DNA of 64,000 bases from assembly GCF_006740045.1 (NCBI RefSeq), contig NZ_AP019749.1:2251001-2315000 (forward strand). Reading direction: 5' to 3'. Positions within the stretch are counted from its first letter, which is position 1. Every line of letters starts with the position of its first letter. Origin of the DNA: Comamonas terrigena NBRC 13299 (GTDB taxonomy: Bacteria > Pseudomonadota > Gammaproteobacteria > Burkholderiales > Burkholderiaceae_C). Under the pieces are notes generated by a model. That model was not told the DNA's origin. It did not search any database and worked only from the letters and a program-made list of their open reading frames with translations. Positions 1-64,000 of the stretch are shown here, one piece after another. The position numbers and the translations under genes were made by a program.

Positions 1-343
1 ACAAGTGTTTCTTTTGGATTGCTTTGTTGGATTTATGAAAAATTTTATTTAAGAAGATAAAATCAGAAACATTAATGCAGGTGTTAGCTACGCGACTTTG
101 GCAATTCCGGGAGGTGTTGTAGGGGTGGATTATAGGTACTGGATTAGTAGCATCAGCTGGAAGCGCATTAACCAGTAGATCAGCCATGGATGAGATTATT
201 AAAGTTTGTTCTCAGGAGACTGCATAAAAATTTATCGCAAATGTTTTTTGCATTCTTTTAATACTGAGATCAGAATTAATTCTCTTGTCGATCTTTCTGC
301 TGATTGGGATGCATTTGTGAACATGGTAAATAAGACCTATTAG
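1..343 (+). pseudogene. Decayed small gene(s), possible glycine-rich membrane or toxin C-terminus
   Basis: This AT-rich DNA is unlike the GC-rich remainder of the window. The frame entering at base 1 stops at about 60. A second reading through 65-120 has glycine and hydrophobic residues. Removing one base from the G-run at 122-125 joins it to a frame reading VVGWIIGTGLVASAGSAL and ending at 225-227. A third overlapping frame continues to a stop at 341-343 and ends SADWDAFVNMVNKTY. No single intact ORF is present. The glycine/alanine-rich hydrophobic stretch could be a pore-forming or membrane segment. I do not recognise the family. The pseudogene reading rests on inferred indels, which could also be sequencing errors. 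Confidence 0.35.
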
Positions 344-351
344 GTGAAAAG

Positions 352-656
352 ATGAAAAAAATAAAAAATAAAAAATATTTTTTATATATAACTATCGCAA
401 TGGGGGTGTTTTTATTATTTGTTTTTTTGCTTGCGAAGTTTAATTTCGGCGAGTATATATTGCTGATATACTGGTTTTATATTTGTGGTAAGAATATTCA
501 CGGTTATTTTTATGATGGAAGGATGTTCGCATTTGGGGGGCTGATGTTTCAAAGGGTGAAAATAATGATGAAGCAAGAGTATTTTTTCTCTATATGACAT
601 TGATATTGTATTTTGTTCTTTTATCGATTATACTGTTCACGTATTGGCGAATATAA
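352..656 (+). pseudogene. Small inner-membrane protein gene, frameshifted in a G6 run
   Basis: An 81-codon ORF starts at ATG 352 after a good AGGTG ribosome site that overlaps the stop of the preceding remnant. The N-terminus is lysine-rich, followed by a strong membrane segment (about residues 10-30) and a second hydrophobic stretch. Adding one G to the G6 run at 535-540 extends the frame past the stop at 595-597. The added tail contains NNDEARVFFLYM and a second clear membrane helix, ending at 654-656, for about 100 residues. That arrangement makes more sense than the short ORF, so the gene is probably frameshifted (mutation, phase variation or sequencing error). Position behind a possible toxin remnant suggests an immunity-like membrane protein; this is inference only. 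Confidence 0.4.
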
Positions 657-664
657 TTTTCAGT

Positions 665-1656
665 GGCGTTGTTGCATAAATCGCCTGCTAGGGTTAGGTA
701 GCCTCGGGCGATGAGTCAGTCCCGCAGTCCAAGCCTCGCTACCGCACCACCAACTGGAAGCAATACAACACAGCGCTCAAAGCTCGTGATTCCCTGACCA
801 TCTGCCTGGATAAAACCATTTTCTAGTTTGCCGCTGCCAGCGGAAAATGCGGACGCAGCCCGCAGTTCTCGGATACAGCGATTCAGTTCTGTCTGACCAT
901 CAAGCAATCTCTTTGGATTGGCCTTGCGCCAGACCACAGGCTTTGTGCAGTCACTACTAACTTTGTCTGGACTGCCGTGGCCACTTCCCGACTTCAGCAC
1001 GCTGTGTCGTCGTCAGCGCAGCCTGGATGCGCAAGTTACATACCGACCGAGCTTGGCAGGTCTGTTCCTGCTGGTCGACTCCACAGGCATCAAGTTCTAG
1101 GCGAAGGCGACTGAAAATTCAAAAAGCATGGGCCGGAGCGTCGCCGCCAGTGGCGCAAGTTGCACATCGGCATCGATGCCCAGACCTTGCAGGTGCGGGC
1201 CATCTGCGTCACCTCCAACAACGTCACTGACGCTGCAGTGCCGCCACAGTTGCTGGAGCAAATTCCGGGTGATGAGCCACTTCTGACGGCGACAGGTGAT
1301 GGCGCCTATGACACCCAGCCCGTACAAGCGACGGTCATTCAGCGCAATGCCACGCCCATCATTGTTCCGAGAAAGAATGCCAGGATGCGCAAAGGCGATT
1401 GCCGCATGCAGGTGCTTCGGTCGCGAGCGCTGGAAAAACTGGCGTTATTACCACCGACGCAGCCCGGTGGAGACCAAGATGAATTGCATCAAACGGCTGG
1501 GCAAATGTCACGCTCGATTGAGCGCCAGGTCAACGCGCTGCACATCCGCGCAGCCATCCTCAATCGGTTTATTGAACTGGGCTGCCCGCAGACGGTGGCT
1601 GTTGTAAGCCATGGTTGGGGAAAGTCTGGCCTGAGGCTGATTTATGCAACAGCGCC
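665..1656 (+). mobile_element. Degenerate IS5-family insertion sequence
   Basis: The ends are imperfect inverted repeats: GGCGTTGTTGCATAAATC at 665-682, and at the right end (reverse strand from 1656) GGCGCTGTTGCATAAATC. The interior matches an IS5/IS903-type DDE transposase in scrambled frames. I see no convincing target-site duplication (left flank CAGT, right flank CGCT), so the element is old or its flanks have diverged. It separates the AT-rich remnant genes from the GC-rich chromosome. Confidence 0.8.
711..1607 (+). pseudogene. IS5-family transposase, multiply frameshifted
   Basis: Recognisable transposase pieces appear in different frames. They are an N-terminal segment reading YRTTNWKQYNTALKAR (about 740-790), a stop within the next frame at about 830, then DTAIQFCLTIK, LCRRQRSLDAQVTYRPS and LLVDSTGIKF. 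The C-terminal half around HIGIDAQTLQVRAICVT and DGAYDT (1160-1330) carries the catalytic-domain context. The last part shifts again near 1400 into KMNCIKRLGK. At least three frameshifts and one nonsense codon make an active product unlikely. Confidence 0.8.
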
Positions 1657-1715
1657 CGCTGACTCCATGGCAGGCAGGTAGCAATCAGCAGCAGGCTTCC
1701 TGAGCACCAGGTAAA

Positions 1716-2249
1716 TCAGCCATCCACCGGCTGCAACGGTGTTTCCAGCAGCAACTGGTAGAACACCAGATCCAGCCAGCCGCCAAATTTGAAAGCCACC
1801 TGCGGCAGACTGCCCACCAGGGCAAAGCCCAGTTTTTCATGCAGGGCACGGCTGCCGGTATTGGCGGCGTCGATAGCGCCAACCAGTGCGTGCACATTGC
1901 CGCGCTTGCGGGCCTCGGCGATCAGCGCGTGCATCAGTTGAAGGCCCAGGCCACGCCCGCGCTGGGTGTGGTGTACGTAGACCGAATGTTCCATGGTGTA
2001 TTTGTAGGCCGGTTGTGGGCGAAACGGCCCGTAGCTGGCGAAGCCCAGCAGGGTTCCGGCAGCGTCTTCCAGACCCAGCACGGGCAGGTTGCCGATGAGC
2101 TTGCTGGCAAACCAGGCGGCCATTTGCTCGGGTGGGCGCGGGTGGTAGTCATACAGCGCAGTGGAAGTGGCGATGGCGTGGTTGAAAATGTCCAGAATCG
2201 CGCCAGCGTGGCGTTCGGGGGTGCAGGGCACCAGGTGCAGATCGTTCAT
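1716..2249 (-). CDS. GNAT N-acetyltransferase, phosphinothricin-acetyltransferase-like
   Basis: The 177-residue protein has a full GNAT fold. The N-terminal strand/helix includes ILDIFNHAI, the central region has GFASYGPF and YKYTMEHSVYV, and the acetyl-CoA loop is QRGRGLGLQLM. The C-terminal segment ANTGSRALHEKLGF is typical of the Pat/Bar and methionine-sulfoximine acetyltransferase group. It is expected to acetylate a small amine with acetyl-CoA in the cytoplasm; the substrate is unknown. The ATG at 2249 overlaps the stop of the upstream XRE/cupin gene (ATGA), so the two are translationally coupled and probably regulator and target. The same frame stays open upstream, but no start there fits the family length. 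Confidence 0.85.
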   Translation of the reverse strand: MNDLHLVPCTPERHAGAILDIFNHAIATSTALYDYHPRPPEQMAAWFASKLIGNLPVLGLEDAAGTLLGFASYGPFRPQPAYKYTMEHSVYVHHTQRGRGLGLQLMHALIAEARKRGNVHALVGAIDAANTGSRALHEKLGFALVGSLPQVAFKFGGWLDLVFYQLLLETPLQPVDG

Positions 2250-2860
2250 CGCAAGGTCCTGGCAGCCAGGGCTGCCGTGAAAGAAGGGGATGCCACCGTC
2301 GATGCCAGCACATAGCGGGCAGGGCGGTCGCCGGGGTTGGCAAAGACGATGGGCTGGTTGACCACCATGGCCAGGCAGTCGCCGGCCGCCAGTGCCCAGG
2401 TCTGGTGGCCTACGGTCAGTGTCATCCTGCCTTCCAGCAGCCACAGTTGCTGCTGGGGCGCGAGGTGTGCGGGCAGGTGGGTGGCGTTGTCAAAGGTCAC
2501 GCTCTGGCCGGCAGGGAAGGTCACTTCCACCAATTCCAGCGGTGCCCCCAGGCCGGGCGGCGTGAGGTGGCGGCGTTGGTAGCCGCTGCCAGGGTCGGTC
2601 CAGCAAGCCTGTTCGGCATGGCGGGCCAGCGGTGAGGGGGGGGTGTCGGCGGGCACGGCATCGAATAGCGTAGCCAACGGCACATCCAGTGCAGAGGCCA
2701 GCTTGCTCAGCACTGCTGCCGTAGGGCTGGTTTCGCCGCGCTCGATCAGCGAGATCATGGAGCGGCTCACGCCGCTGCGCTGTGCCAACAGATCCAGTGT
2801 GGCGCCCCGTGCCTTGCGCAAGCCACGCACACGGGCAGCGAGAAGGGTGTCGATGTCCAT
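2246..2860 (-). CDS. XRE-family regulator with C-terminal cupin domain
   Basis: The protein has about 204 residues from the ATG at 2860. An in-frame ATG at 2875 is an alternative. Residues 5-60 form a helix-turn-helix with LAQRSGVSRSMISLIERGETSPT, typical of the XRE group. Residues about 110-185 form a cupin barrel (QQQLWLLEGRMTLTVG, AGDCLAMVVNQP). This HipB/PuuR-like architecture usually senses a small ligand through the cupin and represses nearby metabolic genes. It overlaps the acetyltransferase gene by four bases, which suggests that it controls that enzyme and itself. Confidence 0.88.
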   Translation of the reverse strand: MDIDTLLAARVRGLRKARGATLDLLAQRSGVSRSMISLIERGETSPTAAVLSKLASALDVPLATLFDAVPADTPPSPLARHAEQACWTDPGSGYQRRHLTPPGLGAPLELVEVTFPAGQSVTFDNATHLPAHLAPQQQLWLLEGRMTLTVGHQTWALAAGDCLAMVVNQPIVFANPGDRPARYVLASTVASPSFTAALAARTLR

Positions 2861-2875
2861 GCATCCATTATGCAA

Positions 2876-3301
2876 GAAATAAATTCCAGCATCATGGAAT
2901 TTGCCGCTCTATGGCTTGACTGCGCGTACCGGGGTTGCAGAGAGCTTGGCGGGCAGGCAACCGTTGACCGCGCCTGCGTGAAAAGTTGCGCAGGCCTGGC
3001 TCGCAGGCATCGCTGTGCTGTCGCTCCTGCAGTGTGTGGCAGTGGTGGTGCCTGCGCCTTGCAAGGTTGCAGACCATGCTGGAGCCGCTGTCTCGCTCAG
3101 CTTCTTGGAGCCCCAATCTCCAGGGCTGGGCATGGCAAAACCTCTGCCTGGCGCATTTCCCGATTTCCAGCCGCATCTGTCACCAGCAAGACAAAGCCGT
3201 CGCACAACAGATAATGCGCTGCACCAGCCTGGTGCTACGATTTATCGTGAATATGCGCAGACATATTCATTCAAAAATAATCGGATTGGAGACAAATCAC
3301 C
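2876..3301. other. Intergenic region, no gene seen
   Basis: This stretch separates the divergent XRE regulator and serine hydrolase genes. The short ORFs in it have no coding character. The last about 60 bases (AATATGCGCAGACATATTC and an A-rich stretch) turn AT-rich and probably hold the hydrolase promoter. A GGAG ribosome site lies at about 3287-3291. Confidence 0.4.
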
Positions 3302-4525
3302 ATGCTTTTGCGCCACACCCTGAATGCCGTCTCTCTGGCCTTGATTTCCATTTTCTGTACAGCTGCCATGGCCGACGGCCTGCCCAATGTGCACAGCAAG
3401 GAACGTATCGGTACCGTACAGCAGGTTTACGACGGTGCACTGCTGCCGGATGTGCAGGCCAACACCTTCCGCAATATCGACCGTTTGTTTTCGACCCGCA
3501 CCATCCACAAGGGGAAGACAGTTTATCCGTTGCCAAAATCCGATGTGCAGCTGAAGAATTTCAGCTTTGCATCCAATGGCAAGAACTACGACTTGTACGA
3601 TTATGTTTCGATCAACCGCGTCAGCGGCTTGCTGGTGATCAAGAGCGGAAAAATTGCATTTGAAGACTATGAGCTGGGCAACAGCGATCAAACCCGCTGG
3701 ATGTCCATGTCGGTGGTCAAGTCCATCACCGCAACGTTGGTGGGTATTGCCATTCAAGACGGGTTCATCAAGAGCATCGACGATCCGGTGACCCGGTACC
3801 TGCCCGAACTCAAGGGCAGTGCCTACGATGGTGTGTCGGTGCGCAATCTGCTGCAAATGGCTTCCGGCGTGCAGTGGAACGAAACCTATACCGACCCGGC
3901 TTCCGACCGCCGCAAGATGCTGGAAGTGCAGAACGCCCAGACGCCCGGGGCCGTGCTCAAGCTGATGGCCCAGTTGCCCCGCGCAGCCGCCCCCGGCACG
4001 CGCTGGAACTACAGCACGGGCGAAACCCATGTGGCCGGCGCCCTGGTGCGCGCAGCCGTAGGCAAGCCTGTGGCGCAGTATTTGTCCGAGCGTGTGTGGG
4101 CCAAGTTTGGCATGGAGTCCGACGCTACCTGGTGGCTGGAATCTCCCAATGGCCTGGAAGTGGGGGGCAGCGGCCTGTCGGCCACGTTGCGCGACTATGG
4201 GCGTTTTGGCCTGTTCCTGATGGGGGGCGGTAAAGTGGGCAATGAGCAGTTGTTGCCTGCCGGCTGGGTGGCCGATGCAGGCAGCCCCAAGATGGTGGAC
4301 GGCAAACCGGTGGACTACGGCTACATGCTGTGGCCCATTCCCAAGTCCCAGGGCACGCCCAACGAAGGTGCCTTTGAAGCACGCGGCATTTTTGGCCAGC
4401 ATGTCTACATGAACCCGCGCGAAAACACAGTGATCGTGGTGTGGGGGGCCTTGCCCAAGCCCACGGGCAAGAACACCATCAATGACAATGATTTCTTTGC
4501 TGCAGCGGTGCAGGCCTTGCGGTAA
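3302..4525 (+). CDS. Secreted serine hydrolase, beta-lactamase / 6-aminohexanoate-dimer hydrolase type
   Basis: The protein has 407 residues. Residues 1-24 are a signal peptide ending AAMADG, so it acts in the periplasm or outside. The beta-lactamase/penicillin-binding fold is shown by the SxxK nucleophile motif S137-V-V-K140 and the second motif Y237-S-T after RWN. GIFGQHVYMNP near the C-terminus occupies the place of the third motif. The spacing fits class C-like esterases such as NylB amide hydrolases and EstB esterases rather than a true beta-lactamase. GGAG precedes the ATG, and a strong terminator follows at 4542. The gene is monocistronic; the substrate cannot be told from sequence. 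Confidence 0.85.
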   Translation: MLLRHTLNAVSLALISIFCTAAMADGLPNVHSKERIGTVQQVYDGALLPDVQANTFRNIDRLFSTRTIHKGKTVYPLPKSDVQLKNFSFASNGKNYDLYDYVSINRVSGLLVIKSGKIAFEDYELGNSDQTRWMSMSVVKSITATLVGIAIQDGFIKSIDDPVTRYLPELKGSAYDGVSVRNLLQMASGVQWNETYTDPASDRRKMLEVQNAQTPGAVLKLMAQLPRAAAPGTRWNYSTGETHVAGALVRAAVGKPVAQYLSERVWAKFGMESDATWWLESPNGLEVGGSGLSATLRDYGRFGLFLMGGGKVGNEQLLPAGWVADAGSPKMVDGKPVDYGYMLWPIPKSQGTPNEGAFEARGIFGQHVYMNPRENTVIVVWGALPKPTGKNTINDNDFFAAAVQALR

Positions 4526-4541
4526 GGCATGGGTGAACCAT

Positions 4542-4572
4542 GAAAAGCGCTCGAAAGGGCGCTTTTCTGTTT
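4542..4572 (+). terminator. Intrinsic terminator of the serine hydrolase gene
   Basis: A GAAAAGCGCTC / GGGCGCTTTTC stem with a short GAAA-type loop is followed by CTGTTTT. It lies 17 bases past the hydrolase stop codon. Confidence 0.8.
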
Positions 4573-5187
4573 TGAAGATCATTATTGTTGATCTCTTGTA
4601 AAGATAAATATTAATCTTCAGAGAGGATATGGGAAATTCGTTTTATAACACATGAAAACAGAATATTATCTAATTATTTAATAGGGAAATATTCAATAAA
4701 CTATTTATTGCAATGCGATTGCGCTACATTAATTCATGTTTCACGGTTAGAAAATTATAATTCACGGCTTTGTTCTTCATTGTCCGTTCATGGATTAATG
4801 CAAGCAGGTATTAAGAATATAAATGCAGCATCTGGGTTTGCTCATGCACTGAATAATCCGATACCTGTTGCATTGAAAATGCAGCCACCAACGCCTCAAG
4901 CGCGCGTGCCAGGGGCACCTGTGGATTCATGGCCTGGTCCGATGGCTGGTGCACTGGCCGACAGCAAGCATCTGTGTACGGCGAATCAACAGCCGCCCAG
5001 ACCGTCAAAGGCTTGCTATTTACCGCCAGGTCTTACACTCTGATCGTTTATTACGCTGAGCGACTGCGCCGCGATGGGCCGGCGCAGCTTTCCTGATCCA
5101 CATGTGAGCAAAGTGCTGTCCTGCGGGCCGGGGCGCTTTGCGGCGGCAGTTCTGTACAGGCCCTACTTGGTACCCCTTCACTTTTCC
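4573..5187. other. AT-rich intergenic region
   Basis: About 4575-4860 is clearly AT-rich and then composition returns to GC-rich. An ORF at 4708-5043 spans the composition break and has no protein character. The upstream region of the diguanylate cyclase lies in the last 100 bases. The AT-rich part may be a remnant of acquired DNA; nothing recognisable remains. Confidence 0.35.
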
Positions 5188-6411
5188 ATGGTTGCAACCA
5201 TTCTTGTTGGCATGCTGTGCGCACACCTGCTGTGCTTTGCAGCGATGTTCCTGCTCATCAGCAAGCGCCTGCATGGCAAGAAGATGGGACTGGACTTTTT
5301 TGCCGTGGGCAATCTGCTGTTGGGGCTGGCCTATGTGCTGCAACTGGTGGAAGGCGGGCCGGCCTGGAGTGTGATGAGCGTGGTCAACCACACGCTGACA
5401 CTGGCGTCCCCGGTGGCCTTTTGGCTGGGGGCCATGCGTTTTTTTGGGCGGCCCGTACCGTTGCTGCGGCCGCTGCTGGTGTTTGCGGCCGTCTACAGCA
5501 TGGCCCAGGTGCTGGTGCAGTGGAGCCTGGGGCCGGTGGCGCGCTACGCCATGCTGTCGGGCGTTTCGGCGCTGATGTTCCTGCTGATGGCCGGCACGGT
5601 GGTCTATGGGGTGCGCACCTTTGCCAAGGACTTGTACGGCGAGATGGTGTTTTTTGCGGCCCTGATCTTTGGCATCTGCGTGCTCAATGCAGTCAAATTC
5701 GTCAAATTGCTGAGTGGCGGGCTGGCAGCGCTGCAGATGGATGCCGATTTCCAGCTGGTGTTCTATATCTACATGTCTTTCCTCGCGACGGTGCTGCCGC
5801 CATCCATCATCTGGCTGGTGCTGCGCAGGCTGACGGATGAGCTGCGCAATCTGGCAGCGCGTGACCCGATGACGCAACTGCTCAACCGCCGTGGGCTGAA
5901 CGATGCGCTGCAGCTGTATTTCAACTCCCGCAAGGCCGTGCCGGCGCATGCGCTCATGGTGGACGTGGACCACTTCAAGCGCATCAATGACCGCTACGGC
6001 CACCAGGCGGGTGACACGGTGCTGTGCCATGTGGCGCAGGTGTTGCACCACACGGTGCGCCGCGGCGATCTGACCGGACGCATCGGGGGGGAAGAATTTG
6101 TCGCCATCTGCCTGGACAGCGATGTGGATGGCGTGATGCAACTGGCAGAACGCCTGCGGGCCGCCATCGAAAGCCAGGCCGTTGCCATGGCGGGCGGGGG
6201 GCAGATGCTGCACTGTACGGTCACCGTGGGTGTGTCGCACCACTTTATGGGCGCGCAAGGTCTGGAGGCGGCCATGCAGGAGGCCGATGCCGCCTTGTAC
6301 CGCGGCAAGGCTGCCGGGCGCAACCGGGTGGAGCTGGCCGCCTGCGCCCAGAATGGCTTGCCCGTCCAGCGCACAGACTGCCCATCCGACACGACCAAGA
6401 CGGCGATGTAG
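5188..6411 (+). CDS. Membrane-bound diguanylate cyclase (GGDEF)
   Basis: Starting at ATG 5188 the protein has 407 residues. The N-terminal half is six to seven membrane helices without an evident ligand domain. The C-terminal half is a GGDEF domain beginning RDPMTQLLNRRGL, with DVDHFKRINDRYGH and the active-site loop GGEEF intact, ending ADAALYRGKAAGRNRV. It should make cyclic di-GMP from two GTP at the inner membrane. The frame is open from an ATG at 5074, but residues before 5188 are not membrane-like, so the later start is preferred; neither has a clear ribosome site. The next gene is convergent. Confidence 0.88.
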   Translation: MVATILVGMLCAHLLCFAAMFLLISKRLHGKKMGLDFFAVGNLLLGLAYVLQLVEGGPAWSVMSVVNHTLTLASPVAFWLGAMRFFGRPVPLLRPLLVFAAVYSMAQVLVQWSLGPVARYAMLSGVSALMFLLMAGTVVYGVRTFAKDLYGEMVFFAALIFGICVLNAVKFVKLLSGGLAALQMDADFQLVFYIYMSFLATVLPPSIIWLVLRRLTDELRNLAARDPMTQLLNRRGLNDALQLYFNSRKAVPAHALMVDVDHFKRINDRYGHQAGDTVLCHVAQVLHHTVRRGDLTGRIGGEEFVAICLDSDVDGVMQLAERLRAAIESQAVAMAGGGQMLHCTVTVGVSHHFMGAQGLEAAMQEADAALYRGKAAGRNRVELAACAQNGLPVQRTDCPSDTTKTAM

Positions 6412-6451
6412 CCTGCGTGGTGCACGTCCTACGGTGCGGACGGCGCAGGTG

Positions 6452-7339
6452 TTATCGGGCCACAGGCTCTTGCAGAGCGGGCGAGGCAGCGGAAGGCGCG
6501 TCGGTGTCAGGCCCCGTTGGCTTCAGCAATGGCTGCAGATGCTGTGCCAGTGTCGCGGTAGAGAGCTCGCCCACGCGCAACGCGCTCTGGCGACCTTGGG
6601 CATCGACAAACACCGTGGTGGGCAGCGCACTGCTGCGCAGCAAGCGGCCCAGTTCCTGGCGTTCATCCAGCAACACCTGGGCGGGAGGCAGCCGCTGCTG
6701 GGCCGCGTACTGCAGCACGGTTTCCGGCGACTCTCCCTGGTTGACCCAGAGAAAGCGCACGTCCGGGTGCTCACGCTGGGCTTGCAGCAGGGCGGGCATC
6801 TCGCGGCGGCATGGCGGGCACCAGGTGGCCCAGAGGTTGATGACCAGGGGTTGGCCTTGCTGCTGGGCCAGTTGATCCAGCTGCACGGTGCGTGCATCCA
6901 GCGCCACGGCGGAGAAGGTGGGCAGTGGTGCCTGACCGGGCGCCATGGCTTGGCGAAGCCCTTGCGCACCCAACCACAGCGCCAGAGCACCGGCAATGCC
7001 CACCATGGCGGCGGGGGCCAGCGGATGGCGCCTCAGCCACAGCGTTGCCCCATATAGCAGTACGGCGATCGTGCCCACGCTGGCGGTCCATCCTCCGTCA
7101 CGGATGTCGAATGCCGCCCAGGCAGGCTGGGCGTAGTGGGGCGCGAACTCCAACACAAAGGCGGCGCGCGCCGCCAGCAAGCCGCAGACCAGTAACAGCC
7201 AGCCATGCCAGCCCCAAATCTGCTGGCTGCGCGCGGCCCGGCGCTGGGCCAGGGCATCGCCCAGCCACCAGGCGGCAAACAGTTGCAAGGGGGCAAGGGG
7301 CAGGGCCAGAGGGCCGATGCGCAAGACTTCTTCCATCAC
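6452..7339 (-). CDS. TlpA-type thioredoxin with Lgt-like membrane N-terminus
   Basis: The 295-residue protein starts at GTG 7339 or the adjacent ATG 7336. Residues 1-130 form several membrane helices resembling a shortened Lgt domain (LAARAAFVLEFAPHY, then a GG pair). Residues 140-275 form a TlpA/ResA thioredoxin domain with catalytic W-C174-P-P-C177. The topology puts the thioredoxin domain in the periplasm, where it could keep apocytochrome cysteines reduced or repair disulfides. The neighbouring genes encode two dihaem c-type cytochromes on the same strand, which supports a role in cytochrome c maturation. A terminator separates them, so the gene is probably transcribed on its own. Confidence 0.82.
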   Translation of the reverse strand: MMEEVLRIGPLALPLAPLQLFAAWWLGDALAQRRAARSQQIWGWHGWLLLVCGLLAARAAFVLEFAPHYAQPAWAAFDIRDGGWTASVGTIAVLLYGATLWLRRHPLAPAAMVGIAGALALWLGAQGLRQAMAPGQAPLPTFSAVALDARTVQLDQLAQQQGQPLVINLWATWCPPCRREMPALLQAQREHPDVRFLWVNQGESPETVLQYAAQQRLPPAQVLLDERQELGRLLRSSALPTTVFVDAQGRQSALRVGELSTATLAQHLQPLLKPTGPDTDAPSAASPALQEPVAR

Positions 7340-7900
7340 ATATCCGGGTCAAGAGGGAGGGGCGGGCAAGGAGCCCAGTCGCACAGCCTACCGTAGCGCG
7401 CCAAGCAGGGTGCTGCGGCATGGATAGCAGCGCACCCGCAGCCAGTCGGCAAAGGGCGCAGAGCTTCAGCGGCGGTCGTGGCATCAGGCGGCAGCTGGCG
7501 TGGGAATGCAGCTGGCGCGGCGGCCGTGCCGAAGTGCATCGCAGACCAGCGGGCCAAAAAAATCCCCCGGCCCAAGGCGACCGGGGGGAAGCACAAGCGT
7601 CAGCCTGGACGTTGCCCACCGTGGGCGCGCAACAGGCTGACGGTCAGATTGGGCCCTGCTTGCGTTAGGAGGGGATTAAGTACCGATCGCACAAGCCTCG
7701 CTACGCCTTTGCCCTGCCTAGTTCAGGACCCAACCAAAGCTGGAATGCAGCGCGTGCCAGCAGCTCCAAAGCATGGGGTGCAGCCTGCGCTCCGGGCGTG
7801 TCTGCTGGCCCGATTCGGGCAGCCCCGCGCCAACCACCTGTGCCGAGGCGAGCGATGAGGGCCGAGCACCTGCCAGCCCACACCAATACAGGCCAGTCGT
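7340..7900. other. Intergenic region holding the tsd terminator
   Basis: No gene is supported here. The only clear element is the terminator at 7556-7587. Short ORFs lack family or codon signal. The part below 7550 presumably carries the promoter of the TlpA-like gene. Confidence 0.4.
7556..7587 (-). terminator. Intrinsic terminator downstream of tsdA
   Basis: On the minus strand a CCCCCGG / CCGGGGG stem with a 10-base loop is followed by a run of Ts (A-run at 7556-7562 on the plus strand). It ends transcription coming from the cytochrome genes. Confidence 0.7.
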
Positions 7901-8914
7901 TCAGACGCCCTTGCCCAGCAGCCTTCCGTTGACTTCCACGCCGTACAAGGAGTTGGGGCTGTTGTGAAAGACCTCGCGCGTGCGGGCGATATCCCCATTG
8001 AAGCGCGGATCCTGCGGGCGCTCGAAGCTGTTGATGAAAGTGGCCACCTCCCAGGCTTCCTGGTCGCTCAGGTCGTTGTGCAGACCATATGGCATATTGG
8101 ATTTGATGAAGCTGGCCGCCTTGTCGATCTCGTGCATGCCGGCTCCCCAGTTGTAGGAGTCCTTGCCCCAGAGGGCCGGAAATACCGTCACGCCGTCTTT
8201 CTTCTGGCCCTGGCCGCTGTCGCCGTGGCACAGCGCGCACTTGGCCGCATAGACCTTCTGGCCCGCTTCAAAGGTGGGCGCCACCTCGGCTTGGGACAAT
8301 TTCTGGAAGCCGGCGCCGGGCAATTTTTCGCCAAGGGGGGCTTTTTGCGCCATCCAATAGGCATAGGCTTCCACCGCTACCAAAATGTCGTGGCCATCGT
8401 CCGGTGCCTTGCCGTTCATGGAATACATGAAGCAACCACGCACGCGTTCGGCAAAGGTGTCGACATGGTCCGTCTTTTTGCGATAGGCCGGGTACAGCGG
8501 GTAGGCCCCCCACATGGGCGCCGCGTTCTTCAGGCGACCGGCGTCCAGGTGGCAGTTCACGCAGTTGAGCGAATTGCCGGAAAAGCCTTTGGCATTCTCG
8601 GGCGTGCGCAGGAAGATGGCTTCACCGCGCTGGATCCACTCTCCCATCTTGCTGTCCGGAATCGCGCGCGCATCGGGCACGCTGTATGCCGCCGGTTGCA
8701 ATACGGCTTGCGCGGTCTGGGCCTGCTTGGCGGCCTGGGCGGCTTTCTCGGCCGCAGCGCGTTGTGCCTTGGGGGTGTCGGGGAGGCTGTAGGCAATGCC
8801 GCCGATGGCGGCCACCAGCGGGATGGCGCAAAAAGCCACTGCCAAAGCAGCGCCCAGCGTACCGCTGGCGTGCTGGCGGTCTGCCGTGGTGTGCACAGAA
8901 GAGTCCGTGGTCAT
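7901..8914 (-). CDS. tsdA: Thiosulfate dehydrogenase, dihaem cytochrome c (TsdA)
   Basis: The 337-residue protein starts at ATG 8914 and has an N-terminal membrane anchor (residues 20-42). It carries two haem c motifs, C118-V-N-C121-H122 and C226-A-L-C229-H230. The stretch after haem 1 (NCHLDAGR, then RVRGCFMYSMNGKAPDD) is characteristic of TsdA, in which a cysteine acts as the unusual axial ligand of the catalytic haem; Cys161 is the candidate. The enzyme joins two thiosulfate molecules to tetrathionate in the periplasm. It lies 16 bases after the dihaem partner gene, the usual tsdB-tsdA order. The family is clear, but some TsdA relatives prefer the reverse reaction, tetrathionate reduction. 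Confidence 0.87.
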   Translation of the reverse strand: MTTDSSVHTTADRQHASGTLGAALAVAFCAIPLVAAIGGIAYSLPDTPKAQRAAAEKAAQAAKQAQTAQAVLQPAAYSVPDARAIPDSKMGEWIQRGEAIFLRTPENAKGFSGNSLNCVNCHLDAGRLKNAAPMWGAYPLYPAYRKKTDHVDTFAERVRGCFMYSMNGKAPDDGHDILVAVEAYAYWMAQKAPLGEKLPGAGFQKLSQAEVAPTFEAGQKVYAAKCALCHGDSGQGQKKDGVTVFPALWGKDSYNWGAGMHEIDKAASFIKSNMPYGLHNDLSDQEAWEVATFINSFERPQDPRFNGDIARTREVFHNSPNSLYGVEVNGRLLGKGV

Positions 8915-8930
8915 ATCCGGGGTCTGCCTT

Positions 8931-9599
8931 TCAGTGGGAAGCGGCAGCGCTGCCGTGCTGTTGTTGGTAATAGGCCGCAACGTCCTGGATATCCTGGGGG
9001 CTGAGCTTCTGGGCAATGGAGCCCATCAGGCCCAGCGGACCGGCCTGGCGGCTTTTGTTCTTCCAGGCATCCACCTGGGTTTGCATATAGGCCGCGCTCA
9101 GATGGCCGATGGCGGGGAAATCCACACCCACGCCAGTGCCGCCCGGTCCATGGCATTTGGCGCAGGCAGGAATGCCGTCTTCCCAACGGCCGCGCTCCAC
9201 CAGCCAGGCGCCATTGCCATCCTTGGCTTTGGGCAGGGGACCCACTTTGCTCTGGATGGGGAGTTTCAGACTGGCGTAATAGGCCGCGACGTCGGCTTTT
9301 TCCGCGTCGGTCAGCGCACGGGCATTGGGCTCCATGGTGGGTGCCTTGCGTCGGCCGGCCGCAAAGTCGTGCAACTGGCGTTCCAGATAGCCTGCAGACT
9401 GACCAGCCAGCGGCGGGAAGGAGGCCGTGCCTTCACCGTTGCTGCCGTGGCAGGACGCGCAGGCGGCAGCCCCCTGGGAGCCACCGTTGGCAGCAATCTT
9501 GGCGCCGGCGTTGACATCGGCAGCCCATGCGGGAAAGTGGCAGGCTGCGAGCAGGGCGAGGCAGGCCAGCCCGTGGGGAGGGGCCTTGGGGACAGACAT
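8931..9599 (-). CDS. tsdB: Dihaem cytochrome c4-type electron acceptor (TsdB)
   Basis: The 222-residue protein has a signal peptide ending PAWAAD (residue 28) and two similar cytochrome c domains, with C47-A-S-C50-H51 and C146-A-K-C149-H150. This is the c4/TsdB arrangement. In organisms with tsdBA the protein takes electrons from TsdA and passes them toward terminal oxidases. It is first of a two-gene operon with tsdA. An in-frame ATG at 9692 would add residues before the signal peptide, so ATG 9599 is preferred. Confidence 0.85.
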   Translation of the reverse strand: MSVPKAPPHGLACLALLAACHFPAWAADVNAGAKIAANGGSQGAAACASCHGSNGEGTASFPPLAGQSAGYLERQLHDFAAGRRKAPTMEPNARALTDAEKADVAAYYASLKLPIQSKVGPLPKAKDGNGAWLVERGRWEDGIPACAKCHGPGGTGVGVDFPAIGHLSAAYMQTQVDAWKNKSRQAGPLGLMGSIAQKLSPQDIQDVAAYYQQQHGSAAASH

Positions 9600-9958
9600 A
9601 GGGATGACAGAATGGAGAGAGGGCAGAAAAGCTGGGGCCAGCCGCGTGGCGGGAGCCCCAGGCGTGTGCATGCCCCGCAGGCGCACAGACACCCGACAGG
9701 CATTGACCCGTTGAAGGTTAGGGGCAAGGGATTAAGTGCGGATTAAGGGCCGTGCACTCGGTCCGAATGTGCCGCTCACCTCGCCGGGCCGGACACAAGG
9801 ATGGTCCTGGCTGTACACATCAGCGTGCAGCTGGCCGGGCGGATGGTCCCCATGCTTCCAGGATGCATGGTCCGGCCGGTGCCGGGTGCCATCGTCCCGC
9901 GCATCACCGGCCGGGGCTGTATAGGCCTGCGCGCCATGGCGGCAGGCAGGAAGTGGCA
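9600..9958. other. Intergenic region upstream of tsdB
   Basis: It lies between tsdB and the DMT transporter, both on the minus strand. It must carry the tsdBA promoter and the end of the transporter transcript. I see no coding sequence and no convincing terminator. Confidence 0.4.
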
Positions 9959-10918
9959 CTATTTGGCGGCCGGCACACTGGCCGCGCGCCCGGGTACGGG
10001 CACCGTGGCCACCAACACGCTGGCCAGTGCAATACCCAGGGCCAACAACTGCAGCGGCTGCAGCGATTCACCCAGCAGCAGCACCCCGGTGAGGGCGGCA
10101 CTCACCGGCAGCAGCACGGTGAAAATACCGCTTTGCGAGGCGGGCACGGTGCGCAGCCCCGTCATCCACAGCCACACGGTCCACATGCTGGCAGCCAGCG
10201 CGTACAGCAGCAACAGCCACCACATGCCGCTGGCCACGGCAGCAAAGTCAAACTGCAGCGCCATATAGATGCCCATGGGCGTGGACAGCGCCAGACCCCA
10301 CAGATTGATGATGGCCGTGATGCGCTTGGGTGGTAGTGCCGCCGTGAGTTTTTTGCCGATGACGGCATATGAGGCCTCGCACAGCACCGCGGCAACCAGC
10401 AGCAGATGCCCGATCAGGCTGCGGCTGCCTTCCGTGGACAGGCTGCTGCTATCAGCGTCCGCGCCATGTGCACCCGGGTGGCCGGGTGCAAGTGCCAGCA
10501 AGGCAATGCCGGCCACCGCCAGTGCAATTGCCCACCAGGTGCGGGCGTTGGCTTTTTCCTTCAGAAAGATCCAGCTGAACACGGCCACAGCTGCCGGGAT
10601 GGCCGCCATGATGACGCCGGCCGACACGGCACTGGTCAGGCTGACGCCGGTGATCATGCACAGCGTGAACAAAAAATTGCCGAAAAAAGACTCCAGGAAC
10701 AGCAGTCCGCGCGTCTGGCGGGTCATCGGCACTTCCACCCCGGTCTTGCGCAGCCACGGCGCCATGGCCACGGCGGCAATCCCGAAACGCAGCCAGGCCA
10801 GCAAGAACACAGGGATGGCTGCCACCAGCGGTTTGGTCAGTGCCACATAGCAGCCCACCATGGTCATGCTCAGGCCCAGACAGAAATAGGCCACAGGTTT
10901 GGAAGGCGGATGGGACAT
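9959..10918 (-). CDS. DMT/EamA-family permease
   Basis: The 319-residue protein from ATG 10918 has ten predicted membrane helices in two EamA repeats (FCLGLSMTMVGCYVALTKPL in the first, LLLVAAVLCEASYAVIGKKL opening the second). Proteins of this group export amino acids or other metabolites, or act as drug/metabolite antiporters. Nothing in the sequence or neighbours identifies the substrate. The ORF extends upstream to 11035, but residues before 10918 are not membrane-like. Confidence 0.83.
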   Translation of the reverse strand: MSHPPSKPVAYFCLGLSMTMVGCYVALTKPLVAAIPVFLLAWLRFGIAAVAMAPWLRKTGVEVPMTRQTRGLLFLESFFGNFLFTLCMITGVSLTSAVSAGVIMAAIPAAVAVFSWIFLKEKANARTWWAIALAVAGIALLALAPGHPGAHGADADSSSLSTEGSRSLIGHLLLVAAVLCEASYAVIGKKLTAALPPKRITAIINLWGLALSTPMGIYMALQFDFAAVASGMWWLLLLYALAASMWTVWLWMTGLRTVPASQSGIFTVLLPVSAALTGVLLLGESLQPLQLLALGIALASVLVATVPVPGRAASVPAAK

Positions 10919-11126
10919 GGTGCAACGGGGCGAAGGCAAGGGAGAGAGACCGTAAGAGGGCGCCAGAAGGCGGTGCCGGGCGAAAAGCGGATCCCTGGTG
11001 TAGGGAACAAGCCGGACTGTTGCCATCAGGCGCAAGCAAAACGCCTGCCATCATGCCGCAAGCGGTCAGGGCCGTGGGTCTCCTGCGTGCGTGTGCGCCT
11101 TGCGTATGGGTGGCTTGGTGTCTGGT

Positions 11127-11627
11127 TCAGCGCATGCGATCGTCCGACTGCGCCGTCGGCAGCCGTTGCAGCCCGTGCTGGAACCAGCCAATGCGTTCGG
11201 TATGGCGCACATCCAAAGCCGGCACGTAGGGTTTGATGTCCAGCACCGGCGTGCCATCCAGCATGTCGTTGCCGGTGAAATGTAGGCAGCCTTGCTGCAC
11301 GCGTTCCAGGCGCACGATGGACAGTCCCAGCCGGTTGGGGCGTGCCGGCGCCCGTGTGGCAAAGACGCCGTGGCTGTGGTCATCCATGAAAGGCACGACC
11401 TCTAGTTTTTCGACTGCCTGGTGCAGATGGGTGATGAGCATCAGGAACTCAAAGCCTTCGATGTCGCGCAGGCCGGGCTGGTAGTGCGCCAGCAGCTCCA
11501 GTTGCCCTGGGACATTGGCCGCCACCACGGTCTGGATGGGCATGCCCTGAGGGCTGTGAAAGGGGCTGCGCACAAAGCCGATGGGCTGCAGAGTGATGGG
11601 GTAGGAAAGCGTGTCAGGAGCGGTCAT
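11127..11627 (-). CDS. trmO: tRNA (t6A37-N6)-methyltransferase TrmO
   Basis: The 166-residue protein starts TLQPIGFVRSPF, the signature opening of the TrmO/TsaA family. It continues with GLRDIEGFEFLMLITHLH and ATRAPARPNRLGLSIVRL, which bind S-adenosylmethionine in the YaeB beta-barrel fold, and LDIKPYVPALD. It methylates N6-threonylcarbamoyladenosine at position 37 of tRNA-Thr. The protein lacks the long C-terminal extension of enterobacterial TrmO, as many short homologues do. It stands alone, with divergent transcription beyond 11640. Confidence 0.88.
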   Translation of the reverse strand: MTAPDTLSYPITLQPIGFVRSPFHSPQGMPIQTVVAANVPGQLELLAHYQPGLRDIEGFEFLMLITHLHQAVEKLEVVPFMDDHSHGVFATRAPARPNRLGLSIVRLERVQQGCLHFTGNDMLDGTPVLDIKPYVPALDVRHTERIGWFQHGLQRLPTAQSDDRMR

Positions 11628-11718
11628 CGATGGCAGAGGTAGTTTGCGCAGCGTGTGGTGTACGGACCGACGATGCAGTGGCGGCGCGCTTTGGTCGAGT
11701 GAAATGCAGCGGATTATT

Positions 11719-11743
11719 TCGCTATTCTTATTTTGAATAGCGA
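11719..11743. promoter_or_regulatory. Inverted repeat, possible operator
   Basis: A perfect 9-base inverted repeat (TCGCTATTC / GAATAGCGA) has a 7-base AT-rich spacer. It lies between the divergent trmO and the small gene at 11868. The symmetry and spacing suit a dimeric repressor; a hairpin role is possible but there is no T-run. Confidence 0.35.
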
Positions 11744-11867
11744 GGGGTATTATCGTCCTCTATCAAAGGAATAGGGGACATAGCAGGACATGTGTCACAC
11801 GGCCCGCCGAGCCCCTTGGAACGCCCAGAACCTGCGCTGCAGCATGTGCGCGCGTATTTTTTGCATG

Positions 11868-12059
11868 ACCGATATCCACCGCAAGCCACGCAAACCTGGA
11901 AGCGGCCGCAAGGCCATCTACGATGCGCCCATGGGTCGCGTCAATCTGCCGATGACCGCTGTGCAGCGGGCCAAGCTAATGCGCCTGGGCGGGGCCGCCT
12001 GGGTGCGCCAGCAGATCGATGTATCACCCGAGCCGCCGCGCCAGGAAGCTGCAGGCTGA
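11868..12059 (+). CDS. Small basic protein of unknown function (PGSGRK motif)
   Basis: The protein has 63 residues from the ATG at 11868. An ATG at 11790 would add 26 cysteine-rich residues with little protein character. The N-terminus is very basic (HRKPRKPGSGRK) followed by a PMGRVNLPMTAVQRAKLMRLGG segment resembling the strand-helix start of small ribbon-helix-helix-like DNA-binding proteins. Similar short basic proteins occur widely in Burkholderiales without known function. It has no operon partner. Confidence 0.5.
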   Translation, partial: TDIHRKPRKPGSGRKAIYDAPMGRVNLPMTAVQRAKLMRLGGAAWVRQQIDVSPEPPRQEAAG

Positions 12060-12232
12060 ACGCATGCCATGCGTTCGGAATGACGCCCCGCCATGGCGTG
12101 GTATGCCGGATGCTTGGGGCTTGTGCCACCAGAGGAGATGCAGAGGGAGAGCGGCTGCATCGCAGCCTACCCGACCCAGGCGGCCTCGGGTGCGCATGGT
12201 CCCCAGCGACGCAGGTGCCCGGAGCTCTCGCT

Positions 12233-13069
12233 CTAGCTTTTCAGAAAGTCCAGTAGCACCTGGTTGAATTCCTTGGCGTGTGAGAGGTTGCAGCCATGCG
12301 GCCCGCCCTGGATCACATGCAGCTTGCTGCCTGGGATGGCCTGATGCGTGCGTGCACCGCTGGCTTCCAGCGGAACGATCTGGTCGCTGTCTCCGTGCAG
12401 TACCAGCGTGGGAATGCGGAACTGGGCTAGATCGTCCCGAAAATCGGTGCGCGAGAAGGCGCCAATGCAGTCGTGCGTGGCCTTGGGCGAAGCCATGGCG
12501 GCAATCAGTTTGGCGTATTGGCGCTGGGCTTCGCTGACCAGCAACTCACCGCCCTTGGGGGTGAAGAATTTCTGCGTGAATTCATCCAGAAACGCCAGGC
12601 GGTCGGCGCGCACGGTGCGCTCGCGGTCAGCAATGTCCTTGTCGGTGCGCAGGCCGTCGGGGTTGTCGGCCTTCTTGAACAGGCAGGGCGGCACGGCCGC
12701 CGCAAACACGGCCTTCGCCACCTGTGCCGTACCATAGGTGGCCACGTAGCGGGCCACTTCGCCGCCGCCCATGGAAAAGCCCACCAGCGTGGCGCCCTTG
12801 AGCTCCAGTGCGGTGATCAGCGTGTGCAGGTCCTGGGCCAGCGTGTCGTAGTCATAGCCTTCCCAGGGCTGGCCCGAAGCGCCGAAGCCGCGCCGGTCAT
12901 AGCTGATGACACGGTAGCCGGCCTCGACCAGCGGCATCACCTGGGCTTCCCAACTGCGGCTGCTCAGTGGCCAGCCGTGGATCAGCACCACAGGCGGGCC
13001 ATCACCGACATCCTGGTAGTACAGGTGCAAGCCGGGCTGGTTGGAAGCGGTAAGAGGCAGATACGGCAT
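12233..13069 (-). CDS. Alpha/beta hydrolase, non-haem chloroperoxidase/arylesterase type
   Basis: The 278-residue protein starts at ATG 13069 behind an AAGGAG ribosome site. Visible features are the oxyanion motif LIHGWP, DRRGFGASGQP, nucleophile elbow GFSMGGGE, acid loop HGDSDQIVP and catalytic histidine in GGPHGCNLSH. This is the cofactor-free haloperoxidase / aryl esterase subgroup, cytoplasmic with no signal peptide. The true substrate is probably an ester or lactone; peroxide-dependent halogenation is a side activity in characterised members. Confidence 0.88.
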   Translation of the reverse strand: MPYLPLTASNQPGLHLYYQDVGDGPPVVLIHGWPLSSRSWEAQVMPLVEAGYRVISYDRRGFGASGQPWEGYDYDTLAQDLHTLITALELKGATLVGFSMGGGEVARYVATYGTAQVAKAVFAAAVPPCLFKKADNPDGLRTDKDIADRERTVRADRLAFLDEFTQKFFTPKGGELLVSEAQRQYAKLIAAMASPKATHDCIGAFSRTDFRDDLAQFRIPTLVLHGDSDQIVPLEASGARTHQAIPGSKLHVIQGGPHGCNLSHAKEFNQVLLDFLKS

Positions 13070-13340
13070 GGCGAACTCCTTGCGGGCGGAAAGGAACGCA
13101 CAGCGTTGCAAACCACGGGCCGATCGTCTGTAGGCCATTCCTGACAGTGCGCTGCAGCAAGGCGGTGCGCTCGACCATTGGACGTATTTCCCAGGTTGCG
13201 GCCCAGGTCAGTCTGCGCTGTGTTGTGCGATTTTTTCTGCACCCCTCCTTAGGTGGTCTGCCGCGCCTGCGCATGGTTGTGCAGCACGCCGCCTGAGCAG
13301 GGAGGCCGCGTCTGCATGGCGTGGTGCCGAACAGCGGCGC

Positions 13341-13841
13341 TCAGTAGCCGCCTTCCTGTACATACGCACGGTTGGCCCGTTCCCAGGCCGCGCGGATGGG
13401 GTGCTCGGCATCCGGCCATTTCAGCCGGCTGTGGGCATGCTCGGCATCCCAGCGGCGCTCCCATTCCTGGCGGGTGTAGCTCCATTCCTCATGGCCCTGG
13501 CCGCTCTTGCGGCTGTGGTACCCGGCGCGATAGGCCGGAGCGTAGTCATCGTAGGTGTAGGCGTCCGAGTAGTACGGTTCATGCTGGTAGGCATCGCGCC
13601 AGTAGGTCTCCTCGGCATCTGGCACCAGGGCCTGGGCCACGGTGTTGCCCGCCAGTCCGCCCACGACGGCCCCCACCACGGATGCCACTGCCGCCGCCCA
13701 CGGGCCGCCAGCCAGGCCCACTGCGGCGCCCAGAGCCGCGCCACCCGCCACGCCCAGTCCAGTGCCGACGGGGTGATCGCGGCTGGGCTCATCGGTGACC
13801 AGATCCACGGGGCGGCGGTGCGAAGTATGGAGATATGTCAT
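13341..13841 (-). CDS. Glycine-zipper membrane-associated protein
   Basis: The 166-residue protein starts at ATG 13841, directly behind an AAGGAGG ribosome site. Residues 25-70 form an alanine/glycine-rich double hydrophobic stretch (GTGLGVAGGAALGAAVGLAG), a glycine zipper. The rest is acidic and rich in tyrosine and tryptophan (WRDAYQHEPYYSDAY; EEWSYTRQEWERRWDAEH). Such proteins are often stress-related and membrane-associated; no enzyme motif is present. Monocistronic. Confidence 0.7.
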   Translation of the reverse strand: MTYLHTSHRRPVDLVTDEPSRDHPVGTGLGVAGGAALGAAVGLAGGPWAAAVASVVGAVVGGLAGNTVAQALVPDAEETYWRDAYQHEPYYSDAYTYDDYAPAYRAGYHSRKSGQGHEEWSYTRQEWERRWDAEHAHSRLKWPDAEHPIRAAWERANRAYVQEGGY

Positions 13842-14067
13842 GACAGCCTCCTTGCCGGGCCCTGCACGCACGCTGTGTGGCAGTGTCCTGGCTCCATGCT
13901 ACGCCTGAGGCGCCGCCATGGCACAGCTCCCTTGTTAGGTGAGGTTGCTTGTGTGGCCGCTTCCGGGCCATGTTCCTGTATCGGTGTATCTTTGCTCGTC
14001 GGACTACAGCTTGTCCGCTGCGGCATGGAGAGGTAAGAGCGCCGGCCTACATGCCGGGCGCAGGCAC

Positions 14068-14090
14068 AAAAAAGCCCGCCAAGGGCGGGC
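14068..14090 (-). terminator. Intrinsic terminator of the first chemoreceptor gene
   Basis: On the minus strand a GCCCGCC / GGCGGGC stem with a 3-base loop is followed by six Ts (A-run 14068-14073). It is duplicated almost exactly at 16062-16084. Confidence 0.85.
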
Positions 14091-15155
14091 TGTGGAGATG
14101 GCATGCAGCCTGTGCTGCCAGGTGCATGGCCTCTCTCAGGCGTGTTTCAGGCGGAACACGCTGACCATCTGCGACAGATCGCCGGTCTGCTGCTGCATGG
14201 ACTGCGCGGCTGCGGTGGACTCTTCCACCAGGGCCGCGTTCTGCTGGGTCACCAGATCCATTTCGGCCACGGCGCGGTTGATCTGCTCGATACCGGAGGT
14301 CTGCTCCTGGCTGGCCGCAGTGATCTCGCCCATGATGTCGGTCACGCGCTGCACGCTGCTGACGATCTCGTCCATGGTCTGGCCGGCCTGGCTGACCTGC
14401 AGGCTGCCTTCCTCGACCTTGTCCACCGAGGCCTGGATCAGTTGCTTGATTTCCTTGGCCGCTTCGGCACTGCGCCCGGCCAGCGAGCGCACTTCGGATG
14501 CCACCACCGCAAAGCCACGGCCTTGCTCGCCCGCACGGGCCGCTTCCACGGCGGCGTTCAGGGCCAGGATATTGGTCTGGAAAGCAATGCCATCGATCAC
14601 GCCGATGATGTCGGCAATCTTCTTGGACGAGGTGCTGATGGCACCCATGGTCTCCACCACCTGCGACACCACCAGACCGCCCTTGACGGCCACGTCCGAG
14701 GCGGACAGGGCCAGCTGGTTGGCCTGGCTGGCGTTGTCGGCGTTTTGCTTGACGGTCGACGTCAGCTGCTCCATCGAGGCGGCCGTCTGCTGCAGCGAGC
14801 TGGCTTGTTCTTCGGTGCGCGAAGACAGATCGTGGTTGCCCGAAGCAATCTGGCTGGATGCGGTGGCAATGCTGTCGGTGCCCTGGCGCACCTGGCCGAC
14901 CAGGCGGCCCAGGCTGGCGTTCATGTCGTGCAGGGCCTGCAGCAGCTGGCCGGTCTCATCGGTGCCGGTCACGCGGATGTCGGTGCTCAGGTCGCCATCG
15001 GCCACACGGCGGGCCACGGTGACGGCATTGCGCAGCGGGGCGGTGATGCCCTGCGTCAGGCGCCAGGCGCTCACGGCGCCAATGGCCAGGGCCAGCACGG
15101 CCAGAATCACGAAATAGGTCTGGCTGGTGTTTTCAATGGCCTGCACTTCGGCGGC
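14068..15155. repeat. 1.1-kb direct repeat, copy 1
   Basis: The signalling half of chemoreceptor A plus its terminator repeats at 16062-17149 with a constant offset of 1994 bases and only scattered silent differences. Confidence 0.9.
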
Positions 15156-15686
15156 CTTGGCGTCCAGACCGGAGCGCTGCAGACTCAGCAACTCGCTCAG
15201 CAGCTTCAGATAGCCTTGTGCAGCAGGCACAAAGGCATTGACCAGCGTGGCTTCGGCTTCCTCCGACAGCCCCTCGGCCTTGAGCTGGCTGACCTTGTCG
15301 CGGCTGGCGATATAGGTTTTGCGGATGGCCATGATCTTGTCCATGATCTCGCGCTCGGCCGGCAGGGAGATCAAAGGCTCGATCTGCTTGAGCACGTCGG
15401 CCGTACCCTTGGCCGTGGCGGCGGCATCGGCAGCCAGGAAGGGCACCAGGCTGGCATCGCTGCTCTTGGCAATGGCCGTGGTGCGGGCCACCGCCACGCT
15501 GACATTGCTGTTCCAGTCACTGATCAGGCGCTCCTTGGTCAGCGGCTCCTGCATCATCTGCTGCGTGGCTTTGCCCACGGAGTGCAACTGCCACATGCCG
15601 ATGGCCGTGATCACCACGGCAAATGCCAGCACCACGGCAAAGCCCAGGCCCAGGCGGGCACCGATATTGAACTTGGAAAAATTCAT
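14136..15686 (-). CDS. Methyl-accepting chemotaxis protein, copy A
   Basis: The 516-residue protein starts at ATG 15686; an in-frame ATG at 15695 is an alternative. It has a first membrane helix (residues 10-30), a four-helix-bundle periplasmic domain (about 35-185), a second helix ([13 protein letters not shown]), HAMP (about 210-265) and a long signalling hairpin with the conserved tip [28 protein letters not shown] split around the glycine hinge. It should control CheA through CheW. The ligand domain differs from the neighbour at 16130, while residues from about 180 on are identical. A shared terminator sequence follows. Confidence 0.93.
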
Positions 15687-16061
15687 CGCTTCCATCCATT
15701 CCAGAAAAGAAGTCCGCGCAGCCTGAAAGAACACCGTTACGTTGACGGTAGTGGCTGTGGAGCGGAGGGGGAAAAGTTATGCGGAATGGCAGACGCCTAC
15801 CGCAAAAGTAACAGAACGTTATAGGGATTATCCCGTGAATTGCTTGTGGTGCGATGAAATTTTGCGCTGCATCAAAAATCACTATGGATCACGCAGAGGC
15901 CCATAGAAAAGCACAAAGCAGTTGAAAGCCATGCAGGTACAGCATTTGTTTCCGCCTATTCAACCCGGGCAGTTCAAAAACGTCATGAAACACCGATGCG
16001 GCGGCGTGGAGAAAAAGAGCCCCCTAGAGCACTCCCCTGCCTTCATGCGAGGCACTGGCAT
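15687..16061. promoter_or_regulatory. Upstream region of chemoreceptor A, shares a block with copy B
   Basis: Bases 15801-15850 align with 17780-17829 upstream of copy B: CGCAAAA, AGTAAC, GATTATC and GAATTGC occur in the same order and spacing. Conservation of this block while the neighbouring DNA differs suggests a shared promoter. On the coding strand it contains GATAATC. A sigma-28 assignment is tempting for chemotaxis genes, but the minus-35 match is poor. Confidence 0.4.
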
Positions 16062-16084
16062 AAAAAAGCCCGCCAAAGGCGGGC
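16062..16084 (-). terminator. Intrinsic terminator of the second chemoreceptor gene
   Basis: It is the same GCCCGCC / GGCGGGC hairpin as at 14068, with an AAA loop and a run of six Ts on the minus strand. Confidence 0.85.
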
Positions 16085-17149
16085 TGTGGAGATGGCATGC
16101 AGCCTGTGCTGCCAGGTGCAGGGCCTCTCTCAGGCGTGTTTCAGGCGGAACACGCTGACCATCTGCGACAGATCGCCGGTCTGCTGCTGCATGGACTGCG
16201 CAGCTGCGGTGGACTCCTCCACCAGGGCCGCGTTCTGCTGGGTCACCAGATCCATTTCGGCTACGGCGCGGTTGATCTGCTCGATACCGGAGGTCTGCTC
16301 CTGGCTGGCCGCAGTGATCTCGCCCATGATGTCGGTCACACGCTGCACGCTGCTGACGATCTCGTCCATGGTCTGGCCGGCCTGGCTGACCTGCAGGCTG
16401 CCTTCCTCGACCTTGTCCACCGAAGCCTGTATCAGTTGCTTGATTTCCTTGGCCGCTTCGGCACTGCGCCCGGCCAGCGAGCGCACTTCGGATGCCACCA
16501 CCGCAAAGCCACGGCCTTGCTCACCCGCACGGGCTGCTTCCACGGCGGCGTTCAGGGCCAGGATATTGGTCTGGAAGGCAATGCCATCGATCACGCCGAT
16601 GATGTCGGCAATCTTCTTGGACGAGGTGCTGATGGCGCCCATGGTCTCCACCACCTGCGACACCACCAGACCGCCCTTGACGGCCACGTCCGAGGCGGAC
16701 AGGGCCAGCTGGTTGGCCTGGCTGGCGTTGTCGGCGTTTTGCTTGACGGTCGACGTCAGTTGCTCCATCGAGGCGGCCGTCTGCTGCAGCGAACTGGCTT
16801 GCTCTTCGGTGCGCGAAGACAGATCGTGGTTGCCCGAAGCAATCTGGCTGGATGCGGTGGCAATGCTGTCGGTGCCCTGGCGCACCTGGCCGACCAGACG
16901 GCCCAGGCTGGCATTCATGTCGTGCAGGGCCTGCAGCAGTTGGCCGGTCTCATCGGTGCCAGTCACGCGGATGTCGGTGCTCAGGTCGCCATCGGCCACA
17001 CGGCGGGCCACGGTGACGGCATTGCGCAGCGGGGCGGTGATGCCCTGCGTCAGGCGCCAGGCGCTCACGGCGCCAATGGCCAGGGCCAGCACGGCCAGAA
17101 TCACGAAATAGGTCTGGCTGGTGTTTTCAATGGCCTGCACTTCGGCCGC
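16062..17149. repeat. 1.1-kb direct repeat, copy 2
   Basis: This is the partner of the repeat at 14068-15155. It covers the terminator, the whole signalling and HAMP regions and the second membrane helix of chemoreceptor B. Confidence 0.9.
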
Positions 17150-17680
17150 ATTGGCGTCCAGGCTGGAGCGCTGCAGGCTCAGCAGCTTTTCGAGCTGCTG
17201 CAGATAGGCCTGGGCCACCGGCGCGTAGTCATTCGCCAAAGCTGCATCCGCCTCGCTGGTCAGGCCTTCGGCCTTGAGCTTGCCCACTTTGTCGCGCGTG
17301 GCCAGATAGGCTTTGCGGATCTCCAGAATCTTGTCCAGGATCTCTCGCTCGGCCGGCATGGAGATGCGCTTTTCAAACTGATTCAGCAGCTCCACCGCGT
17401 TCTTGGAGGAGGCAGCGGCCTCCGCCGCAAAGAAAGGCACCAGGCTGGCGTCGCTGCTCTTGGCGATGGCCGTGGTGCGCGTCACCCCCACCGTGACAAA
17501 TTTGCTCCAGTCGCTGATCAGGCGTTCCTTGGTCAAGGACTCTTCCAGCATCCGCTGCGTGGCTTTGCCCACGGAGTGCATCTGCCACATGCCGATGCCG
17601 GTGATTACCACGGCAAACGCCAGCACCACGGCAAAGCCCAGGCCCAGACGGGCACCAATGTTGAGCTTGGAAAACTTCAT
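16130..17680 (-). CDS. Methyl-accepting chemotaxis protein, copy B
   Basis: The 516-residue protein starts at ATG 17680; in-frame ATG 17689 and GTG 17698 are alternatives. The domain order is the same as copy A. The periplasmic domain (about residues 35-185) is homologous but clearly diverged from copy A, for example [20 protein letters not shown] against [20 protein letters not shown]. The HAMP and signalling domains are identical. The two genes thus present different sensors on one output module. Copy B is upstream and has its own terminator. Confidence 0.93.
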
Positions 17681-18192
17681 CGCATTCATCCATTCCACAG
17701 AAGACGTTCACGCAGCCGGAACGGGAACCATGCCATCGGCGCAGGAAAGAGCAGGAAAGCGCAGCAAGCTGTGAATTACCGCAAAAAGTAACTGAAAGTA
17801 ATACCGATTATCAGAGAATTGCGTAAAGAATGGCGATGAATGGTGTCGCGCAGGCGTAAGCCTGTCTGCTTGCGCTGTGGAATGGCATTGCGTGTCCGCA
17901 GGCGGAGCTTGCCCAGGAACACAGTCCAGCGATGCGGCCACTGCGCCAGTCCGGTAAACGCACTGCCCCCGAGTGCTTCCGCCATAGCATATCTGTGCGC
18001 GGCAGGCCTGGCGTTGCACGGTGCAAGACAGGGGGCCAACTTCGCCGTGTGCCGCTGCGATCAGACAAAAAACGGCCCCCGGCACCAGATGGCGGCGGGG
18101 GCAGAGTAGGTGTGGAGGCGCTGCCGGCTGTTCGCTCAGTATTGCTGCGCCATCGGTAGAGCCACACCGTCTGGTCCGGCCCTCAGAACAGA

Positions 18193-18609
18193 TCAGCGCA
18201 GGCCGGTGCCCTCGCCTTGGTCGTCCTTGCGCTCGATCAGTTCGATCTTGTAGCCATCGGGATCCGTCACAAAGGCAATCACGGTGCTGCCGCCCTTGAC
18301 CGGGCCTGCTTCACGTGTCACGTTACCACCGGCAGCCTTGATCTTTTCGCAGGCGGCATAGGCGTCGGGCACGCCCAGCGCGATGTGACCGTAGGCATTG
18401 CCATGGTCGTAGCTTTCGGTGCCCCAGTTGTAGGTCAGCTCGATCTCGGCCTGACCCGGGTTGCCGCCTTCAAAGCCCAGAAAGGCCAGCGAATACTTGT
18501 ACTCGGGGTTTTCCGAGGTGCGGATCAGCTGCATGCCGATCACGTTGGTGTAGAAGTCAATCGAGCGCTGGAGGTTGCCCACGCGCAGCATCGTGTGGAG
18601 GAATCGCAT
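18193..18609 (-). CDS. gloA: Lactoylglutathione lyase (glyoxalase I)
   Basis: The 138-residue protein from ATG 18609 begins [20 protein letters not shown] like enterobacterial GloA. Metal ligands are in place: His5, Glu57 (EIELTYNWG), His75 (YGHIALGV) and Glu123 ([11 protein letters not shown]). It isomerises the methylglyoxal-glutathione adduct to S-lactoylglutathione, probably with nickel or cobalt as in short bacterial forms. A few in-frame starts lie upstream (18615, 18648). Standalone, divergent from the Lrp-type regulator. Confidence 0.93.
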
Positions 18610-18925
18610 AGTCATGCTGCACATTGTGCCTGCAGTCGTCTCATCCATGCTGCGCCAGGGCTCCGTCCAAACAAGCAGGCCGCGGCACCGGGGATAAGGT
18701 GTCGCGGCCTGATTCAGGTGCTTCGGCGGGGAAGTACTTCACATCTCCATATGCCGACGGTTTATCAGCGCTGTCATGTGACTGGTGTTGCGGCCATCGT
18801 CAGCGCCGCTCCCATGGCTTTCAGTGTGCGCCGGATGCTACAGAAAATGTTGCTTCAAATTTGCAGATTGCCGACCGCTACAGAATTTTGTTTTGTATAT
18901 TTAAGATAAGCCGTAAACTTTTCTG
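18610..18925. other. Divergent intergenic region gloA / Lrp-type regulator
   Basis: No gene is seen. The right-hand 60 bases are AT-rich and probably hold the regulator's promoter and autoregulatory site. No clear terminator or operator is visible. Confidence 0.35.
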
Positions 18926-19381
18926 ATGGATGCTTTGGATCGAAAAATTCTGGCGGTATTGCAAACCAATGCACGCGCGAGCCTGCAGGAGGTGGGGCAG
19001 GCCGTCGGGCTGAGCGCTTCGCCATGCTGGAGCCGCATCAAGCGCATGGAGGAGGCTGGCGTGATCGAGGGCTACACCGTGCGCCTGAACCCCCAGGCGC
19101 TGGGTCTGGCCGACACGGTGCTGGTGATGGTCACGCTGGACAGCCATTCCGACAATACGCTGGAAAAATTTGGCGAAGTGCTGGCAACCATTCCCGAAGT
19201 GGTGGAAGCGCACCTGGTGTCTGGTGAGTACGACTATCTGCTGCGCGTTGTGGTCAAGGACACCCGCGATTACGAGCGTCTGCTGCGCGAAAAGCTCTAC
19301 AAGATCAAAGGCATACGCCACAGCCAGTCCAGCTTTGTGCTGCGTACGCTCAAGCGCTCCGACCTGCCCTTGGGCGTGTGA
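18926..19381 (+). CDS. Lrp/AsnC-family transcriptional regulator
   Basis: The 151-residue protein has an N-terminal winged HTH (LDRKILAVLQTNARASLQEVGQ, then SASPCWSRIKRMEEAGVI) and a RAM ligand-binding domain (VLVMVTLD, FGEVLATIPEVVEAHLVSGEYDYLLRVVV). The length and the GEYDYLLRV motif are typical of Lrp-type octameric regulators that sense amino acids. It stands alone with gloA divergent, so its target is uncertain. Confidence 0.92.
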   Translation: MDALDRKILAVLQTNARASLQEVGQAVGLSASPCWSRIKRMEEAGVIEGYTVRLNPQALGLADTVLVMVTLDSHSDNTLEKFGEVLATIPEVVEAHLVSGEYDYLLRVVVKDTRDYERLLREKLYKIKGIRHSQSSFVLRTLKRSDLPLGV

Positions 19382-19565
19382 AGGGCGGGGCGTGGGAGGC
19401 GGCTGCGCAGGCTTCAAGCCCAATCGGTTGCCAGCACCATCGGAGCTTGCCAGGCATGCTCACAAAAATTTGCAGAAACCGTTCGGCTTGTCATTGCTGG
19501 AGGGTGGGGGCTGTGCTGAAATGGCTGCGCGCCGGTCATCGGCGTGATTGCACACAACACACACC

Positions 19566-19838
19566 ATGAAAAACTGCATCGTTCTGTCCGCACTGGTTCT
19601 GGCTGCTTCGCTGGCATCTGCTGCCGACAAGGCTCCCACAGCCCAGCAAAACCTGATGGGCACCTGCAATACCGAAGCCGCTGGCAAGAAGGGTGATGAA
19701 CGCAAGGAGTTCATGAAGTCCTGCCTGTCCGACGGCAAGAAGCGCCAGCAGGAACGCATGAAGTCCTGCAATGCCGACGCCACCGGCAAGAAGGGCGACG
19801 AACGCAAGGCCTTCATGAGCGAATGCCTGAAGAAGTAA
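19566..19838 (+). CDS. psiF: PsiF-repeat secreted protein
   Basis: The 90-residue protein from ATG 19566 has a signal peptide ending ASAADK. It then has two copies of the PsiF repeat, each with two cysteines and the GKKGDERK core (CNTEAAGKKGDERKEFMKSC and CNADATGKKGDERKAFMSEC). E. coli PsiF is induced by phosphate starvation; its function is unknown. Small, lysine-rich and periplasmic. No operon partner. Confidence 0.85.
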   Translation: MKNCIVLSALVLAASLASAADKAPTAQQNLMGTCNTEAAGKKGDERKEFMKSCLSDGKKRQQERMKSCNADATGKKGDERKAFMSECLKK

Positions 19839-19896
19839 GCGGCGCAGTCGGCGCCTCTACGCCCCCCCACCGTATCAGCGGTTTTTCAGGGGGCGG

Positions 19897-21942
19897 CTAT
19901 TCTGTCGCCGGGGCGGGCGTGATGCCACTGCCCGCGGGCCTGACCGGGTGTTGTGCGAGGCGGGCAGCAGCCAGCAGAGTGGCCGCCGTGTGCCCCTGGC
20001 GCGGGTAAAGCGCCCAGCCACAGCTGGCGGACACCTGGATCACGATGGACGACAGTTCCACAGGCAGCTGCAGTGCACCGATCAGGCGGTTGCACATGAT
20101 GTGCAGCCCTTCCTCATCCTTCAGCCCTGCCAGCACCACGACCAGCTCATCACTGCGCCCCCGTGCCAGCGTGTCTTCGCCACGCAGGTAGCCGCGGATG
20201 CGGTAGGCCACCTTTTCCAGCAGCTCGTCCCCCACACTGCGCCCATGAATTTCATTGATGCGGTGGAAATGGTCGAAATCGATGCTGATCACTGCCAGCT
20301 GCGTGCTATTGCGTTTGGCCGAAGGGATGGCGTGGGCGATGTGCTCGATCAGCAGCAATTCATTGGGCAGACCGGTCACGCTGTCATAAAGGGCTTTGTG
20401 TTCCAGCGCCAGCTGGGCGCGGGGGTGGAGGCTGACATCGCTGATCACCGCCACATAGTGTGTCAGGCGCTTGTGCTCATTGAGCACCGCGGTCAAGGAC
20501 AGGCGCTGCGTCCAGTCACTGCCATCGGCGCGGGGCAGAACGACTTCACCTTGCCAGTTGCCATTGGCTGTGACCGCCTGCCAGATGGCCGGCATATTAA
20601 TGGCCGGCTTGGCACCCTGGTACAGCGCATCGAACGGCGTGTGTACACATTCTGCGCGCGACAAGCCGGTCAGATGGACAAAGGCCGGATTGGTTTCCAC
20701 TACCAGGTGGTTGGCGTCAATGATGGCAATGCCTTCGCAGGTGTGGTCAAACACGCTGGCGGCAATGCGCAGCTGTGCCTCGGTGCGTTTGCGCTCGGTC
20801 AGGTCATAGGCAAAGCCCACAAAGACCGGCCCGTCCGGGGTATCGGCCTGGCCGATGGACAGGCGCAGCGGGATATGGCGTCCATCCTTGTGCATGCCCA
20901 GCACTTCGCGGCCGGTGCCGACGATGCGCCGCTCACCGTTCTGGTGATAGCGTTCCAGATAGCCATCGTGTTGTTCCGCCAGAGCGGAGGGCATCAGCAG
21001 CTTCAGATTGCGGCCGATGATGTCGCTGGCTTTCCAGCCGAAGATCCGTTCGGCAGCGGGGTTGAAGCTTTGCACCAGACCCTGGCCATCGATGGTGATG
21101 ACGGCATCCACTGCGGTGCTGGCCATGGTCTGCAGACGTGACTCGCTGCGCTGCACCTGCAGCCACAGACCGCGGTAACGCAATGCAGCACTGGCCAGTG
21201 CCATCAGGCCGAACATCACTGCGCAGATACCGATGACCAGCAAGGCCAGGCCATGGCTGAAGCTGGTATCGTCCAGGCCCGGCTGCACGGTGTTCCCCAC
21301 AAAGCGGGCTGCCGACATGGAGATGTAGTGCATGCCCGTGATGGCCCCCCCCAGCACCACCGACGGCAGGACCAGCCGCTGCAAGATGGGGCTGTGGCTG
21401 CGATGGACCATGCGGTTCCATAGCACCAGTGCACTCACTGCCATGAGTATGGCAACGGCCAGCGAAGCGGCGAACAGCCAGGGGTCGTAGCGCAGATCGG
21501 CGGACATGTGCATGGCCGACATGCCGCTGTAGTGCATCAGCGCAATGCCCATCCCAACCACCACGCCGGCCGCCAGCAGCCGGAGCAGGCTGGACTGCGG
21601 GGCCAGCAGGTGGCGCAGCGCCAGCCAGGACGCAAACAGCCCGGGGAGCATGGATGCCAGGGTCACGCCCAGGTGGTAGTGCACATCCACCGGCAGCTCC
21701 AGGGCCAGCATGCCGATGAAATGCATGGACCAGATGCCCAGGCCCAGCGTGCCGCAGCCGCACAGCAGTGCCACCTGCCGTTGGAAGCGACCCGGAGCAT
21801 GCATGCCGGCCTGCACCAAGTACAGCGCCAGCACCGAGGCGGCAATCGCCACGGCAATCGACAGAATCACCAGCAAAGAGTCATGCCGCACATGCAGCAA
21901 ATGCTCCGGCTGGCCTTGCAGCAAAAAGAAATTCGAAAGCAA
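19897..21942 (-). CDS. MHYT-PAS-PAS-GGDEF sensor protein with degenerate GGDEF
   Basis: The MHYT domain has seven membrane helices with MHFIGM, MHYSGM and MHYISM repeats, proposed to bind copper and sense oxygen, CO or NO. Two PAS domains follow, then a GGDEF-like domain. Its opening LYDSVTGLPNELLL and DFDHFHRINEIHGRSVGDELL are normal. The active-site loop, however, reads RGRSDEL instead of GGDEF, so cyclase activity is doubtful; no EAL follows. The ATG at 21966 has no ribosome site. TTG at 21942 has AAGGAG five bases upstream and is preferred (about 681 residues). It may act as a cyclic-di-GMP or partner-binding receptor. Confidence 0.85.
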   Translation of the reverse strand: MLSNFFLLQGQPEHLLHVRHDSLLVILSIAVAIAASVLALYLVQAGMHAPGRFQRQVALLCGCGTLGLGIWSMHFIGMLALELPVDVHYHLGVTLASMLPGLFASWLALRHLLAPQSSLLRLLAAGVVVGMGIALMHYSGMSAMHMSADLRYDPWLFAASLAVAILMAVSALVLWNRMVHRSHSPILQRLVLPSVVLGGAITGMHYISMSAARFVGNTVQPGLDDTSFSHGLALLVIGICAVMFGLMALASAALRYRGLWLQVQRSESRLQTMASTAVDAVITIDGQGLVQSFNPAAERIFGWKASDIIGRNLKLLMPSALAEQHDGYLERYHQNGERRIVGTGREVLGMHKDGRHIPLRLSIGQADTPDGPVFVGFAYDLTERKRTEAQLRIAASVFDHTCEGIAIIDANHLVVETNPAFVHLTGLSRAECVHTPFDALYQGAKPAINMPAIWQAVTANGNWQGEVVLPRADGSDWTQRLSLTAVLNEHKRLTHYVAVISDVSLHPRAQLALEHKALYDSVTGLPNELLLIEHIAHAIPSAKRNSTQLAVISIDFDHFHRINEIHGRSVGDELLEKVAYRIRGYLRGEDTLARGRSDELVVVLAGLKDEEGLHIMCNRLIGALQLPVELSSIVIQVSASCGWALYPRQGHTAATLLAAARLAQHPVRPAGSGITPAPATE

Positions 21943-22206
21943 CGTGACTCCTTGGTGCAGTGGCATGTATGCGGCACGTGCAACGTGGCGTCCAGGTCCT
22001 GCAGCGCCGCACACAGCATGGCCCACACAGTGTCCACATGGCGGTGCGTGCGCGGGGCGCAGGACGGGACGTCGCTCGGCAGCAGCAGTGCCAGCTTAGG
22101 GCTGGGCAAGAAGGGCGCCAATCCCGCCGGGCCGAATGGATGCCCGAGATGACAATTGGTGGCATTTACCGCGGGACGATGCAGCCCACAGGCAAAAAGC
22201 AGTCTG

Positions 22207-22848
22207 TCAGGCGGCGGCGCGCAGACCGTTGCGGAAATGCAGCTGCATGGCCCGGCGCGCACCTTCGCTGTCGCGTTGGTGCAAGGCCTGGAGAATGTTG
22301 CGGTGCTCCTGCAGGCTGTCGTGGATGCGGCCGGTCTTAAACAGGGACTGGTGGCGGTTGAGTTTCATCACCTTGCGCAGGTCATCCACCACCTGGTTGC
22401 GCCAGCGGTTGTTGGCCACAGTGAGCAAGGCCATATGAAAACGCTCGTTGACGGCAAAGAAGTGCTCCGCATCGTCGACAGCGGCCTCCAGCTCATCGTG
22501 CAAGGCCTGCAGCTCTGCCAGCTGGGCAGGGGTGGCCAGGGTCGCAACCACGCCGGCCGCATCGCTCTCCAACAAGGAGAGCAGGTGGTACACGTCCTTG
22601 AGATCGGTCTCCGAGACCTCGGTCACATAGGCGCCGCGGCGAGGCTTCATGGTCACCAGGCCTTCGGCGGCCAGCACTTTCAACGCTTCGCGCAGCGGCG
22701 TGCGGCTGATGCCGAATTCCTCGGCGATCTTGAGCTCATCGATCCAGCTGCCGGGTTCCAGCGCACGTTGAAAAATGCGCTGCCGCAATTGTTCGGCAAC
22801 TTCAACATACAGAGCACGGGGAGTAAACAGGGCAGGGGAATGGGACAT
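22207..22848 (-). CDS. GntR/FadR-family regulator of the propionyl-CoA operon
   Basis: The 213-residue protein has a GntR winged HTH at residues 12-75 (ELKIAEEFGISRTPLREALKVLAAEGLV) and an all-helical FCD ligand domain at 85-205 (ESDAAGVVATL, NERFHMALL, EHRNILQALHQRD). It is transcribed divergently from scpA across 120 bases that contain a perfect palindrome (22894-22909). This is the usual layout of a local repressor responding to an acyl-CoA or organic acid intermediate. The target is inferred from position. Confidence 0.88.
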   Translation of the reverse strand: MSHSPALFTPRALYVEVAEQLRQRIFQRALEPGSWIDELKIAEEFGISRTPLREALKVLAAEGLVTMKPRRGAYVTEVSETDLKDVYHLLSLLESDAAGVVATLATPAQLAELQALHDELEAAVDDAEHFFAVNERFHMALLTVANNRWRNQVVDDLRKVMKLNRHQSLFKTGRIHDSLQEHRNILQALHQRDSEGARRAMQLHFRNGLRAAA

Positions 22849-22893
22849 GGGCCGCTAATTGTAAAGGCTCGTCAGTTTCGGTTCGGGTTGTGC

Positions 22894-22909
22894 ATTCATA
22901 ATTATGAAT
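22894..22909. promoter_or_regulatory. 16-base palindrome between gntR and scpA, candidate operator
   Basis: ATTCATAATTATGAAT is perfectly self-complementary and centred in the divergent promoter region, 60 bases before the scpA ATG. Its size and symmetry fit a GntR/FCD dimer site. It overlaps the AT-rich region where a promoter is expected. Confidence 0.55.
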
Positions 22910-22968
22910 AATGTACACTCTCGCGCATTGAGCGATTCACTGCAACCTTTTTTGGATCATCGTTTCCC

Positions 22969-25155
22969 ATGAGCCACGATTCCCAAGCCGCGCAGGGCGC
23001 AGCCCAGCCTGACGATTTCACCCAATCCAGCCTGAAAGACTGGGCCAAGGCCGCTGCCAAGGCGGCTCCTGGCGGCGATGTGGAAGCCCTGAACTGGGTG
23101 ACGCCGGATGGCATCACGGTCAAGCCCTTGTATACGGCCGAGGACACGGCGGCCTTGCCCTATACCAATACGCTGCCGGGTTTCGAGCCCTATATCCGCG
23201 GCCCCCAGGCCACCATGTATGCCGGCCGCCCCTGGACGATCCGCCAGTACGCAGGCTTTTCTACCGCCGAAGAGTCCAACGCCTTCTACCGCAAGGCACT
23301 GGCAGCCGGTGGTCAAGGCGTGTCGGTGGCTTTCGATCTGGCCACGCACCGCGGCTACGACTCCGACCATCCCCGCGTGACCGGAGATGTGGGCAAGGCC
23401 GGGGTGGCGATTGATTCGGTCGAGGACATGAAGGTGCTGTTCGACCAGATCCCCCTGGACAAGGTGTCCGTCTCCATGACCATGAACGGTGCCGTGCTGC
23501 CGGTGCTGGCCGGCTACGTGGTGGCGGCAGAAGAGCAGGGCGTGAGCCAGGACCAGCTGGCCGGAACGATTCAGAACGACATTCTGAAAGAGTTCATGGT
23601 GCGCAACACCTATATCTACCCGCCCAAGCCTTCGATGAAGATCATCGGCGACATCATCGAGTACACGAGCCAGAACATGCCCAAGTTCAACTCGATCTCG
23701 ATTTCGGGTTACCACATGCAGGAAGCCGGCGCCAACCAGGCGCTGGAGATGGCCTTCACGCTGGCAGACGGCAAGGAATATGTGAAAACAGCCATTGCCA
23801 AGGGCATGGACGTGGATGCGTTTGCTGGTCGCCTGTCCTTCTTCTGGGCCGTGGGCATGAACTTCTACCTGGAAGTAGCCAAGATGCGTGCCGCGCGCCT
23901 GCTGTGGTGCCGCATCATGAAGGGCTTCGATGCCAAGAATCCCAAGAGCCTGATGCTGCGCACACACAGCCAGACCTCGGGCTGGTCGCTGACGGAGCAG
24001 GACCCCTACAACAACGTGGTGCGCACCACGATCGAAGCCATGGCCGCCGTGTTTGGTGGCACCCAGTCCCTGCACACCAATGCACTGGACGAGGCGATTG
24101 CCTTGCCCACGGAATTTTCTGCCCGCATTGCCCGCAACACCCAGCTGATCATCCAGGAAGAAACCCACATCACCAATGTGATCGACCCCTGGGCGGGTTC
24201 TTACATGATGGAAAAGCTGACCCAGGAAATGGCTGACAAGGCCTGGGCCATCATCGAGGAAGTGGACGCCATGGGCGGCATGACGGCCGCCGTGGATTCC
24301 GGTTGGGCCAAGCTCAAGATCGAAGCCGCGGCAGCCGAAAAACAGGCCCGCATCGACTCCGGCAAGGAAGTCATTGTCGGCGTCAACAAGTACAAGCTGG
24401 CCAAGGAAGATCCGGTCGACATTCTGGAAGTGGACAACGTCAAGGTGCGTGACAGCCAGATTGCCAGCCTGAAGAACATCAAGGCCAAACGCGACCAGCA
24501 GGCGGTGGATGCGGCCCTGGCCGCGCTCACGGCAGCAGCAGACACCGGCCACGGCAATCTGCTGGACCTGTCCATCAAGGCCGTGCGCCTGCGCGCCACG
24601 GTGGGTGAAATCTCCGACGCGCTGGAAAAGTCCTTTGGCCGCCACCGCGCCGATACGCAAAAGGTGACCGGTGTGTACGCTGCCGCTTACGACTCGGCCG
24701 AAGGCTGGGACAAGCTCAAGGAAGAGATCAACACCGCTTCCGGCGCCCTGGGCCGCCGTCCCCGCGTGATGATCGCCAAGCTGGGCCAGGACGGCCATGA
24801 CCGTGGGGCCAAGGTGGTGGCCACCGCCTTTGCCGACCTGGGCTTTGACGTGGACATGGGTCCGCTGTTCCAGACGCCCGAAGAGTGTGCCCGCCAGGCC
24901 ATCGAAAACGATGTGCACGCCGTGGGTGTGTCCACGCTGGCAGCCGGCCACAAGACCCTGGTGCCGGCCATCATTGCCGAATTGAAAAAGCAGGGCGCGG
25001 ACGACATCATCGTCTTCGTCGGCGGGGTGATCCCGGCCCAGGACTACGACTACCTGTTCAACGCCGGCGTCAAGGGGGTGTATGGCCCCGGCACGCCAAT
25101 CCCTGCCAGCGCCAAGCATGTGCTGGAGCAGATCAAGCAGGCCCACAACCTGTAA
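22969..25155 (+). CDS. scpA: Methylmalonyl-CoA mutase, single-chain
   Basis: The 728-residue protein has an N-terminal TIM barrel (residues about 50-560; [37 protein letters not shown]) and a C-terminal cobalamin domain. The base-off/His-on signature GQDGHDRG supplies the lower axial ligand His610. It interconverts methylmalonyl-CoA and succinyl-CoA with adenosylcobalamin. It is first in the operon scpA-meaB-pccB-pccA, which takes propionyl-CoA into the TCA cycle. The length equals the large subunit of heterodimeric mutases, and no small subunit is present, as in the homodimeric (Sbm/ScpA) type. Confidence 0.96.
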
Positions 25156-25194
25156 TCTGTCGCTGATACCGAGACAGAGCAAAGGCGATCTGCT

Positions 25195-26205
25195 GTGACC
25201 CCTGAGCAAATGCAAGACGGCATTCTGCGCGGCAATCCTGCCGTGCGGCGCCGCGCCATGGCCAAGGCCATCACCTTGCTGGAATCCTCGCGCCCCGACC
25301 ACCGGGAGCAGGCCGATGGCTTGCTTACGGCCCTGCTGCCGCACACCGGCAAGGCATTCCGCCTGGGCATCAGCGGTGTGCCCGGCGTGGGCAAGTCCAC
25401 CTTCATCGAAGCCCTGGGCCTGTACCTGATCGGGCAGGGGCTGAAGGTGGCGGTGCTGGCCATCGACCCGTCGTCCACCGTCTCCGGTGGCTCCATCCTG
25501 GGGGACAAGACCCGCATGGAGCAGCTGTCGATGCGGCTGGAAGCCTATATCCGTCCCAGCCCGTCCAGCGGCACCCTGGGGGGGGTGGCAGAGAAGACCC
25601 GCGAAGCCATGCTGGTCTGCGAGGCCGCAGGCTACGACGTGGTGATCGTCGAAACCGTGGGCGTGGGCCAGAGCGAGATTGCCGTACACGGCATGACCGA
25701 CATGTTCTGCGTGCTGCAGCTACCCAATGCGGGCGACGATCTGCAGGCGATCAAGAAAGGCGTGATGGAGCTGGCGGACCTGGTGGTCATCAACAAGGCT
25801 GATATCGACCCCAACGCCGCAACGCGGGCGCAGGCACAGATCACATCCAGCCTGCGGCTGCTGGGCATGCATGGCAATCCCGACCACGCCAGCACCGGCG
25901 CACTGTGGCAGCCGCGGGTGCTGCAGATCAGCGCCTTGCTGGGGCAGGGGGTGGAAGGCTTCTGGGCAGCGGTTTCCAGCTTCCAGGACCTGCAGACCCG
26001 CAACGGTCGTCTGGCACAGCGCCGCGAAAAGCAGTCGCTGGCCTGGATGTGGGAGCGCATCGACTTTGGCCTCAAGCAGGCTTTTCGCCAACACCCGCAG
26101 GTGCAGGCACTGCTTCCTGCCCTGCAGGCCGATGTGGCCGCGGGGCGCATTGCGGCCAGCACGGCAGCAAGACATCTGCTGTCTGCGCAATCCAGTAGTG
26201 CGTAG
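25195..26205 (+). CDS. meaB: Methylmalonyl-CoA mutase GTPase chaperone MeaB
   Basis: The 336-residue G3E-type GTPase has Walker A GVPGVGKST at residues 61-69, the switch segment IVETVGVGQSE and the base-specificity motif NKAD. MeaB loads and protects adenosylcobalamin in the mutase and ejects inactivated cofactor. It starts with GTG at 25195, 39 bases after scpA. AAAGG upstream is a usable ribosome site. Older annotations call the family ArgK, but the mutase context settles the role. Confidence 0.94.
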   Translation: MTPEQMQDGILRGNPAVRRRAMAKAITLLESSRPDHREQADGLLTALLPHTGKAFRLGISGVPGVGKSTFIEALGLYLIGQGLKVAVLAIDPSSTVSGGSILGDKTRMEQLSMRLEAYIRPSPSSGTLGGVAEKTREAMLVCEAAGYDVVIVETVGVGQSEIAVHGMTDMFCVLQLPNAGDDLQAIKKGVMELADLVVINKADIDPNAATRAQAQITSSLRLLGMHGNPDHASTGALWQPRVLQISALLGQGVEGFWAAVSSFQDLQTRNGRLAQRREKQSLAWMWERIDFGLKQAFRQHPQVQALLPALQADVAAGRIAASTAARHLLSAQSSSA

Positions 26206-26281
26206 ACAGCCCAACCGAATCGCAGCAGACGCCGCACAGGCCGAGCGAGACACACAACCCAAATCACGTTAGAGGACAAGC

Positions 26282-27817
<1,536 letters not shown>

Positions 27818-27847
27818 GAAGAACAAGAACCAGGAGAACTACACACC

Positions 27848-29896
27848 ATGTTTACCAAGATCCTGATTGCCAACCGCGGCGAAATCGCCTGCCGCGTGAT
27901 CGCCACCGCCCGCAAGATGGGCATCCAGACCGTGGCGGTCTATTCCGACGCCGACAAGGATGCCCGCCATGTGAAGCTGGCCGACGAGGCCGTGCACATT
28001 GGCGCCGCGCCCAGCCGGGAGTCCTATCTGCTGGGCGACCGCATCATCGCCGCCTGCAAATCCACCGGTGCCCAGGCCGTGCACCCCGGCTACGGTTTCC
28101 TGTCGGAAAACGAAGCCTTTGCCAAGCGCTGCGAAGACGAGGGCATCGCCTTCATCGGCCCCAAGGCGCATTCGATTGCGGCCATGGGAGACAAGATTGC
28201 CTCCAAGAAGCTGGCCGGTGAGGCCCAGGTCAATACCATCCCGGGCTACAACGACGCCATCGAGAATGCGGAAAAGGCCGTCGGCATTGCCCAGGGCATC
28301 GGCTATCCGGTGATGATCAAGGCTTCCGCTGGCGGCGGTGGCAAGGGCCTGCGCGTGGCCTACAACGACAAGGAGGCACTGGAAGGCTTTACCGCCTGCC
28401 AGAACGAAGCCCGCAACAGCTTTGGCGATGACCGCATCTTCATCGAGAAGTTTGTGCAGGAGCCGCGCCACATCGAAATCCAGATCCTGGGCGACAGCCA
28501 CGGCAATGTGGTGTACCTGAACGAGCGCGAATGCTCCATCCAGCGCCGCCACCAGAAGGTGATCGAAGAGGCGCCCAGCCCCTTCATCAGCGACGCCACC
28601 CGCAAGGCGATGGGCGAGCAGGCCGTGGCCCTGGCCAAGGCCGTGAAGTACCAAAGCGCCGGCACCGTGGAGTTTGTGGTCGGCAAGGACCAGGATTTTT
28701 ACTTCCTGGAAATGAACACCCGCCTGCAGGTGGAACATCCCGTGACCGAATGCATCACCGGCCTGGACCTGGTGGAGCAGATGATCCGCGTGGCCGCCGG
28801 TGAAAAGCTGGCTTTTACCCAGACGGACGTGAAGCGCGACGGCTGGGCCATCGAGTGCCGCATCAACGCCGAAGACCCGTTCCGCAACTTCCTGCCTTCG
28901 ACCGGCCGCCTGGTGCGTTTTCAGCCCCCCGAGCAGACCATGTGGCAGGCCAACACCCAGAGCCTGCAGGGCGTGCGCGTGGACACCGGCGTGTTCGAAG
29001 GCGGCGAGATCCCGATGTTCTACGACTCGATGATCGCCAAGCTCATCGTGCACGGCAAGGACCGCAACGACGCCATTGCCAAGATGCGTGAAGCCCTGAA
29101 CGGCTTTGCCATCCGCGGCATCAGCTCGAACATTCCGTTCCAGGCGGCGCTGCTGGCACACCCGGATTTCGTCTCGGGCAAGTTCAATACTGGCTTCATC
29201 GCCCAGCACTATGCCCACGGCTTCCATGCCGAAGACGTGCCGCACGCCGATCCGGACTTCTTGGTCGCACTGGCCATGTTCCGCAACCGCCGCTACCGCG
29301 CTCGGGCATCGACCATCACCGGTCAGATGCAGGGCCACCAGGTGCATGTGGGCCACCAGTACACGGCGGTGATACTGGGTGGAGAAGGCAAGCACCAGTA
29401 CGTGAGCGGAGAGGTGACTGACTTTGACGCAGAAGCCCGTGTATGCAACGTGGTGGTCAACGGCAAGACCTACGAGATGCGCAGCAACGCCGACATCCGT
29501 GACTTGGTGGTGCGGGGCAGTTGCAACGGCAAGCCCTTCACCTGCCAGATCGAGCGCGGCACGGCCAAGAACCCGTTGGCTCTGCGTGTGATCCACAACG
29601 GCACGCAAGCCGACGTGCTGGTGCTATCGCCCAAGGGCGCCACACTGCACCAGCTCATGCCCTACAAGGCTCCGCCAGATCTGTCCAAGTTCCTGCTCTC
29701 GCCCATGCCCGGACTGCTGGTCGACGTGGCAGTGCAACCCGGTCAGAAGGTGCAAGCCGGTGAAAAGCTGGCGGTCATCGAAGCCATGAAGATGGAGAAT
29801 ATCCTGTTTGCCGTACAGGACGGCGTGGTGAGCAAGATCAGCGCCGCCAAGGGCGATTCGCTGGCCGTGGACGACATCATTCTGGAATTCGAATGA
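27848..29896 (+). CDS. pccA: Propionyl-CoA carboxylase alpha (biotin carboxylase / biotin carrier) subunit
   Basis: The 682-residue protein has the biotin carboxylase N-domain (ILIANRGEIACRVIATARKMG), the ATP-grasp glycine loop KASAGGGGKGLR and MNTRLQVEHPVTE. The PCC-specific middle (BT) domain precedes a C-terminal biotinyl domain in which Lys648 of E-A-M-K-M is biotinylated. It carboxylates its own biotin with bicarbonate and ATP. The ribosome site is AGGAG. It completes the operon; a hairpin with a short T-run follows at 29959. Confidence 0.95.
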   Translation: MFTKILIANRGEIACRVIATARKMGIQTVAVYSDADKDARHVKLADEAVHIGAAPSRESYLLGDRIIAACKSTGAQAVHPGYGFLSENEAFAKRCEDEGIAFIGPKAHSIAAMGDKIASKKLAGEAQVNTIPGYNDAIENAEKAVGIAQGIGYPVMIKASAGGGGKGLRVAYNDKEALEGFTACQNEARNSFGDDRIFIEKFVQEPRHIEIQILGDSHGNVVYLNERECSIQRRHQKVIEEAPSPFISDATRKAMGEQAVALAKAVKYQSAGTVEFVVGKDQDFYFLEMNTRLQVEHPVTECITGLDLVEQMIRVAAGEKLAFTQTDVKRDGWAIECRINAEDPFRNFLPSTGRLVRFQPPEQTMWQANTQSLQGVRVDTGVFEGGEIPMFYDSMIAKLIVHGKDRNDAIAKMREALNGFAIRGISSNIPFQAALLAHPDFVSGKFNTGFIAQHYAHGFHAEDVPHADPDFLVALAMFRNRRYRARASTITGQMQGHQVHVGHQYTAVILGGEGKHQYVSGEVTDFDAEARVCNVVVNGKTYEMRSNADIRDLVVRGSCNGKPFTCQIERGTAKNPLALRVIHNGTQADVLVLSPKGATLHQLMPYKAPPDLSKFLLSPMPGLLVDVAVQPGQKVQAGEKLAVIEAMKMENILFAVQDGVVSKISAAKGDSLAVDDIILEFE

Positions 29897-29958
29897 TGGC
29901 GGCAGACGTGGCAGTGCCGACATGGCGTTGCGCCGCCACGCTCTGGTCTGTGTGATGG

Positions 29959-29988
29959 GCCCGCGTGGTTGGTGCCGCGCGGGCTTTT
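29959..29988 (+). terminator. Probable terminator after pccA
   Basis: A GCCCGCG / CGCGGGC stem with a 12-base loop is followed by TTTT, 60 bases past the pccA stop. Confidence 0.6.
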
Positions 29989-30085
29989 CATCAGGCACAC
30001 TCGGAAGGTAACAACTGGTTGCAGTTAAGCTCTGCAATATCCGTCAAAACCACCTTCCGCGCACCCGGTACTTGCGCATGCAGCT

Positions 30086-30922
30086 ATGTATTTGAAAGCC
30101 CCTTTGGCCACCTTGTCATCGTCCACCTCCAGCCGCAGCCCTGGTCAACGCCTGCAGCGCACGCTGCTGTCCCTGGTCAGTGCCGTGCTGCTGGCCGATG
30201 CCGTGGTGCTGATGATGTGGAACCACTTCAATGTGGGCGTGGTGGTGCCGGGTGCGCTCGGCGCCGTGGGTGCCTTGCTGGCCTGGCTGTGGCCGGAAGT
30301 GCAGCGCTGGCGCCACAGCAAGCGCAGCCACGCCGCCTTGTGGAAATGGGGCTGGATCCTGCTGGCACTGTGGGTGCTGAGCGTGCTGATTTTCTGGAGC
30401 CGCTTGCTGGGCGTCGGTGTGCCCCCCGTGCAAGTGCCGGCAGTGGAGGCCATTGTGGTGCTGGGCAGTGGCACGCAGGATGGCCGACCGCGCCCGGTCC
30501 TGCAGGAACGTCTGGACACGGCGGCCCAGCTGGCGCGCTTACAGCCCATGGCCTTGATCGCCGTGTGCGGCGGCATCGACTGGGGTGAAACCGAAAGCGA
30601 AGCCGCCGTGATGGCCCGCTATCTGATAGAGCGCCACAGCATTTCCCCTGAACGCCTGGTGATGGAAGGCGAAAGCACAAGCACCGAATTGAATCTGCAA
30701 CTCAGCCGCCCGCTGCTGCAAGAGCGCGGCGTGGACGCCACCGCGCCCATGGCCATGGTCAGCAGCGACTTTCATTTGATGCGCGCCATGGGGATTGCCC
30801 ACCGACAAGGGCTGACCGGCATGGTACCGGTAGCTGCCCCAATCCCTCTGGCCACACGCTACAACGCCTGGCTGCGGGAATACTTTGCCATGCTCAGCAG
30901 TTGGGCGCTGGGCGAGGTGTGA
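30086..30922 (+). CDS. DUF218/YdcF-type membrane protein
   Basis: The 278-residue protein has two N-terminal membrane helix pairs (about residues 25-70 and 85-110) and a periplasmic DUF218 domain. That domain shows AIVVLGSGTQDGRPRPVLQERLD, ESEAAVMARYLIERHSIS, GESTSTELNL and the SSDFHLMRA motif. Relatives (ElyC, SanA, YdcF) affect envelope integrity and lipid-carrier use; the biochemical function is unresolved. It lies between pccA and the VOC gene on the same strand but behind a probable terminator, so membership of the propionate operon is doubtful. Confidence 0.82.
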   Translation: MYLKAPLATLSSSTSSRSPGQRLQRTLLSLVSAVLLADAVVLMMWNHFNVGVVVPGALGAVGALLAWLWPEVQRWRHSKRSHAALWKWGWILLALWVLSVLIFWSRLLGVGVPPVQVPAVEAIVVLGSGTQDGRPRPVLQERLDTAAQLARLQPMALIAVCGGIDWGETESEAAVMARYLIERHSISPERLVMEGESTSTELNLQLSRPLLQERGVDATAPMAMVSSDFHLMRAMGIAHRQGLTGMVPVAAPIPLATRYNAWLREYFAMLSSWALGEV

Positions 30923-31017
30923 AAGCAAGGGCGGGGCGTGTTGCGATTTTTTTTAATCCAATTGGCGGCCTGTACTGAACAGCAAAGCACAGGCCGCTAC
31001 CCCATAAGGAGTATTTC

Positions 31018-31488
31018 ATGACAGCAAACACCCGCCCTTTCAAAGTACTGGGCATCCAGCAAGTCGCTATCGGTGGCACCGACAAGGGCCGCATGAAGAG
31101 GCTGTGGGTAGACATGCTGGGCCTGGAACAGACCGGCACCTTCCAAAGCGAGCGGGAGAACGTGGACGAAGACATTCTCGCCATGGGCAAGGGTGCCATG
31201 AAGGTGGAAGTGGACATCATGCAGCCCATGGACATCGAGAAAAAGCCTGCCGTGCACGCCACGCCGCTGAACCACATCGGTCTGTGGATCGACGACCTGC
31301 CCAAGGCTGTGGAATGGCTGACCGCCAACGGCGTGCGCTTCGCACCCGGCGGCATCCGCAAGGGTGCTGCGGGCTATGACATCACTTTTCTGCACCCCAA
31401 GAGCAACGACGAATTCCCCATTGCCGGAGAGGGCGTGCTGATCGAGCTGGTACAGGCGCCTGCGGACGTGATCGCTGCGCTGAGCTGA
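31018..31488 (+). CDS. VOC-family protein, probable methylmalonyl-CoA epimerase
   Basis: The 156-residue protein has two beta-alpha-beta-beta-beta modules. [20 protein letters not shown] opens the first, with acid in [28 protein letters not shown] and [11 protein letters not shown] supply His and Glu in the second. This metal-ligand pattern fits methylmalonyl-CoA epimerase and glyoxalases. The operon upstream makes (2S)-methylmalonyl-CoA with PCC and uses the 2R form in ScpA, so an epimerase is needed and none other is visible. A strong AAGGAG ribosome site precedes the ATG. Assignment rests mostly on context. Confidence 0.72.
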
Positions 31489-31520
31489 TAAGCCCAACCA
31501 GCTACACGCAGAGCACCGCC

Positions 31521-31814
31521 ATGCGCTGGATTGCCATTTTTACCGACACGCCAGCCATGCTGGCGGTGCGTGCGCAATGGGGCAACGCACATTTGACGTA
31601 TCTGGACCAGCACCGCGATGAGATCGTGCTGGCTGGAGGTTGCCGCCACAGTCCCGAGGGCGATTACGTTGGCGGCCTGTGGATTCTGGATGTACCCGAC
31701 CGTGCCCGGGCCGTGCAACTGGTCGAGCAAGACCCGTACTTTATCTACGGCGCACGCCATTACGAACTGCGCACCTGGGGCAAGGCGTTTGCCGACAGGG
31801 TGGTGCCACTTTAA
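31521..31814 (+). CDS. YciI-family protein
   Basis: The 97-residue protein shows the YciI ferredoxin-like fold: an N-terminal strand WIAIFTDTPAMLAVRAQWGNAHLTYLDQH, catalytic-type His-Asp context, LAGGCRHSPEGDYVGGLWILD and VEQDPYFIYGARHYELRTW. Family members include dehydrochlorinase-like enzymes, but most are uncharacterised. It begins 32 bases after the VOC gene and is probably cotranscribed. Confidence 0.85.
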   Translation: MRWIAIFTDTPAMLAVRAQWGNAHLTYLDQHRDEIVLAGGCRHSPEGDYVGGLWILDVPDRARAVQLVEQDPYFIYGARHYELRTWGKAFADRVVPL

Positions 31815-32111
31815 CCGGGTTCTGCGGCCGCAAGAGTCCTGAGCGGCATGGGATGCCACTGCTGCGGGCGCGGTCCTACCGGCTTGCTTTTCGTCACAGC
31901 GCAGACCGCAGCGATGCATTCGTTGCAATGCAATTCCAGCCCCAGCCAGTCGGTAATGCCCCTTTCGCGGCGGCCTATGACACAGATGAACGGCGTGTGT
32001 GCAGAGAGACCTCCGATGTCTGTTGACGTTCAGCGATTTCTTGGGATTTCACAGCCGAATCGCCCAAACCGTGTGGTTGCCGTCCGTGCTGCTGCATGTA
32101 TCTGATCTACC

Positions 32112-32117
32112 TTGACA
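32112..32117 (+). promoter_or_regulatory. Possible -35 element of the glycosylation cassette
   Basis: A consensus TTGACA lies 95 bases before the first gene of the low-GC cluster. The best -10 candidate (CAAAAT, 19 bases on) is weak, so this is tentative. Confidence 0.25.
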
Positions 32118-32211
32118 GTCGCGTATGATCAGGACGCAAAATTTCAAGCCCACCTGTCTATGCGGTCAGTGCGTGCTTTCTTTATAAGATATTAATTGAG
32201 TTGACAACAAT

Positions 32212-33885
32212 ATGCCATATGTAGTTTTATTATTAATGAGTATTTCATTATTTTTTATATATGGGAAAAATTGCAATGGAAAAGTGGAATTGTTGACTTC
32301 ATCAATAATTTCTGCATTGGTTATTATTTGTTTGATACCTATATTTACTCATTTTATTGGGGTTGAATCCAAAATTTTTTATTACTATGTAGTGGCTCCC
32401 GTCCTATGTTTTTTTGCCTTCAAACAAAAAAATAAAATTCCATCCTTAAAGATGGAGCGTGCAGATTATGTGATGGTTTTATTTCTGGCTATTATTTTTA
32501 TAATATTCTTCTTTCACAGTAAAATGGGGAAAGAAGTCCATTTTATATCGGTGGATCCTGTTGGCCATTTCGACATGGCTCTGACGTTTGCAAAGAACAA
32601 ATATCTGCTCATAGACAAGCAGAGCGAGCTATTCAGTTACACAACCTATCCCCCATTTTTTTACACGGTCGCTGGATTTTTATTTGGCGATGTTCTTAAT
32701 AAGAATAATATCGATTTTTTACTTCAATTCAATGTTTTTAATTTTTGCTTGCTGACAATTCTGGCTGTGCAAATATTCTGTGTTTGTAAGGCAATCACGC
32801 CAAATAATTTGTGGTTGGCATTATTTTTCTCAATCCTTATCATCATTGGTCACCCTCTAGACATATATTTCAGCGGCTACGCTGCGCAGATGCTGGGTTT
32901 GATTTTTGTTGTTGGGATCAGTGCATCCCTTATTTCCCCTTATGAAAAATCTCCGCGAATCTTGCAAAATGCATTATTGCTGGGATTGTATCTTTCATAC
33001 TTTTATTATATCCCATTTGTTGTTCTTGCATTGTTTTTGCATGCATATAAAAATAATAAGGAACTGAAGTTAACTAATTTAATTATTAAATTTGCAGTTT
33101 ATTTCTTGCCTTCTGCCATTTTAGCGCTGCCGATGATTCCATACTATCTGGAAGCATCGAAAGCGATATCCGTAAGTGGAGCAATGTTCACCGATGTATA
33201 TTTGAGCTTTCTTATTTTCATACCTGGCATATTCCTTCTGCTAAGCAAGCGTAATTATAAGGATGTTGAGTTCTTTTTGATTTCAGCATTGCTTTTTGCT
33301 GTGGTAATGTTTGCATTAAGAGTCGCCAATATATCGTCGGTATACTATTTCTTTAAGATATATTCTGCAATTTATATTTTTATGGGTTTTTGCGCCTTAA
33401 AAGCAATTTCTTCGAAAAGCTATCAAAAAATAATATTTTCCTACCTGTTTGCGGCACTTCCGTTATTGGTTTTGGCGCCTAAGATACAGATCGATTTGCT
33501 GTCGACAAAAAACTACTTTGTCATGGAATCAAATCTTAAATTTCTTTTTAAGAATAAAATATTTGATACAGAGCAATTGCTTTTGATATCAAATCTGAAC
33601 AACTTATCTAAGCCAGAAGACAGTGTTTGCATGGCTTCCGAAAGTCCATTGCAGTTGATGTGGTTTGTCGAGTTAACGAATGGGAAATACTTTAGGGGGC
33701 ATGGCGACACCAAGCATCTTTGGATGAAAGATGCTACCTGGCAGGATATGAATCAAGATGCGCAATGTAAATTGCCGAACTATGATTACATAGTTGATTT
33801 TTCTTGCAATGCAAGAGATCTCCATAAATTGGTTGAAAATCCAGCTGGGTGCATATTTAAAAGTCAATCTGCTTCTGGCAGTTGA
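32212..33885 (+). CDS. Polytopic membrane protein, probable GT-C-type glycosyltransferase
   Basis: The 557-residue protein has about 11-13 membrane helices and a soluble C-terminal tail (about residues 430-557). The first large loop contains acidic residues in ISVDPVGHFDMALTFAKNKY, like the catalytic Asp loop of GT-C enzymes that use polyprenyl-phosphate sugars. Base composition is far more AT-rich than in flanking genes. Genes downstream supply a lipid-sugar synthase and a flippase, so it resembles the serotype-specific GtrS-like transferase of Gtr cassettes. No closer family is recognised. Confidence 0.65.
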   Translation: MPYVVLLLMSISLFFIYGKNCNGKVELLTSSIISALVIICLIPIFTHFIGVESKIFYYYVVAPVLCFFAFKQKNKIPSLKMERADYVMVLFLAIIFIIFFFHSKMGKEVHFISVDPVGHFDMALTFAKNKYLLIDKQSELFSYTTYPPFFYTVAGFLFGDVLNKNNIDFLLQFNVFNFCLLTILAVQIFCVCKAITPNNLWLALFFSILIIIGHPLDIYFSGYAAQMLGLIFVVGISASLISPYEKSPRILQNALLLGLYLSYFYYIPFVVLALFLHAYKNNKELKLTNLIIKFAVYFLPSAILALPMIPYYLEASKAISVSGAMFTDVYLSFLIFIPGIFLLLSKRNYKDVEFFLISALLFAVVMFALRVANISSVYYFFKIYSAIYIFMGFCALKAISSKSYQKIIFSYLFAALPLLVLAPKIQIDLLSTKNYFVMESNLKFLFKNKIFDTEQLLLISNLNNLSKPEDSVCMASESPLQLMWFVELTNGKYFRGHGDTKHLWMKDATWQDMNQDAQCKLPNYDYIVDFSCNARDLHKLVENPAGCIFKSQSASGS

Positions 33886-33955
33886 AGATATAAATGTTTT
33901 TTAAACATCTGAGTGATCATGTTTTATATCAAACCATTGTATGCTGGAAAGCACC

Positions 33956-34927
33956 ATGAAAGATAATAATAAGATTGCAGTCGTCATTCCAACATACAAG
34001 GCCAAAAGGCATATATTCAATGTGCTTGGAAAAATAGGCCCTGAGGTGGATAAGATCTATGTGGTGGACGATTTCTGCCCAGAGAATACTGGCGATTATG
34101 TAAAGGAATTATGCACTGACGATCGCGTTGTGGTCATCAAAAAATCATCCAATCAGGGTGTTGGTGCCGCGGTGATGACCGGCTATCAAGCAGGCATCCA
34201 AGATGGAATGGCTATTCTTGTCAAGATAGATAGCGATGACCAGATGGATCCATCTCTAATTCTTAACTTTGTCGCCCCTTTGGTTGAGGGGGAAGCGGAC
34301 TATACAAAGGGAAATAGGTTTTTTGATCTAAGTAAAATTGGGTCAATGCCTACAGCTCGATTGTTTGGTAACGCTATACTTTCTTTAATGTGCAAGCTTT
34401 CATCAGGGTATTGGAATATATTTGACCCTACGAATGGTTATACAGCCATCCATGCTAGCGTTGCAAGCCGTTTGCCATTTGAAAAAATTAGTCATCGCTA
34501 TTTCTTTGAAACAGATATGCTATTCCGTTTAAATACATTGCGTGCGGTGGTCGTTGATGTACCTATGGACGCGAAATATGGCGATGAGGTGAGTAACCTT
34601 AAAATTTCAAAAATCATTGGTGAATTTGCGATCAAGCATATCCGAAATTTCTTCAAACGGATTTTTTATAATTACTATCTACGGGATATGTCGCTTGCAT
34701 CTATTGAGCTCCCGCTGGGATTGATTTTGCTTGGTTTTGGGGCCATTTATGGGGGTGTACATTGGGCACATTCAGTGCAGGACGGTCAACCGACGCCTGC
34801 AGGAACTGTCATGCTAGCGGCTTTGCCTGTTCTTGCAGGCATTCAGTTGCTACTTGGATTCATTGGTCACGATGTCTCTTCTGTCCCCACCAGATCCATC
34901 CATCGCTATATTCGAAAAGATACTTGA
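33956..34927 (+). CDS. GT2 polyprenyl-phosphate glycosyltransferase (DPM1/GtrB-like)
   Basis: The 323-residue protein from ATG 33956 (GGAAAG ribosome site) is a GT-A fold. It has AVVIPTYKAKRHI, the nucleotide-binding acid pair in VVDDFCPEN, NQGVGAAVMTGYQAGI and the DxD region KIDSDDQMDP. The acceptor region DPTNGYTAIHA is followed by two C-terminal membrane helices (about residues 245-300). It should transfer a sugar from a nucleotide donor to undecaprenyl phosphate on the cytoplasmic face. It lies in the AT-rich island with a transferase upstream and a flippase downstream. Confidence 0.85.
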   Translation: MKDNNKIAVVIPTYKAKRHIFNVLGKIGPEVDKIYVVDDFCPENTGDYVKELCTDDRVVVIKKSSNQGVGAAVMTGYQAGIQDGMAILVKIDSDDQMDPSLILNFVAPLVEGEADYTKGNRFFDLSKIGSMPTARLFGNAILSLMCKLSSGYWNIFDPTNGYTAIHASVASRLPFEKISHRYFFETDMLFRLNTLRAVVVDVPMDAKYGDEVSNLKISKIIGEFAIKHIRNFFKRIFYNYYLRDMSLASIELPLGLILLGFGAIYGGVHWAHSVQDGQPTPAGTVMLAALPVLAGIQLLLGFIGHDVSSVPTRSIHRYIRKDT

Positions 34928-34984
34928 TTTGTAGAGTGAATTAAATGCAGTAATGTGTTAAATTTAAAATTTATTAGATATGAT

Positions 34985-35335
34985 ATGTCAATCCTTCAAA
35001 CAATATTAATTTTTTGTACGGTATTACTTCTATCAATTGGACAAATACTATTTAAATTAGCATCCAATGATATTGAATTGAATTTTGAAAAAATAATACC
35101 ATCATTATTAAATATAAAACTGGTCATCGCCTTCGTAGTTTATTCTGCTGCCACAATCCTGTGGATGATTGGTATAAAGGGGGTTCCATTGCGCCTAGCA
35201 TATCCTTTTTCGGCATTGGCTTTCTTTTTTGTGCCCATGATGGCACATCATATTCTCAATGAATCCATTGGATGGAATACCTATGTTGGGGCACTTATTA
35301 TTGCTCTAGGTGTCTTTATTTCTGTGTACAAATAA
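34985..35335 (+). CDS. Small four-helix SMR/ArnE-F-type membrane protein, putative lipid-sugar flippase
   Basis: The 116-residue protein from ATG 34985 has four helices. It includes LSIGQILFKLASNDI, AATILWMIGIKGVPLRLAYPFSALAFFFVP and a final helix ending VFISVYK. This matches the small multidrug resistance / EamA-half fold used by ArnE and ArnF to flip undecaprenyl-phosphate-aminoarabinose. Placement directly after a lipid-sugar synthase argues for flipping its product rather than drug export. AT-rich like its neighbours; the ribosome site is weak. Confidence 0.75.
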   Translation: MSILQTILIFCTVLLLSIGQILFKLASNDIELNFEKIIPSLLNIKLVIAFVVYSAATILWMIGIKGVPLRLAYPFSALAFFFVPMMAHHILNESIGWNTYVGALIIALGVFISVYK

Positions 35336-35405
35336 AATATACGAAATACAATTACATATTCATTGTGAATAAGATTTAAAATTCACTAAAAATATTCAGA
35401 ATACC

Positions 35406-36086
35406 ATGAAAAAAGATCCACCCTCATTGTGGGAGAGCGAGTACTCTCAAGCTTATGATGATGCCAATTATGGAAGAAACATGACTGGCTTTGTAATGAA
35501 TAAAAGTCATCAGTTGATTGAGAAAGATTTCGGGAATAGCACTTATTTCTCCAAGATCATTGAAGTTGGCGCGGGCTCTGGTGCACATCTTCCTTTCGTG
35601 AAGCATGCATATGATGAGTATCTCATGACCGATAGCAGTGTTGAGATGCTGAACTTGGCGAAGAAGAAGCACCAAAGTAACGGAAGGGTTAAATTCTCAG
35701 TATCCAGTGCAGAAAAACTGGAGTGTGCTAATAATACTTTTGATCGCCTGATTGCATCACATGTGTTGGAACATTTAAAAGAGCCTCATGAAGTATTGAA
35801 AGAATGGAACAGGGTTGTGAAACCCGGAGGAATTATCTCCATCATTCTTCCTTGTGATCCAGGTATGCTCTGGCGCCTAGGTCGGAACTTTGGCCCTAGA
35901 AGGAATGCGGAATCTGCGGGTATTCCGTATGATTACATCATGGCGAGAGAGCATGTAAACTCCATCACAAATCTAAGAGCACTGATTAACTACTATTTTG
36001 ACAAGCTCAATGAGAAATGGTGGCCAACACCTATCAGCTTCACTGATATTAATTTGATTTATTGCGTCAATATAGTAAAAACTTGA
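35406..36086 (+). CDS. Class I SAM-dependent methyltransferase
   Basis: The 226-residue protein has motif I IIEVGAGSGAHLPFV, the acidic loop TDSSVEMLNLAKKK, motif post-I VSSAEKLECANNTFDRLIASHVLEHL and VVKPGGIISIILP, the methyltransferase-11 pattern. The substrate is unknown. In this cassette it may methylate the transferred sugar or its lipid-linked form. It is the last gene of the low-GC cluster, ending about 110 bases before GC-rich DNA resumes. Confidence 0.85.
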   Translation: MKKDPPSLWESEYSQAYDDANYGRNMTGFVMNKSHQLIEKDFGNSTYFSKIIEVGAGSGAHLPFVKHAYDEYLMTDSSVEMLNLAKKKHQSNGRVKFSVSSAEKLECANNTFDRLIASHVLEHLKEPHEVLKEWNRVVKPGGIISIILPCDPGMLWRLGRNFGPRRNAESAGIPYDYIMAREHVNSITNLRALINYYFDKLNEKWWPTPISFTDINLIYCVNIVKT

Positions 36087-36198
36087 ATCAAAATAATAAG
36101 CTTTAAATAAAAACGCTTTATCTGCATTTTGAGTTATCTTGTATACACTTTTGTCGGTGTTTACCTTGCAAATAGGGTCATTTTTATTAAATATTTTA

Positions 36199-37170
36199 TC
36201 AATTCTTGACCTTTTCCAGACCCAGCCGCTCGATGATGACCTTCTCGCGCTGGCTCACTTCGCGGGCAAATTGGGTGTACTGCTCGCTGCTCATGTAATT
36301 GGGCAGCATGTCGTACTTGGCCAGGGCGTCGATGGAGGACTTGTCCTCCAGCGCCTTTTTGAAGGCATCGTGCAGCTTTTTGACCACCTCGGGTGGTGTG
36401 CCCTTGGGGGCCACCAGGCCGTAGGGGGAGGTCTGGACGATATCAATGCCCAGTTCCTTCAGCGTGGGCACATTGGGGAAGCGTTCCATGCGCTTTTCGC
36501 CCCAGACATTCAGCAGCTTGGCCTTGCCAGATTCCACATAGGGCACAAAGGCGCTGCTGTCGGCCGCGGCCATCACATGGCCACCCAGCAGGGCCTGGGC
36601 CAGATCGGCGCTGCCTTTGAAAGGCACATGGGTCAGCTGGATACCTGCTGCTTCGGCAATGCGCTCCATGGTCAGGTGCGGGCTGGTGAGGTTGCCGCCG
36701 GCAGAGCCATAGGTGATCTTGCCGGGGTTGGCCTTGGCATAGGCCACAAAGTCCTGCCAGCTGTTGAACGGGCTGTTGGCGGGCACGGTCAGGCCAAAGG
36801 TGTAGCCCGTCAGATTGATGATGTAGCGCAGATCCTTGAGGGGGTCCCAGTTCATCTTCTGTGTGTAACCCATGCGGAAAATGCCTAATGGCGACTGGCC
36901 GATGGAGTAGCCATCAGGGGGGGACATCTGTACCGTGGTGGCGGGCAGGGTCCCGCCGGCACCGGGTTTGTTTTCCACCACGATGGGCTGTCCCAGTGTC
37001 TTGCTGGCGTGTTCGGCCATCACACGCATGGTGATGTCGGTGGGCCCACCAGCCGGGAAACCCACCTGCAGCTTGATGGGGCGAGATGGAAAATTGTCCG
37101 CAGCATGCACTGCAGGCAGGCCCGCACAGGTGGCCAACACACAGACCGACTTCCAAACCCAACGTGGCAT
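36199..37170 (-). CDS. Bug-family (TctC-like) periplasmic solute receptor
   Basis: The 323-residue protein has a signal peptide ending VHAADN and the usual Bug opening FPSRPIKLQVGFPAGGPTDITMR, then ENKPGAGGTLPA, PYGLVAPKGTP and a helical C-terminus. Bug proteins bind carboxylates such as dicarboxylates, tricarboxylates and aromatic acids, and usually occur far from any transporter. No TctA/TctB genes are nearby, so the ligand is unknown. It faces the glycosylation cassette tail to tail. Confidence 0.9.
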   Translation of the reverse strand: MPRWVWKSVCVLATCAGLPAVHAADNFPSRPIKLQVGFPAGGPTDITMRVMAEHASKTLGQPIVVENKPGAGGTLPATTVQMSPPDGYSIGQSPLGIFRMGYTQKMNWDPLKDLRYIINLTGYTFGLTVPANSPFNSWQDFVAYAKANPGKITYGSAGGNLTSPHLTMERIAEAAGIQLTHVPFKGSADLAQALLGGHVMAAADSSAFVPYVESGKAKLLNVWGEKRMERFPNVPTLKELGIDIVQTSPYGLVAPKGTPPEVVKKLHDAFKKALEDKSSIDALAKYDMLPNYMSSEQYTQFAREVSQREKVIIERLGLEKVKN

Positions 37171-37440
37171 ACAGATTCCTTGGGTGCCGCAGCACCAGAT
37201 TCAGTGGAGGAGAAGCATCACTTTGGGTTTGTGCAGCAAAGGCTTTGGCATCACCAGGGTGCGAACCCTAGGGCGCAGATGCGTGCTAGCGCGGATCGGG
37301 AATGCATGCATTGGCATGGCTCCCCATCGGCGTGCACCCGTGAAATGCCAGGGCCGTCTGCGACGTGCAGGCGGTGCTTCACCGCAGCAGCAAGGCCGCA
37401 AAAGATAGGTGGATGCGGTCTGGGATCCCCCATCACCGGG

Positions 37441-38511
37441 CTAGTCCTCATCCATCATCCGCGCCGCCTGGTTGTGCAGCGCCGATTCCGCGCGGAAGTA
37501 GCCCAGCACCGTGGCCACGCTGTGGTGGCCGGTCAGGGCCATGGTTTCGGGCAGGGGTACATTGCGGCGCCCAGCCTCGGTCACAAAGCCGGAGCGCAGT
37601 GAATGCGCGGAAAAATCGCCTTCCACCCCCGCGAGTGCGCACCGCTCCTTGACGATGGTGCGCACGGCCGCAGGCGACAGCGGCTCCGCCACATGGCCGC
37701 CTTTGCGTATGCGGCGGAAGATGGCGCCGTCCACGATGCCGCTGGCCGTCAGCCATTCCTGCAGCGCTGCGCCGGCCGCACCCAGCACCGGCTTGTGGTT
37801 GTCGGGCACATCCATGCCCGACTGGTTGGTTTTGGAGTGGGCGAGGGTGTAGAGGTATTCCTGTGGTGCCACCCGGCGCAGATGGCGCATTTCGGCCTGC
37901 GCGACTTCAGAGCGGCGGCGTCCGCCGCTGGCCCAGGCAAACAGCAGCAACGCCCGGTCGCGCTTGCCGCGCAGGCTGTCGTCACAGGTGGCCAGCAACG
38001 CGCTCAGTACTTCCTTGGTGATGGCCGCTTTCTTCTGCGGCATGGCGCCACGTTTGGCGTAGGCCTTGCGCGTGCGCGCCATCAGCTCGCGCACATGCGC
38101 GTCCTGGCATGGATTGGGCCAGCCCTGGCTCTGGTGGTATTTGGACAGCACCGCCACACGGTGCACCAGCGTGTTGTGGGAGAGGGCGCCCATGCGGCCC
38201 TTGCGTCCCGCCTGCACCAGCGCTCGGTCCACGGTTTCCGGCAGTTCGCAGCGCAGGCCGGTAGGCGTCTGGCGCTCGGCATGGTCCACGATGAACTGGA
38301 GCACATGTGCCACATCCGTTGGCCAGACCATTTCTTCGCCATAGCGCAGGCGGTGCCAGGCCTGCCAGTAGCGCAGGGCACTTTGGTAGCTGGCTCGGGT
38401 GTTAACGGACTCTCCCTCGGCCAGCAGGTCCTTGATGGCGCTGACGGTGGCGTGGCCCAGTTGCACCGGAGTTTCCACCCCCTTTGTAGTGTCTGAGACG
38501 AGATATTGCAT
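37441..38511 (-). CDS. Tyrosine recombinase / integrase
   Basis: The 356-residue protein has an N-terminal SAM-like core-binding domain (residues about 20-150) and a catalytic domain. The catalytic set is complete: Arg199 (GGRRRSEV), Lys227 (HSKTNQ), His303-x-x-Arg306 (AHSLRSG), His329 (TGHHS) and Tyr338 (VLGYFR). No att site, tRNA target or phage genes adjoin it. Its start codon abuts an AT-rich divergent region shared with a KfrA-like gene. It is a freestanding recombinase rather than a prophage integrase as far as this window shows. Confidence 0.9.
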   Translation of the reverse strand: MQYLVSDTTKGVETPVQLGHATVSAIKDLLAEGESVNTRASYQSALRYWQAWHRLRYGEEMVWPTDVAHVLQFIVDHAERQTPTGLRCELPETVDRALVQAGRKGRMGALSHNTLVHRVAVLSKYHQSQGWPNPCQDAHVRELMARTRKAYAKRGAMPQKKAAITKEVLSALLATCDDSLRGKRDRALLLFAWASGGRRRSEVAQAEMRHLRRVAPQEYLYTLAHSKTNQSGMDVPDNHKPVLGAAGAALQEWLTASGIVDGAIFRRIRKGGHVAEPLSPAAVRTIVKERCALAGVEGDFSAHSLRSGFVTEAGRRNVPLPETMALTGHHSVATVLGYFRAESALHNQAARMMDED

Positions 38512-38626
38512 ATGTATGATGTAGTGCTTGTTATATTTAATACGTCACATGTATGTTGTTATATAATAATATTCAACAAATCACGATAACAATCACTTAT
38601 CGATGGTAACCGAAAAGGATGTGGGC
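38512..38626. promoter_or_regulatory. AT-rich divergent control region with direct repeats
   Basis: This is a sharply AT-rich block between the recombinase and the KfrA-like gene. ATGTATGATGT at 38512-38522 recurs as ATGTATGTTGT at 38549-38559, 37 bases on. TGTTG and CAACA flank an AT-only stretch further right. KfrA proteins bind repeats in their own promoters, so these are candidate operator sites. Confidence 0.45.
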
Positions 38627-39622
38627 ATGAACACCAGCAAAAGTACGCGAGGAATCCAGGAAGCCGATGTATGGGGTGCCGCAGACGCCCTGATCGCCCA
38701 GGGTCTGCGTCCCACGATCGAGCGCGTGCGCCAGCACATTGGCCGTGGCTCGCCCAATACCGTCAGCCCCATGCTGGAAGCCTGGTTTGCCACGCTGGGT
38801 GCCCGCCTGGGGGTGGCGGAATCAGCCCAGGAGCCGGCAGACGACGTGCCGGAACCGGTGCGCCAGGCCGCGCAGCTGATGTGGGTGAGCGCACTGGAGC
38901 AATCCAGGCAGGCAGCAGAGCAGCTGCTGCAGGAACGCGAATCGACCATTGCTGCGGCCGAGAAGACGGTCGCAGCCAATGAGCAGCACTTGGTTCAGCG
39001 CGAAGAGGCCATGCACCAGCAGAAAAAGGCCATGGACGACGCCATGAAACTGGCGCGCAGCCAGGCACAGGAGCTGTCGCGCCGCCAGGACGAGATGCAG
39101 CAGCTGCTGCAGGAGCGTGAGGCGCAGATCCAGGCGCTGCGCAACGAAGTGGCCGAGAAGAACCGTCTGCGGGAAGAAGACCACAAGCAGCACGCCGAAG
39201 CACTGCAGGCCGCATCCGCCGAGCGCCAGCGCCTGGCCGAACAGTTTGCCGGCAATGAACGCCGCATGCTGGCCGATCTGGACCGCGCACGACAGGATCT
39301 GGCCACAGGCAAAAAGCAGCAGGCCGAGGGCGAGCGCCGCCAGCAGGCACGCTACGAAGAACTGCACGAGCGCTTCGTGCGTTCCGAAGAAGAGCTGGTG
39401 CAAACGCGCGGAGCACAGCTGTCGGCCGAGCAGGCATTGCGTTCGGCCCTGGAGCGCATTGACGATCTGAAGGCCTTGGCCGCCATGCGCAGCCATGTGA
39501 CGCAGCAGTCGCAGGCACCCATCCATCCTTTGGCCGATGCGGCTGCCGCGCGGCCACGCCTGGCACGGGCCCCGGCACGCAAAAACCTGCCTGCGCGAGC
39601 CCTGCGGAAGAACCGGAAATGA
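38627..39622 (+). CDS. KfrA-like DNA-binding coiled-coil protein
   Basis: The protein has about 331 residues from ATG 38627 (AAGGA seven bases upstream; in-frame ATG 38603 is an alternative). Residues 12-75 form the KfrA N-terminal HTH (VWGAADALIAQGLRPTIERV, GRGSPNTVSPMLEAWF). Residues about 95-290 form a long alanine/glutamate/glutamine-rich coiled coil, and the C-terminus is basic. Plasmid KfrA autoregulates and helps partition. This one is chromosomal and divergent from a recombinase, so it may control the recombinase or organise its DNA site. Confidence 0.83.
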   Translation: MNTSKSTRGIQEADVWGAADALIAQGLRPTIERVRQHIGRGSPNTVSPMLEAWFATLGARLGVAESAQEPADDVPEPVRQAAQLMWVSALEQSRQAAEQLLQERESTIAAAEKTVAANEQHLVQREEAMHQQKKAMDDAMKLARSQAQELSRRQDEMQQLLQEREAQIQALRNEVAEKNRLREEDHKQHAEALQAASAERQRLAEQFAGNERRMLADLDRARQDLATGKKQQAEGERRQQARYEELHERFVRSEEELVQTRGAQLSAEQALRSALERIDDLKALAAMRSHVTQQSQAPIHPLADAAAARPRLARAPARKNLPARALRKNRK

Positions 39623-39728
39623 ACCACCCTGGGGGCAGAACACCTCTCTGCCTCAAGCCTGATGCACCAGTGTGAGGTGCATCACTGAGAAAACAGCGCC
39701 TGAAATTTTCTTCTGCGTCTGGCTTCTG

Positions 39729-40538
39729 CTAGTTCAGAGCGACAAATCGGCTACCGCAGTCGCCACACACAATATTCAGGTTGGGCCTGCCCCAGACACT
39801 CAGCTTCGGACACCCGCCGCATGTGTATTTGATGCGGTTCGACTTGTTGGGTGCGGCCTCGGGGGCGGAGGGCACCTCGCCAACAGCAACTTCTGCGATG
39901 GGTTTGCGGCTGGGTCCACCAGGGCGAACCGCGCCGGCCAGGGCAGGGTTGTCTTTGATGGGGGCTGAAGCGCCCATGACACCGACCAACTGCGCAGACA
40001 CGGTGTTTTGTCCCAGCTGCACGTGCTCTTCGGCAGGAAAGCGGTCGTACCAGCTCAACGAGAAATCACTGGTCAGAAGCGATTCACAAGCCACCAGGAA
40101 GCGGCCACCGGCAACAGGGTAGTCGGCCATCATGTCCCCGGTGCGCTTGCCGCCAGGCTGGCCGGTGGAGGAGGGCATCAGGCCGATGGATTCCATCTTC
40201 TGTGCCCACTGCTCGTTGTGATAGCGGCCACGACCTGGCTGACCGAAGTGCTGCTGCCAGAGATGGGCCATCTCATGCACCAAGGTCTGCATGGTCTCCA
40301 CCAGCGGGACAACCGCAAAGTAGGAGGGGTTGATGGCGATCTCGTCGGTCGTGGCCCCTTCGAGCGACGCAAATCGCGCGGCCGAGAAATACCCCACAGT
40401 GCGCTTTTCCCGCTGGAGCGTCAGGAGGCAGTGGGGCAACCTGCCATCAAACAACGCTTCATTGAAATGGTCGTAGGCCTGCTGCAACTCGGAGTAGGTC
40501 TGGTGTGTCGGAGCAGTACCGGGCATGGTGTTGGACAT
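39729..40538 (-). CDS. SprT-like zinc metalloprotease with zinc ribbon
   Basis: The 269-residue protein from ATG 40538 has the metalloprotease motif H88-E-M-A-H92 and, about 150 residues on, a zinc ribbon C240-x2-C243 / C258-x2-C261. This is the SprT/Spartan domain order, in which the protease acts on DNA-bound proteins. A long middle insertion (residues about 120-235) has no recognised domain. Similar proteins often sit on plasmids and integrative elements. It faces the KfrA-like gene tail to tail. A 20-base inverted repeat lies immediately before the start codon. Confidence 0.8.
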   Translation of the reverse strand: MSNTMPGTAPTHQTYSELQQAYDHFNEALFDGRLPHCLLTLQREKRTVGYFSAARFASLEGATTDEIAINPSYFAVVPLVETMQTLVHEMAHLWQQHFGQPGRGRYHNEQWAQKMESIGLMPSSTGQPGGKRTGDMMADYPVAGGRFLVACESLLTSDFSLSWYDRFPAEEHVQLGQNTVSAQLVGVMGASAPIKDNPALAGAVRPGGPSRKPIAEVAVGEVPSAPEAAPNKSNRIKYTCGGCPKLSVWGRPNLNIVCGDCGSRFVALN

Positions 40539-40920
40539 CAATGGTTTGTATTGTGCAATACAAACTGCCCAAAAACATCTGACTGAACGGGTGGAGGAGG
40601 GGCCATCCAGTCGGCGCTTGCAGATGCAAGTCCATCGTGGTGCGGCACGCATTTGGCCTGGGCAAGCGCACGTGGTAACGCGACGATGCGACGGGTCAAT
40701 CCCGGGACAGCACCGAACACCAGTGCCGTCTTGCAAGCCGAGCCCGAACGCAGCAAGACGGCCTTGACGCCGGAACGCGCACGGCATGCGCGGCGGCAGT
40801 GACTTTCACACCACACGAAATGACTGTCACAAACAGTACTTGTGCGTTGCTTAGAGTTTCCGCAGCGGTTGCAGAAAGCCACCGCCACTTCCTTTGATCA
40901 GTTCAGTTCGTATCTCGGCA
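40539..40920. other. Divergent intergenic region SprT-like / porin
   Basis: No gene is seen. The left end holds the inverted repeat at 40545-40564. The right end should carry the porin promoter; CACAAACAGTACTTGTGC at about 40826-40844 is a weak dyad. Confidence 0.4.
40545..40564. promoter_or_regulatory. Inverted repeat upstream of the SprT-like gene, candidate operator
   Basis: TTTGTATTG and CAATACAAA form a perfect 9-base inverted repeat with a 2-base spacer, six bases from the ATG at 40538. A repressor bound here would block the ribosome site and promoter. The binding protein is unknown; the neighbouring KfrA-like protein is one candidate. Confidence 0.5.
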
Positions 40921-42063
40921 ATGAAAACTCAAAAAGCGCGCTCGCGCACCCTGGCACTCGTGATGGGCACGTTTGTCGCATCGACTTCCAGCTTGGCCTT
41001 GGCACAATCTTCCGTCACCGTTTTTGGCGTGGTGGACGTCGGCATCACCAGCGCCAAGTCCGGCAGCAACAGACTCAATGCATTGAACTCCAGCCAAGGC
41101 AAGACCAGCCTGATTGGTTTCCGCGGCAAGGAAGACCTCGGCGGCGGCAACCAGGCTGAGTTCTGGCTCGAAGGCGGCCTCAACCCCGACGCTGGTACCG
41201 GTGGCAGCAGCGGCTCTCTGGCTTTCGAGCGCCGCTCCACCATCGGACTGTCCAACAAGACCTGGGGTGAAATCCGCCTGGGTCGCGACTACACCCCCAG
41301 CTACAACATCTTCACCGCCTTCGGTGGCCCTGACACCACCACCGGCGTGCAGGCCAACCTGTTCCAGACCATCCGCCAGACAGCCTACAACGCCGCCAGC
41401 CAAAGCGGTACGGTGGATCGCACGCGCATCAGCAACTCCGTGAGCTATTTGCTGCCCCGCGACCTGGGCGGCTTCTACGGCCAGCTGTCGGCATCCTTCG
41501 GTGACGAAAATACTTCCGGCTCCGGCGCAAGCAAGGCCCGCAAGTACGTCGGCGGTAGCCTGGGCTACCGCTCCGGCCCGCTGAACATGGGCATCGGCTA
41601 CGGCAAGATGTCCGGAAACCGTGCGGTGACCACCCCCAGCGCCATTGCCGCAACCAGCGACCTGGACGACTTGGCACTGGGCGCTTCGTACAACTTCGGC
41701 AGCTTCGTGCTCAGCGGCGGATACAACCGCCTGAAGTGGGAACCCATTGGCACCGGAACATCCGGCAAGGTCGATGGCTTCTACCTGAGCGGCGCCTTGC
41801 CTCTGGGCCCGGGCAATCTCCGCATCAAGTACGCTAGCGCCAAATTCAGCGGAAATGCCACCGCCCTCACGCGCAGCGGCGGCAAGGCCGACAAGTATTC
41901 GATCGGATATGTCTACGACCTGTCCAAGCGCACCTCGCTGTACGCTGGTGTGGCGCACGTCAGCAACAAGAACGGTGCCAGCGTCGGCCTGATCGGCGGC
42001 CCCGCGGGTGTTGCCAATGCCAGCTCGAGCGGTGTGGACCTGGGCATCAGCCACTCGTTCTGA
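40921..42063 (+). CDS. Gram-negative trimeric porin (Omp32-like)
   Basis: The 380-residue protein from ATG 40921 has a signal peptide ending SLALAQ. It begins SSVTVFGVVDVGITS as in Comamonadaceae anion-selective porins, has the PEFG-less eyelet loop with GRDYTPSYNIF, alternating amphipathic strands throughout, and the terminal phenylalanine (GISHSF) required for outer-membrane insertion. It allows diffusion of small, probably anionic, solutes. A strong terminator follows. Confidence 0.93.
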   Translation: MKTQKARSRTLALVMGTFVASTSSLALAQSSVTVFGVVDVGITSAKSGSNRLNALNSSQGKTSLIGFRGKEDLGGGNQAEFWLEGGLNPDAGTGGSSGSLAFERRSTIGLSNKTWGEIRLGRDYTPSYNIFTAFGGPDTTTGVQANLFQTIRQTAYNAASQSGTVDRTRISNSVSYLLPRDLGGFYGQLSASFGDENTSGSGASKARKYVGGSLGYRSGPLNMGIGYGKMSGNRAVTTPSAIAATSDLDDLALGASYNFGSFVLSGGYNRLKWEPIGTGTSGKVDGFYLSGALPLGPGNLRIKYASAKFSGNATALTRSGGKADKYSIGYVYDLSKRTSLYAGVAHVSNKNGASVGLIGGPAGVANASSSGVDLGISHSF

Positions 42064-42103
42064 ACGCCGCCAGCGTCTCTTCGTAGCGAACCTCCACCTT
42101 GGA

Positions 42104-42135
42104 ACAGGCCCTTGCCCCGCAGGGCCTGTTTTTTT
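42104..42135 (+). terminator. Intrinsic terminator of the porin gene
   Basis: A 9-base stem ACAGGCCCT / AGGGCCTGT with an 8-base loop is followed by seven Ts. Confidence 0.9.
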
Positions 42136-42177
42136 GGCCTTCCATCTTCTTCTCCCGCCATACCCGCGATACCCGCC

Positions 42178-43758
42178 ATGCGCCACCTCAATTCTTCCTT
42201 CTGCCTGATGGCAGCGACTGCCGCTGCGGTCGCCTTGCTGAGCGCCTGCGCCGACACCCGTACGCTCCAGGTCACAGGCACCGAGACCGTCACGCAGACG
42301 ACTGGCGTCGGCAGCATCAGCGCCATCGTCACGCGCCAGGATGTCCAGTTCGACGACAAGTTCTATTTCCCCTATGAAGGCAAACATCCCGCCACCAAGG
42401 CCGATTTCCCCCAAGGCTTTCTGCCGGCCTACGGTTCGGGCCTGGCCCTGAAGGGCAGGCGCGCCGACGGCACGCTGGAGTTCTACGCCATCACCGACCG
42501 CGGCCCGAACGCCACCACCGGCCCGGTCACGCAGATCACCGACGGCTCCAACCCCACGGGCTTCGCCAGTTCCACGGTGTTTCCATCGCCCAACTTCACG
42601 CCGTCCATCGGCGTGATCACGCTCGGCAAGGATGGCGCCAAGCTCGTCTCGACCCTGCCGATCAAGTTCAGCGCCACACAGAACGCCAATGGCCGGGTAC
42701 AACCGCGCGGCATCACAGGCAACACGGGCGAACAGGTTCTGGACGACTCCTTCACCTATCCTGGCAATGCCAAGGGCTACAGCGAATTCGGCCTGGACAC
42801 CGAATCCGTGGTGGTGGATGCAGCACGCAATGCGCTGTGGGTGTCCGACGAATACGGCCCCTTCATCGTGAAGATCGACCCGGCCACCGGCATCATCCAG
42901 AAGAAATACAAGCCCGGCACCGGCGCAGCCGATCTGGCTGCCATCCTCGCCAAGCGCCGCGCCAACCGTGGCATGGAGGGGCTGAGCATCGATGTGGCCA
43001 GCGGCAAGCTCCACGGCTTCCTCCAAAGCCCGCTGGACGATGGCAAGGCCGACTACACCAGCACAGCCGTTCCCGGCGCGACCGGCAAGTCGGAAAACGT
43101 GCGCGACTACGCCCGCTTTGTGCGCTGGGTGGAGTTTGACCCCACCACCGAGAAGACCCGCCTGTTTGCGTTGCCAGTAGACAGCAGTTGGTACAGCCAG
43201 GGCAAGACCGGCAACGCCAAGCTGGGGGATGTGGTCTCGCTGGGCAAGGGAAAATTCATCGCCATAGAGCAGGGCACGGGCAATGATAAAAAAGTCTTTA
43301 ACGATCTGGTACTGATCGAGTTTCCGGCTAACGTGACCGACATCACCGCACTGGGCTCCGACCTGGAAAAAAGCAGCCTGACCGGCAAGCCGGTCAACGG
43401 CGCGGACTATTCCAAGATTGTGACGCTCAAGAAGACCCGGCTGTTCAACCTGAACGCCACCGGCTGGGTGGCCGAGAAGGCCGAGGGCCTGGCACTGGTC
43501 GACGACCACACCTTGGCGCTGACCAACGACACCGACTTCGGTGTTTCGCTGGCGGTGCTGGACGCCAGCGGGAAGGAGATCGAAGGCTCCGACGTCACCA
43601 AATGCATGGTGGACGCCGACGGCAAAATCGTGAACGACGGCAAATGCGCCAAGGGCGCGGCGAGCCTGCGCTTTGCCACCAACGACGTCAACGATCGCGC
43701 GCAGCGACTGTGGACCTTCCAGTTCAGCAAGAAGCTGAGCGAATACGGCGCTCTCTGA
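42178..43758 (+). CDS. Phytase-esterase-like lipoprotein
   Basis: The 526-residue protein from ATG 42178 has a lipoprotein signal with lipobox LSAC (about residue 24). The mature part is a beta-propeller-like domain of the esterase-like activity of phytase family: FYAITDRGPNATTG, WVSDEYGPFIVKIDPATG, NRGMEGLSIDVASGKLHGF, FIAIEQGTG and AEGLALVDDHTLALTNDTDFG. It is anchored in the outer membrane or periplasm and may hydrolyse phosphate esters; activity in the family is little studied. The long upstream frame crosses the porin terminator and is not coding. Confidence 0.85.
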   Translation: MRHLNSSFCLMAATAAAVALLSACADTRTLQVTGTETVTQTTGVGSISAIVTRQDVQFDDKFYFPYEGKHPATKADFPQGFLPAYGSGLALKGRRADGTLEFYAITDRGPNATTGPVTQITDGSNPTGFASSTVFPSPNFTPSIGVITLGKDGAKLVSTLPIKFSATQNANGRVQPRGITGNTGEQVLDDSFTYPGNAKGYSEFGLDTESVVVDAARNALWVSDEYGPFIVKIDPATGIIQKKYKPGTGAADLAAILAKRRANRGMEGLSIDVASGKLHGFLQSPLDDGKADYTSTAVPGATGKSENVRDYARFVRWVEFDPTTEKTRLFALPVDSSWYSQGKTGNAKLGDVVSLGKGKFIAIEQGTGNDKKVFNDLVLIEFPANVTDITALGSDLEKSSLTGKPVNGADYSKIVTLKKTRLFNLNATGWVAEKAEGLALVDDHTLALTNDTDFGVSLAVLDASGKEIEGSDVTKCMVDADGKIVNDGKCAKGAASLRFATNDVNDRAQRLWTFQFSKKLSEYGAL

Positions 43759-43777
43759 ACAACAGCGGCTGCATGAG

Positions 43778-43820
43778 CACCACCATGCGCCCAGCGGCAA
43801 CGCCGGGACGCATGGTGGTG
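43778..43820. repeat. Long inverted repeat after the lipoprotein gene
   Basis: CACCACCATGCG (43778-43789) and CGCATGGTGGTG (43809-43820) are perfect 12-base arms round a 19-base loop, 20 bases past the lipoprotein stop. It would form a stable hairpin in RNA of either strand. No T-run follows, so it may be a transcript-stabilising or Rho-related element. Confidence 0.55.
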
Positions 43821-44116
43821 TGCTGCAGCTTCGCTCAAAGAGATCCATGAGAAGTGATCGGGTGTTCCGAGTTCATAGCTGGGTATCGGCAGATGTGCGA
43901 GGTCACCAAACAACAAGACCGTGGAGGCCGGTGCATAAGCCTCAAGCTGGCGATCTGCTTCTCGTTTTCTGGCATCTCTGAAAAGAATACGATGTGTATT
44001 ATGTTAAATATCATAGTAACCAACACGTCGTTTACGGCAGATGCGGCCCTCTGTCGCAATCCCGTTCTCCCCAGTTGCTCCATCGGTTCCTTGGCAATCG
44101 TGTGATGGATGTGTGA

Positions 44117-44140
44117 TGTACAAGGCTGCAGCCTTGTACA
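44117..44140. promoter_or_regulatory. Perfect 24-base palindrome
   Basis: The half-site TGTACAAGGCTG is followed directly by its exact complement, with no spacer. It lies 46 bases past the stop codon of the GntR gene. TTGTACA half-sites are typical of GntR/FCD operators. With no loop and no T-run it is a poor terminator. Confidence 0.5.
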
Positions 44141-44185
44141 CCGACAACACCTCCTCACGCACGCGCTCCCGCGTATGGTCTTTTG

Positions 44186-44869
44186 TCACGCCGCCGCGGC
44201 AGTTCCTGCATCCTGGCGCTGGGATTTCAGCCGCTCCCAGGTGACACGGACGTGGCTGGCCATCAGCGTCTTGGCAAGCTCGGTGTGCTGCCGCTCAATG
44301 GCGCGCGTGATGGCCTGGTGGTCTTCCAGGCTCTCGGTGAACTGATCGTCGGAATAAAAGAAGAAGGCACCGGTGACCCGCCGCGTGTTGAGCAGGCCTC
44401 CCACCATCTGGACCAGACGCGGTGAACGGGCGGCCTGAACCACGGCTTCATGAAATCGCCGGTTGATGTCCTGGATGTCGGAGCGAAAGTCCTCCGATCG
44501 TTGCTGGATCAGGCCCGCCATCTCCGCGTTCAGTGCATGCAGGCGTGCGATATCGCTTTCGCTGCGCCGCTGCGCCGCCAAGGAAGCTCCATGGGATTCC
44601 AGTTGGATGCGCAGGTCAAACACCTCATCGTTGTCCAGATCGGTCCAAGGCGCGACGATCACCCCCCGATTGGGTACCGCTTCGATAAAGCCATCCTGCT
44701 CCAGGCGCTGGAACGCGGCACGTATCGGGGTGCGGCTGATACCCAGCTCCTCCGACAGCGAAACTTCCTTCAGCCGGTAATTGGGTCCATAAGCGCCCAA
44801 GGTGATGCGCTTGCGCAGCAGCGCATACACCTCGTCAGCAGACCCGCGTCGCGTACCCGTGGCCTTCAT
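44186..44869 (-). CDS. GntR-family regulator (FCD type)
   Basis: The 227-residue protein has a winged HTH at residues 12-78 (LKEVSLSEELGISRTPIRAAFQRLEQDGFI) and an FCD helical domain (LRIQLESHGASLAAQRRSES, INRRFHEAVVQAA, DHQAITRAIERQ). Its ATG overlaps the stop of the sulfurtransferase gene by four bases, so both come from one transcript. It probably regulates the divergent RraA-Bug pair or its own operon. Confidence 0.9.
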   Translation of the reverse strand: MKATGTRRGSADEVYALLRKRITLGAYGPNYRLKEVSLSEELGISRTPIRAAFQRLEQDGFIEAVPNRGVIVAPWTDLDNDEVFDLRIQLESHGASLAAQRRSESDIARLHALNAEMAGLIQQRSEDFRSDIQDINRRFHEAVVQAARSPRLVQMVGGLLNTRRVTGAFFFYSDDQFTESLEDHQAITRAIERQHTELAKTLMASHVRVTWERLKSQRQDAGTAAAA

Positions 44870-45726
44870 GGGGCGCCCTTCTCCACCGGTGCACCAGGGC
44901 GACGGCTCCAGTCGCTCCAGCTGCCGGCATAGAGGCTGGCTGGGCCCAAACCCGCAAGCTCCAGTGCAAGCACGTTCGGTGTCGCACTCACGCCGCTGCC
45001 GCAGTAGTTCACCAAGCCCACGTAGTTGGCGGGCAGCAACGCGGTGAATTCGGTGCGCAGTTCCTGGGCGGACTTGAAGCGCCCGTCCGGGCGGAAATTG
45101 AGAGCAAATGGACGGTTCAGCGCACCAGGGATGTGCCCTGCCACCGTGTCAATCGGTTCCACATCCCCCCGATAGCGTTCGGCGGCACGCGCGTCGATCA
45201 GGACATGGGCACTGTCACCCAGCAGCTGTTCCACCCGCTCGGCGTCGACCAGGTCCACCAGCGGCGGCTGCACCTCAAACCTAGACGCAGCCGGTCTTGG
45301 CGGGGGACCTGAAACCACCTCACCGCCGGTGGCTACCCACGCCTGCAACCCGCCGTCCAGCACGGACACCGCATCGTGGCCCAGCCAACGCAGCATCCAC
45401 CACAAGCGCACACAGAAATTGCAGCGGTTGCGGTCGTAGACCACGACGTGGGTGCTGTTGGACACCCCCTGGCTTGCCAGCCAGCTCGCAAATTCCGCGC
45501 GCTGGGGAAGCGGGTGCCTGCCACCGGAAGCGCCCTGCCCATGGTGCGCACTGAGCACATCGCCCAGGTCCGCGTACAGCGCGCCGGGGATGTGCGTTTC
45601 CAGGTAGGCGCGCAGGCCGGAGTCTGGGTCGGGAAGGTCATAGCTCACATCCAGCACGACAACCGGTTTGCCTGCCGCCACGGCGGCCTTCAGTCCCTCG
45701 GCAGAGATCAGTGGAGAGTTGCTCAT
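44866..45726 (-). CDS. sseA: 3-mercaptopyruvate/thiosulfate sulfurtransferase
   Basis: The 286-residue protein is two rhodanese domains in tandem. The N-domain is inactive structurally (YDRNRCNFCVRLWWMLRWLGH in the linker half). The C-domain has catalytic Cys242 in the loop CGSGVSA, which resembles the CGSGVT(A) loop of mercaptopyruvate-type enzymes. It moves sulfane sulfur to cyanide, thiols or other acceptors in the cytoplasm. It is translationally coupled with a GntR regulator and divergent from an RraA-family gene, an unusual setting for this enzyme. Confidence 0.88.
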   Translation of the reverse strand: MSNSPLISAEGLKAAVAAGKPVVVLDVSYDLPDPDSGLRAYLETHIPGALYADLGDVLSAHHGQGASGGRHPLPQRAEFASWLASQGVSNSTHVVVYDRNRCNFCVRLWWMLRWLGHDAVSVLDGGLQAWVATGGEVVSGPPPRPAASRFEVQPPLVDLVDAERVEQLLGDSAHVLIDARAAERYRGDVEPIDTVAGHIPGALNRPFALNFRPDGRFKSAQELRTEFTALLPANYVGLVNYCGSGVSATPNVLALELAGLGPASLYAGSWSDWSRRPGAPVEKGAP

Positions 45727-45880
45727 ATGAATTTATATTGTCTTTAGATTGTTCTAATTATGTGGAGCACTTGCCAACCTGCAAAGGCAAAATTCGACTA
45801 AGAATCTGCAGAAAACATGCTTAGCTTAAAAACAATAAAAAAACACACTGCCATCCTGAACTTTTAAGAAGGACGTTCTC

Positions 45881-46555
45881 ATGGCAGAAGATCAACTGGG
45901 CTGGCGCATTGACACCGGCTTCGCTCGTATCCCCGATGCACTTGTGGCCCAGGCCCGCGGCATCCCGGTTGCCGTCATTGGCGATGTCTCGCACCGCCTC
46001 TTCAGCTTCCCGGGCGGTTTTCGCAACTACTCCAGCAAGGCCAACCGTGTCGCAGGCCCTGCTTTGACCGTCAAGGTGCGTCCCGGTGACAACCTGTTCC
46101 TGCACAAGGCGCTAGACATTGCGCTGCCGGGCGATGTGATTGTGGTTGCCGCGGGCGGTGCGCTGGACAACGCCATCATTGGCGAGATGATGGGCAGGTA
46201 TGCCGTGTCTCGCGGCATTGCCGGCATCGTGATCGACGGCGCTGTGCGCGACATCGAAGGCCTGGCCGAGCTGCCGATCCCCGTGTATGCCCGTGGCGTG
46301 ACACCCAATGGCCCCTGGAAATCAGGTCCAGGCGAAATCGGCTACCCGATTGCCGCCGCAAACGTGGTGGTGGCGTCGGGGGACCTGGTCGTCGGTGACC
46401 AGGACGGAATCATCGTCCTCCCGCGCGAGGATGCAGTACCCGTGATCGAAAAGGCACTTGCGCACGCGGCAACGGAAGCGCAATGGGCGCAGCAGATCGC
46501 ATCCCGGTCCTGGCCTCGGACCTGGGTGGACCAGGCCATTGCGCAAGGCAATTGA
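45881..46555 (+). CDS. RraA-family aldolase/decarboxylase-like protein
   Basis: The 224-residue protein has the RraA/HMG-aldolase core. It includes GPALTVKVRPGDNLFLHKAL, PGDVIVVAAGG, GEMMGRYAVSRGIAGIVIDGAVRD (read in two parts, metal and pyruvate-binding Arg-Asp at the end) and GDLVVGDQDGIIVLP. Members with these residues cleave 4-hydroxy-4-methyl-2-oxoglutarate or decarboxylate oxaloacetate; others, like E. coli RraA, only bind RNase E. Pairing with a Bug receptor suggests catabolism of a carboxylate. AAGGA precedes the ATG. Confidence 0.85.
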   Translation: MAEDQLGWRIDTGFARIPDALVAQARGIPVAVIGDVSHRLFSFPGGFRNYSSKANRVAGPALTVKVRPGDNLFLHKALDIALPGDVIVVAAGGALDNAIIGEMMGRYAVSRGIAGIVIDGAVRDIEGLAELPIPVYARGVTPNGPWKSGPGEIGYPIAAANVVVASGDLVVGDQDGIIVLPREDAVPVIEKALAHAATEAQWAQQIASRSWPRTWVDQAIAQGN

Positions 46556-46575
46556 CCCCCTCCTCCATGCATACC

Positions 46576-46599
46576 GCGGGGCCTGCCTCTTGGCCCCGC
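46576..46599 (+). repeat. Intercistronic hairpin between the RraA-like and Bug genes
   Basis: GCGGGGCC (46576-46583) and GGCCCCGC (46592-46599) pair perfectly round an 8-base loop. No T-run follows, so it is likely an mRNA processing or stabilising hairpin, or a weak attenuator of the downstream gene. Confidence 0.5.
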
Positions 46600-46619
46600 C
46601 ATTTCCGAGTCGAAATCCT

Positions 46620-47612
46620 ATGAAGCCCGTTTCCCTTGGCGTTCAACGCTTTCTTGCTGCCACTCTGGCATCTCTCTTCTCTTTCGGGGCGCTCGCTGCA
46701 GCGGATGTGGCGAGCTTCCCCGAAAAGCCCATCGTCCTTGTCGTACCCCAGTCGCCCGGGTCGGTTGCCGACATCATGGCGCGCCTTGTCGGCAAAGCCC
46801 TTGGCGAACAGCTTGGCCAGGCGGTCGTGGTCGAGAACCGCGCAGGTGCGAGCGGCATCATTGGCGCCCAGACCGTCGCCCGGGCCAAGCCCGATGGCTA
46901 CACGCTGCTGATCGGCTCGGTCAGCACCCACGGACTGCTTTCCGGCACCGAGAAGAACCTTGCCTATGACCCCATCAAGGACTTCGCACCGATTTCGCAG
47001 CTCAACGACTCGCCCCTCGCGCTGGTGGTCAACCCCGGTTCCGGCATCAACACCCTCTCCGACTTCGTGGAGCGCGCCAAGGCCAGCCCCGGCCGCCTGA
47101 GCTATGCATCCGCCGGCAATGGCAGCGGCTCCCGCTTCACCATCGAACTGCTGCGCCTGCACAGCAAGCTCGACATGATCCACGTGCCCTATCGCAGCCC
47201 GATGGAAGCCGTGCGGGCCGTTGTGGCCGGCGAAGGCGATATTGCATCCCCCTCCATCCCCAGCGTGCCGGAGCTGATCCGCGCGGGCCGGCTGCGCGCA
47301 CTGGCGGTCACCGGCGACAAGCGCTCACCGCTGCTGCCCGATGTCCCCACCACCGCCGAAGCCGGTTTCGCCAGTGTCGTGTTCACCAGCTGGACCGGTC
47401 TGTTCGCTCCCGCAGGAACCCCGAAACCCATCCTGCTGAAACTCAACCGGGCCGTGGAAAAGGCATTGAAGGATCCTGGCGTGGTCAAGGGGATCGAAGA
47501 CAGCGGCGCCACGCTGGTCAGCAACTCACCGGAGGCCTTTGCGGCATTTGTCCAGTCGGAAGTCACCAAGTGGAGCAAGGCAGCCCAGGATGCCGGCGTG
47601 CGCGCCCAATGA
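46620..47612 (+). CDS. Bug-family (TctC-like) periplasmic solute receptor
   Basis: The 330-residue protein from ATG 46620 has a signal peptide ending ALAAAD and the Bug pattern FPEKPIVLVVPQSPGSVADIMARL, ENRAGASGIIGAQ, LAYDPIKDFAPISQL and WTGLFAPAGTPKPIL. It binds a carboxylate in the periplasm, possibly the compound handled by the RraA-family enzyme encoded 64 bases upstream. It is the second Bug receptor in the window. No membrane permease genes adjoin. Confidence 0.9.
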   Translation: MKPVSLGVQRFLAATLASLFSFGALAAADVASFPEKPIVLVVPQSPGSVADIMARLVGKALGEQLGQAVVVENRAGASGIIGAQTVARAKPDGYTLLIGSVSTHGLLSGTEKNLAYDPIKDFAPISQLNDSPLALVVNPGSGINTLSDFVERAKASPGRLSYASAGNGSGSRFTIELLRLHSKLDMIHVPYRSPMEAVRAVVAGEGDIASPSIPSVPELIRAGRLRALAVTGDKRSPLLPDVPTTAEAGFASVVFTSWTGLFAPAGTPKPILLKLNRAVEKALKDPGVVKGIEDSGATLVSNSPEAFAAFVQSEVTKWSKAAQDAGVRAQ

Positions 47613-47847
47613 TGAGGCGGGGTCCAGGCGCCCTCTTGCCTGGACTTTGGATGCGCCCTGCAGCCGCGGCCACACCGTACTCCCTTATGCACCGCGACCC
47701 GTTGGCAATCCACCCACCCTTGTGCAATGGCGCAGTGATGCAGGCAGACAGTCGCGGTCGCTGGCATCACTTTTCCGCAAGGCCCCCGCTTGCCATCGCC
47801 CGTAGTTGCAAAGACCGCATCCGGGTACGGTCGCTGGCGATGCTGGT

Positions 47848-48831
47848 TCAGGACGCGACGCCCAGCCCCGTGGCTTGCCGGACCACGCCACGGGTGGCGG
47901 GCTTTTCAAAGCGATAGAACAGATTGGGCTCCGAGACAATGAACATCCGGTCATCCGGTGCCAGGGTGATGCCCTCCGGCTGTGGAATCTTGTGCTCCAG
48001 GCCGTGCAGGCCGGACCACAGGGGCAGCAGGCTCACGGGGTCACCCTGCGGGGTGTACTCCACCACCATGGCGGACTCTTCGCTCAGCAGCAGCAGATTG
48101 CCTGTCGGCTCATGGGTGGTGACGGAAGCCAGGTCATTGATGAACAGCGCCCCCAGCCCGCGGGCGCTCCACTCCTTCACCGCCAGTTCGGCGGGGCGGG
48201 TGACAGCGCCAGAAGCGGCTATCTCGGGACTGCCTTCCACACTCAGCAGGCGCAGAGGCCATTTTTCCTGCCCCACCAGCAAACGCTGGTGGCGTGCGTC
48301 CCAGGACACGGCTTCCACTCCAAGGTTGTGGTGCAGCGACGTCAGCGGCATGGGCAACGGCTCGCGCGCCTGCACTGCTTGCGTATCGGGGCCGATGTTC
48401 ACCGCGTACAAGGTGTTGTTGCGCTCGTCCGAAAGCAGAAAGCGTTCACCGGCAATGTGGGTGATGCCTTCGGTATCTCGTGCACCGTGGATCGGGATGG
48501 TGCGCAGCACCTCCCCTTCCGTACTCAACTCCGCGATCTGTGCCGGACGGTTGGTGGTGGCAAACAAGGTGCCGGTGTGGGGGCTGAAGGTCAGTCCCGA
48601 CAGATTGTCCTCCAGTCCGACGACCTGCCGCGCCTGCACCACCGCCTGGTATTGCGGCAGCCACAGCGCCTGCGGATGCGCGGCATCTGCGCTCCAGGCA
48701 CTCTGCGCCCAGTAGTACGCGACGGCAGGCACCTGGAAATAGGCACCCATGATCAGCCCCACCGCCAACATCGCCAGTGCCAGACGGCGTAACCAACACC
48801 GCGCACGCGCAGCACAAACAACAGACAGCAT
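47848..48831 (-). CDS. SdiA-regulated (YjiK-type) beta-propeller protein
   Basis: The 327-residue protein has an N-terminal membrane anchor (about residues 14-34) followed by a periplasmic propeller: NLSGLTFSPHTGTLFATTNRP, GARDTEGITHIAGERFLLSDER, LGVEAVSWDARHQRLLVGQE, INDLASVTTHEPTGNLLLLSEES and PQPEGITLAPDDRMFIVSEP. This is the SdiA-regulated family, of unknown function. Monocistronic, convergent with the Bug gene. Confidence 0.85.
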   Translation of the reverse strand: MLSVVCAARARCWLRRLALAMLAVGLIMGAYFQVPAVAYYWAQSAWSADAAHPQALWLPQYQAVVQARQVVGLEDNLSGLTFSPHTGTLFATTNRPAQIAELSTEGEVLRTIPIHGARDTEGITHIAGERFLLSDERNNTLYAVNIGPDTQAVQAREPLPMPLTSLHHNLGVEAVSWDARHQRLLVGQEKWPLRLLSVEGSPEIAASGAVTRPAELAVKEWSARGLGALFINDLASVTTHEPTGNLLLLSEESAMVVEYTPQGDPVSLLPLWSGLHGLEHKIPQPEGITLAPDDRMFIVSEPNLFYRFEKPATRGVVRQATGLGVAS

Positions 48832-49067
48832 GACAAGGGCAAGAGCGAAACCAGGGCCTGCATCCTAGCGCCTGGTATTTACCCTTAAATATTCTGCGAT
48901 CAGTCTCTGTCAGCGCCCTCCCCAGCCGAGGATTGGAGTTGGGCCATGGCTGCAGGAGGCAAAGATGCCGCTCCAACACAGCCGCTGGATACAAAGACGC
49001 GGAGCTGACGCGCGTTATCGCCCACCAAGATTTGCTCAAGGAGTCCGCGCTGCCATACTGCCTGGCC

Positions 49068-49430
49068 ATGACCATCGCGCTCGCCACCTTGCTTATTTAT
49101 GCCAAAGACATGCAGCGCTCAGCGCGCTTTTATGCCGACCACTTCGGCTATGTCACCAGCTATGCCGTGGTCGATGGACTGATTGAGTTGAAACCGCAGG
49201 ACGGTGGGGCGGAAATTCTGATTCACCAGGCCGCCAAGAGCCTCAAGCTGGGCTCCGCTGCGCTGAAACTGTCGTTCAGCGTGCCCGATGTCGACCGGTT
49301 CGTCGCCACGGCTGCCGCTGCCGGGCTCGATTTCGGAACCATCCATCGGGCCAGGGGTTATGCGTTCGCCAATACCAAGGATCCCGACGGCAATTCCATC
49401 AGCGTGTCGAGCCGCCAATACCGTGCATGA
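49068..49430 (+). CDS. VOC-family (glyoxalase/bleomycin-resistance-like) protein
   Basis: The 120-residue protein from ATG 49068 has a paired beta-alpha-beta-beta-beta fold: LLIYAKDMQRSARFYADHFGY, VDGLIELKPQDGGAEILIHQ, LSFSVPDVDRFVATAAAAG and ANTKDPDGNSISVSSR. The usual C-terminal Glu ligand is replaced (NSISVSS), so metal-dependent catalysis is uncertain. The frame is open upstream to 48933, but that part is not family-like. Confidence 0.8.
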   Translation: MTIALATLLIYAKDMQRSARFYADHFGYVTSYAVVDGLIELKPQDGGAEILIHQAAKSLKLGSAALKLSFSVPDVDRFVATAAAAGLDFGTIHRARGYAFANTKDPDGNSISVSSRQYRA

Positions 49431-50007
49431 CACCTCGCGTGTCTATACAAGGTATCCGGTCAGGACATTTTCCCTGGGTGGAGCACGGCAGCATATATAG
49501 TCGGACTCCTTGCCCGCCCACCATGGCGACAGTTGATGCATTCACCTTCCCACGTTGTAGGCAGGTATTGCTTCCAGGCAGCTATCGCCCACGGTGAAGG
49601 CGAAAGCCAAAATTCTTTTGTCTGTCGAGCGGCCTTTGTGGGCTTGGTCGGAAGGAGTCATCCATGCTGGTTCGGCCCCTGCTATCTAAGCCCGCTGATC
49701 TGAACGACTGCAGCACATCCAGCCAAACGCCACAGGCATCTGTTCTGCCCAGCGGCTGTCAGCCATCCATGCCGCCCGTTGGTTTCTGGGCAAAAAACCT
49801 TCTTTTCAGGAAATCCCGTACCGCAGTGCGTGCAAAGATGCTGCATGTGGATGCTGAAGCGGTAATGTCCTGGATTTTAAATGGACATGGAATCTATCCT
49901 CCAAATGGATTCAAGTCTTCAGTTTCCCCAAGCTTATTAATATTAATTAATGTGAAAAACCAAATAAAGGGTATGTACTGCACGTCTCCGCACATCTGCA
50001 TGCAAGA
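49431..50007. other. Intergenic region, no gene seen
   Basis: The sequence is GC-rich at the left and AT-rich at about 49900-49970 (TTATTAATATTAATTAAT), where the promoter of the sensor gene is likely. An ORF at 49664-50011 crosses the composition change and has no protein character. Confidence 0.4.
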
Positions 50008-52527
50008 ATGAGACGCACGCTCACTATGGCCCAATGCTCCATGCTTCCCCATCGCCCTCCTCTTCATGCTTGGAGCCGTGGTGGCCGACTGCAACTCTTG
50101 ATCTGCATGGTGGCTTATATCCTGGGCTTCGCCTGGTGGAGTCCGACCCGGGCGCAGAATGCGGCGCATCAGCGTCCGGACGTTCTGATATTGCTCTCCT
50201 ACCATCCCGGGCACAGCTGGGAAGACCGAATCCTGGCAGGCATAAACGAATGGCAGGGCAATGGTGAATCCCGGCCCATTTTTCATACGGAATGGCTGGA
50301 CAGCAAACGTCTTCCTGGCCCGGCCCAATATGACAATGTCCTGAATTACCTCACACAGAAGTACATCGACAAACGTTTCGATCTGGTGCTGACGGTTGAC
50401 GACAATGCGCTCGCTTTCGTCGCGCGCAATCCCCAGATCTTCGGCAATCCCCCTGTTGTGTTCAGCGGGATCAATGGCAGTCCTGGCGATCTCATCGGCA
50501 ACATGACCGAAGTGACGGGCATCCTTGAACGTTTTGATCTGTCACGCACGCTGCACACAGCACTGTCACTCCATCCCGGCACTCGGCGTCTTGTCTTCGT
50601 CACACCTGAAGATGATGTGGGCGTCAGCATGCGCAACGACATCAATACGGTGATGGCTCTGGAGCCCGCAGGCCCTATCGTGGAGCATTGGATAACGCCT
50701 GAGCTTCTGGCCATCAAAGACAGGCTGAAAGAAAAAACGCAGGAGACCTTGCTTTTTGTTTTGGGAGCGATTCCTGCCAGGAAAGGCTTCCCCCCGCTGG
50801 AGCCTGAAGAAGCCGTGTCTTTCGTGCGTGCTGCCACCGATTTGCCGGTCTACACCGATTTGGATACCTCGGTGGGAAAAGGTGCGGTCGGCGGATACAT
50901 GGACAGCGGAATTGAAACCGGCCGACTGCAAGCAGCCATGGCGCAGAAGGTCTTGTCTGGCATTGCCCCTTCCCAGATACCGTACGTTCGAAAAACACCT
51001 TTGGCTCTGGTTTTCGATTACCTTGAATTGCAACGCCTGGGCCTGAGCAAACAGGATCTTCCCTCGGGCAGCACTTTCATCAATGAACCCGCTTCGATAT
51101 TCGATTCAAAATATCGCAAGCCATTGATCATCTTCTCGGTCATCATTGCCACGCTGATCGCCTGTCTCGCCGCCCTGGTCATCCGAAGCCGGGTGCTGGC
51201 TGACCGTCAACGCGCCTTGCGCTACCAAGCCACGCACGACGACCTCACCGGACTGCCCAATCGCCACGAATTGCCGCAGTTATTCCGGCAATTCGACCGT
51301 ACCGCCGAGCGTGAACCAGTCGCGCTGGTGATGCTCGGCCTGAACCGTTTCAAGCTCCTGAACAGCACCTACGGCCATGCTTTTGGCGACACCGTAGTGC
51401 GCGCGGTGGCGGATCGCTTGAAGGCCTGGTGCTCCAGGCATGAGGCCTTGTCGCGCTTCGGTGGCGACTCATTCGTCATCGTTTCACGCCTGGGTGACGA
51501 TGGCGCATTGAATGACTTGTGCACACGTTGCGAGGACTTGTTCAGCACCCCCCTCAGTATCAACGGACAGCATATATCCGTTTCTGCTGCCTTTGGCATC
51601 AGCATTGCCAATCCGCCGCAGATCAACCTCGAAAATATGCTGCGCGAAGCAGATACGGCAATGTACGAGGCGAAGCGCAGCGGAAACACGCATGTGGTGA
51701 CTTTTGACCGCTGCCTGTTCGAGCGTTCTGCACGCCAGTTCCAGATCGAATCGGCTCTTCCCGACGCCATCGCAAAGGGTGATATCGAAATCTATTACCA
51801 GCCGATAATAGATACGCAACGCGGTTGCATCGCCGGATTTGAAGCATTATCGCGCTGGAAACATCCTGAACTGGGGATGATTCCTCCCCCCGAATTCATA
51901 CTTGCTGCCACAGATTCAGGCCATATCTCCAAGCTGACGCAATATGTGTTGCGCCAATCCTGTGAGGCCTTTCGCCCTCATCTCGCCAACCCTGAATGCC
52001 CCTACCTGGGCGTTAATATTTCGGTAAGTGATATCTATACGGGGGATCTGCCAAACCGCCTGGCTGAAATATTGAAAGAAACAGGCATGCCCGCCAGCCG
52101 TTTGATTCTGGAGGTGACGGAAGACATGCTGCTGCACGATGAAAATTCAGCGATCGAGGTATTGGCGCAAATCCGCTCCCAAGGCGTACGCATCGCCATC
52201 GACGACTTTGGTACCGGTTATTCATCGATGGGCTATCTTTCGAAATACCAGGTGCATCTCATCAAGATTGATCGTAGCTTTGTGCAGAATATCGCCACAT
52301 CCTCTCAAGATCAGAAGATTGTGCGTGCCATTTCCTCCATGGCCAGAGACCTGGAGTTAAGCATCATTACCGAGGGTGTGGAAACCACCGAACAATCCGA
52401 TCTGCTCCGGAAAATGGGGTGCCTGCTGCAGCAAGGTTATCTGTTTGGCAAGCCACAGCCGGCCGCACAATGGGCGGTGAACGCCAACCGGGCGCCTGCG
52501 GGCCGGGCCACCCAATCTGTGCACTGA
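50008..52527 (+). CDS. Periplasmic-sensor GGDEF-EAL protein, likely cyclic-di-GMP phosphodiesterase
   Basis: The 839-residue protein has a signal/anchor helix near residues 28-48. A periplasmic ABC-substrate-binding-like sensor covers about 55-345 (PDVLILLSYHPGHSWEDRIL, VVFSGINGSPGD), and a membrane helix covers 372-393. In the GGDEF domain the active-site loop is GGDSF (485-489), which probably lost activity. The EAL domain is intact: E612-A-L, D732-D-F-G-T-G, K753-I-D-R and E789-G-V-E-T. It should degrade cyclic di-GMP in response to a bound periplasmic ligand. A gene for a degenerate EAL protein is convergent. Confidence 0.88.
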   Translation: MRRTLTMAQCSMLPHRPPLHAWSRGGRLQLLICMVAYILGFAWWSPTRAQNAAHQRPDVLILLSYHPGHSWEDRILAGINEWQGNGESRPIFHTEWLDSKRLPGPAQYDNVLNYLTQKYIDKRFDLVLTVDDNALAFVARNPQIFGNPPVVFSGINGSPGDLIGNMTEVTGILERFDLSRTLHTALSLHPGTRRLVFVTPEDDVGVSMRNDINTVMALEPAGPIVEHWITPELLAIKDRLKEKTQETLLFVLGAIPARKGFPPLEPEEAVSFVRAATDLPVYTDLDTSVGKGAVGGYMDSGIETGRLQAAMAQKVLSGIAPSQIPYVRKTPLALVFDYLELQRLGLSKQDLPSGSTFINEPASIFDSKYRKPLIIFSVIIATLIACLAALVIRSRVLADRQRALRYQATHDDLTGLPNRHELPQLFRQFDRTAEREPVALVMLGLNRFKLLNSTYGHAFGDTVVRAVADRLKAWCSRHEALSRFGGDSFVIVSRLGDDGALNDLCTRCEDLFSTPLSINGQHISVSAAFGISIANPPQINLENMLREADTAMYEAKRSGNTHVVTFDRCLFERSARQFQIESALPDAIAKGDIEIYYQPIIDTQRGCIAGFEALSRWKHPELGMIPPPEFILAATDSGHISKLTQYVLRQSCEAFRPHLANPECPYLGVNISVSDIYTGDLPNRLAEILKETGMPASRLILEVTEDMLLHDENSAIEVLAQIRSQGVRIAIDDFGTGYSSMGYLSKYQVHLIKIDRSFVQNIATSSQDQKIVRAISSMARDLELSIITEGVETTEQSDLLRKMGCLLQQGYLFGKPQPAAQWAVNANRAPAGRATQSVH

Positions 52528-52647
52528 CCTGCCTGGAGCGTCGGTCTGTGCGACATTGGCCTCAAGTCCTCCATGTCCATGGCCACACCTGGCATCGCAT
52601 GGTGCATGGCCGCCGCCGCAGCAGCAAGACCGGCAAGTGCGCACGGA

Positions 52648-53409
52648 TCATATTTCTTGCTGATTGGCCCTGAAACCTAGAACATCACCCGATAGCATAT
52701 CGCATTGATTTTTTGCGAAATATTCAAACTGTTCAAGATTGTTTATGTCTTTTATCAAGACCTCCACCTTGAGCATTTTCGCAAGCGCCATGATATTGGA
52801 GAATATAAGCTGGTCTGTTTTGTTATGAAAAATAGACTCTATAAACTCCCCGCCAATGGTGATCCTGTCCACCGGGACTTCTTTCAGTCTGTGAAGCGAC
52901 GAATATTCGGTCCCAAAATTGTTGACTGAAATTTTCACGCCCATGCTGCGCAAGGCTTTGATGCCATTGATCAGCGTGCAATCTATTCTGGGTAAGCTGG
53001 CGATTTCATCCACCTCCAGGTATAGTTTGGAAGTGTCAATTTGGCTTTTATTCAGAATGCGTCTCAGAAAATCTATTCCGTAATTTCTGATGACCGCATC
53101 AAGATGGAATGCAATGCTCAGCTTCCAGTCCTGCTTCTCTTCTTCTTTTTCCCAGCGAGAAATCTGACTGCATGCCTCAGCAAAGGACCAGGCGCTCTCC
53201 AATGCAGATGAGGTGCCGCTGGCTGGCGGAATGAGTAAGTCCTTCACGGAGTTGATGATTCGATTGCATCTGGCGTGGTGCAATTCGGCGGCCATTCCAG
53301 TTATGCAGAACCTGCTGTCAACCATGGGTTGAAAATTGAAAAACAATTCTTCTTTATTTATTCTGGAACACTGCCTCTCTTTCGCTGCAAGCACTTCTCT
53401 TTTCATCAT
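52648..53409 (-). CDS. Degenerate EAL-domain protein
   Basis: The 253-residue protein follows the EAL fold from FFNFQPMVDSRFCITGMAAELHH to the end, but every catalytic signature is lost. EAL is AEL, the DDFGTGYSS loop is NNFGTEYSS, the KIDRSF segment is ITIGGEF and EGVET is IKDIN. It cannot hydrolyse cyclic di-GMP by the known mechanism and may instead bind protein or nucleotide, as YcgF/YdiV-type EAL proteins do. It is AT-richer than its neighbours and convergent with an active EAL gene, with an XRE regulator divergent upstream. Confidence 0.82.
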   Translation of the reverse strand: MMKREVLAAKERQCSRINKEELFFNFQPMVDSRFCITGMAAELHHARCNRIINSVKDLLIPPASGTSSALESAWSFAEACSQISRWEKEEEKQDWKLSIAFHLDAVIRNYGIDFLRRILNKSQIDTSKLYLEVDEIASLPRIDCTLINGIKALRSMGVKISVNNFGTEYSSLHRLKEVPVDRITIGGEFIESIFHNKTDQLIFSNIMALAKMLKVEVLIKDINNLEQFEYFAKNQCDMLSGDVLGFRANQQEI

Positions 53410-53514
53410 AAAAACAAATTTTTATTCCGCGCAGAATTGTTATAAATACATTCCAAACTGAGATATTGCCCTGTGGGGTGGTCCAGACTGATAATTTTAT
53501 ATATTTTTTACAAT

Positions 53515-53529
53515 ATCCCATTTTGGGAT
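53515..53529. promoter_or_regulatory. Inverted repeat, candidate operator of the XRE gene
   Basis: ATCCCA / TGGGAT with a 3-base spacer lies in the 170-base AT-rich region between the divergent degenerate-EAL and XRE genes. It is 54 bases before the XRE start and just after a TATATATTTTTTACAATAT stretch. The symmetry suits an XRE dimer. Confidence 0.5.
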
Positions 53530-53582
53530 TTGTTAGAATTTGTTTGAAAATTCAGTTATCTTAAAATTTGCAATGACCACCA

Positions 53583-53858
53583 TTGAATCTCTTGCATGTG
53601 GATCGCGAAAAAAAGCTTCGTAGTGTATTGCGTGAAGCAAGAGAGCGCCAAAGACTGTCGCAGAAACAACTTGCGGACCGATTGTATAAACCACAGTCTT
53701 TTATTTCAAAAATAGAGTCCGGAGAGAGAAACCTGAATGTCGTGGAGTTCCTGGAGCTATGCGATGCAATGAATGTGGATGCGGTTGAAATCATCAGCGA
53801 AGTGCGAGAAGCCAAAGATTTGATCTTTCCATGGAAAGAAAAGATCAATTACTATTGA
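53583..53858 (+). CDS. Small XRE-family HTH regulator
   Basis: The 91-residue protein is almost entirely one HTH_3 domain: LREARERQRLSQKQLADRLYKPQSFISKIESGERNLNVVEFLELCDAM. No ATG opens the frame. TTG at 53583 is used here; TTG 53592 or GTG 53598 would also preserve the domain, and none has a clear ribosome site. Divergent from the degenerate EAL gene, it may regulate that gene and itself through the inverted repeat at 53515. Confidence 0.75.
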   Translation: MNLLHVDREKKLRSVLREARERQRLSQKQLADRLYKPQSFISKIESGERNLNVVEFLELCDAMNVDAVEIISEVREAKDLIFPWKEKINYY

Positions 53859-54460
53859 GCGCATCCATGCAAAGCTTCGTTTGTTATATGGAATATATCC
53901 CTATAAAATTTCAGATTAATTCAAAAAAACAGGGAAACCAGAGTTAGGTTCAATAACAGTAGCCTGTTCCGCTGCGGCCCTGTGTTGCCACAGCATTCGG
54001 AAGGCTGGCGTCTTCTGGATGTGACGCATGCCACGGTGCGGGCGGCTTTTCCCAGAAAATTCTTCCGCAAGCGCACTCTTGCGGCAGCTGCCCTCTCCGG
54101 GTATGCATGGCGTGAAGGCGCATGCGGTGGCAAGACATGGTTTTCAGGGCCTAAACCATGGGCGGCTGCACGGCGCTTGGCAGCGCAATGCTTTGCCGCT
54201 TGCCGCTTGCCGCTTGCCGCTTCTTGCTGCTCAAGGCGCTTGCGCAATGTCCGCCCCACTTCCCTTCGTTATCCCACTCTTCATCGCACCAAACCAGCCG
54301 CGGCGCACCATGACGGCTGCAGCTTGGCCGAAGGGTGATCCAGGCTATGCCGCCTCGCCCTCCTCCCGAGCGCATGGCAGCACAGGACGGCAGCCACCCG
54401 GCCTGGCATCTCCATGCATGGAGAAGATGTCTGCTTCCCCAGGGCCGAAGCGTGACAAAG
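53859..54460. other. Intergenic region before the tRNA-Val cluster
   Basis: No supported gene is seen. The first about 80 bases continue the AT-rich island and then composition returns to GC-rich. It contains a short tandem repeat at 54194-54221. Confidence 0.4.
54194..54221. repeat. Tandem heptamer repeat
   Basis: Four perfect consecutive copies of TGCCGCT occur in noncoding DNA. Confidence 0.8.
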
Positions 54461-54494
54461 AAAAAAGCCTCTTGAACCGGAGTTCAAGAGGCTT
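54461..54494 (-). terminator. Intrinsic terminator of the tRNA-Val operon
   Basis: On the minus strand a 13-base perfect stem (AAGCCTCTTGAAC / GTTCAAGAGGCTT) with a 4-base loop is followed by a run of Ts. It ends five bases from the CCA of the last tRNA. Confidence 0.92.
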
Positions 54495-54498
54495 GTGT

Positions 54499-54573
54499 TG
54501 GTGGGTGATACATGGATCGAACATGTGACCCCTGCCGTGTGAAGGCAGTGCTCTACCGCTGAGCTAATCACCC
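54499..54573 (-). tRNA. tRNA-Val (CAC), third in transcript
   Basis: The 75-base cloverleaf includes an encoded CCA. The acceptor is GGGTGAT / ATCACCC, the D-arm TAGCTCAGCGGTAGAGCA, and the anticodon stem CTGCC / GGCAG has loop TTCACAC giving anticodon CAC. The T-loop is TTCGATCC. It is identical to the two copies at 54609 and 54718. Confidence 0.95.
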
Positions 54574-54608
54574 GGTGTGCAGACCCGTACAGGTCTGCAC
54601 TGAAATTG

Positions 54609-54683
54609 TGGTGGGTGATACATGGATCGAACATGTGACCCCTGCCGTGTGAAGGCAGTGCTCTACCGCTGAGCTAATCACCC
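54609..54683 (-). tRNA. tRNA-Val (CAC), second in transcript
   Basis: Identical to the copy at 54499, including CCA. The spacer to the next tRNA forms a hairpin (GTGCAGACC / GGTCTGCAC), a likely processing signal. Confidence 0.95.
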
Positions 54684-54717
54684 GATGTGCAGACCGGACA
54701 GATCTGCACTGAAATTG

Positions 54718-54792
54718 TGGTGGGTGATACATGGATCGAACATGTGACCCCTGCCGTGTGAAGGCAGTGCTCTACCGCTGAGCTAATCACCC
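54718..54792 (-). tRNA. tRNA-Val (CAC), first in transcript
   Basis: Identical to the other two copies, with encoded CCA. The spacer to the second copy also forms a GTGCAGA / TCTGCAC hairpin. Confidence 0.95.
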
Positions 54793-55042
54793 CTTTCGTT
54801 CAGATTTACACAGTATTGTGCTGATCCGGCGAAGCTGAGATTCTAGCATCAAGTGCGCACCACTTTTGGAAAGTGCTCAGCTTTTTGCTAGCACCGCTGC
54901 CAGTCTGCATGTTTGTGCCCCGCGCATACTGCTGCCCGCACGGCGCAAGGAATCCAATGCTCCGGCGCCATGCATGGGGCAAGAGGAGGCGCCCATGGTG
55001 CGCATGCAGCGCACACCGAAAGGCCAAGGCGGCGGCGCCAAC

Positions 55043-55074
55043 AAAAAAGCCTCCTGACCGAAGTCAGGAGGCTT
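55043..55074 (-). terminator. Intrinsic terminator of tRNA-Pro
   Basis: On the minus strand an AAGCCTCCTGAC / GTCAGGAGGCTT stem with loop CGAA-type is followed by six Ts. Confidence 0.9.
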
Positions 55075-55080
55075 ATCGTA

Positions 55081-55157
55081 TGGTCGGAATGGCGGGATTC
55101 GAACTCGCGACCCCTTGCACCCCATGCAAGTGCGCTACCAGGCTGCGCTACATTCCG
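55081..55157 (-). tRNA. tRNA-Pro (GGG)
   Basis: The 77-base cloverleaf has encoded CCA. The acceptor is CGGAATG / CATTCCG, the anticodon stem CTTGC / GCAAG has loop ATGGGGT giving anticodon GGG, and the T-loop is TTCGAATC. It lies directly downstream of the MerR gene of the ihfA-pheST block. Confidence 0.95.
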
Positions 55158-55187
55158 AAGACTTGAATTATATACACATTTTTCGGC

Positions 55188-55616
55188 CTACAGCGCCAAA
55201 AGCGAACGAATCTGCAAAAGCTCGTGGCGGACCTGCTCCAAAGAGGCTGCTGTTGCCCCGCCCTCCTGGCGCAGCAGCTGATCCAGCAGCAGTTGGGTTT
55301 GCAGGTTGGCGTCAGCCGGCGCGGCCGCCACGGCATCCACCCGCCCGGATGTCGCCTCCTCGCCAGCGTGCGCACGCAGCTGGTTGCGTGCTCCCTGGAT
55401 GGTGAACCCCTCGTCGTAGAGCAGATTGCGGATGCGGCGCACCATCAGCAGCTCGTGGTGCTGGTAGTAGCGGCGATTGCCACGCCGCTTCATGGGGCGC
55501 AGCTGCACAAACTCCTGCTCCCAGTAGCGCAGCACATGGGGCTTGACATCACACAACAGCGCAACTTCGCTGATCGTGAAATAACGTTTGGCAGGGATGG
55601 GAGGAAGGTTGGCCAT
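55188..55616 (-). CDS. MerR-family transcriptional regulator
   Basis: The 142-residue protein has an N-terminal winged HTH (YFTISEVALLCDVKPHVLRYWEQEF, RRYYQHHELLMVRRIRNLLYDEGFTI), then a short C-terminal helix for dimerisation (LLLDQLLRQEGG). It lacks metal-binding cysteines. A MerR gene after ihfA is conserved in many proteobacteria. It is the last gene of the thrS-to-ihfA block. Confidence 0.9.
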   Translation of the reverse strand: MANLPPIPAKRYFTISEVALLCDVKPHVLRYWEQEFVQLRPMKRRGNRRYYQHHELLMVRRIRNLLYDEGFTIQGARNQLRAHAGEEATSGRVDAVAAAPADANLQTQLLLDQLLRQEGGATAASLEQVRHELLQIRSLLAL

Positions 55617-55719
55617 AAACCGATGGTTGCGAACGCAGGCGTGCCAAACAAAACAAGCGCCCTAGCCTACCGCAGCTTGTGCAATAGACCAAGAGCGCTT
55701 GTACAAGGTACCGAGAGCT

Positions 55720-56067
55720 TTAGAGCTGAACTGGCGTGCCGCCGCCCTCTGCGCCCTGAATCTGTTCCTTGAGCTTGGAACTGGCGTGGAAGGTGACCAC
55801 GCGGCGAGCGTCGATGGGAATCAGCTCGCCGGTGCGTGGATTGCGTCCCGGGCGCGGCGCCTTGGTGCGGATCTGGAAGTTGCCGAAACCCGACAGCTTC
55901 ACATCATCGCCATCGACCAGACTTTTGGAGATCAGGTCGAAGAACGCATCCACCATTTCCTTGGATTCGCGCTTGTTCAAGCCGATCTGATCGAACAGCA
56001 GTTCGGCCAATTGCGCTTTGGTCAGGGCGGAGGACGCCTCTGCGCCATCATCTGCAAATTCGATCAT
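55720..56067 (-). CDS. ihfA: Integration host factor alpha subunit
   Basis: The 115-residue protein has the HU/IHF fold: [55 protein letters not shown] with the minor-groove arm proline, and [16 protein letters not shown]. It bends DNA as a heterodimer with IhfB. It is somewhat longer than the usual about 100 residues, with an acidic N-terminal extension and a C-terminal tail. It lies 30 bases after pheT, the standard order. Confidence 0.95.
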
Positions 56068-56097
56068 TTCAGGCTCCTTGGGAAATGACGCGGCACA

Positions 56098-58554
56098 TCA
56101 GCCGCGCAGGCGTGCAGCCACACGCTCCACCAGCGATGCAATCGCGCCCTGCATGGCGGCGTCGATTTCGACATCCGTCAGCGCTGCCTCGTCGCGGCCC
56201 AGCGTCAGGCGGATGGCCAGGCTCTTTTCGTCCTGGGCCAGGCTGCCCGGCGCAGCTTCTTCGCCGGCCTTGAGCTTCTTGGGGCGGAAGACGTCAAACA
56301 GCGCGGCCGAACGCAGGATACCGCCCTGCACCCCTTGCTGCACCGCTTCCATCACCTGGGCATGGGTTACCGCCTCCTTGACCACCACGGCAATGTCGCG
56401 CTCCACCGCCTGGTGCTTGGCCACTGGCTTGAACACCGGCACCTGGCGGGCCAGCACGGCATCCAGTTCCAGCTCGAACATCACCGGAGCCTGGGCCAGA
56501 TCCCATTCCTGGCGCCATTTGGGGTGCAGCTCGCCGACAAAGCCGATGACCTTGCCATCCAGCAGCACGCGGGCGCAACGGCCAGGGTGCATGGCGGGAT
56601 GTTCTGCAGGCTCGAACACCGGCTTGGCCGGAGCCAGCAGCGCTTCGACATCGCCCTTGACATCGTAGAAGTCAACCTTGGTCTCGGCCCTGCCCCATTG
56701 CAGCTGGTCGGCGGCACCATAGGCCAGCCCCGCCACACGCATGGGCTGGTAGAAGCCCTTGACGGTGGTGTCGGACTCGACCACGGATTCATCCTTGAAG
56801 AACACGCGACCCAGTTCGAACACGCGCACGCGCTGGGCCTTGCGGTCCACGTTGAACTTCAGCACCTGCAGCAGCGAACCCAGCAGCGACGAACGCATCA
56901 CGCTCAAATGGCTGGCAATAGGGTTGAGCAGCTTGATGGCATGGTGGTTGCCCGCCAGCTCCTGCTCCCACTTTTCTTCGACAAAGCTGAAGTTGATGGT
57001 CTCCTGGTAGCCCAGGCCAGCCAGTTCATGACGCACACCGAACGGGCTGCGCTGGTTTTCAGCGCGCAACTTGGGCGAGATGGGGGCCAGAGGCTTGGTG
57101 GTCGGCAGATTCTCGTAGCCGATCATGCGGGCCACTTCTTCGATCAGGTCCTCTTCCAGATTGATGTCGAAGCGGAAGGTCGGCGCCGTGACCGAGATCA
57201 CCCCCTCGGATGCCAGCGTGGCGGGCAGGCCCAGGCCGTTCAGTGCATCCAGGCACTGCTGCTGGGTCACGGCCATGCCGATCACCTTGGCCGCACGGGC
57301 CACGCGCAGTTGCACGGGCTTGGGCTGGGGCATGTTGGGCTTTTGGTCGTCCATGGCCGCCACCTGCGTGTCAGGCGTACCGCAGATTTCCAGCACCAGC
57401 GCGGTGATGCGCTCGATATGCTCGATGGTGAACTCGGGGTCCACGCCGCGCTCGAAACGGTGGCCCGCGTCGGTCGAGAAATTGAAGTGGCGCGAGCGCC
57501 CGGCCACGGCCTTGGGGAACCAGAACGCAGCTTCGATGTAGATGTTCTTCGTGTCGTCCGATACGGCAGTGGCATCGCCACCCATGATGCCGGCCAGCGA
57601 CTCCACTTCCTTGTCGTCGGCAATCACGCCCACCTGGATGAAGTCGTCGATCTGGATGGTGTTGCCGTTGAGCAGCTTGAGCGATTCGCCTTGCTTGCCC
57701 CAGCGCACGTTCAGACCACCGCTGATCTTGTCCAGGTCGAAAATGTGGGACGGACGGCCCAGCTCGAACATCACATAGTTGGAGATGTCCACCAGGGGCG
57801 AGACCGAGCGCTGGCCGCAGCGTGCCAGACGGTCCAGCATCCACTGGGGCGTCTTCACCTGGGTGTTGACGTTGCGCACGATACGGCCCGAGAAACGGCC
57901 GCACAGGTCGGTCGCTTCAATCTTGACGGGCAGCTTGTCTTGCGACGCCACGGCTGCAGCGGGGAAAGACAGCGGCTTCAAAGCTGCACCGGTCAATGCC
58001 GACAGCTCGCGGGCCACGCCGTATACCGACAGGCAGTGCGCCAGATTGGGCGTGAGCTTCAGCGTGAACAGCGTGTCGTCCAGGTTCAGGTACTCGCGCA
58101 CATCCTGGCCCAGGGGCGCATCGGACGGAAACTCCAGCAAGCCGCTGGCATCTTCGTCAATGCCCAGCTCCTTGGCCGAGCACAGCATGCCAAAGCTCTG
58201 CACGCCGCGCAGCTTGCCGATCTTGATCTTGAAAGGCTTGCCGTCTTCACCCGGCGGCAGCTCGGCGCCCACAGTGGCGCAGGGAATGCGGATGCCCACG
58301 CGCGCATTGGGCGCACCGCAGACGATGTTCAGCAGCTCGGGGCCACCCACGTCCACCTGGCAGATGCGCAGGCGGTCGGCATCGGGATGCTGCACGGCTT
58401 CCTTGATTTCACCGACAACAATGCCGGTGAAAGGAGGCGCCACAGGATCCAGCTCTTCCACTTCCAGACCGGCCATGGTCAGGGTGTCGGCCAGTTGCTG
58501 GGTGGTCAGGTTGGGGTTGCAGTACTCGCGCAACCAGGATTCAGGAAATTGCAT
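56098..58554 (-). CDS. pheT: Phenylalanyl-tRNA synthetase beta subunit
   Basis: The 818-residue protein has an N-terminal EMAP-like tRNA-binding domain (VVGEIKEAVQHPDADRLRICQVD), B3/B4 editing domain, B5 domain, core catalytic-like domain and C-terminal anticodon-binding domain (FPSHR-like MFELELDAVLARQVPVFKP, FRPKKLKAGEEAAPGSLAQ). It forms the alpha2-beta2 enzyme with PheS. It starts MQFPESWLREYCNP, typical of the family, 160 bases after pheS. Confidence 0.96.
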   Translation of the reverse strand: MQFPESWLREYCNPNLTTQQLADTLTMAGLEVEELDPVAPPFTGIVVGEIKEAVQHPDADRLRICQVDVGGPELLNIVCGAPNARVGIRIPCATVGAELPPGEDGKPFKIKIGKLRGVQSFGMLCSAKELGIDEDASGLLEFPSDAPLGQDVREYLNLDDTLFTLKLTPNLAHCLSVYGVARELSALTGAALKPLSFPAAAVASQDKLPVKIEATDLCGRFSGRIVRNVNTQVKTPQWMLDRLARCGQRSVSPLVDISNYVMFELGRPSHIFDLDKISGGLNVRWGKQGESLKLLNGNTIQIDDFIQVGVIADDKEVESLAGIMGGDATAVSDDTKNIYIEAAFWFPKAVAGRSRHFNFSTDAGHRFERGVDPEFTIEHIERITALVLEICGTPDTQVAAMDDQKPNMPQPKPVQLRVARAAKVIGMAVTQQQCLDALNGLGLPATLASEGVISVTAPTFRFDINLEEDLIEEVARMIGYENLPTTKPLAPISPKLRAENQRSPFGVRHELAGLGYQETINFSFVEEKWEQELAGNHHAIKLLNPIASHLSVMRSSLLGSLLQVLKFNVDRKAQRVRVFELGRVFFKDESVVESDTTVKGFYQPMRVAGLAYGAADQLQWGRAETKVDFYDVKGDVEALLAPAKPVFEPAEHPAMHPGRCARVLLDGKVIGFVGELHPKWRQEWDLAQAPVMFELELDAVLARQVPVFKPVAKHQAVERDIAVVVKEAVTHAQVMEAVQQGVQGGILRSAALFDVFRPKKLKAGEEAAPGSLAQDEKSLAIRLTLGRDEAALTDVEIDAAMQGAIASLVERVAARLRG

Positions 58555-58713
58555 AGTCAGACTCTTTGGCGTTCATGCCGGCTGCACCGTAGCGGTCTGC
58601 AGCTGGCTGGGCATGCGTACTTTCAAAAGAAGCTGCGGCGCGGGATTCACAAGGACTTCGGCAAAACCATCTGAAGTGCCTGCAACCACAGCGCTGGCAG
58701 CCCGCTTCTTCAA

Positions 58714-59766
58714 TTACTGAAACTGCGACAGGAAACGGATGTCGCCGTCGAAGAACAGGCGCAGGTCGTTCACGCCGTAACGCAGCATGGTCAGGCGGTC
58801 GGGGCCCATGCCAAAGGCAAAGCCGATGTGCTTTTCGGGATCCAGGCCCATGTTGCGCACCACGTTGGGGTGCACCTGGCCGGAGCCCGCCACTTCCAGC
58901 CATTTACCGGCCAGCGGGCCGCTCTGGAACTGGATGTCGATTTCAGCCGAAGGCTCGGTGAATGGGAAGAAGCTGGGGCGGAAACGCAGCACCAGATCAT
59001 CCTGCTCAAAGAAGGTCTTGCAGAAGTCCGTGAACACGACCTTCAGGTCCTTGAAGCTCACGTTCTCGCCAATCCACAGGCCTTCGCACTGGTGGAACAT
59101 GGGCGAGTGGGTGGCGTCCGAGTCCACACGGTAGGTGCGGCCGGGGGCAATCACGCGGATCTCGGGCATGGTCTGGCCGGCATCCAGCTGATTGCGGTAT
59201 TTCTTAACATGCTGCACGGCATGGCGCACCTGCATGGGGCTGGTGTGCGTGCGCAGCAAGTTGGGTGCGTGTTGCGTGCCGCCTTCCACATAGAAGGTGT
59301 CATGCATGGAGCGCGCGGGGTGGTCTTCAGGCGTGTTCAGCGCCGTGAAATTGAACCAGTCGGATTCGATCTCGGGGCCCTGGGCCACATCAAAGCCCAT
59401 GGAGCCAAAAATGCCCTCGATGCGCTCCAGGGTGATGGAGACAGGGTGCAGCCCTCCTGCGCCACGGCGGCGGCCGGGCAAGGTCACATCCAGCACTTCG
59501 GCCTTCAGGTGTGCTTCCAGCTCGGCATCGGCCAGGGCCTTGCGGCGCGCGGTCAGGGCCGCTTCGATCGCCTGCTTGGCCACGTTGATGGCAGCGCCGC
59601 GCGATTTTTTCTCTTCGACGGAAAGCTGCGCCATGCCCTTCATGAGCTCGGTCATCTTGCCCGACTTGCCCAGAAACTGCGCCTTGGCGTTTTCCAGATC
59701 AGCGGGGGTATGGGCCTGCGCAAACAGCTGCTGCGCGCTCTCGACCAGAGAATCCAACTCGTTCAT
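58714..59766 (-). CDS. pheS: Phenylalanyl-tRNA synthetase alpha subunit
   Basis: The 350-residue protein has an N-terminal coiled coil (residues 1-85), class II motif 2 ([19 protein letters not shown]), [16 protein letters not shown] and motif 3 ([22 protein letters not shown]). The catalytic subunit activates phenylalanine. An intrinsic terminator lies between rplT and this gene (59857-59897), so pheST probably needs read-through or its own promoter. Confidence 0.96.
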
Positions 59767-59856
59767 ATCGACTCTTTATCGACGTTTGAAAAACCTGCAA
59801 GCCCTGCCCTGCCGCACCGCTCCCACGGAGCGCGCCACATGCCAAAGCCCGGCGAT

Positions 59857-59897
59857 AAAAAAACAAGGGCTAGTGCCTTTTCAAGCCCTAGCCCTTG
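59857..59897 (-). terminator. Terminator between rplT and pheS
   Basis: On the minus strand a 10-base perfect stem CAAGGGCTAG / CTAGCCCTTG with a 14-base loop is followed by seven Ts. It sits where E. coli has the pheM attenuator, but I find no phenylalanine-rich leader ORF. It is most simply the end of the infC-rpmI-rplT transcript. Confidence 0.85.
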
Positions 59898-59948
59898 CTG
59901 TTTGTGCATCAGTAGCTACTACGTGAGTAGCAACTACTGACCGTGATC

Positions 59949-60308
59949 TCAAGCAGCCAGCTTGGCCTTGACTTGGTTCACGATGGCGCTGAAAGCAGCC
60001 TTGTCGTGCACAGCGATATCGGCCAGCATCTTGCGGTCGATTTCGATGGCAGCCTTCTTCAGGCCGTTGGCGAATTGGCTGTAGGTCAGACCCAGTTCAC
60101 GTGCAGCGGCGTTGATACGGGCGATCCACAGCTGACGGAACACGCGCTTCTTGTTACGACGGTCACGGTAAGCGTATTGACCGGCCTTCATCACCGCCTG
60201 CTTGGCGACGCGGAAGACATTACCGCGGCGGCCGCGGAAACCCTTAGCAAGGGTCAGAACTTTTTTGTGACGGGCACGGGCCGTTACACCACGTTTGACG
60301 CGAGGCAT
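59949..60308 (-). CDS. rplT: 50S ribosomal protein L20
   Basis: The 119-residue protein begins [20 protein letters not shown] and contains [33 protein letters not shown] (in parts) and [20 protein letters not shown]. It is a full-length assembly protein of the large subunit and, in E. coli, the autogenous repressor of rpmI-rplT. It lies 26 bases after rpmI. Confidence 0.97.
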
Positions 60309-60334
60309 GTATTTTCTCCTAGTTCGTCAGTGAA

Positions 60335-60538
60335 TTACAGACCAGCGCCAGGCAACATCTTTGCGATGGAGCCCATGTCGCCTTCATGCACGGAGGTAAT
60401 GCCACGCAGGTGGCGCTTATTCTTCGTGGTCTTCTTGGTCAAGATGTGACGCTTGAAGGCTTGACCGCGCTTGACGGTACCACCGGGACGAACGCGAAAA
60501 CGCTTCTTCGCGCTGCTCTTGGTTTTCATTTTGGGCAT
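60335..60538 (-). CDS. rpmI: 50S ribosomal protein L35
   Basis: The 67-residue protein from ATG 60538 begins [20 protein letters not shown] and ends [12 protein letters not shown]. An AGGAG ribosome site lies eight bases upstream. The longer open frame to 60604 is not coding. Confidence 0.97.
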
Positions 60539-60660
60539 GTGAATGCTCCTGTTATTTGTGCTCGTGAGGCGGCTGCGCAACCAATACGCGGCACTTGTAG
60601 GCACACCGAGACACTTGTTTGCCCCATGTGACTGGGGCCGTGCCTCCCTGAGAAAGCACG

Positions 60661-60692
60661 ATGCGATTGGCGCCCGAAAACGCCAATCGCAT
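60661..60692 (-). promoter_or_regulatory. infC-rpmI intergenic hairpin
   Basis: ATGCGATTGGCG (60661-60672) and CGCCAATCGCAT (60681-60692) form a perfect 12-base stem with an 8-base loop in the infC-rpmI mRNA. No T-run follows. In E. coli this interval holds the L20 repressor site, so this hairpin could be part of such an operator or an RNase III-type processing site. Confidence 0.5.
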
Positions 60693-60725
60693 ATTCTAAC
60701 CCGATTCGCGGCAAATGCCTATGAA

Positions 60726-61337
60726 TCAGGCGGCAGTCTTGCCTGCTTCTTCTGCCGGTGCTGCAGCGGGCTTGGCCACTGGAGCGGGCTTTTTGTTGCG
60801 CGCCGGAGCGATCATCATGATCATCTGGCGGCCTTCCAGCTTGGGGAACTGCTCCACCTGGATGGTGTCGGCCAGATCGTCACGCAGACGGTTCAGCAGA
60901 TCCAGACCCAGTTGCTGGTGCGTGATTTCACGACCGCGGAAACGCAGCGTGATCTTGCACTTGTCGCCCTCGGCCAGGAAGCGGCGGATATTGCGCAACT
61001 TGATGTTGTAGTCGCCATCATCGGTACCAGGACGGAATTTGACTTCCTTGATTTCGATGACGGTTTGCTTCGCCTTGGCCTCGGCCGCGCGCTTTTGCTC
61101 TTGGTACTTGAACTTACCGTAGTCCACCAGGCGGCAGACAGGCGGGTTCGCAGTGGAGGCAATCTCCACCAGATCCACGTCCAAGTCGCCAGCCATGCGC
61201 AGCGCTTCCGCCAGGCTCACAACCCCGATGGGTTCGTTATCAGGACCGGACAGACGCACTTCAGGCGCCTGGATTTCACGGTTGAGACGGTGTTTGCGTT
61301 CCTCGCGGTGGCGACGATCACGAAATTCAGTAGCTAT
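60726..61337 (-). CDS. infC: Translation initiation factor IF-3
   Basis: The 204-residue protein has the IF-3 N-domain ([47 protein letters not shown]) and C-domain ([38 protein letters not shown]), plus an alanine-rich tail. No ATG opens the family-matching start. The mRNA reads AGGGTGA, six bases, then AUA before GCU-ACU-GAA (A-T-E-F-R-D). This suggests an AUA start at 61337, analogous to the AUU start through which E. coli IF-3 limits itself. GTG at 61346 lies inside that ribosome site and is the alternative. Confidence 0.93.
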
Positions 61338-61360
61338 GGCTTTCACCCTAATTTCAAAAC

Positions 61361-61377
61361 GCTACGAAAAGCGTAGC
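61361..61377 (-). terminator. Weak hairpin between thrS and infC
   Basis: On the minus strand GCTACG / CGTAGC with a 5-base loop is followed by GTTTTG, 24 bases before the infC start. It may attenuate transcription from thrS into infC or be part of the infC leader. The stem is short and the T-run interrupted. Confidence 0.3.
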
Positions 61378-61423
61378 TGCTTGCGCGCAATTGACGCAGT
61401 CCAAAGCACAAATTGATGCTCAA

Positions 61424-63343
61424 TCAGGCTTTGGAAGCGATGTCGTTGGCCAACAGTTCAATGAAGGCGTCGACGGACATCACACCCAGGTCCTTATTGC
61501 CCCGGGCGCGCACTGCGACAGTTCCTGCGGCCTTCTCCTTGTCGCCGGCGACAAGGATGTAAGGCAGCTTTTGCAACGAATGCTCGCGTATTTTATACGT
61601 GATCTTTTCATTGCGCAGGTCAGACACAATCTTAAGACTTTGATTCGGCAATGCTTTTTGCAGCTTTGCCACAACGTCTTGCACGTAGTCGGCCTGGGAG
61701 TCGGTGATGTTGAGCACGGCCACTTCCACGGGCGCCAGCCAAACCGGCAGCGCACCGGCGAATTGTTCGATCAAAATGCCGATGAAACGCTCCAGCGAAC
61801 CGACGATTGCACGGTGCAGCATCACGGGGCGGTGACGGTTGCCATCTTCACCCACGTACTCGGCATCCAGACGCACGGGCATGGAGAAGTCCACCTGGAT
61901 GGTGCCGCACTGCCACTGGCGACCCAGGGCATCCTTGAGTGTGTATTCGATCTTGGGGCCGTAGAAGGCGCCGTCGCCCACCGCGATCTGATACTCGCAA
62001 CCCGAAGCCTTGAGCGAGTCGAACAGCGCTTTTTCCGCCTTGTCCCAGACTTCGTCCGAGCCAATCCGCGCTTCCGGACGGGTTGCGACCTTGTAGATGA
62101 TGTCGGTGAAACCGAAGTCGGCGTAGACCTTTTGCAGCAGCTGCGTGAAGTCAAGCACTTCCTTCTGGATCTGGTCTTCGGTACAGAAGATGTGGCCATC
62201 GTCCTGGGTGAAGCCGCGCACGCGCATGATGCCGTGCAGACCGCCCGTGGGTTCGTTGCGGTGGCACTGACCGAATTCACCGTAGCGCAGCGGCAGGTCG
62301 CGGTAGCTCTTGATGCCTTGCTTGAAGATCAGGATATGGCCCGGGCAGTTCATGGGCTTCAGCGCGTAGTCGCGCTTTTCCGACTCCGTGATGAACATGT
62401 TGTCGCGGTACTTGTCCCAGTGACCGGTTTTTTCCCACAGGGTCTTGTCCAGAATCTGGGGGGCCTTCACTTCTTCGTAGCCGTTTTCACGGTAGACGCG
62501 GCGCATGTACTGCTCCACCTCCTGCCACACGCGCCAGCCCTTGGGGTGCCAGAACACGGTGCCGGGCGAGCATTCGTCGATGTGGAACAGGTCCAGCTCG
62601 CGACCCAGGCGACGGTGGTCGCGCTTCTCGGCTTCTTCGATGCGGGTGATGTAGGCCTGCAGATCCTTCTTGTCCGCCCAGGCCGTGCCATACACGCGCT
62701 GCAGCTGCTCGTTCTTGGCGTCGCCGCGCCAGTAGGCGCCAGCCAGCTTGGTCAGCTTGAAGACCTTCAGGAAGCGGGTATTGGGCACGTGGGGGCCACG
62801 GCACATGTCGACATATTCCTGGTGGTAGTACAGGCCCATGGCGGTTTCATTGGGCATGTCTTCGACCAGGCGCAGCTTGTAGTCTTCGCCGCGTTCCTGG
62901 AACACCTTGATGACTTCGGCGCGCGGAGTCATCTTCTTGACGACGTCGTAGTCCTGCGCAATCAGCTCCTTCATGCGAGCTTCGATGGCGGCCATGTCTT
63001 CGGGCGTGAACGGGCGCTCGTAGGAGATGTCGTAGTAAAAGCCCTCCTCGATCACCGGACCGATCACCATCTTGGCCGTGGGATACAGCTGCTTGACGGC
63101 GTGACCGACCAAGTGGGCGGTGGAGTGGCGAATGATCTCCACGCCTTCGTCGTCCTTGGGCGTGATGATCTGCAGCTTGGCGTCTTCGCTGATCAGATCG
63201 CAGGCGTCGACCAGACGGCCGTTGACGCGGCCGGCCACCGTGTTCTTGGCCAGACCGGCGCCGATGGACTGGGCCACCTGCATGACGGTGACCGGGCCGT
63301 CGAATTCACGTTGCGAACCGTCGGGAAGCGTAATTTTCAGCAT
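61424..63343 (-). CDS. thrS: Threonyl-tRNA synthetase
   Basis: The 639-residue protein has a TGS domain (residues 1-61), an editing domain with [11 protein letters not shown], and a class II catalytic core with the zinc cysteine in [10 protein letters not shown] and motif 2 [17 protein letters not shown]. Motif 3 is [22 protein letters not shown]; a C-terminal anticodon domain follows. AAGGA precedes the ATG. The leader upstream encodes a Thr-rich peptide and an intrinsic terminator, so expression appears to be attenuated by charged tRNA-Thr. It heads the infC-rpmI-rplT block. Confidence 0.97.
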
Positions 63344-63394
63344 GGAAATCCTTGGAAACCTAATGTGGGATACGGGGCCGCGGCCAGTGCTTTG

Positions 63395-63427
63395 AAAAGC
63401 AAAAAGCGCGGAACAGGTCCGCGCTTT
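63395..63427 (-). terminator. Attenuator terminator in the thrS leader
   Basis: On the minus strand AAAGCGCGG / CCGCGCTTT with a 7-base loop runs into TTGCTTTT, 52 bases before the thrS ATG. Its position inside the leader, not after a gene, marks it as an attenuator. Confidence 0.8.
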
Positions 63428-63472
63428 GGATAAGAGGGAGAAAAGACTCCGGGCAGGCGCGAACTCGCAGCC

Positions 63473-63517
63473 TCAACGGCTGCACAACCTTTGCAAGGTA
63501 CTCGTTCGCGGTGTCAT
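63473..63517 (-). CDS. thrS leader peptide, threonine-rich
   Basis: A 14-codon ORF starts at ATG 63517 and stops at TGA 63475-63473. It reads MTPRTSTLQRLCSR, with threonine codons ACA, ACG and ACC at positions 2, 5 and 7. AAAGG lies about ten bases upstream, a usable though distant ribosome site. The threonine codons overlap RNA segment 1 of the leader structure. The peptide is expected to act only by ribosome position. Too short for any homology claim. Confidence 0.65.
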   Translation of the reverse strand: MTPRTSTLQRLCSR

Positions 63518-63580
63518 AACCAGACTGCCTTTCTCGCTCTTGTAAATGGATACTGGCAACCATTTTAACGCCGTATGCAC

Positions 63581-63610
63581 AAAAAAGCCCGAAGCAGCAG
63601 CGCTTCGGGC
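63581..63610 (-). terminator. Intrinsic terminator of aceA
   Basis: On the minus strand a GCCCGAAGC / GCTTCGGGC stem with a 6-base loop is followed by six Ts. It separates aceA from the thrS leader, so the thrS promoter must lie between it and about 63530. Confidence 0.9.
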
Positions 63611-63718
63611 CGAAATGGGTGTCCTGGCGACGGTTTTTAGGCTGCCGCACAGGCCCCAGACAACAAGCTTCCGTCCGTTCTACTGTGCCATGTCAGTGGT
63701 CCAGCAGAGCCGTGCAGA

Positions 63719-64000
63719 TCAGTGGAACTGCTCTTCTTCGGTGGAACCGGTCAGGGCCTTCACGCTGGAAGAGCCGCCCTGGATCACGGTGGTCACGTCA
63801 TCGAAGTAACCCGCGCCCACTTCCTGCTGGTGCGACACAAAGGTGTAGCCCAGTTCGCGTGCCGCGAATTCGGGTTCCTGCACCATTTCCACGTAGTGCT
63901 TCATGCCTTCGCCGCGTGCATAGGCGTGGGCAAACTTGAAGGTGTTGTACCAGTTGCTGTGGATGCCGGCCAGGGTGATGAACTGGAACTTGTAGCCCAG
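63719..64000 (-). CDS. aceA: Isocitrate lyase, C-terminal part (runs off the window)
   Basis: The last 93 residues are visible. They include [40 protein letters not shown] and the family-typical ending [16 protein letters not shown]. The enzyme splits isocitrate to succinate and glyoxylate in the glyoxylate shunt. The active-site KKCGH region lies beyond the window edge. A strong terminator follows at 63581. Confidence 0.95.

Follow-up and report, generated by a model that had tools for sequence, protein, structure and literature searches.

Control of an aminoacyl-tRNA synthetase by attenuation is known from pheST of Escherichia coli, which is regulated via its own Phe leader peptide (pheM) by means of alternative hairpins and a terminator. 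ThrRS of E. coli represses the translation of its own gene, thrS, by binding tRNA-like hairpins, and the E. coli leader thrL, with its many Thr and Ile codons, controls thrABC biosynthesis. A putative Thr leader peptide, likewise termed thrL (MKRVRPFLETTPGFVPAR), is placed before thrS of Streptomyces lividans TK24 in excerpts of a published report (PMC8079986). The excerpted main text of Naville and Gautheret 2010 does not name thrS (PMC2965389), and excerpts of Sass 2017 describe 82 short 5' UTRs of Burkholderia cenocepacia arising from attenuation or processing, which include those of two tRNA synthetase genes, BCAL3373 and BCAL3436 (PMC5688073). Among the best-ranked results of a full-text literature search we found no description of a thrS leader peptide in Proteobacteria, and within that scope the original prediction's statement that none is described for this group holds; Lopatovskaya 2010 or Vitreschak 2004 may contain a prediction of this kind.

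We analysed the thrS leader of Comamonas terrigena NBRC 13299 in a window of 64,000 nucleotides (NZ_AP019749.1, positions 2,251,001 to 2,315,000), whose coordinates are used throughout; all features of the locus given below lie on the minus strand. We propose that this leader is very probably a classical ribosome-mediated transcription attenuator of the pheST kind, sensing the charging of Thr-tRNA. The elements of such a device that appear in the sequence itself are an ORF with in-frame selection for threonine, a terminator, mutually exclusive pairings and a place directly before thrS.

The thrS gene (61424..63343), coding for a threonyl-tRNA synthetase of 639 aa, is the first gene downstream of the putative attenuator. 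The leader ORF (63473..63517; ATG at 63517, stop codon at 63475-63473) has 14 codons, encodes MTPRTSTLQRLCSR and carries Thr at codons 2, 5 and 7 (63514-63512, 63505-63503 and 63499-63497), exactly as had been predicted for a 14-codon ORF with three Thr in its first seven codons lying over segment 1. The start codon, codons 2-4 and the first two bases of codon 5 belong to a frozen 17-mer, GTTATGACACCGCGAAC (63504..63520). An intrinsic terminator (the 3:4 pairing; 63395..63427), made up of a stem at 63427-63403 and a T-rich tail, follows, and its T run ends about 52 nt upstream of the thrS start at 63343, in agreement with the distance of 52 bases originally given. The leader ORF is preceded by a Shine-Dalgarno-like GAGAAAGG (63528..63535), of which AAAGG recurs in 105/112 family leaders, 10-11 nt upstream of the ATG in 103 of those 105, and by a -10-like TAAAAT (63562..63567). 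TARAAT recurs within the 75 nt before the leader ATG, at distances of 44-72 nt, in 60/111 family leaders versus 1/111 downstream control stretches, and a simple sigma-70 scan of 63300-63720 found no full -35/-10 promoter. Transcription would thus start near 63555, about 40 nt upstream of the leader ORF; a start downstream of 63427, named beforehand as incompatible with attenuation, is not what this box, lying upstream of the leader, indicates. The ORF that precedes the leader, read as an isocitrate lyase, has its end at 63719 and a terminator-like site of its own after it at 63611-63586, and hence we take the second terminator to be part of the thrS leader. No Rfam family matched the thrS upstream region at gathering scores, and at E<=5 there were two weak matches to unrelated families, both on the upstream terminator.

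Such a combination is rare in the window: at least three Thr in the first seven codons are found in 6 of its 623 short ATG ORFs (8-27 codons; both strands), and the thrS leader ORF alone among these six has a strong terminator within 100 nt. The fold of the leader beats all 200 of its shuffles (z -2.72). Elsewhere in the window, also on the minus strand, infC apparently starts, by eye, at a non-standard ATA after AGGGTG and not at the tool-listed GTG (61320-61350), a row of three tRNA-Val (CAC) genes and one tRNA-Pro (GGG) gene occupies 54499-55157, and putative rplT and pheS are separated by a terminator-like inverted repeat with a T run (59860-59910). A Phe leader before pheS was considered as a comparator and dropped, no Phe-rich leader ORF being visible there by eye.

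We found relatives of thrS in 149/150 genomes of the window's family and examined the upstream DNA in 130 of these 149 genomes, with 19 left out. The 17-mer is exact in 100/130 regions, and allowing up to two mismatches brings the number to 112/130. A MTPRT start, whatever its codons, is encoded in 111/130 regions, all within the motif set, indicating that the motif filter conceals no synonymous versions. All 112 motif-bearing family regions have a terminator before thrS; more broadly, it was found in 126/126 motif-bearing leaders, where it ends 15-109 nt (median 27) before thrS, and 6/336 shuffled stretches equal or exceed the lowest score among these. The leader stop codon lies 65-165 nt (median 95) upstream of the thrS start, with the terminator in between. 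By eye, the 18/130 family regions lacking the motif comprise 12 with a terminator and no leader, four with neither and two that are unscorable (L023, L124). By eye, L062, L070, L071, L087 and eight other leaderless family loci have a similar GC-rich terminator downstream of a TAAAAT- or GAAAAT-like box and ahead of thrS.

The conservation of Thr codons in relatives, which had been put forward as a check, is clear. Between codon 6 and the stop codon, the 113 distinct leaders of the family (the 112 plus L147) have Thr codons at 252/1032 triplets in frame versus 17/1032 and 26/1032 in the other frames. The tails vary in sequence and length (ORFs of 10-27 codons), and their in-frame excess of Thr points to selection for threonine, and hence for translation, of the leader ORF, which we infer to be translated. 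Their Thr codons (ACC 122, ACG 70, ACA 36, ACT 22) resemble in usage those of the window (ACC 53%, ACG 32%, ACA 8%, ACT 7%, in 36 automatically chosen long ORFs). Whereas these later Thr codons drift, codons 1-5 are fixed even at synonymous sites, with CGA standing before ACT or ACG. The family leaders have ACA in 111/113, CCG in 113/113 and CGA in 107/113, with CGG replacing CGA in 6/113; among the Arg codons of the window CGA has a share of 8.5%. At codon 5, ACT stands in 99/112 and ACG in 13/112, and ACC or ACA in none. This fixity of synonymous sites implies selection on nucleotides or codons, beyond that on the peptide alone.

Three alternative pairings can be drawn in the leader RNA. Segment 1, CGCGAAC (63504..63510), provides the outer stem of 1:2, which in the fold of the window takes the form CGCGAAC/GTTCGCG around two hairpins, i.e. 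a three-way junction. Hairpin 1, ACCTT-GCA-AAGGT (63487..63499), is seen in single-sequence folds only, and hairpin 2 (63466..63484), with the stop codon in its loop, is supported by covariation in an alignment, A2, of 32 of the 112 leaders. Segment 2, GTTCGCGC (63457..63464), for which both duplex tests and folds speak, pairs in the window with segment 3, GCGCGGAC (63417..63424); the predicted 2:3 stem with a single G-U thus exists, with eight pairs in place of the seven claimed. Alternatively, segment 3 acts as the 5' arm of the terminator by pairing with segment 4. As segment 3 is common to both, 2:3 and the terminator are mutually exclusive.

The leaders of A2 were picked for TTCGCG in the spacer, and support for the outer 1:2 stem and the 2:3 core in it is therefore circular; likewise, segment 1 is invariant in rows that were selected for its partner. 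Within A2, 3:4 shows 11 double-change cells against 3.2 +/- 1.2 in shuffles (0/500), and hairpin 2 shows 21 across the 32 sequences against 8.2 +/- 2.8 (0/500), the hairpin 2 pairs with any double change being 5 versus 3.7 shuffled (98/500). No covariation of 2:3 was detected inside A2, and the 2:3 core, CGCGG, is nearly invariant across leaders. At the base beside this core, segments 2 and 3 pair in 66/108 leaders (108 of 113, the five without the needed core being excluded) against 45.2 +/- 4.1 in shuffles (0/5000), with kinship not removed. The duplex energy of 2:3 reaches p<=0.05 against dinucleotide shuffles in 35/125 leaders, where about 6 are expected, and the 25 deep-family leaders give a combined p of 8.5e-5, again with kinship not removed. 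The whole of 1:2 does no better than shuffles (p<=0.05 in 9/125 leaders; combined p 0.066 in the deep families), and we rejected it as a single duplex across all leaders. The predicted 1:2 stem is present as CGCGAAC/GTTCGCG in the fold of the window and is not supported as a complete pairing over the 125 leaders. The compensatory changes anticipated at the outset appear in, and thus support, 3:4, the inner 1:2 hairpin within A2 and the flank of 2:3; inside A2 they were not seen for 2:3.

The conserved in-frame Thr codons, the terminator and the pairing at the 2:3 flank together support the reading as ribosome-mediated attenuation that had been offered for this locus. We envisage that RNA polymerase would start about 40 nt upstream of the Thr-rich leader ORF and that, when charged Thr-tRNA is plentiful, the translating ribosome would reach the stop codon and cover segment 2, which overlaps or closely follows that codon, allowing 3:4 to pair and transcription to stop before thrS. 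Conversely, when charged Thr-tRNA is scarce, because either threonine or ThrRS is low, the ribosome would stall on the Thr codons over segment 1, leaving segment 2 free to pair with newly made segment 3; the terminator would be pre-empted, thrS transcribed and charging restored. As stalling would signify low charged Thr-tRNA, a failure of charging would lead to more ThrRS, a response whose direction and size we infer.

We represented the states of the ribosome by folds in which the bases under an assumed footprint were masked, for four leaders (those of the window, L003, L016 and L028). With a stalled ribosome, codon 5 in its A site and segment 3 just made, hairpin 2 and 2:3 form in 4/4 leaders, and placing the ribosome at the stop codon yields the terminator in 4/4. 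In the stalled state at full RNA length the terminator forms again in 4/4 leaders, which implies that antitermination must be kinetic, with 2:3 forming first. In L028 the assumed footprint at the stop leaves segment 2 free until segment 4 is made. Folded without a ribosome, the leader of the window adopts 1:2 and that of L003 adopts 2:3, with L016 and L028 adopting other folds. Given these differences among ribosome-free folds, it may be more important that a ribosome at the stop codon hides segment 2 than that 1:2 is stable.

Several other accounts of this region have to be weighed against attenuation by the leader ORF. ThrRS might bind its own leader RNA through a hairpin resembling tRNA-Thr, as in E. 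coli thrS, with the short ORF being secondary. Besides that precedent, a protein could bind at the three-way junction seen in the leader of the window type or at the terminator hairpin, and a terminator hairpin before thrS is kept in 12/18 leaderless family regions. GT occurs in 42/117 terminator loops versus 31.4 +/- 4.0 in shuffled loops (117 of 126 loops, nine being unparsable); nevertheless, 75/117 lack it, and we discarded an anticodon mimic in the loop as 42/117 is too few. Moreover, the gap from the terminator to thrS, with its median of 27 nt, leaves little space for an operator as large as that of E. coli, and the in-frame Thr codons go unexplained, and we thus regard such binding as unlikely. 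The 12 leaderless regions that retain the terminator also fit a constitutive leader, whose terminator would merely lower thrS transcription and whose ORF would be a decoration or an aid to thrS translation. The in-frame selection for Thr and the distance of 65-165 nt (median 95) from the leader stop to the thrS start, with a terminator between, speak against this notion, which we hold to be distinctly improbable.

Two further accounts would replace the slow ribosome by another sensor. The encoding of MTPRT by 111/112 motif-bearing family leaders could reflect arrest by a nascent peptide that detects free threonine from within the exit tunnel, in the manner of TnaC with tryptophan. However, the invariance extends to synonymous sites, five residues hardly enter the tunnel, and the tail is variable yet Thr-rich, making peptide arrest slightly less probable still than a constitutive leader. 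In many leaders UGGU followed by ACCGCG recalls the sequence of the T-box, in which an RNA would bind uncharged tRNA-Thr directly. UGGU is not conserved, no T-box covariance model matches in the region at E<=5, the stretch from the -10-like box to the ORF offers little space for a specifier stem, and the Thr codons are in frame; hence, we dropped this T-box reading, which has next to no likelihood. Ribosome-mediated attenuation accommodates the in-frame Thr codons directly and is the reading that we prefer.

Within attenuation, a more specific proposal, doubtful as it stands, would explain the frozen codons: the sensor might essentially be a single dicodon, CGA followed by ACT or ACG, to which the Thr-rich tail only adds gain. 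CGA is an inosine-adenine wobble codon, and ACT and ACG are read by wobble; work of Curran from 1995 is said to have indicated that inosine-34 reads CGA and that this slows the next codon. With CGA in the P site and a wobble-read ACT or ACG in the A site, decoding at codon 5 would be unusually slow, and no other step would depend as strongly on Thr-tRNA charging. The attenuator would then amplify kinetically, its tuning set by codon context, and the frozen 17-mer would be the mark of this device. In support of this, 14/126 leaders lack any Thr beyond codon 5, 13 of which nevertheless retain CGA-ACT or CGA-ACG. Against it count the CGG of 6/113 leaders, CTG-ACT in place of CGA in 4/13 leaders of the order set, the lack of CGA at this position in L182 and L209, and its absence from the leaders of a family outside the order (f63; see below). 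The dicodon also leaves unexplained the rest of the 17-mer, which, including the GTT before the ATG, is equally frozen. The freeze of codons 1-5 may partly be due to pairing with segment 2.

Beyond the window's family, an exact scan of public genomes for GTTATGACACCGCGAAC returned at least 119 stretches. Among the 119 matches listed, a ThrS start lies within 500 nt downstream in 115 by script, and by eye L312 is also before thrS; of the remainder, L330 reaches a contig edge, and L268 and L273 are not before thrS. Genera among the matches listed include Comamonas, Acidovorax, Variovorax, Burkholderia, Paraburkholderia, Cupriavidus, Massilia, Janthinobacterium and Undibacterium. An exact ATGACACCGCGAAC was found in 16/150 genomes of the order, 13 of those before thrS by eye, and the 17-mer in 0/271 genomes of the class outside the order. 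In the genome of origin, a three-part pattern comprising the cores of segments 1, 2 and 3 occurs once.

Among 108 order-level thrS upstream regions the motif is present in 14, two of them from the window's family; four of the 108 have no recognisable ThrS start (L184, L193, L213, L237), and L203 is too short. Scoring for a Thr ORF covered regions with both a spacer and a strong terminator, leaving 47 unscored for want of one or the other, and L190 has a Thr-rich ORF by eye yet falls among the regions classed as having no strong terminator. Of the 42 regions scored, 15 have a Thr-rich ORF at p<=0.05 versus shuffles (about 2 expected), the choice of ORF being automatic and doubtful for L221, L224 and L245, and 20 have CGAAC versus 5.7 expected. 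Examples of these deep Thr ORFs are MFRTCTTTWC, MFRTSTTTQS, MQRTSTKTITYLG and MLKTDTTTLMISG, and, at p<=0.25, their Arg-Thr codons are CGA-ACT in 12/21 and CGA-ACG in 5/21. By eye, a tRNA-Val gene followed by a terminator precedes thrS in many deeper order regions (e.g. L228, L238, L254), some of which hold a divergent Thr leader in the gap, and in 22 further order regions a terminator lies within 30 nt of tRNA-Val and no leader fits. It is tempting to suppose that a tRNA-Val terminator could have turned into an attenuator once a leader ORF had arisen in the gap. What counts against a simple history is the scarcity of Thr beyond codon 5 in 13 MTP[R/L]T leaders from the order set (L148 and 12 from outside the family), with 10/93 codons in frame versus 6 and 1 in the other frames.

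In the class outside the order, two of 29 loci have Thr ORFs at p<=0.05: that of L378, which belongs to family f63, is credible, and that of L405 looks derived from a tRNA gene. A leader of the form M-x-Thr-Thr, MSTTTAHR-like, precedes thrS in 24/27 usable loci of f63 (L378, L407-L432), the other three of its 30 loci (L433-L435) having been excluded as matches without a ThrS start. These leaders mostly begin with ATG AGC ACT ACC and are preceded by TGYGAC; 19/24 have a TTTT within 110 nt, before which a short hairpin can be seen by eye. We presume that this family could be the Xanthomonadaceae.

These observations suggest that many Betaproteobacteria, along with one family outside the order, would control an essential synthetase by leader-peptide attenuation. 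The same gene would then be under different control in related groups, the textbook case of E. coli thrS being one of translational autorepression. Moreover, the similar terminators in leader-bearing, leaderless and tRNA-Val arrangements, together with the frozen and the drifting codons, make the origin and tuning of the attenuator testable, and, if the proposal is true, bacteria with the leader would possess a natural reporter of Thr-tRNA charging.

Of the systems with which this locus can be compared, thrL of S. lividans is actinobacterial and, according to the excerpted report, has two Thr codons, a leaderless start, no clear terminator in its authors' view, and no MTPRT (PMC8079986). The Rfam Thr_leader covariance model has no match in our region at E<=5. 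Like E. coli thrABC (thrL), which Thr_leader represents, the present leader places the Thr codons of a leader peptide before a terminator, and, unlike it, would control a synthetase and not biosynthesis. With the E. coli thrS operator it would share feedback control of the same gene, with a leader ORF and a terminator here in place of a translational operator. The arrangement is closest to that of E. coli pheST: a synthetase stands behind a leader rich in its cognate amino acid, with alternative hairpins and a terminator. It differs from pheST in that threonine and thrS are concerned, and in that the start of the leader has been frozen at the nucleotide level across several families of the order.
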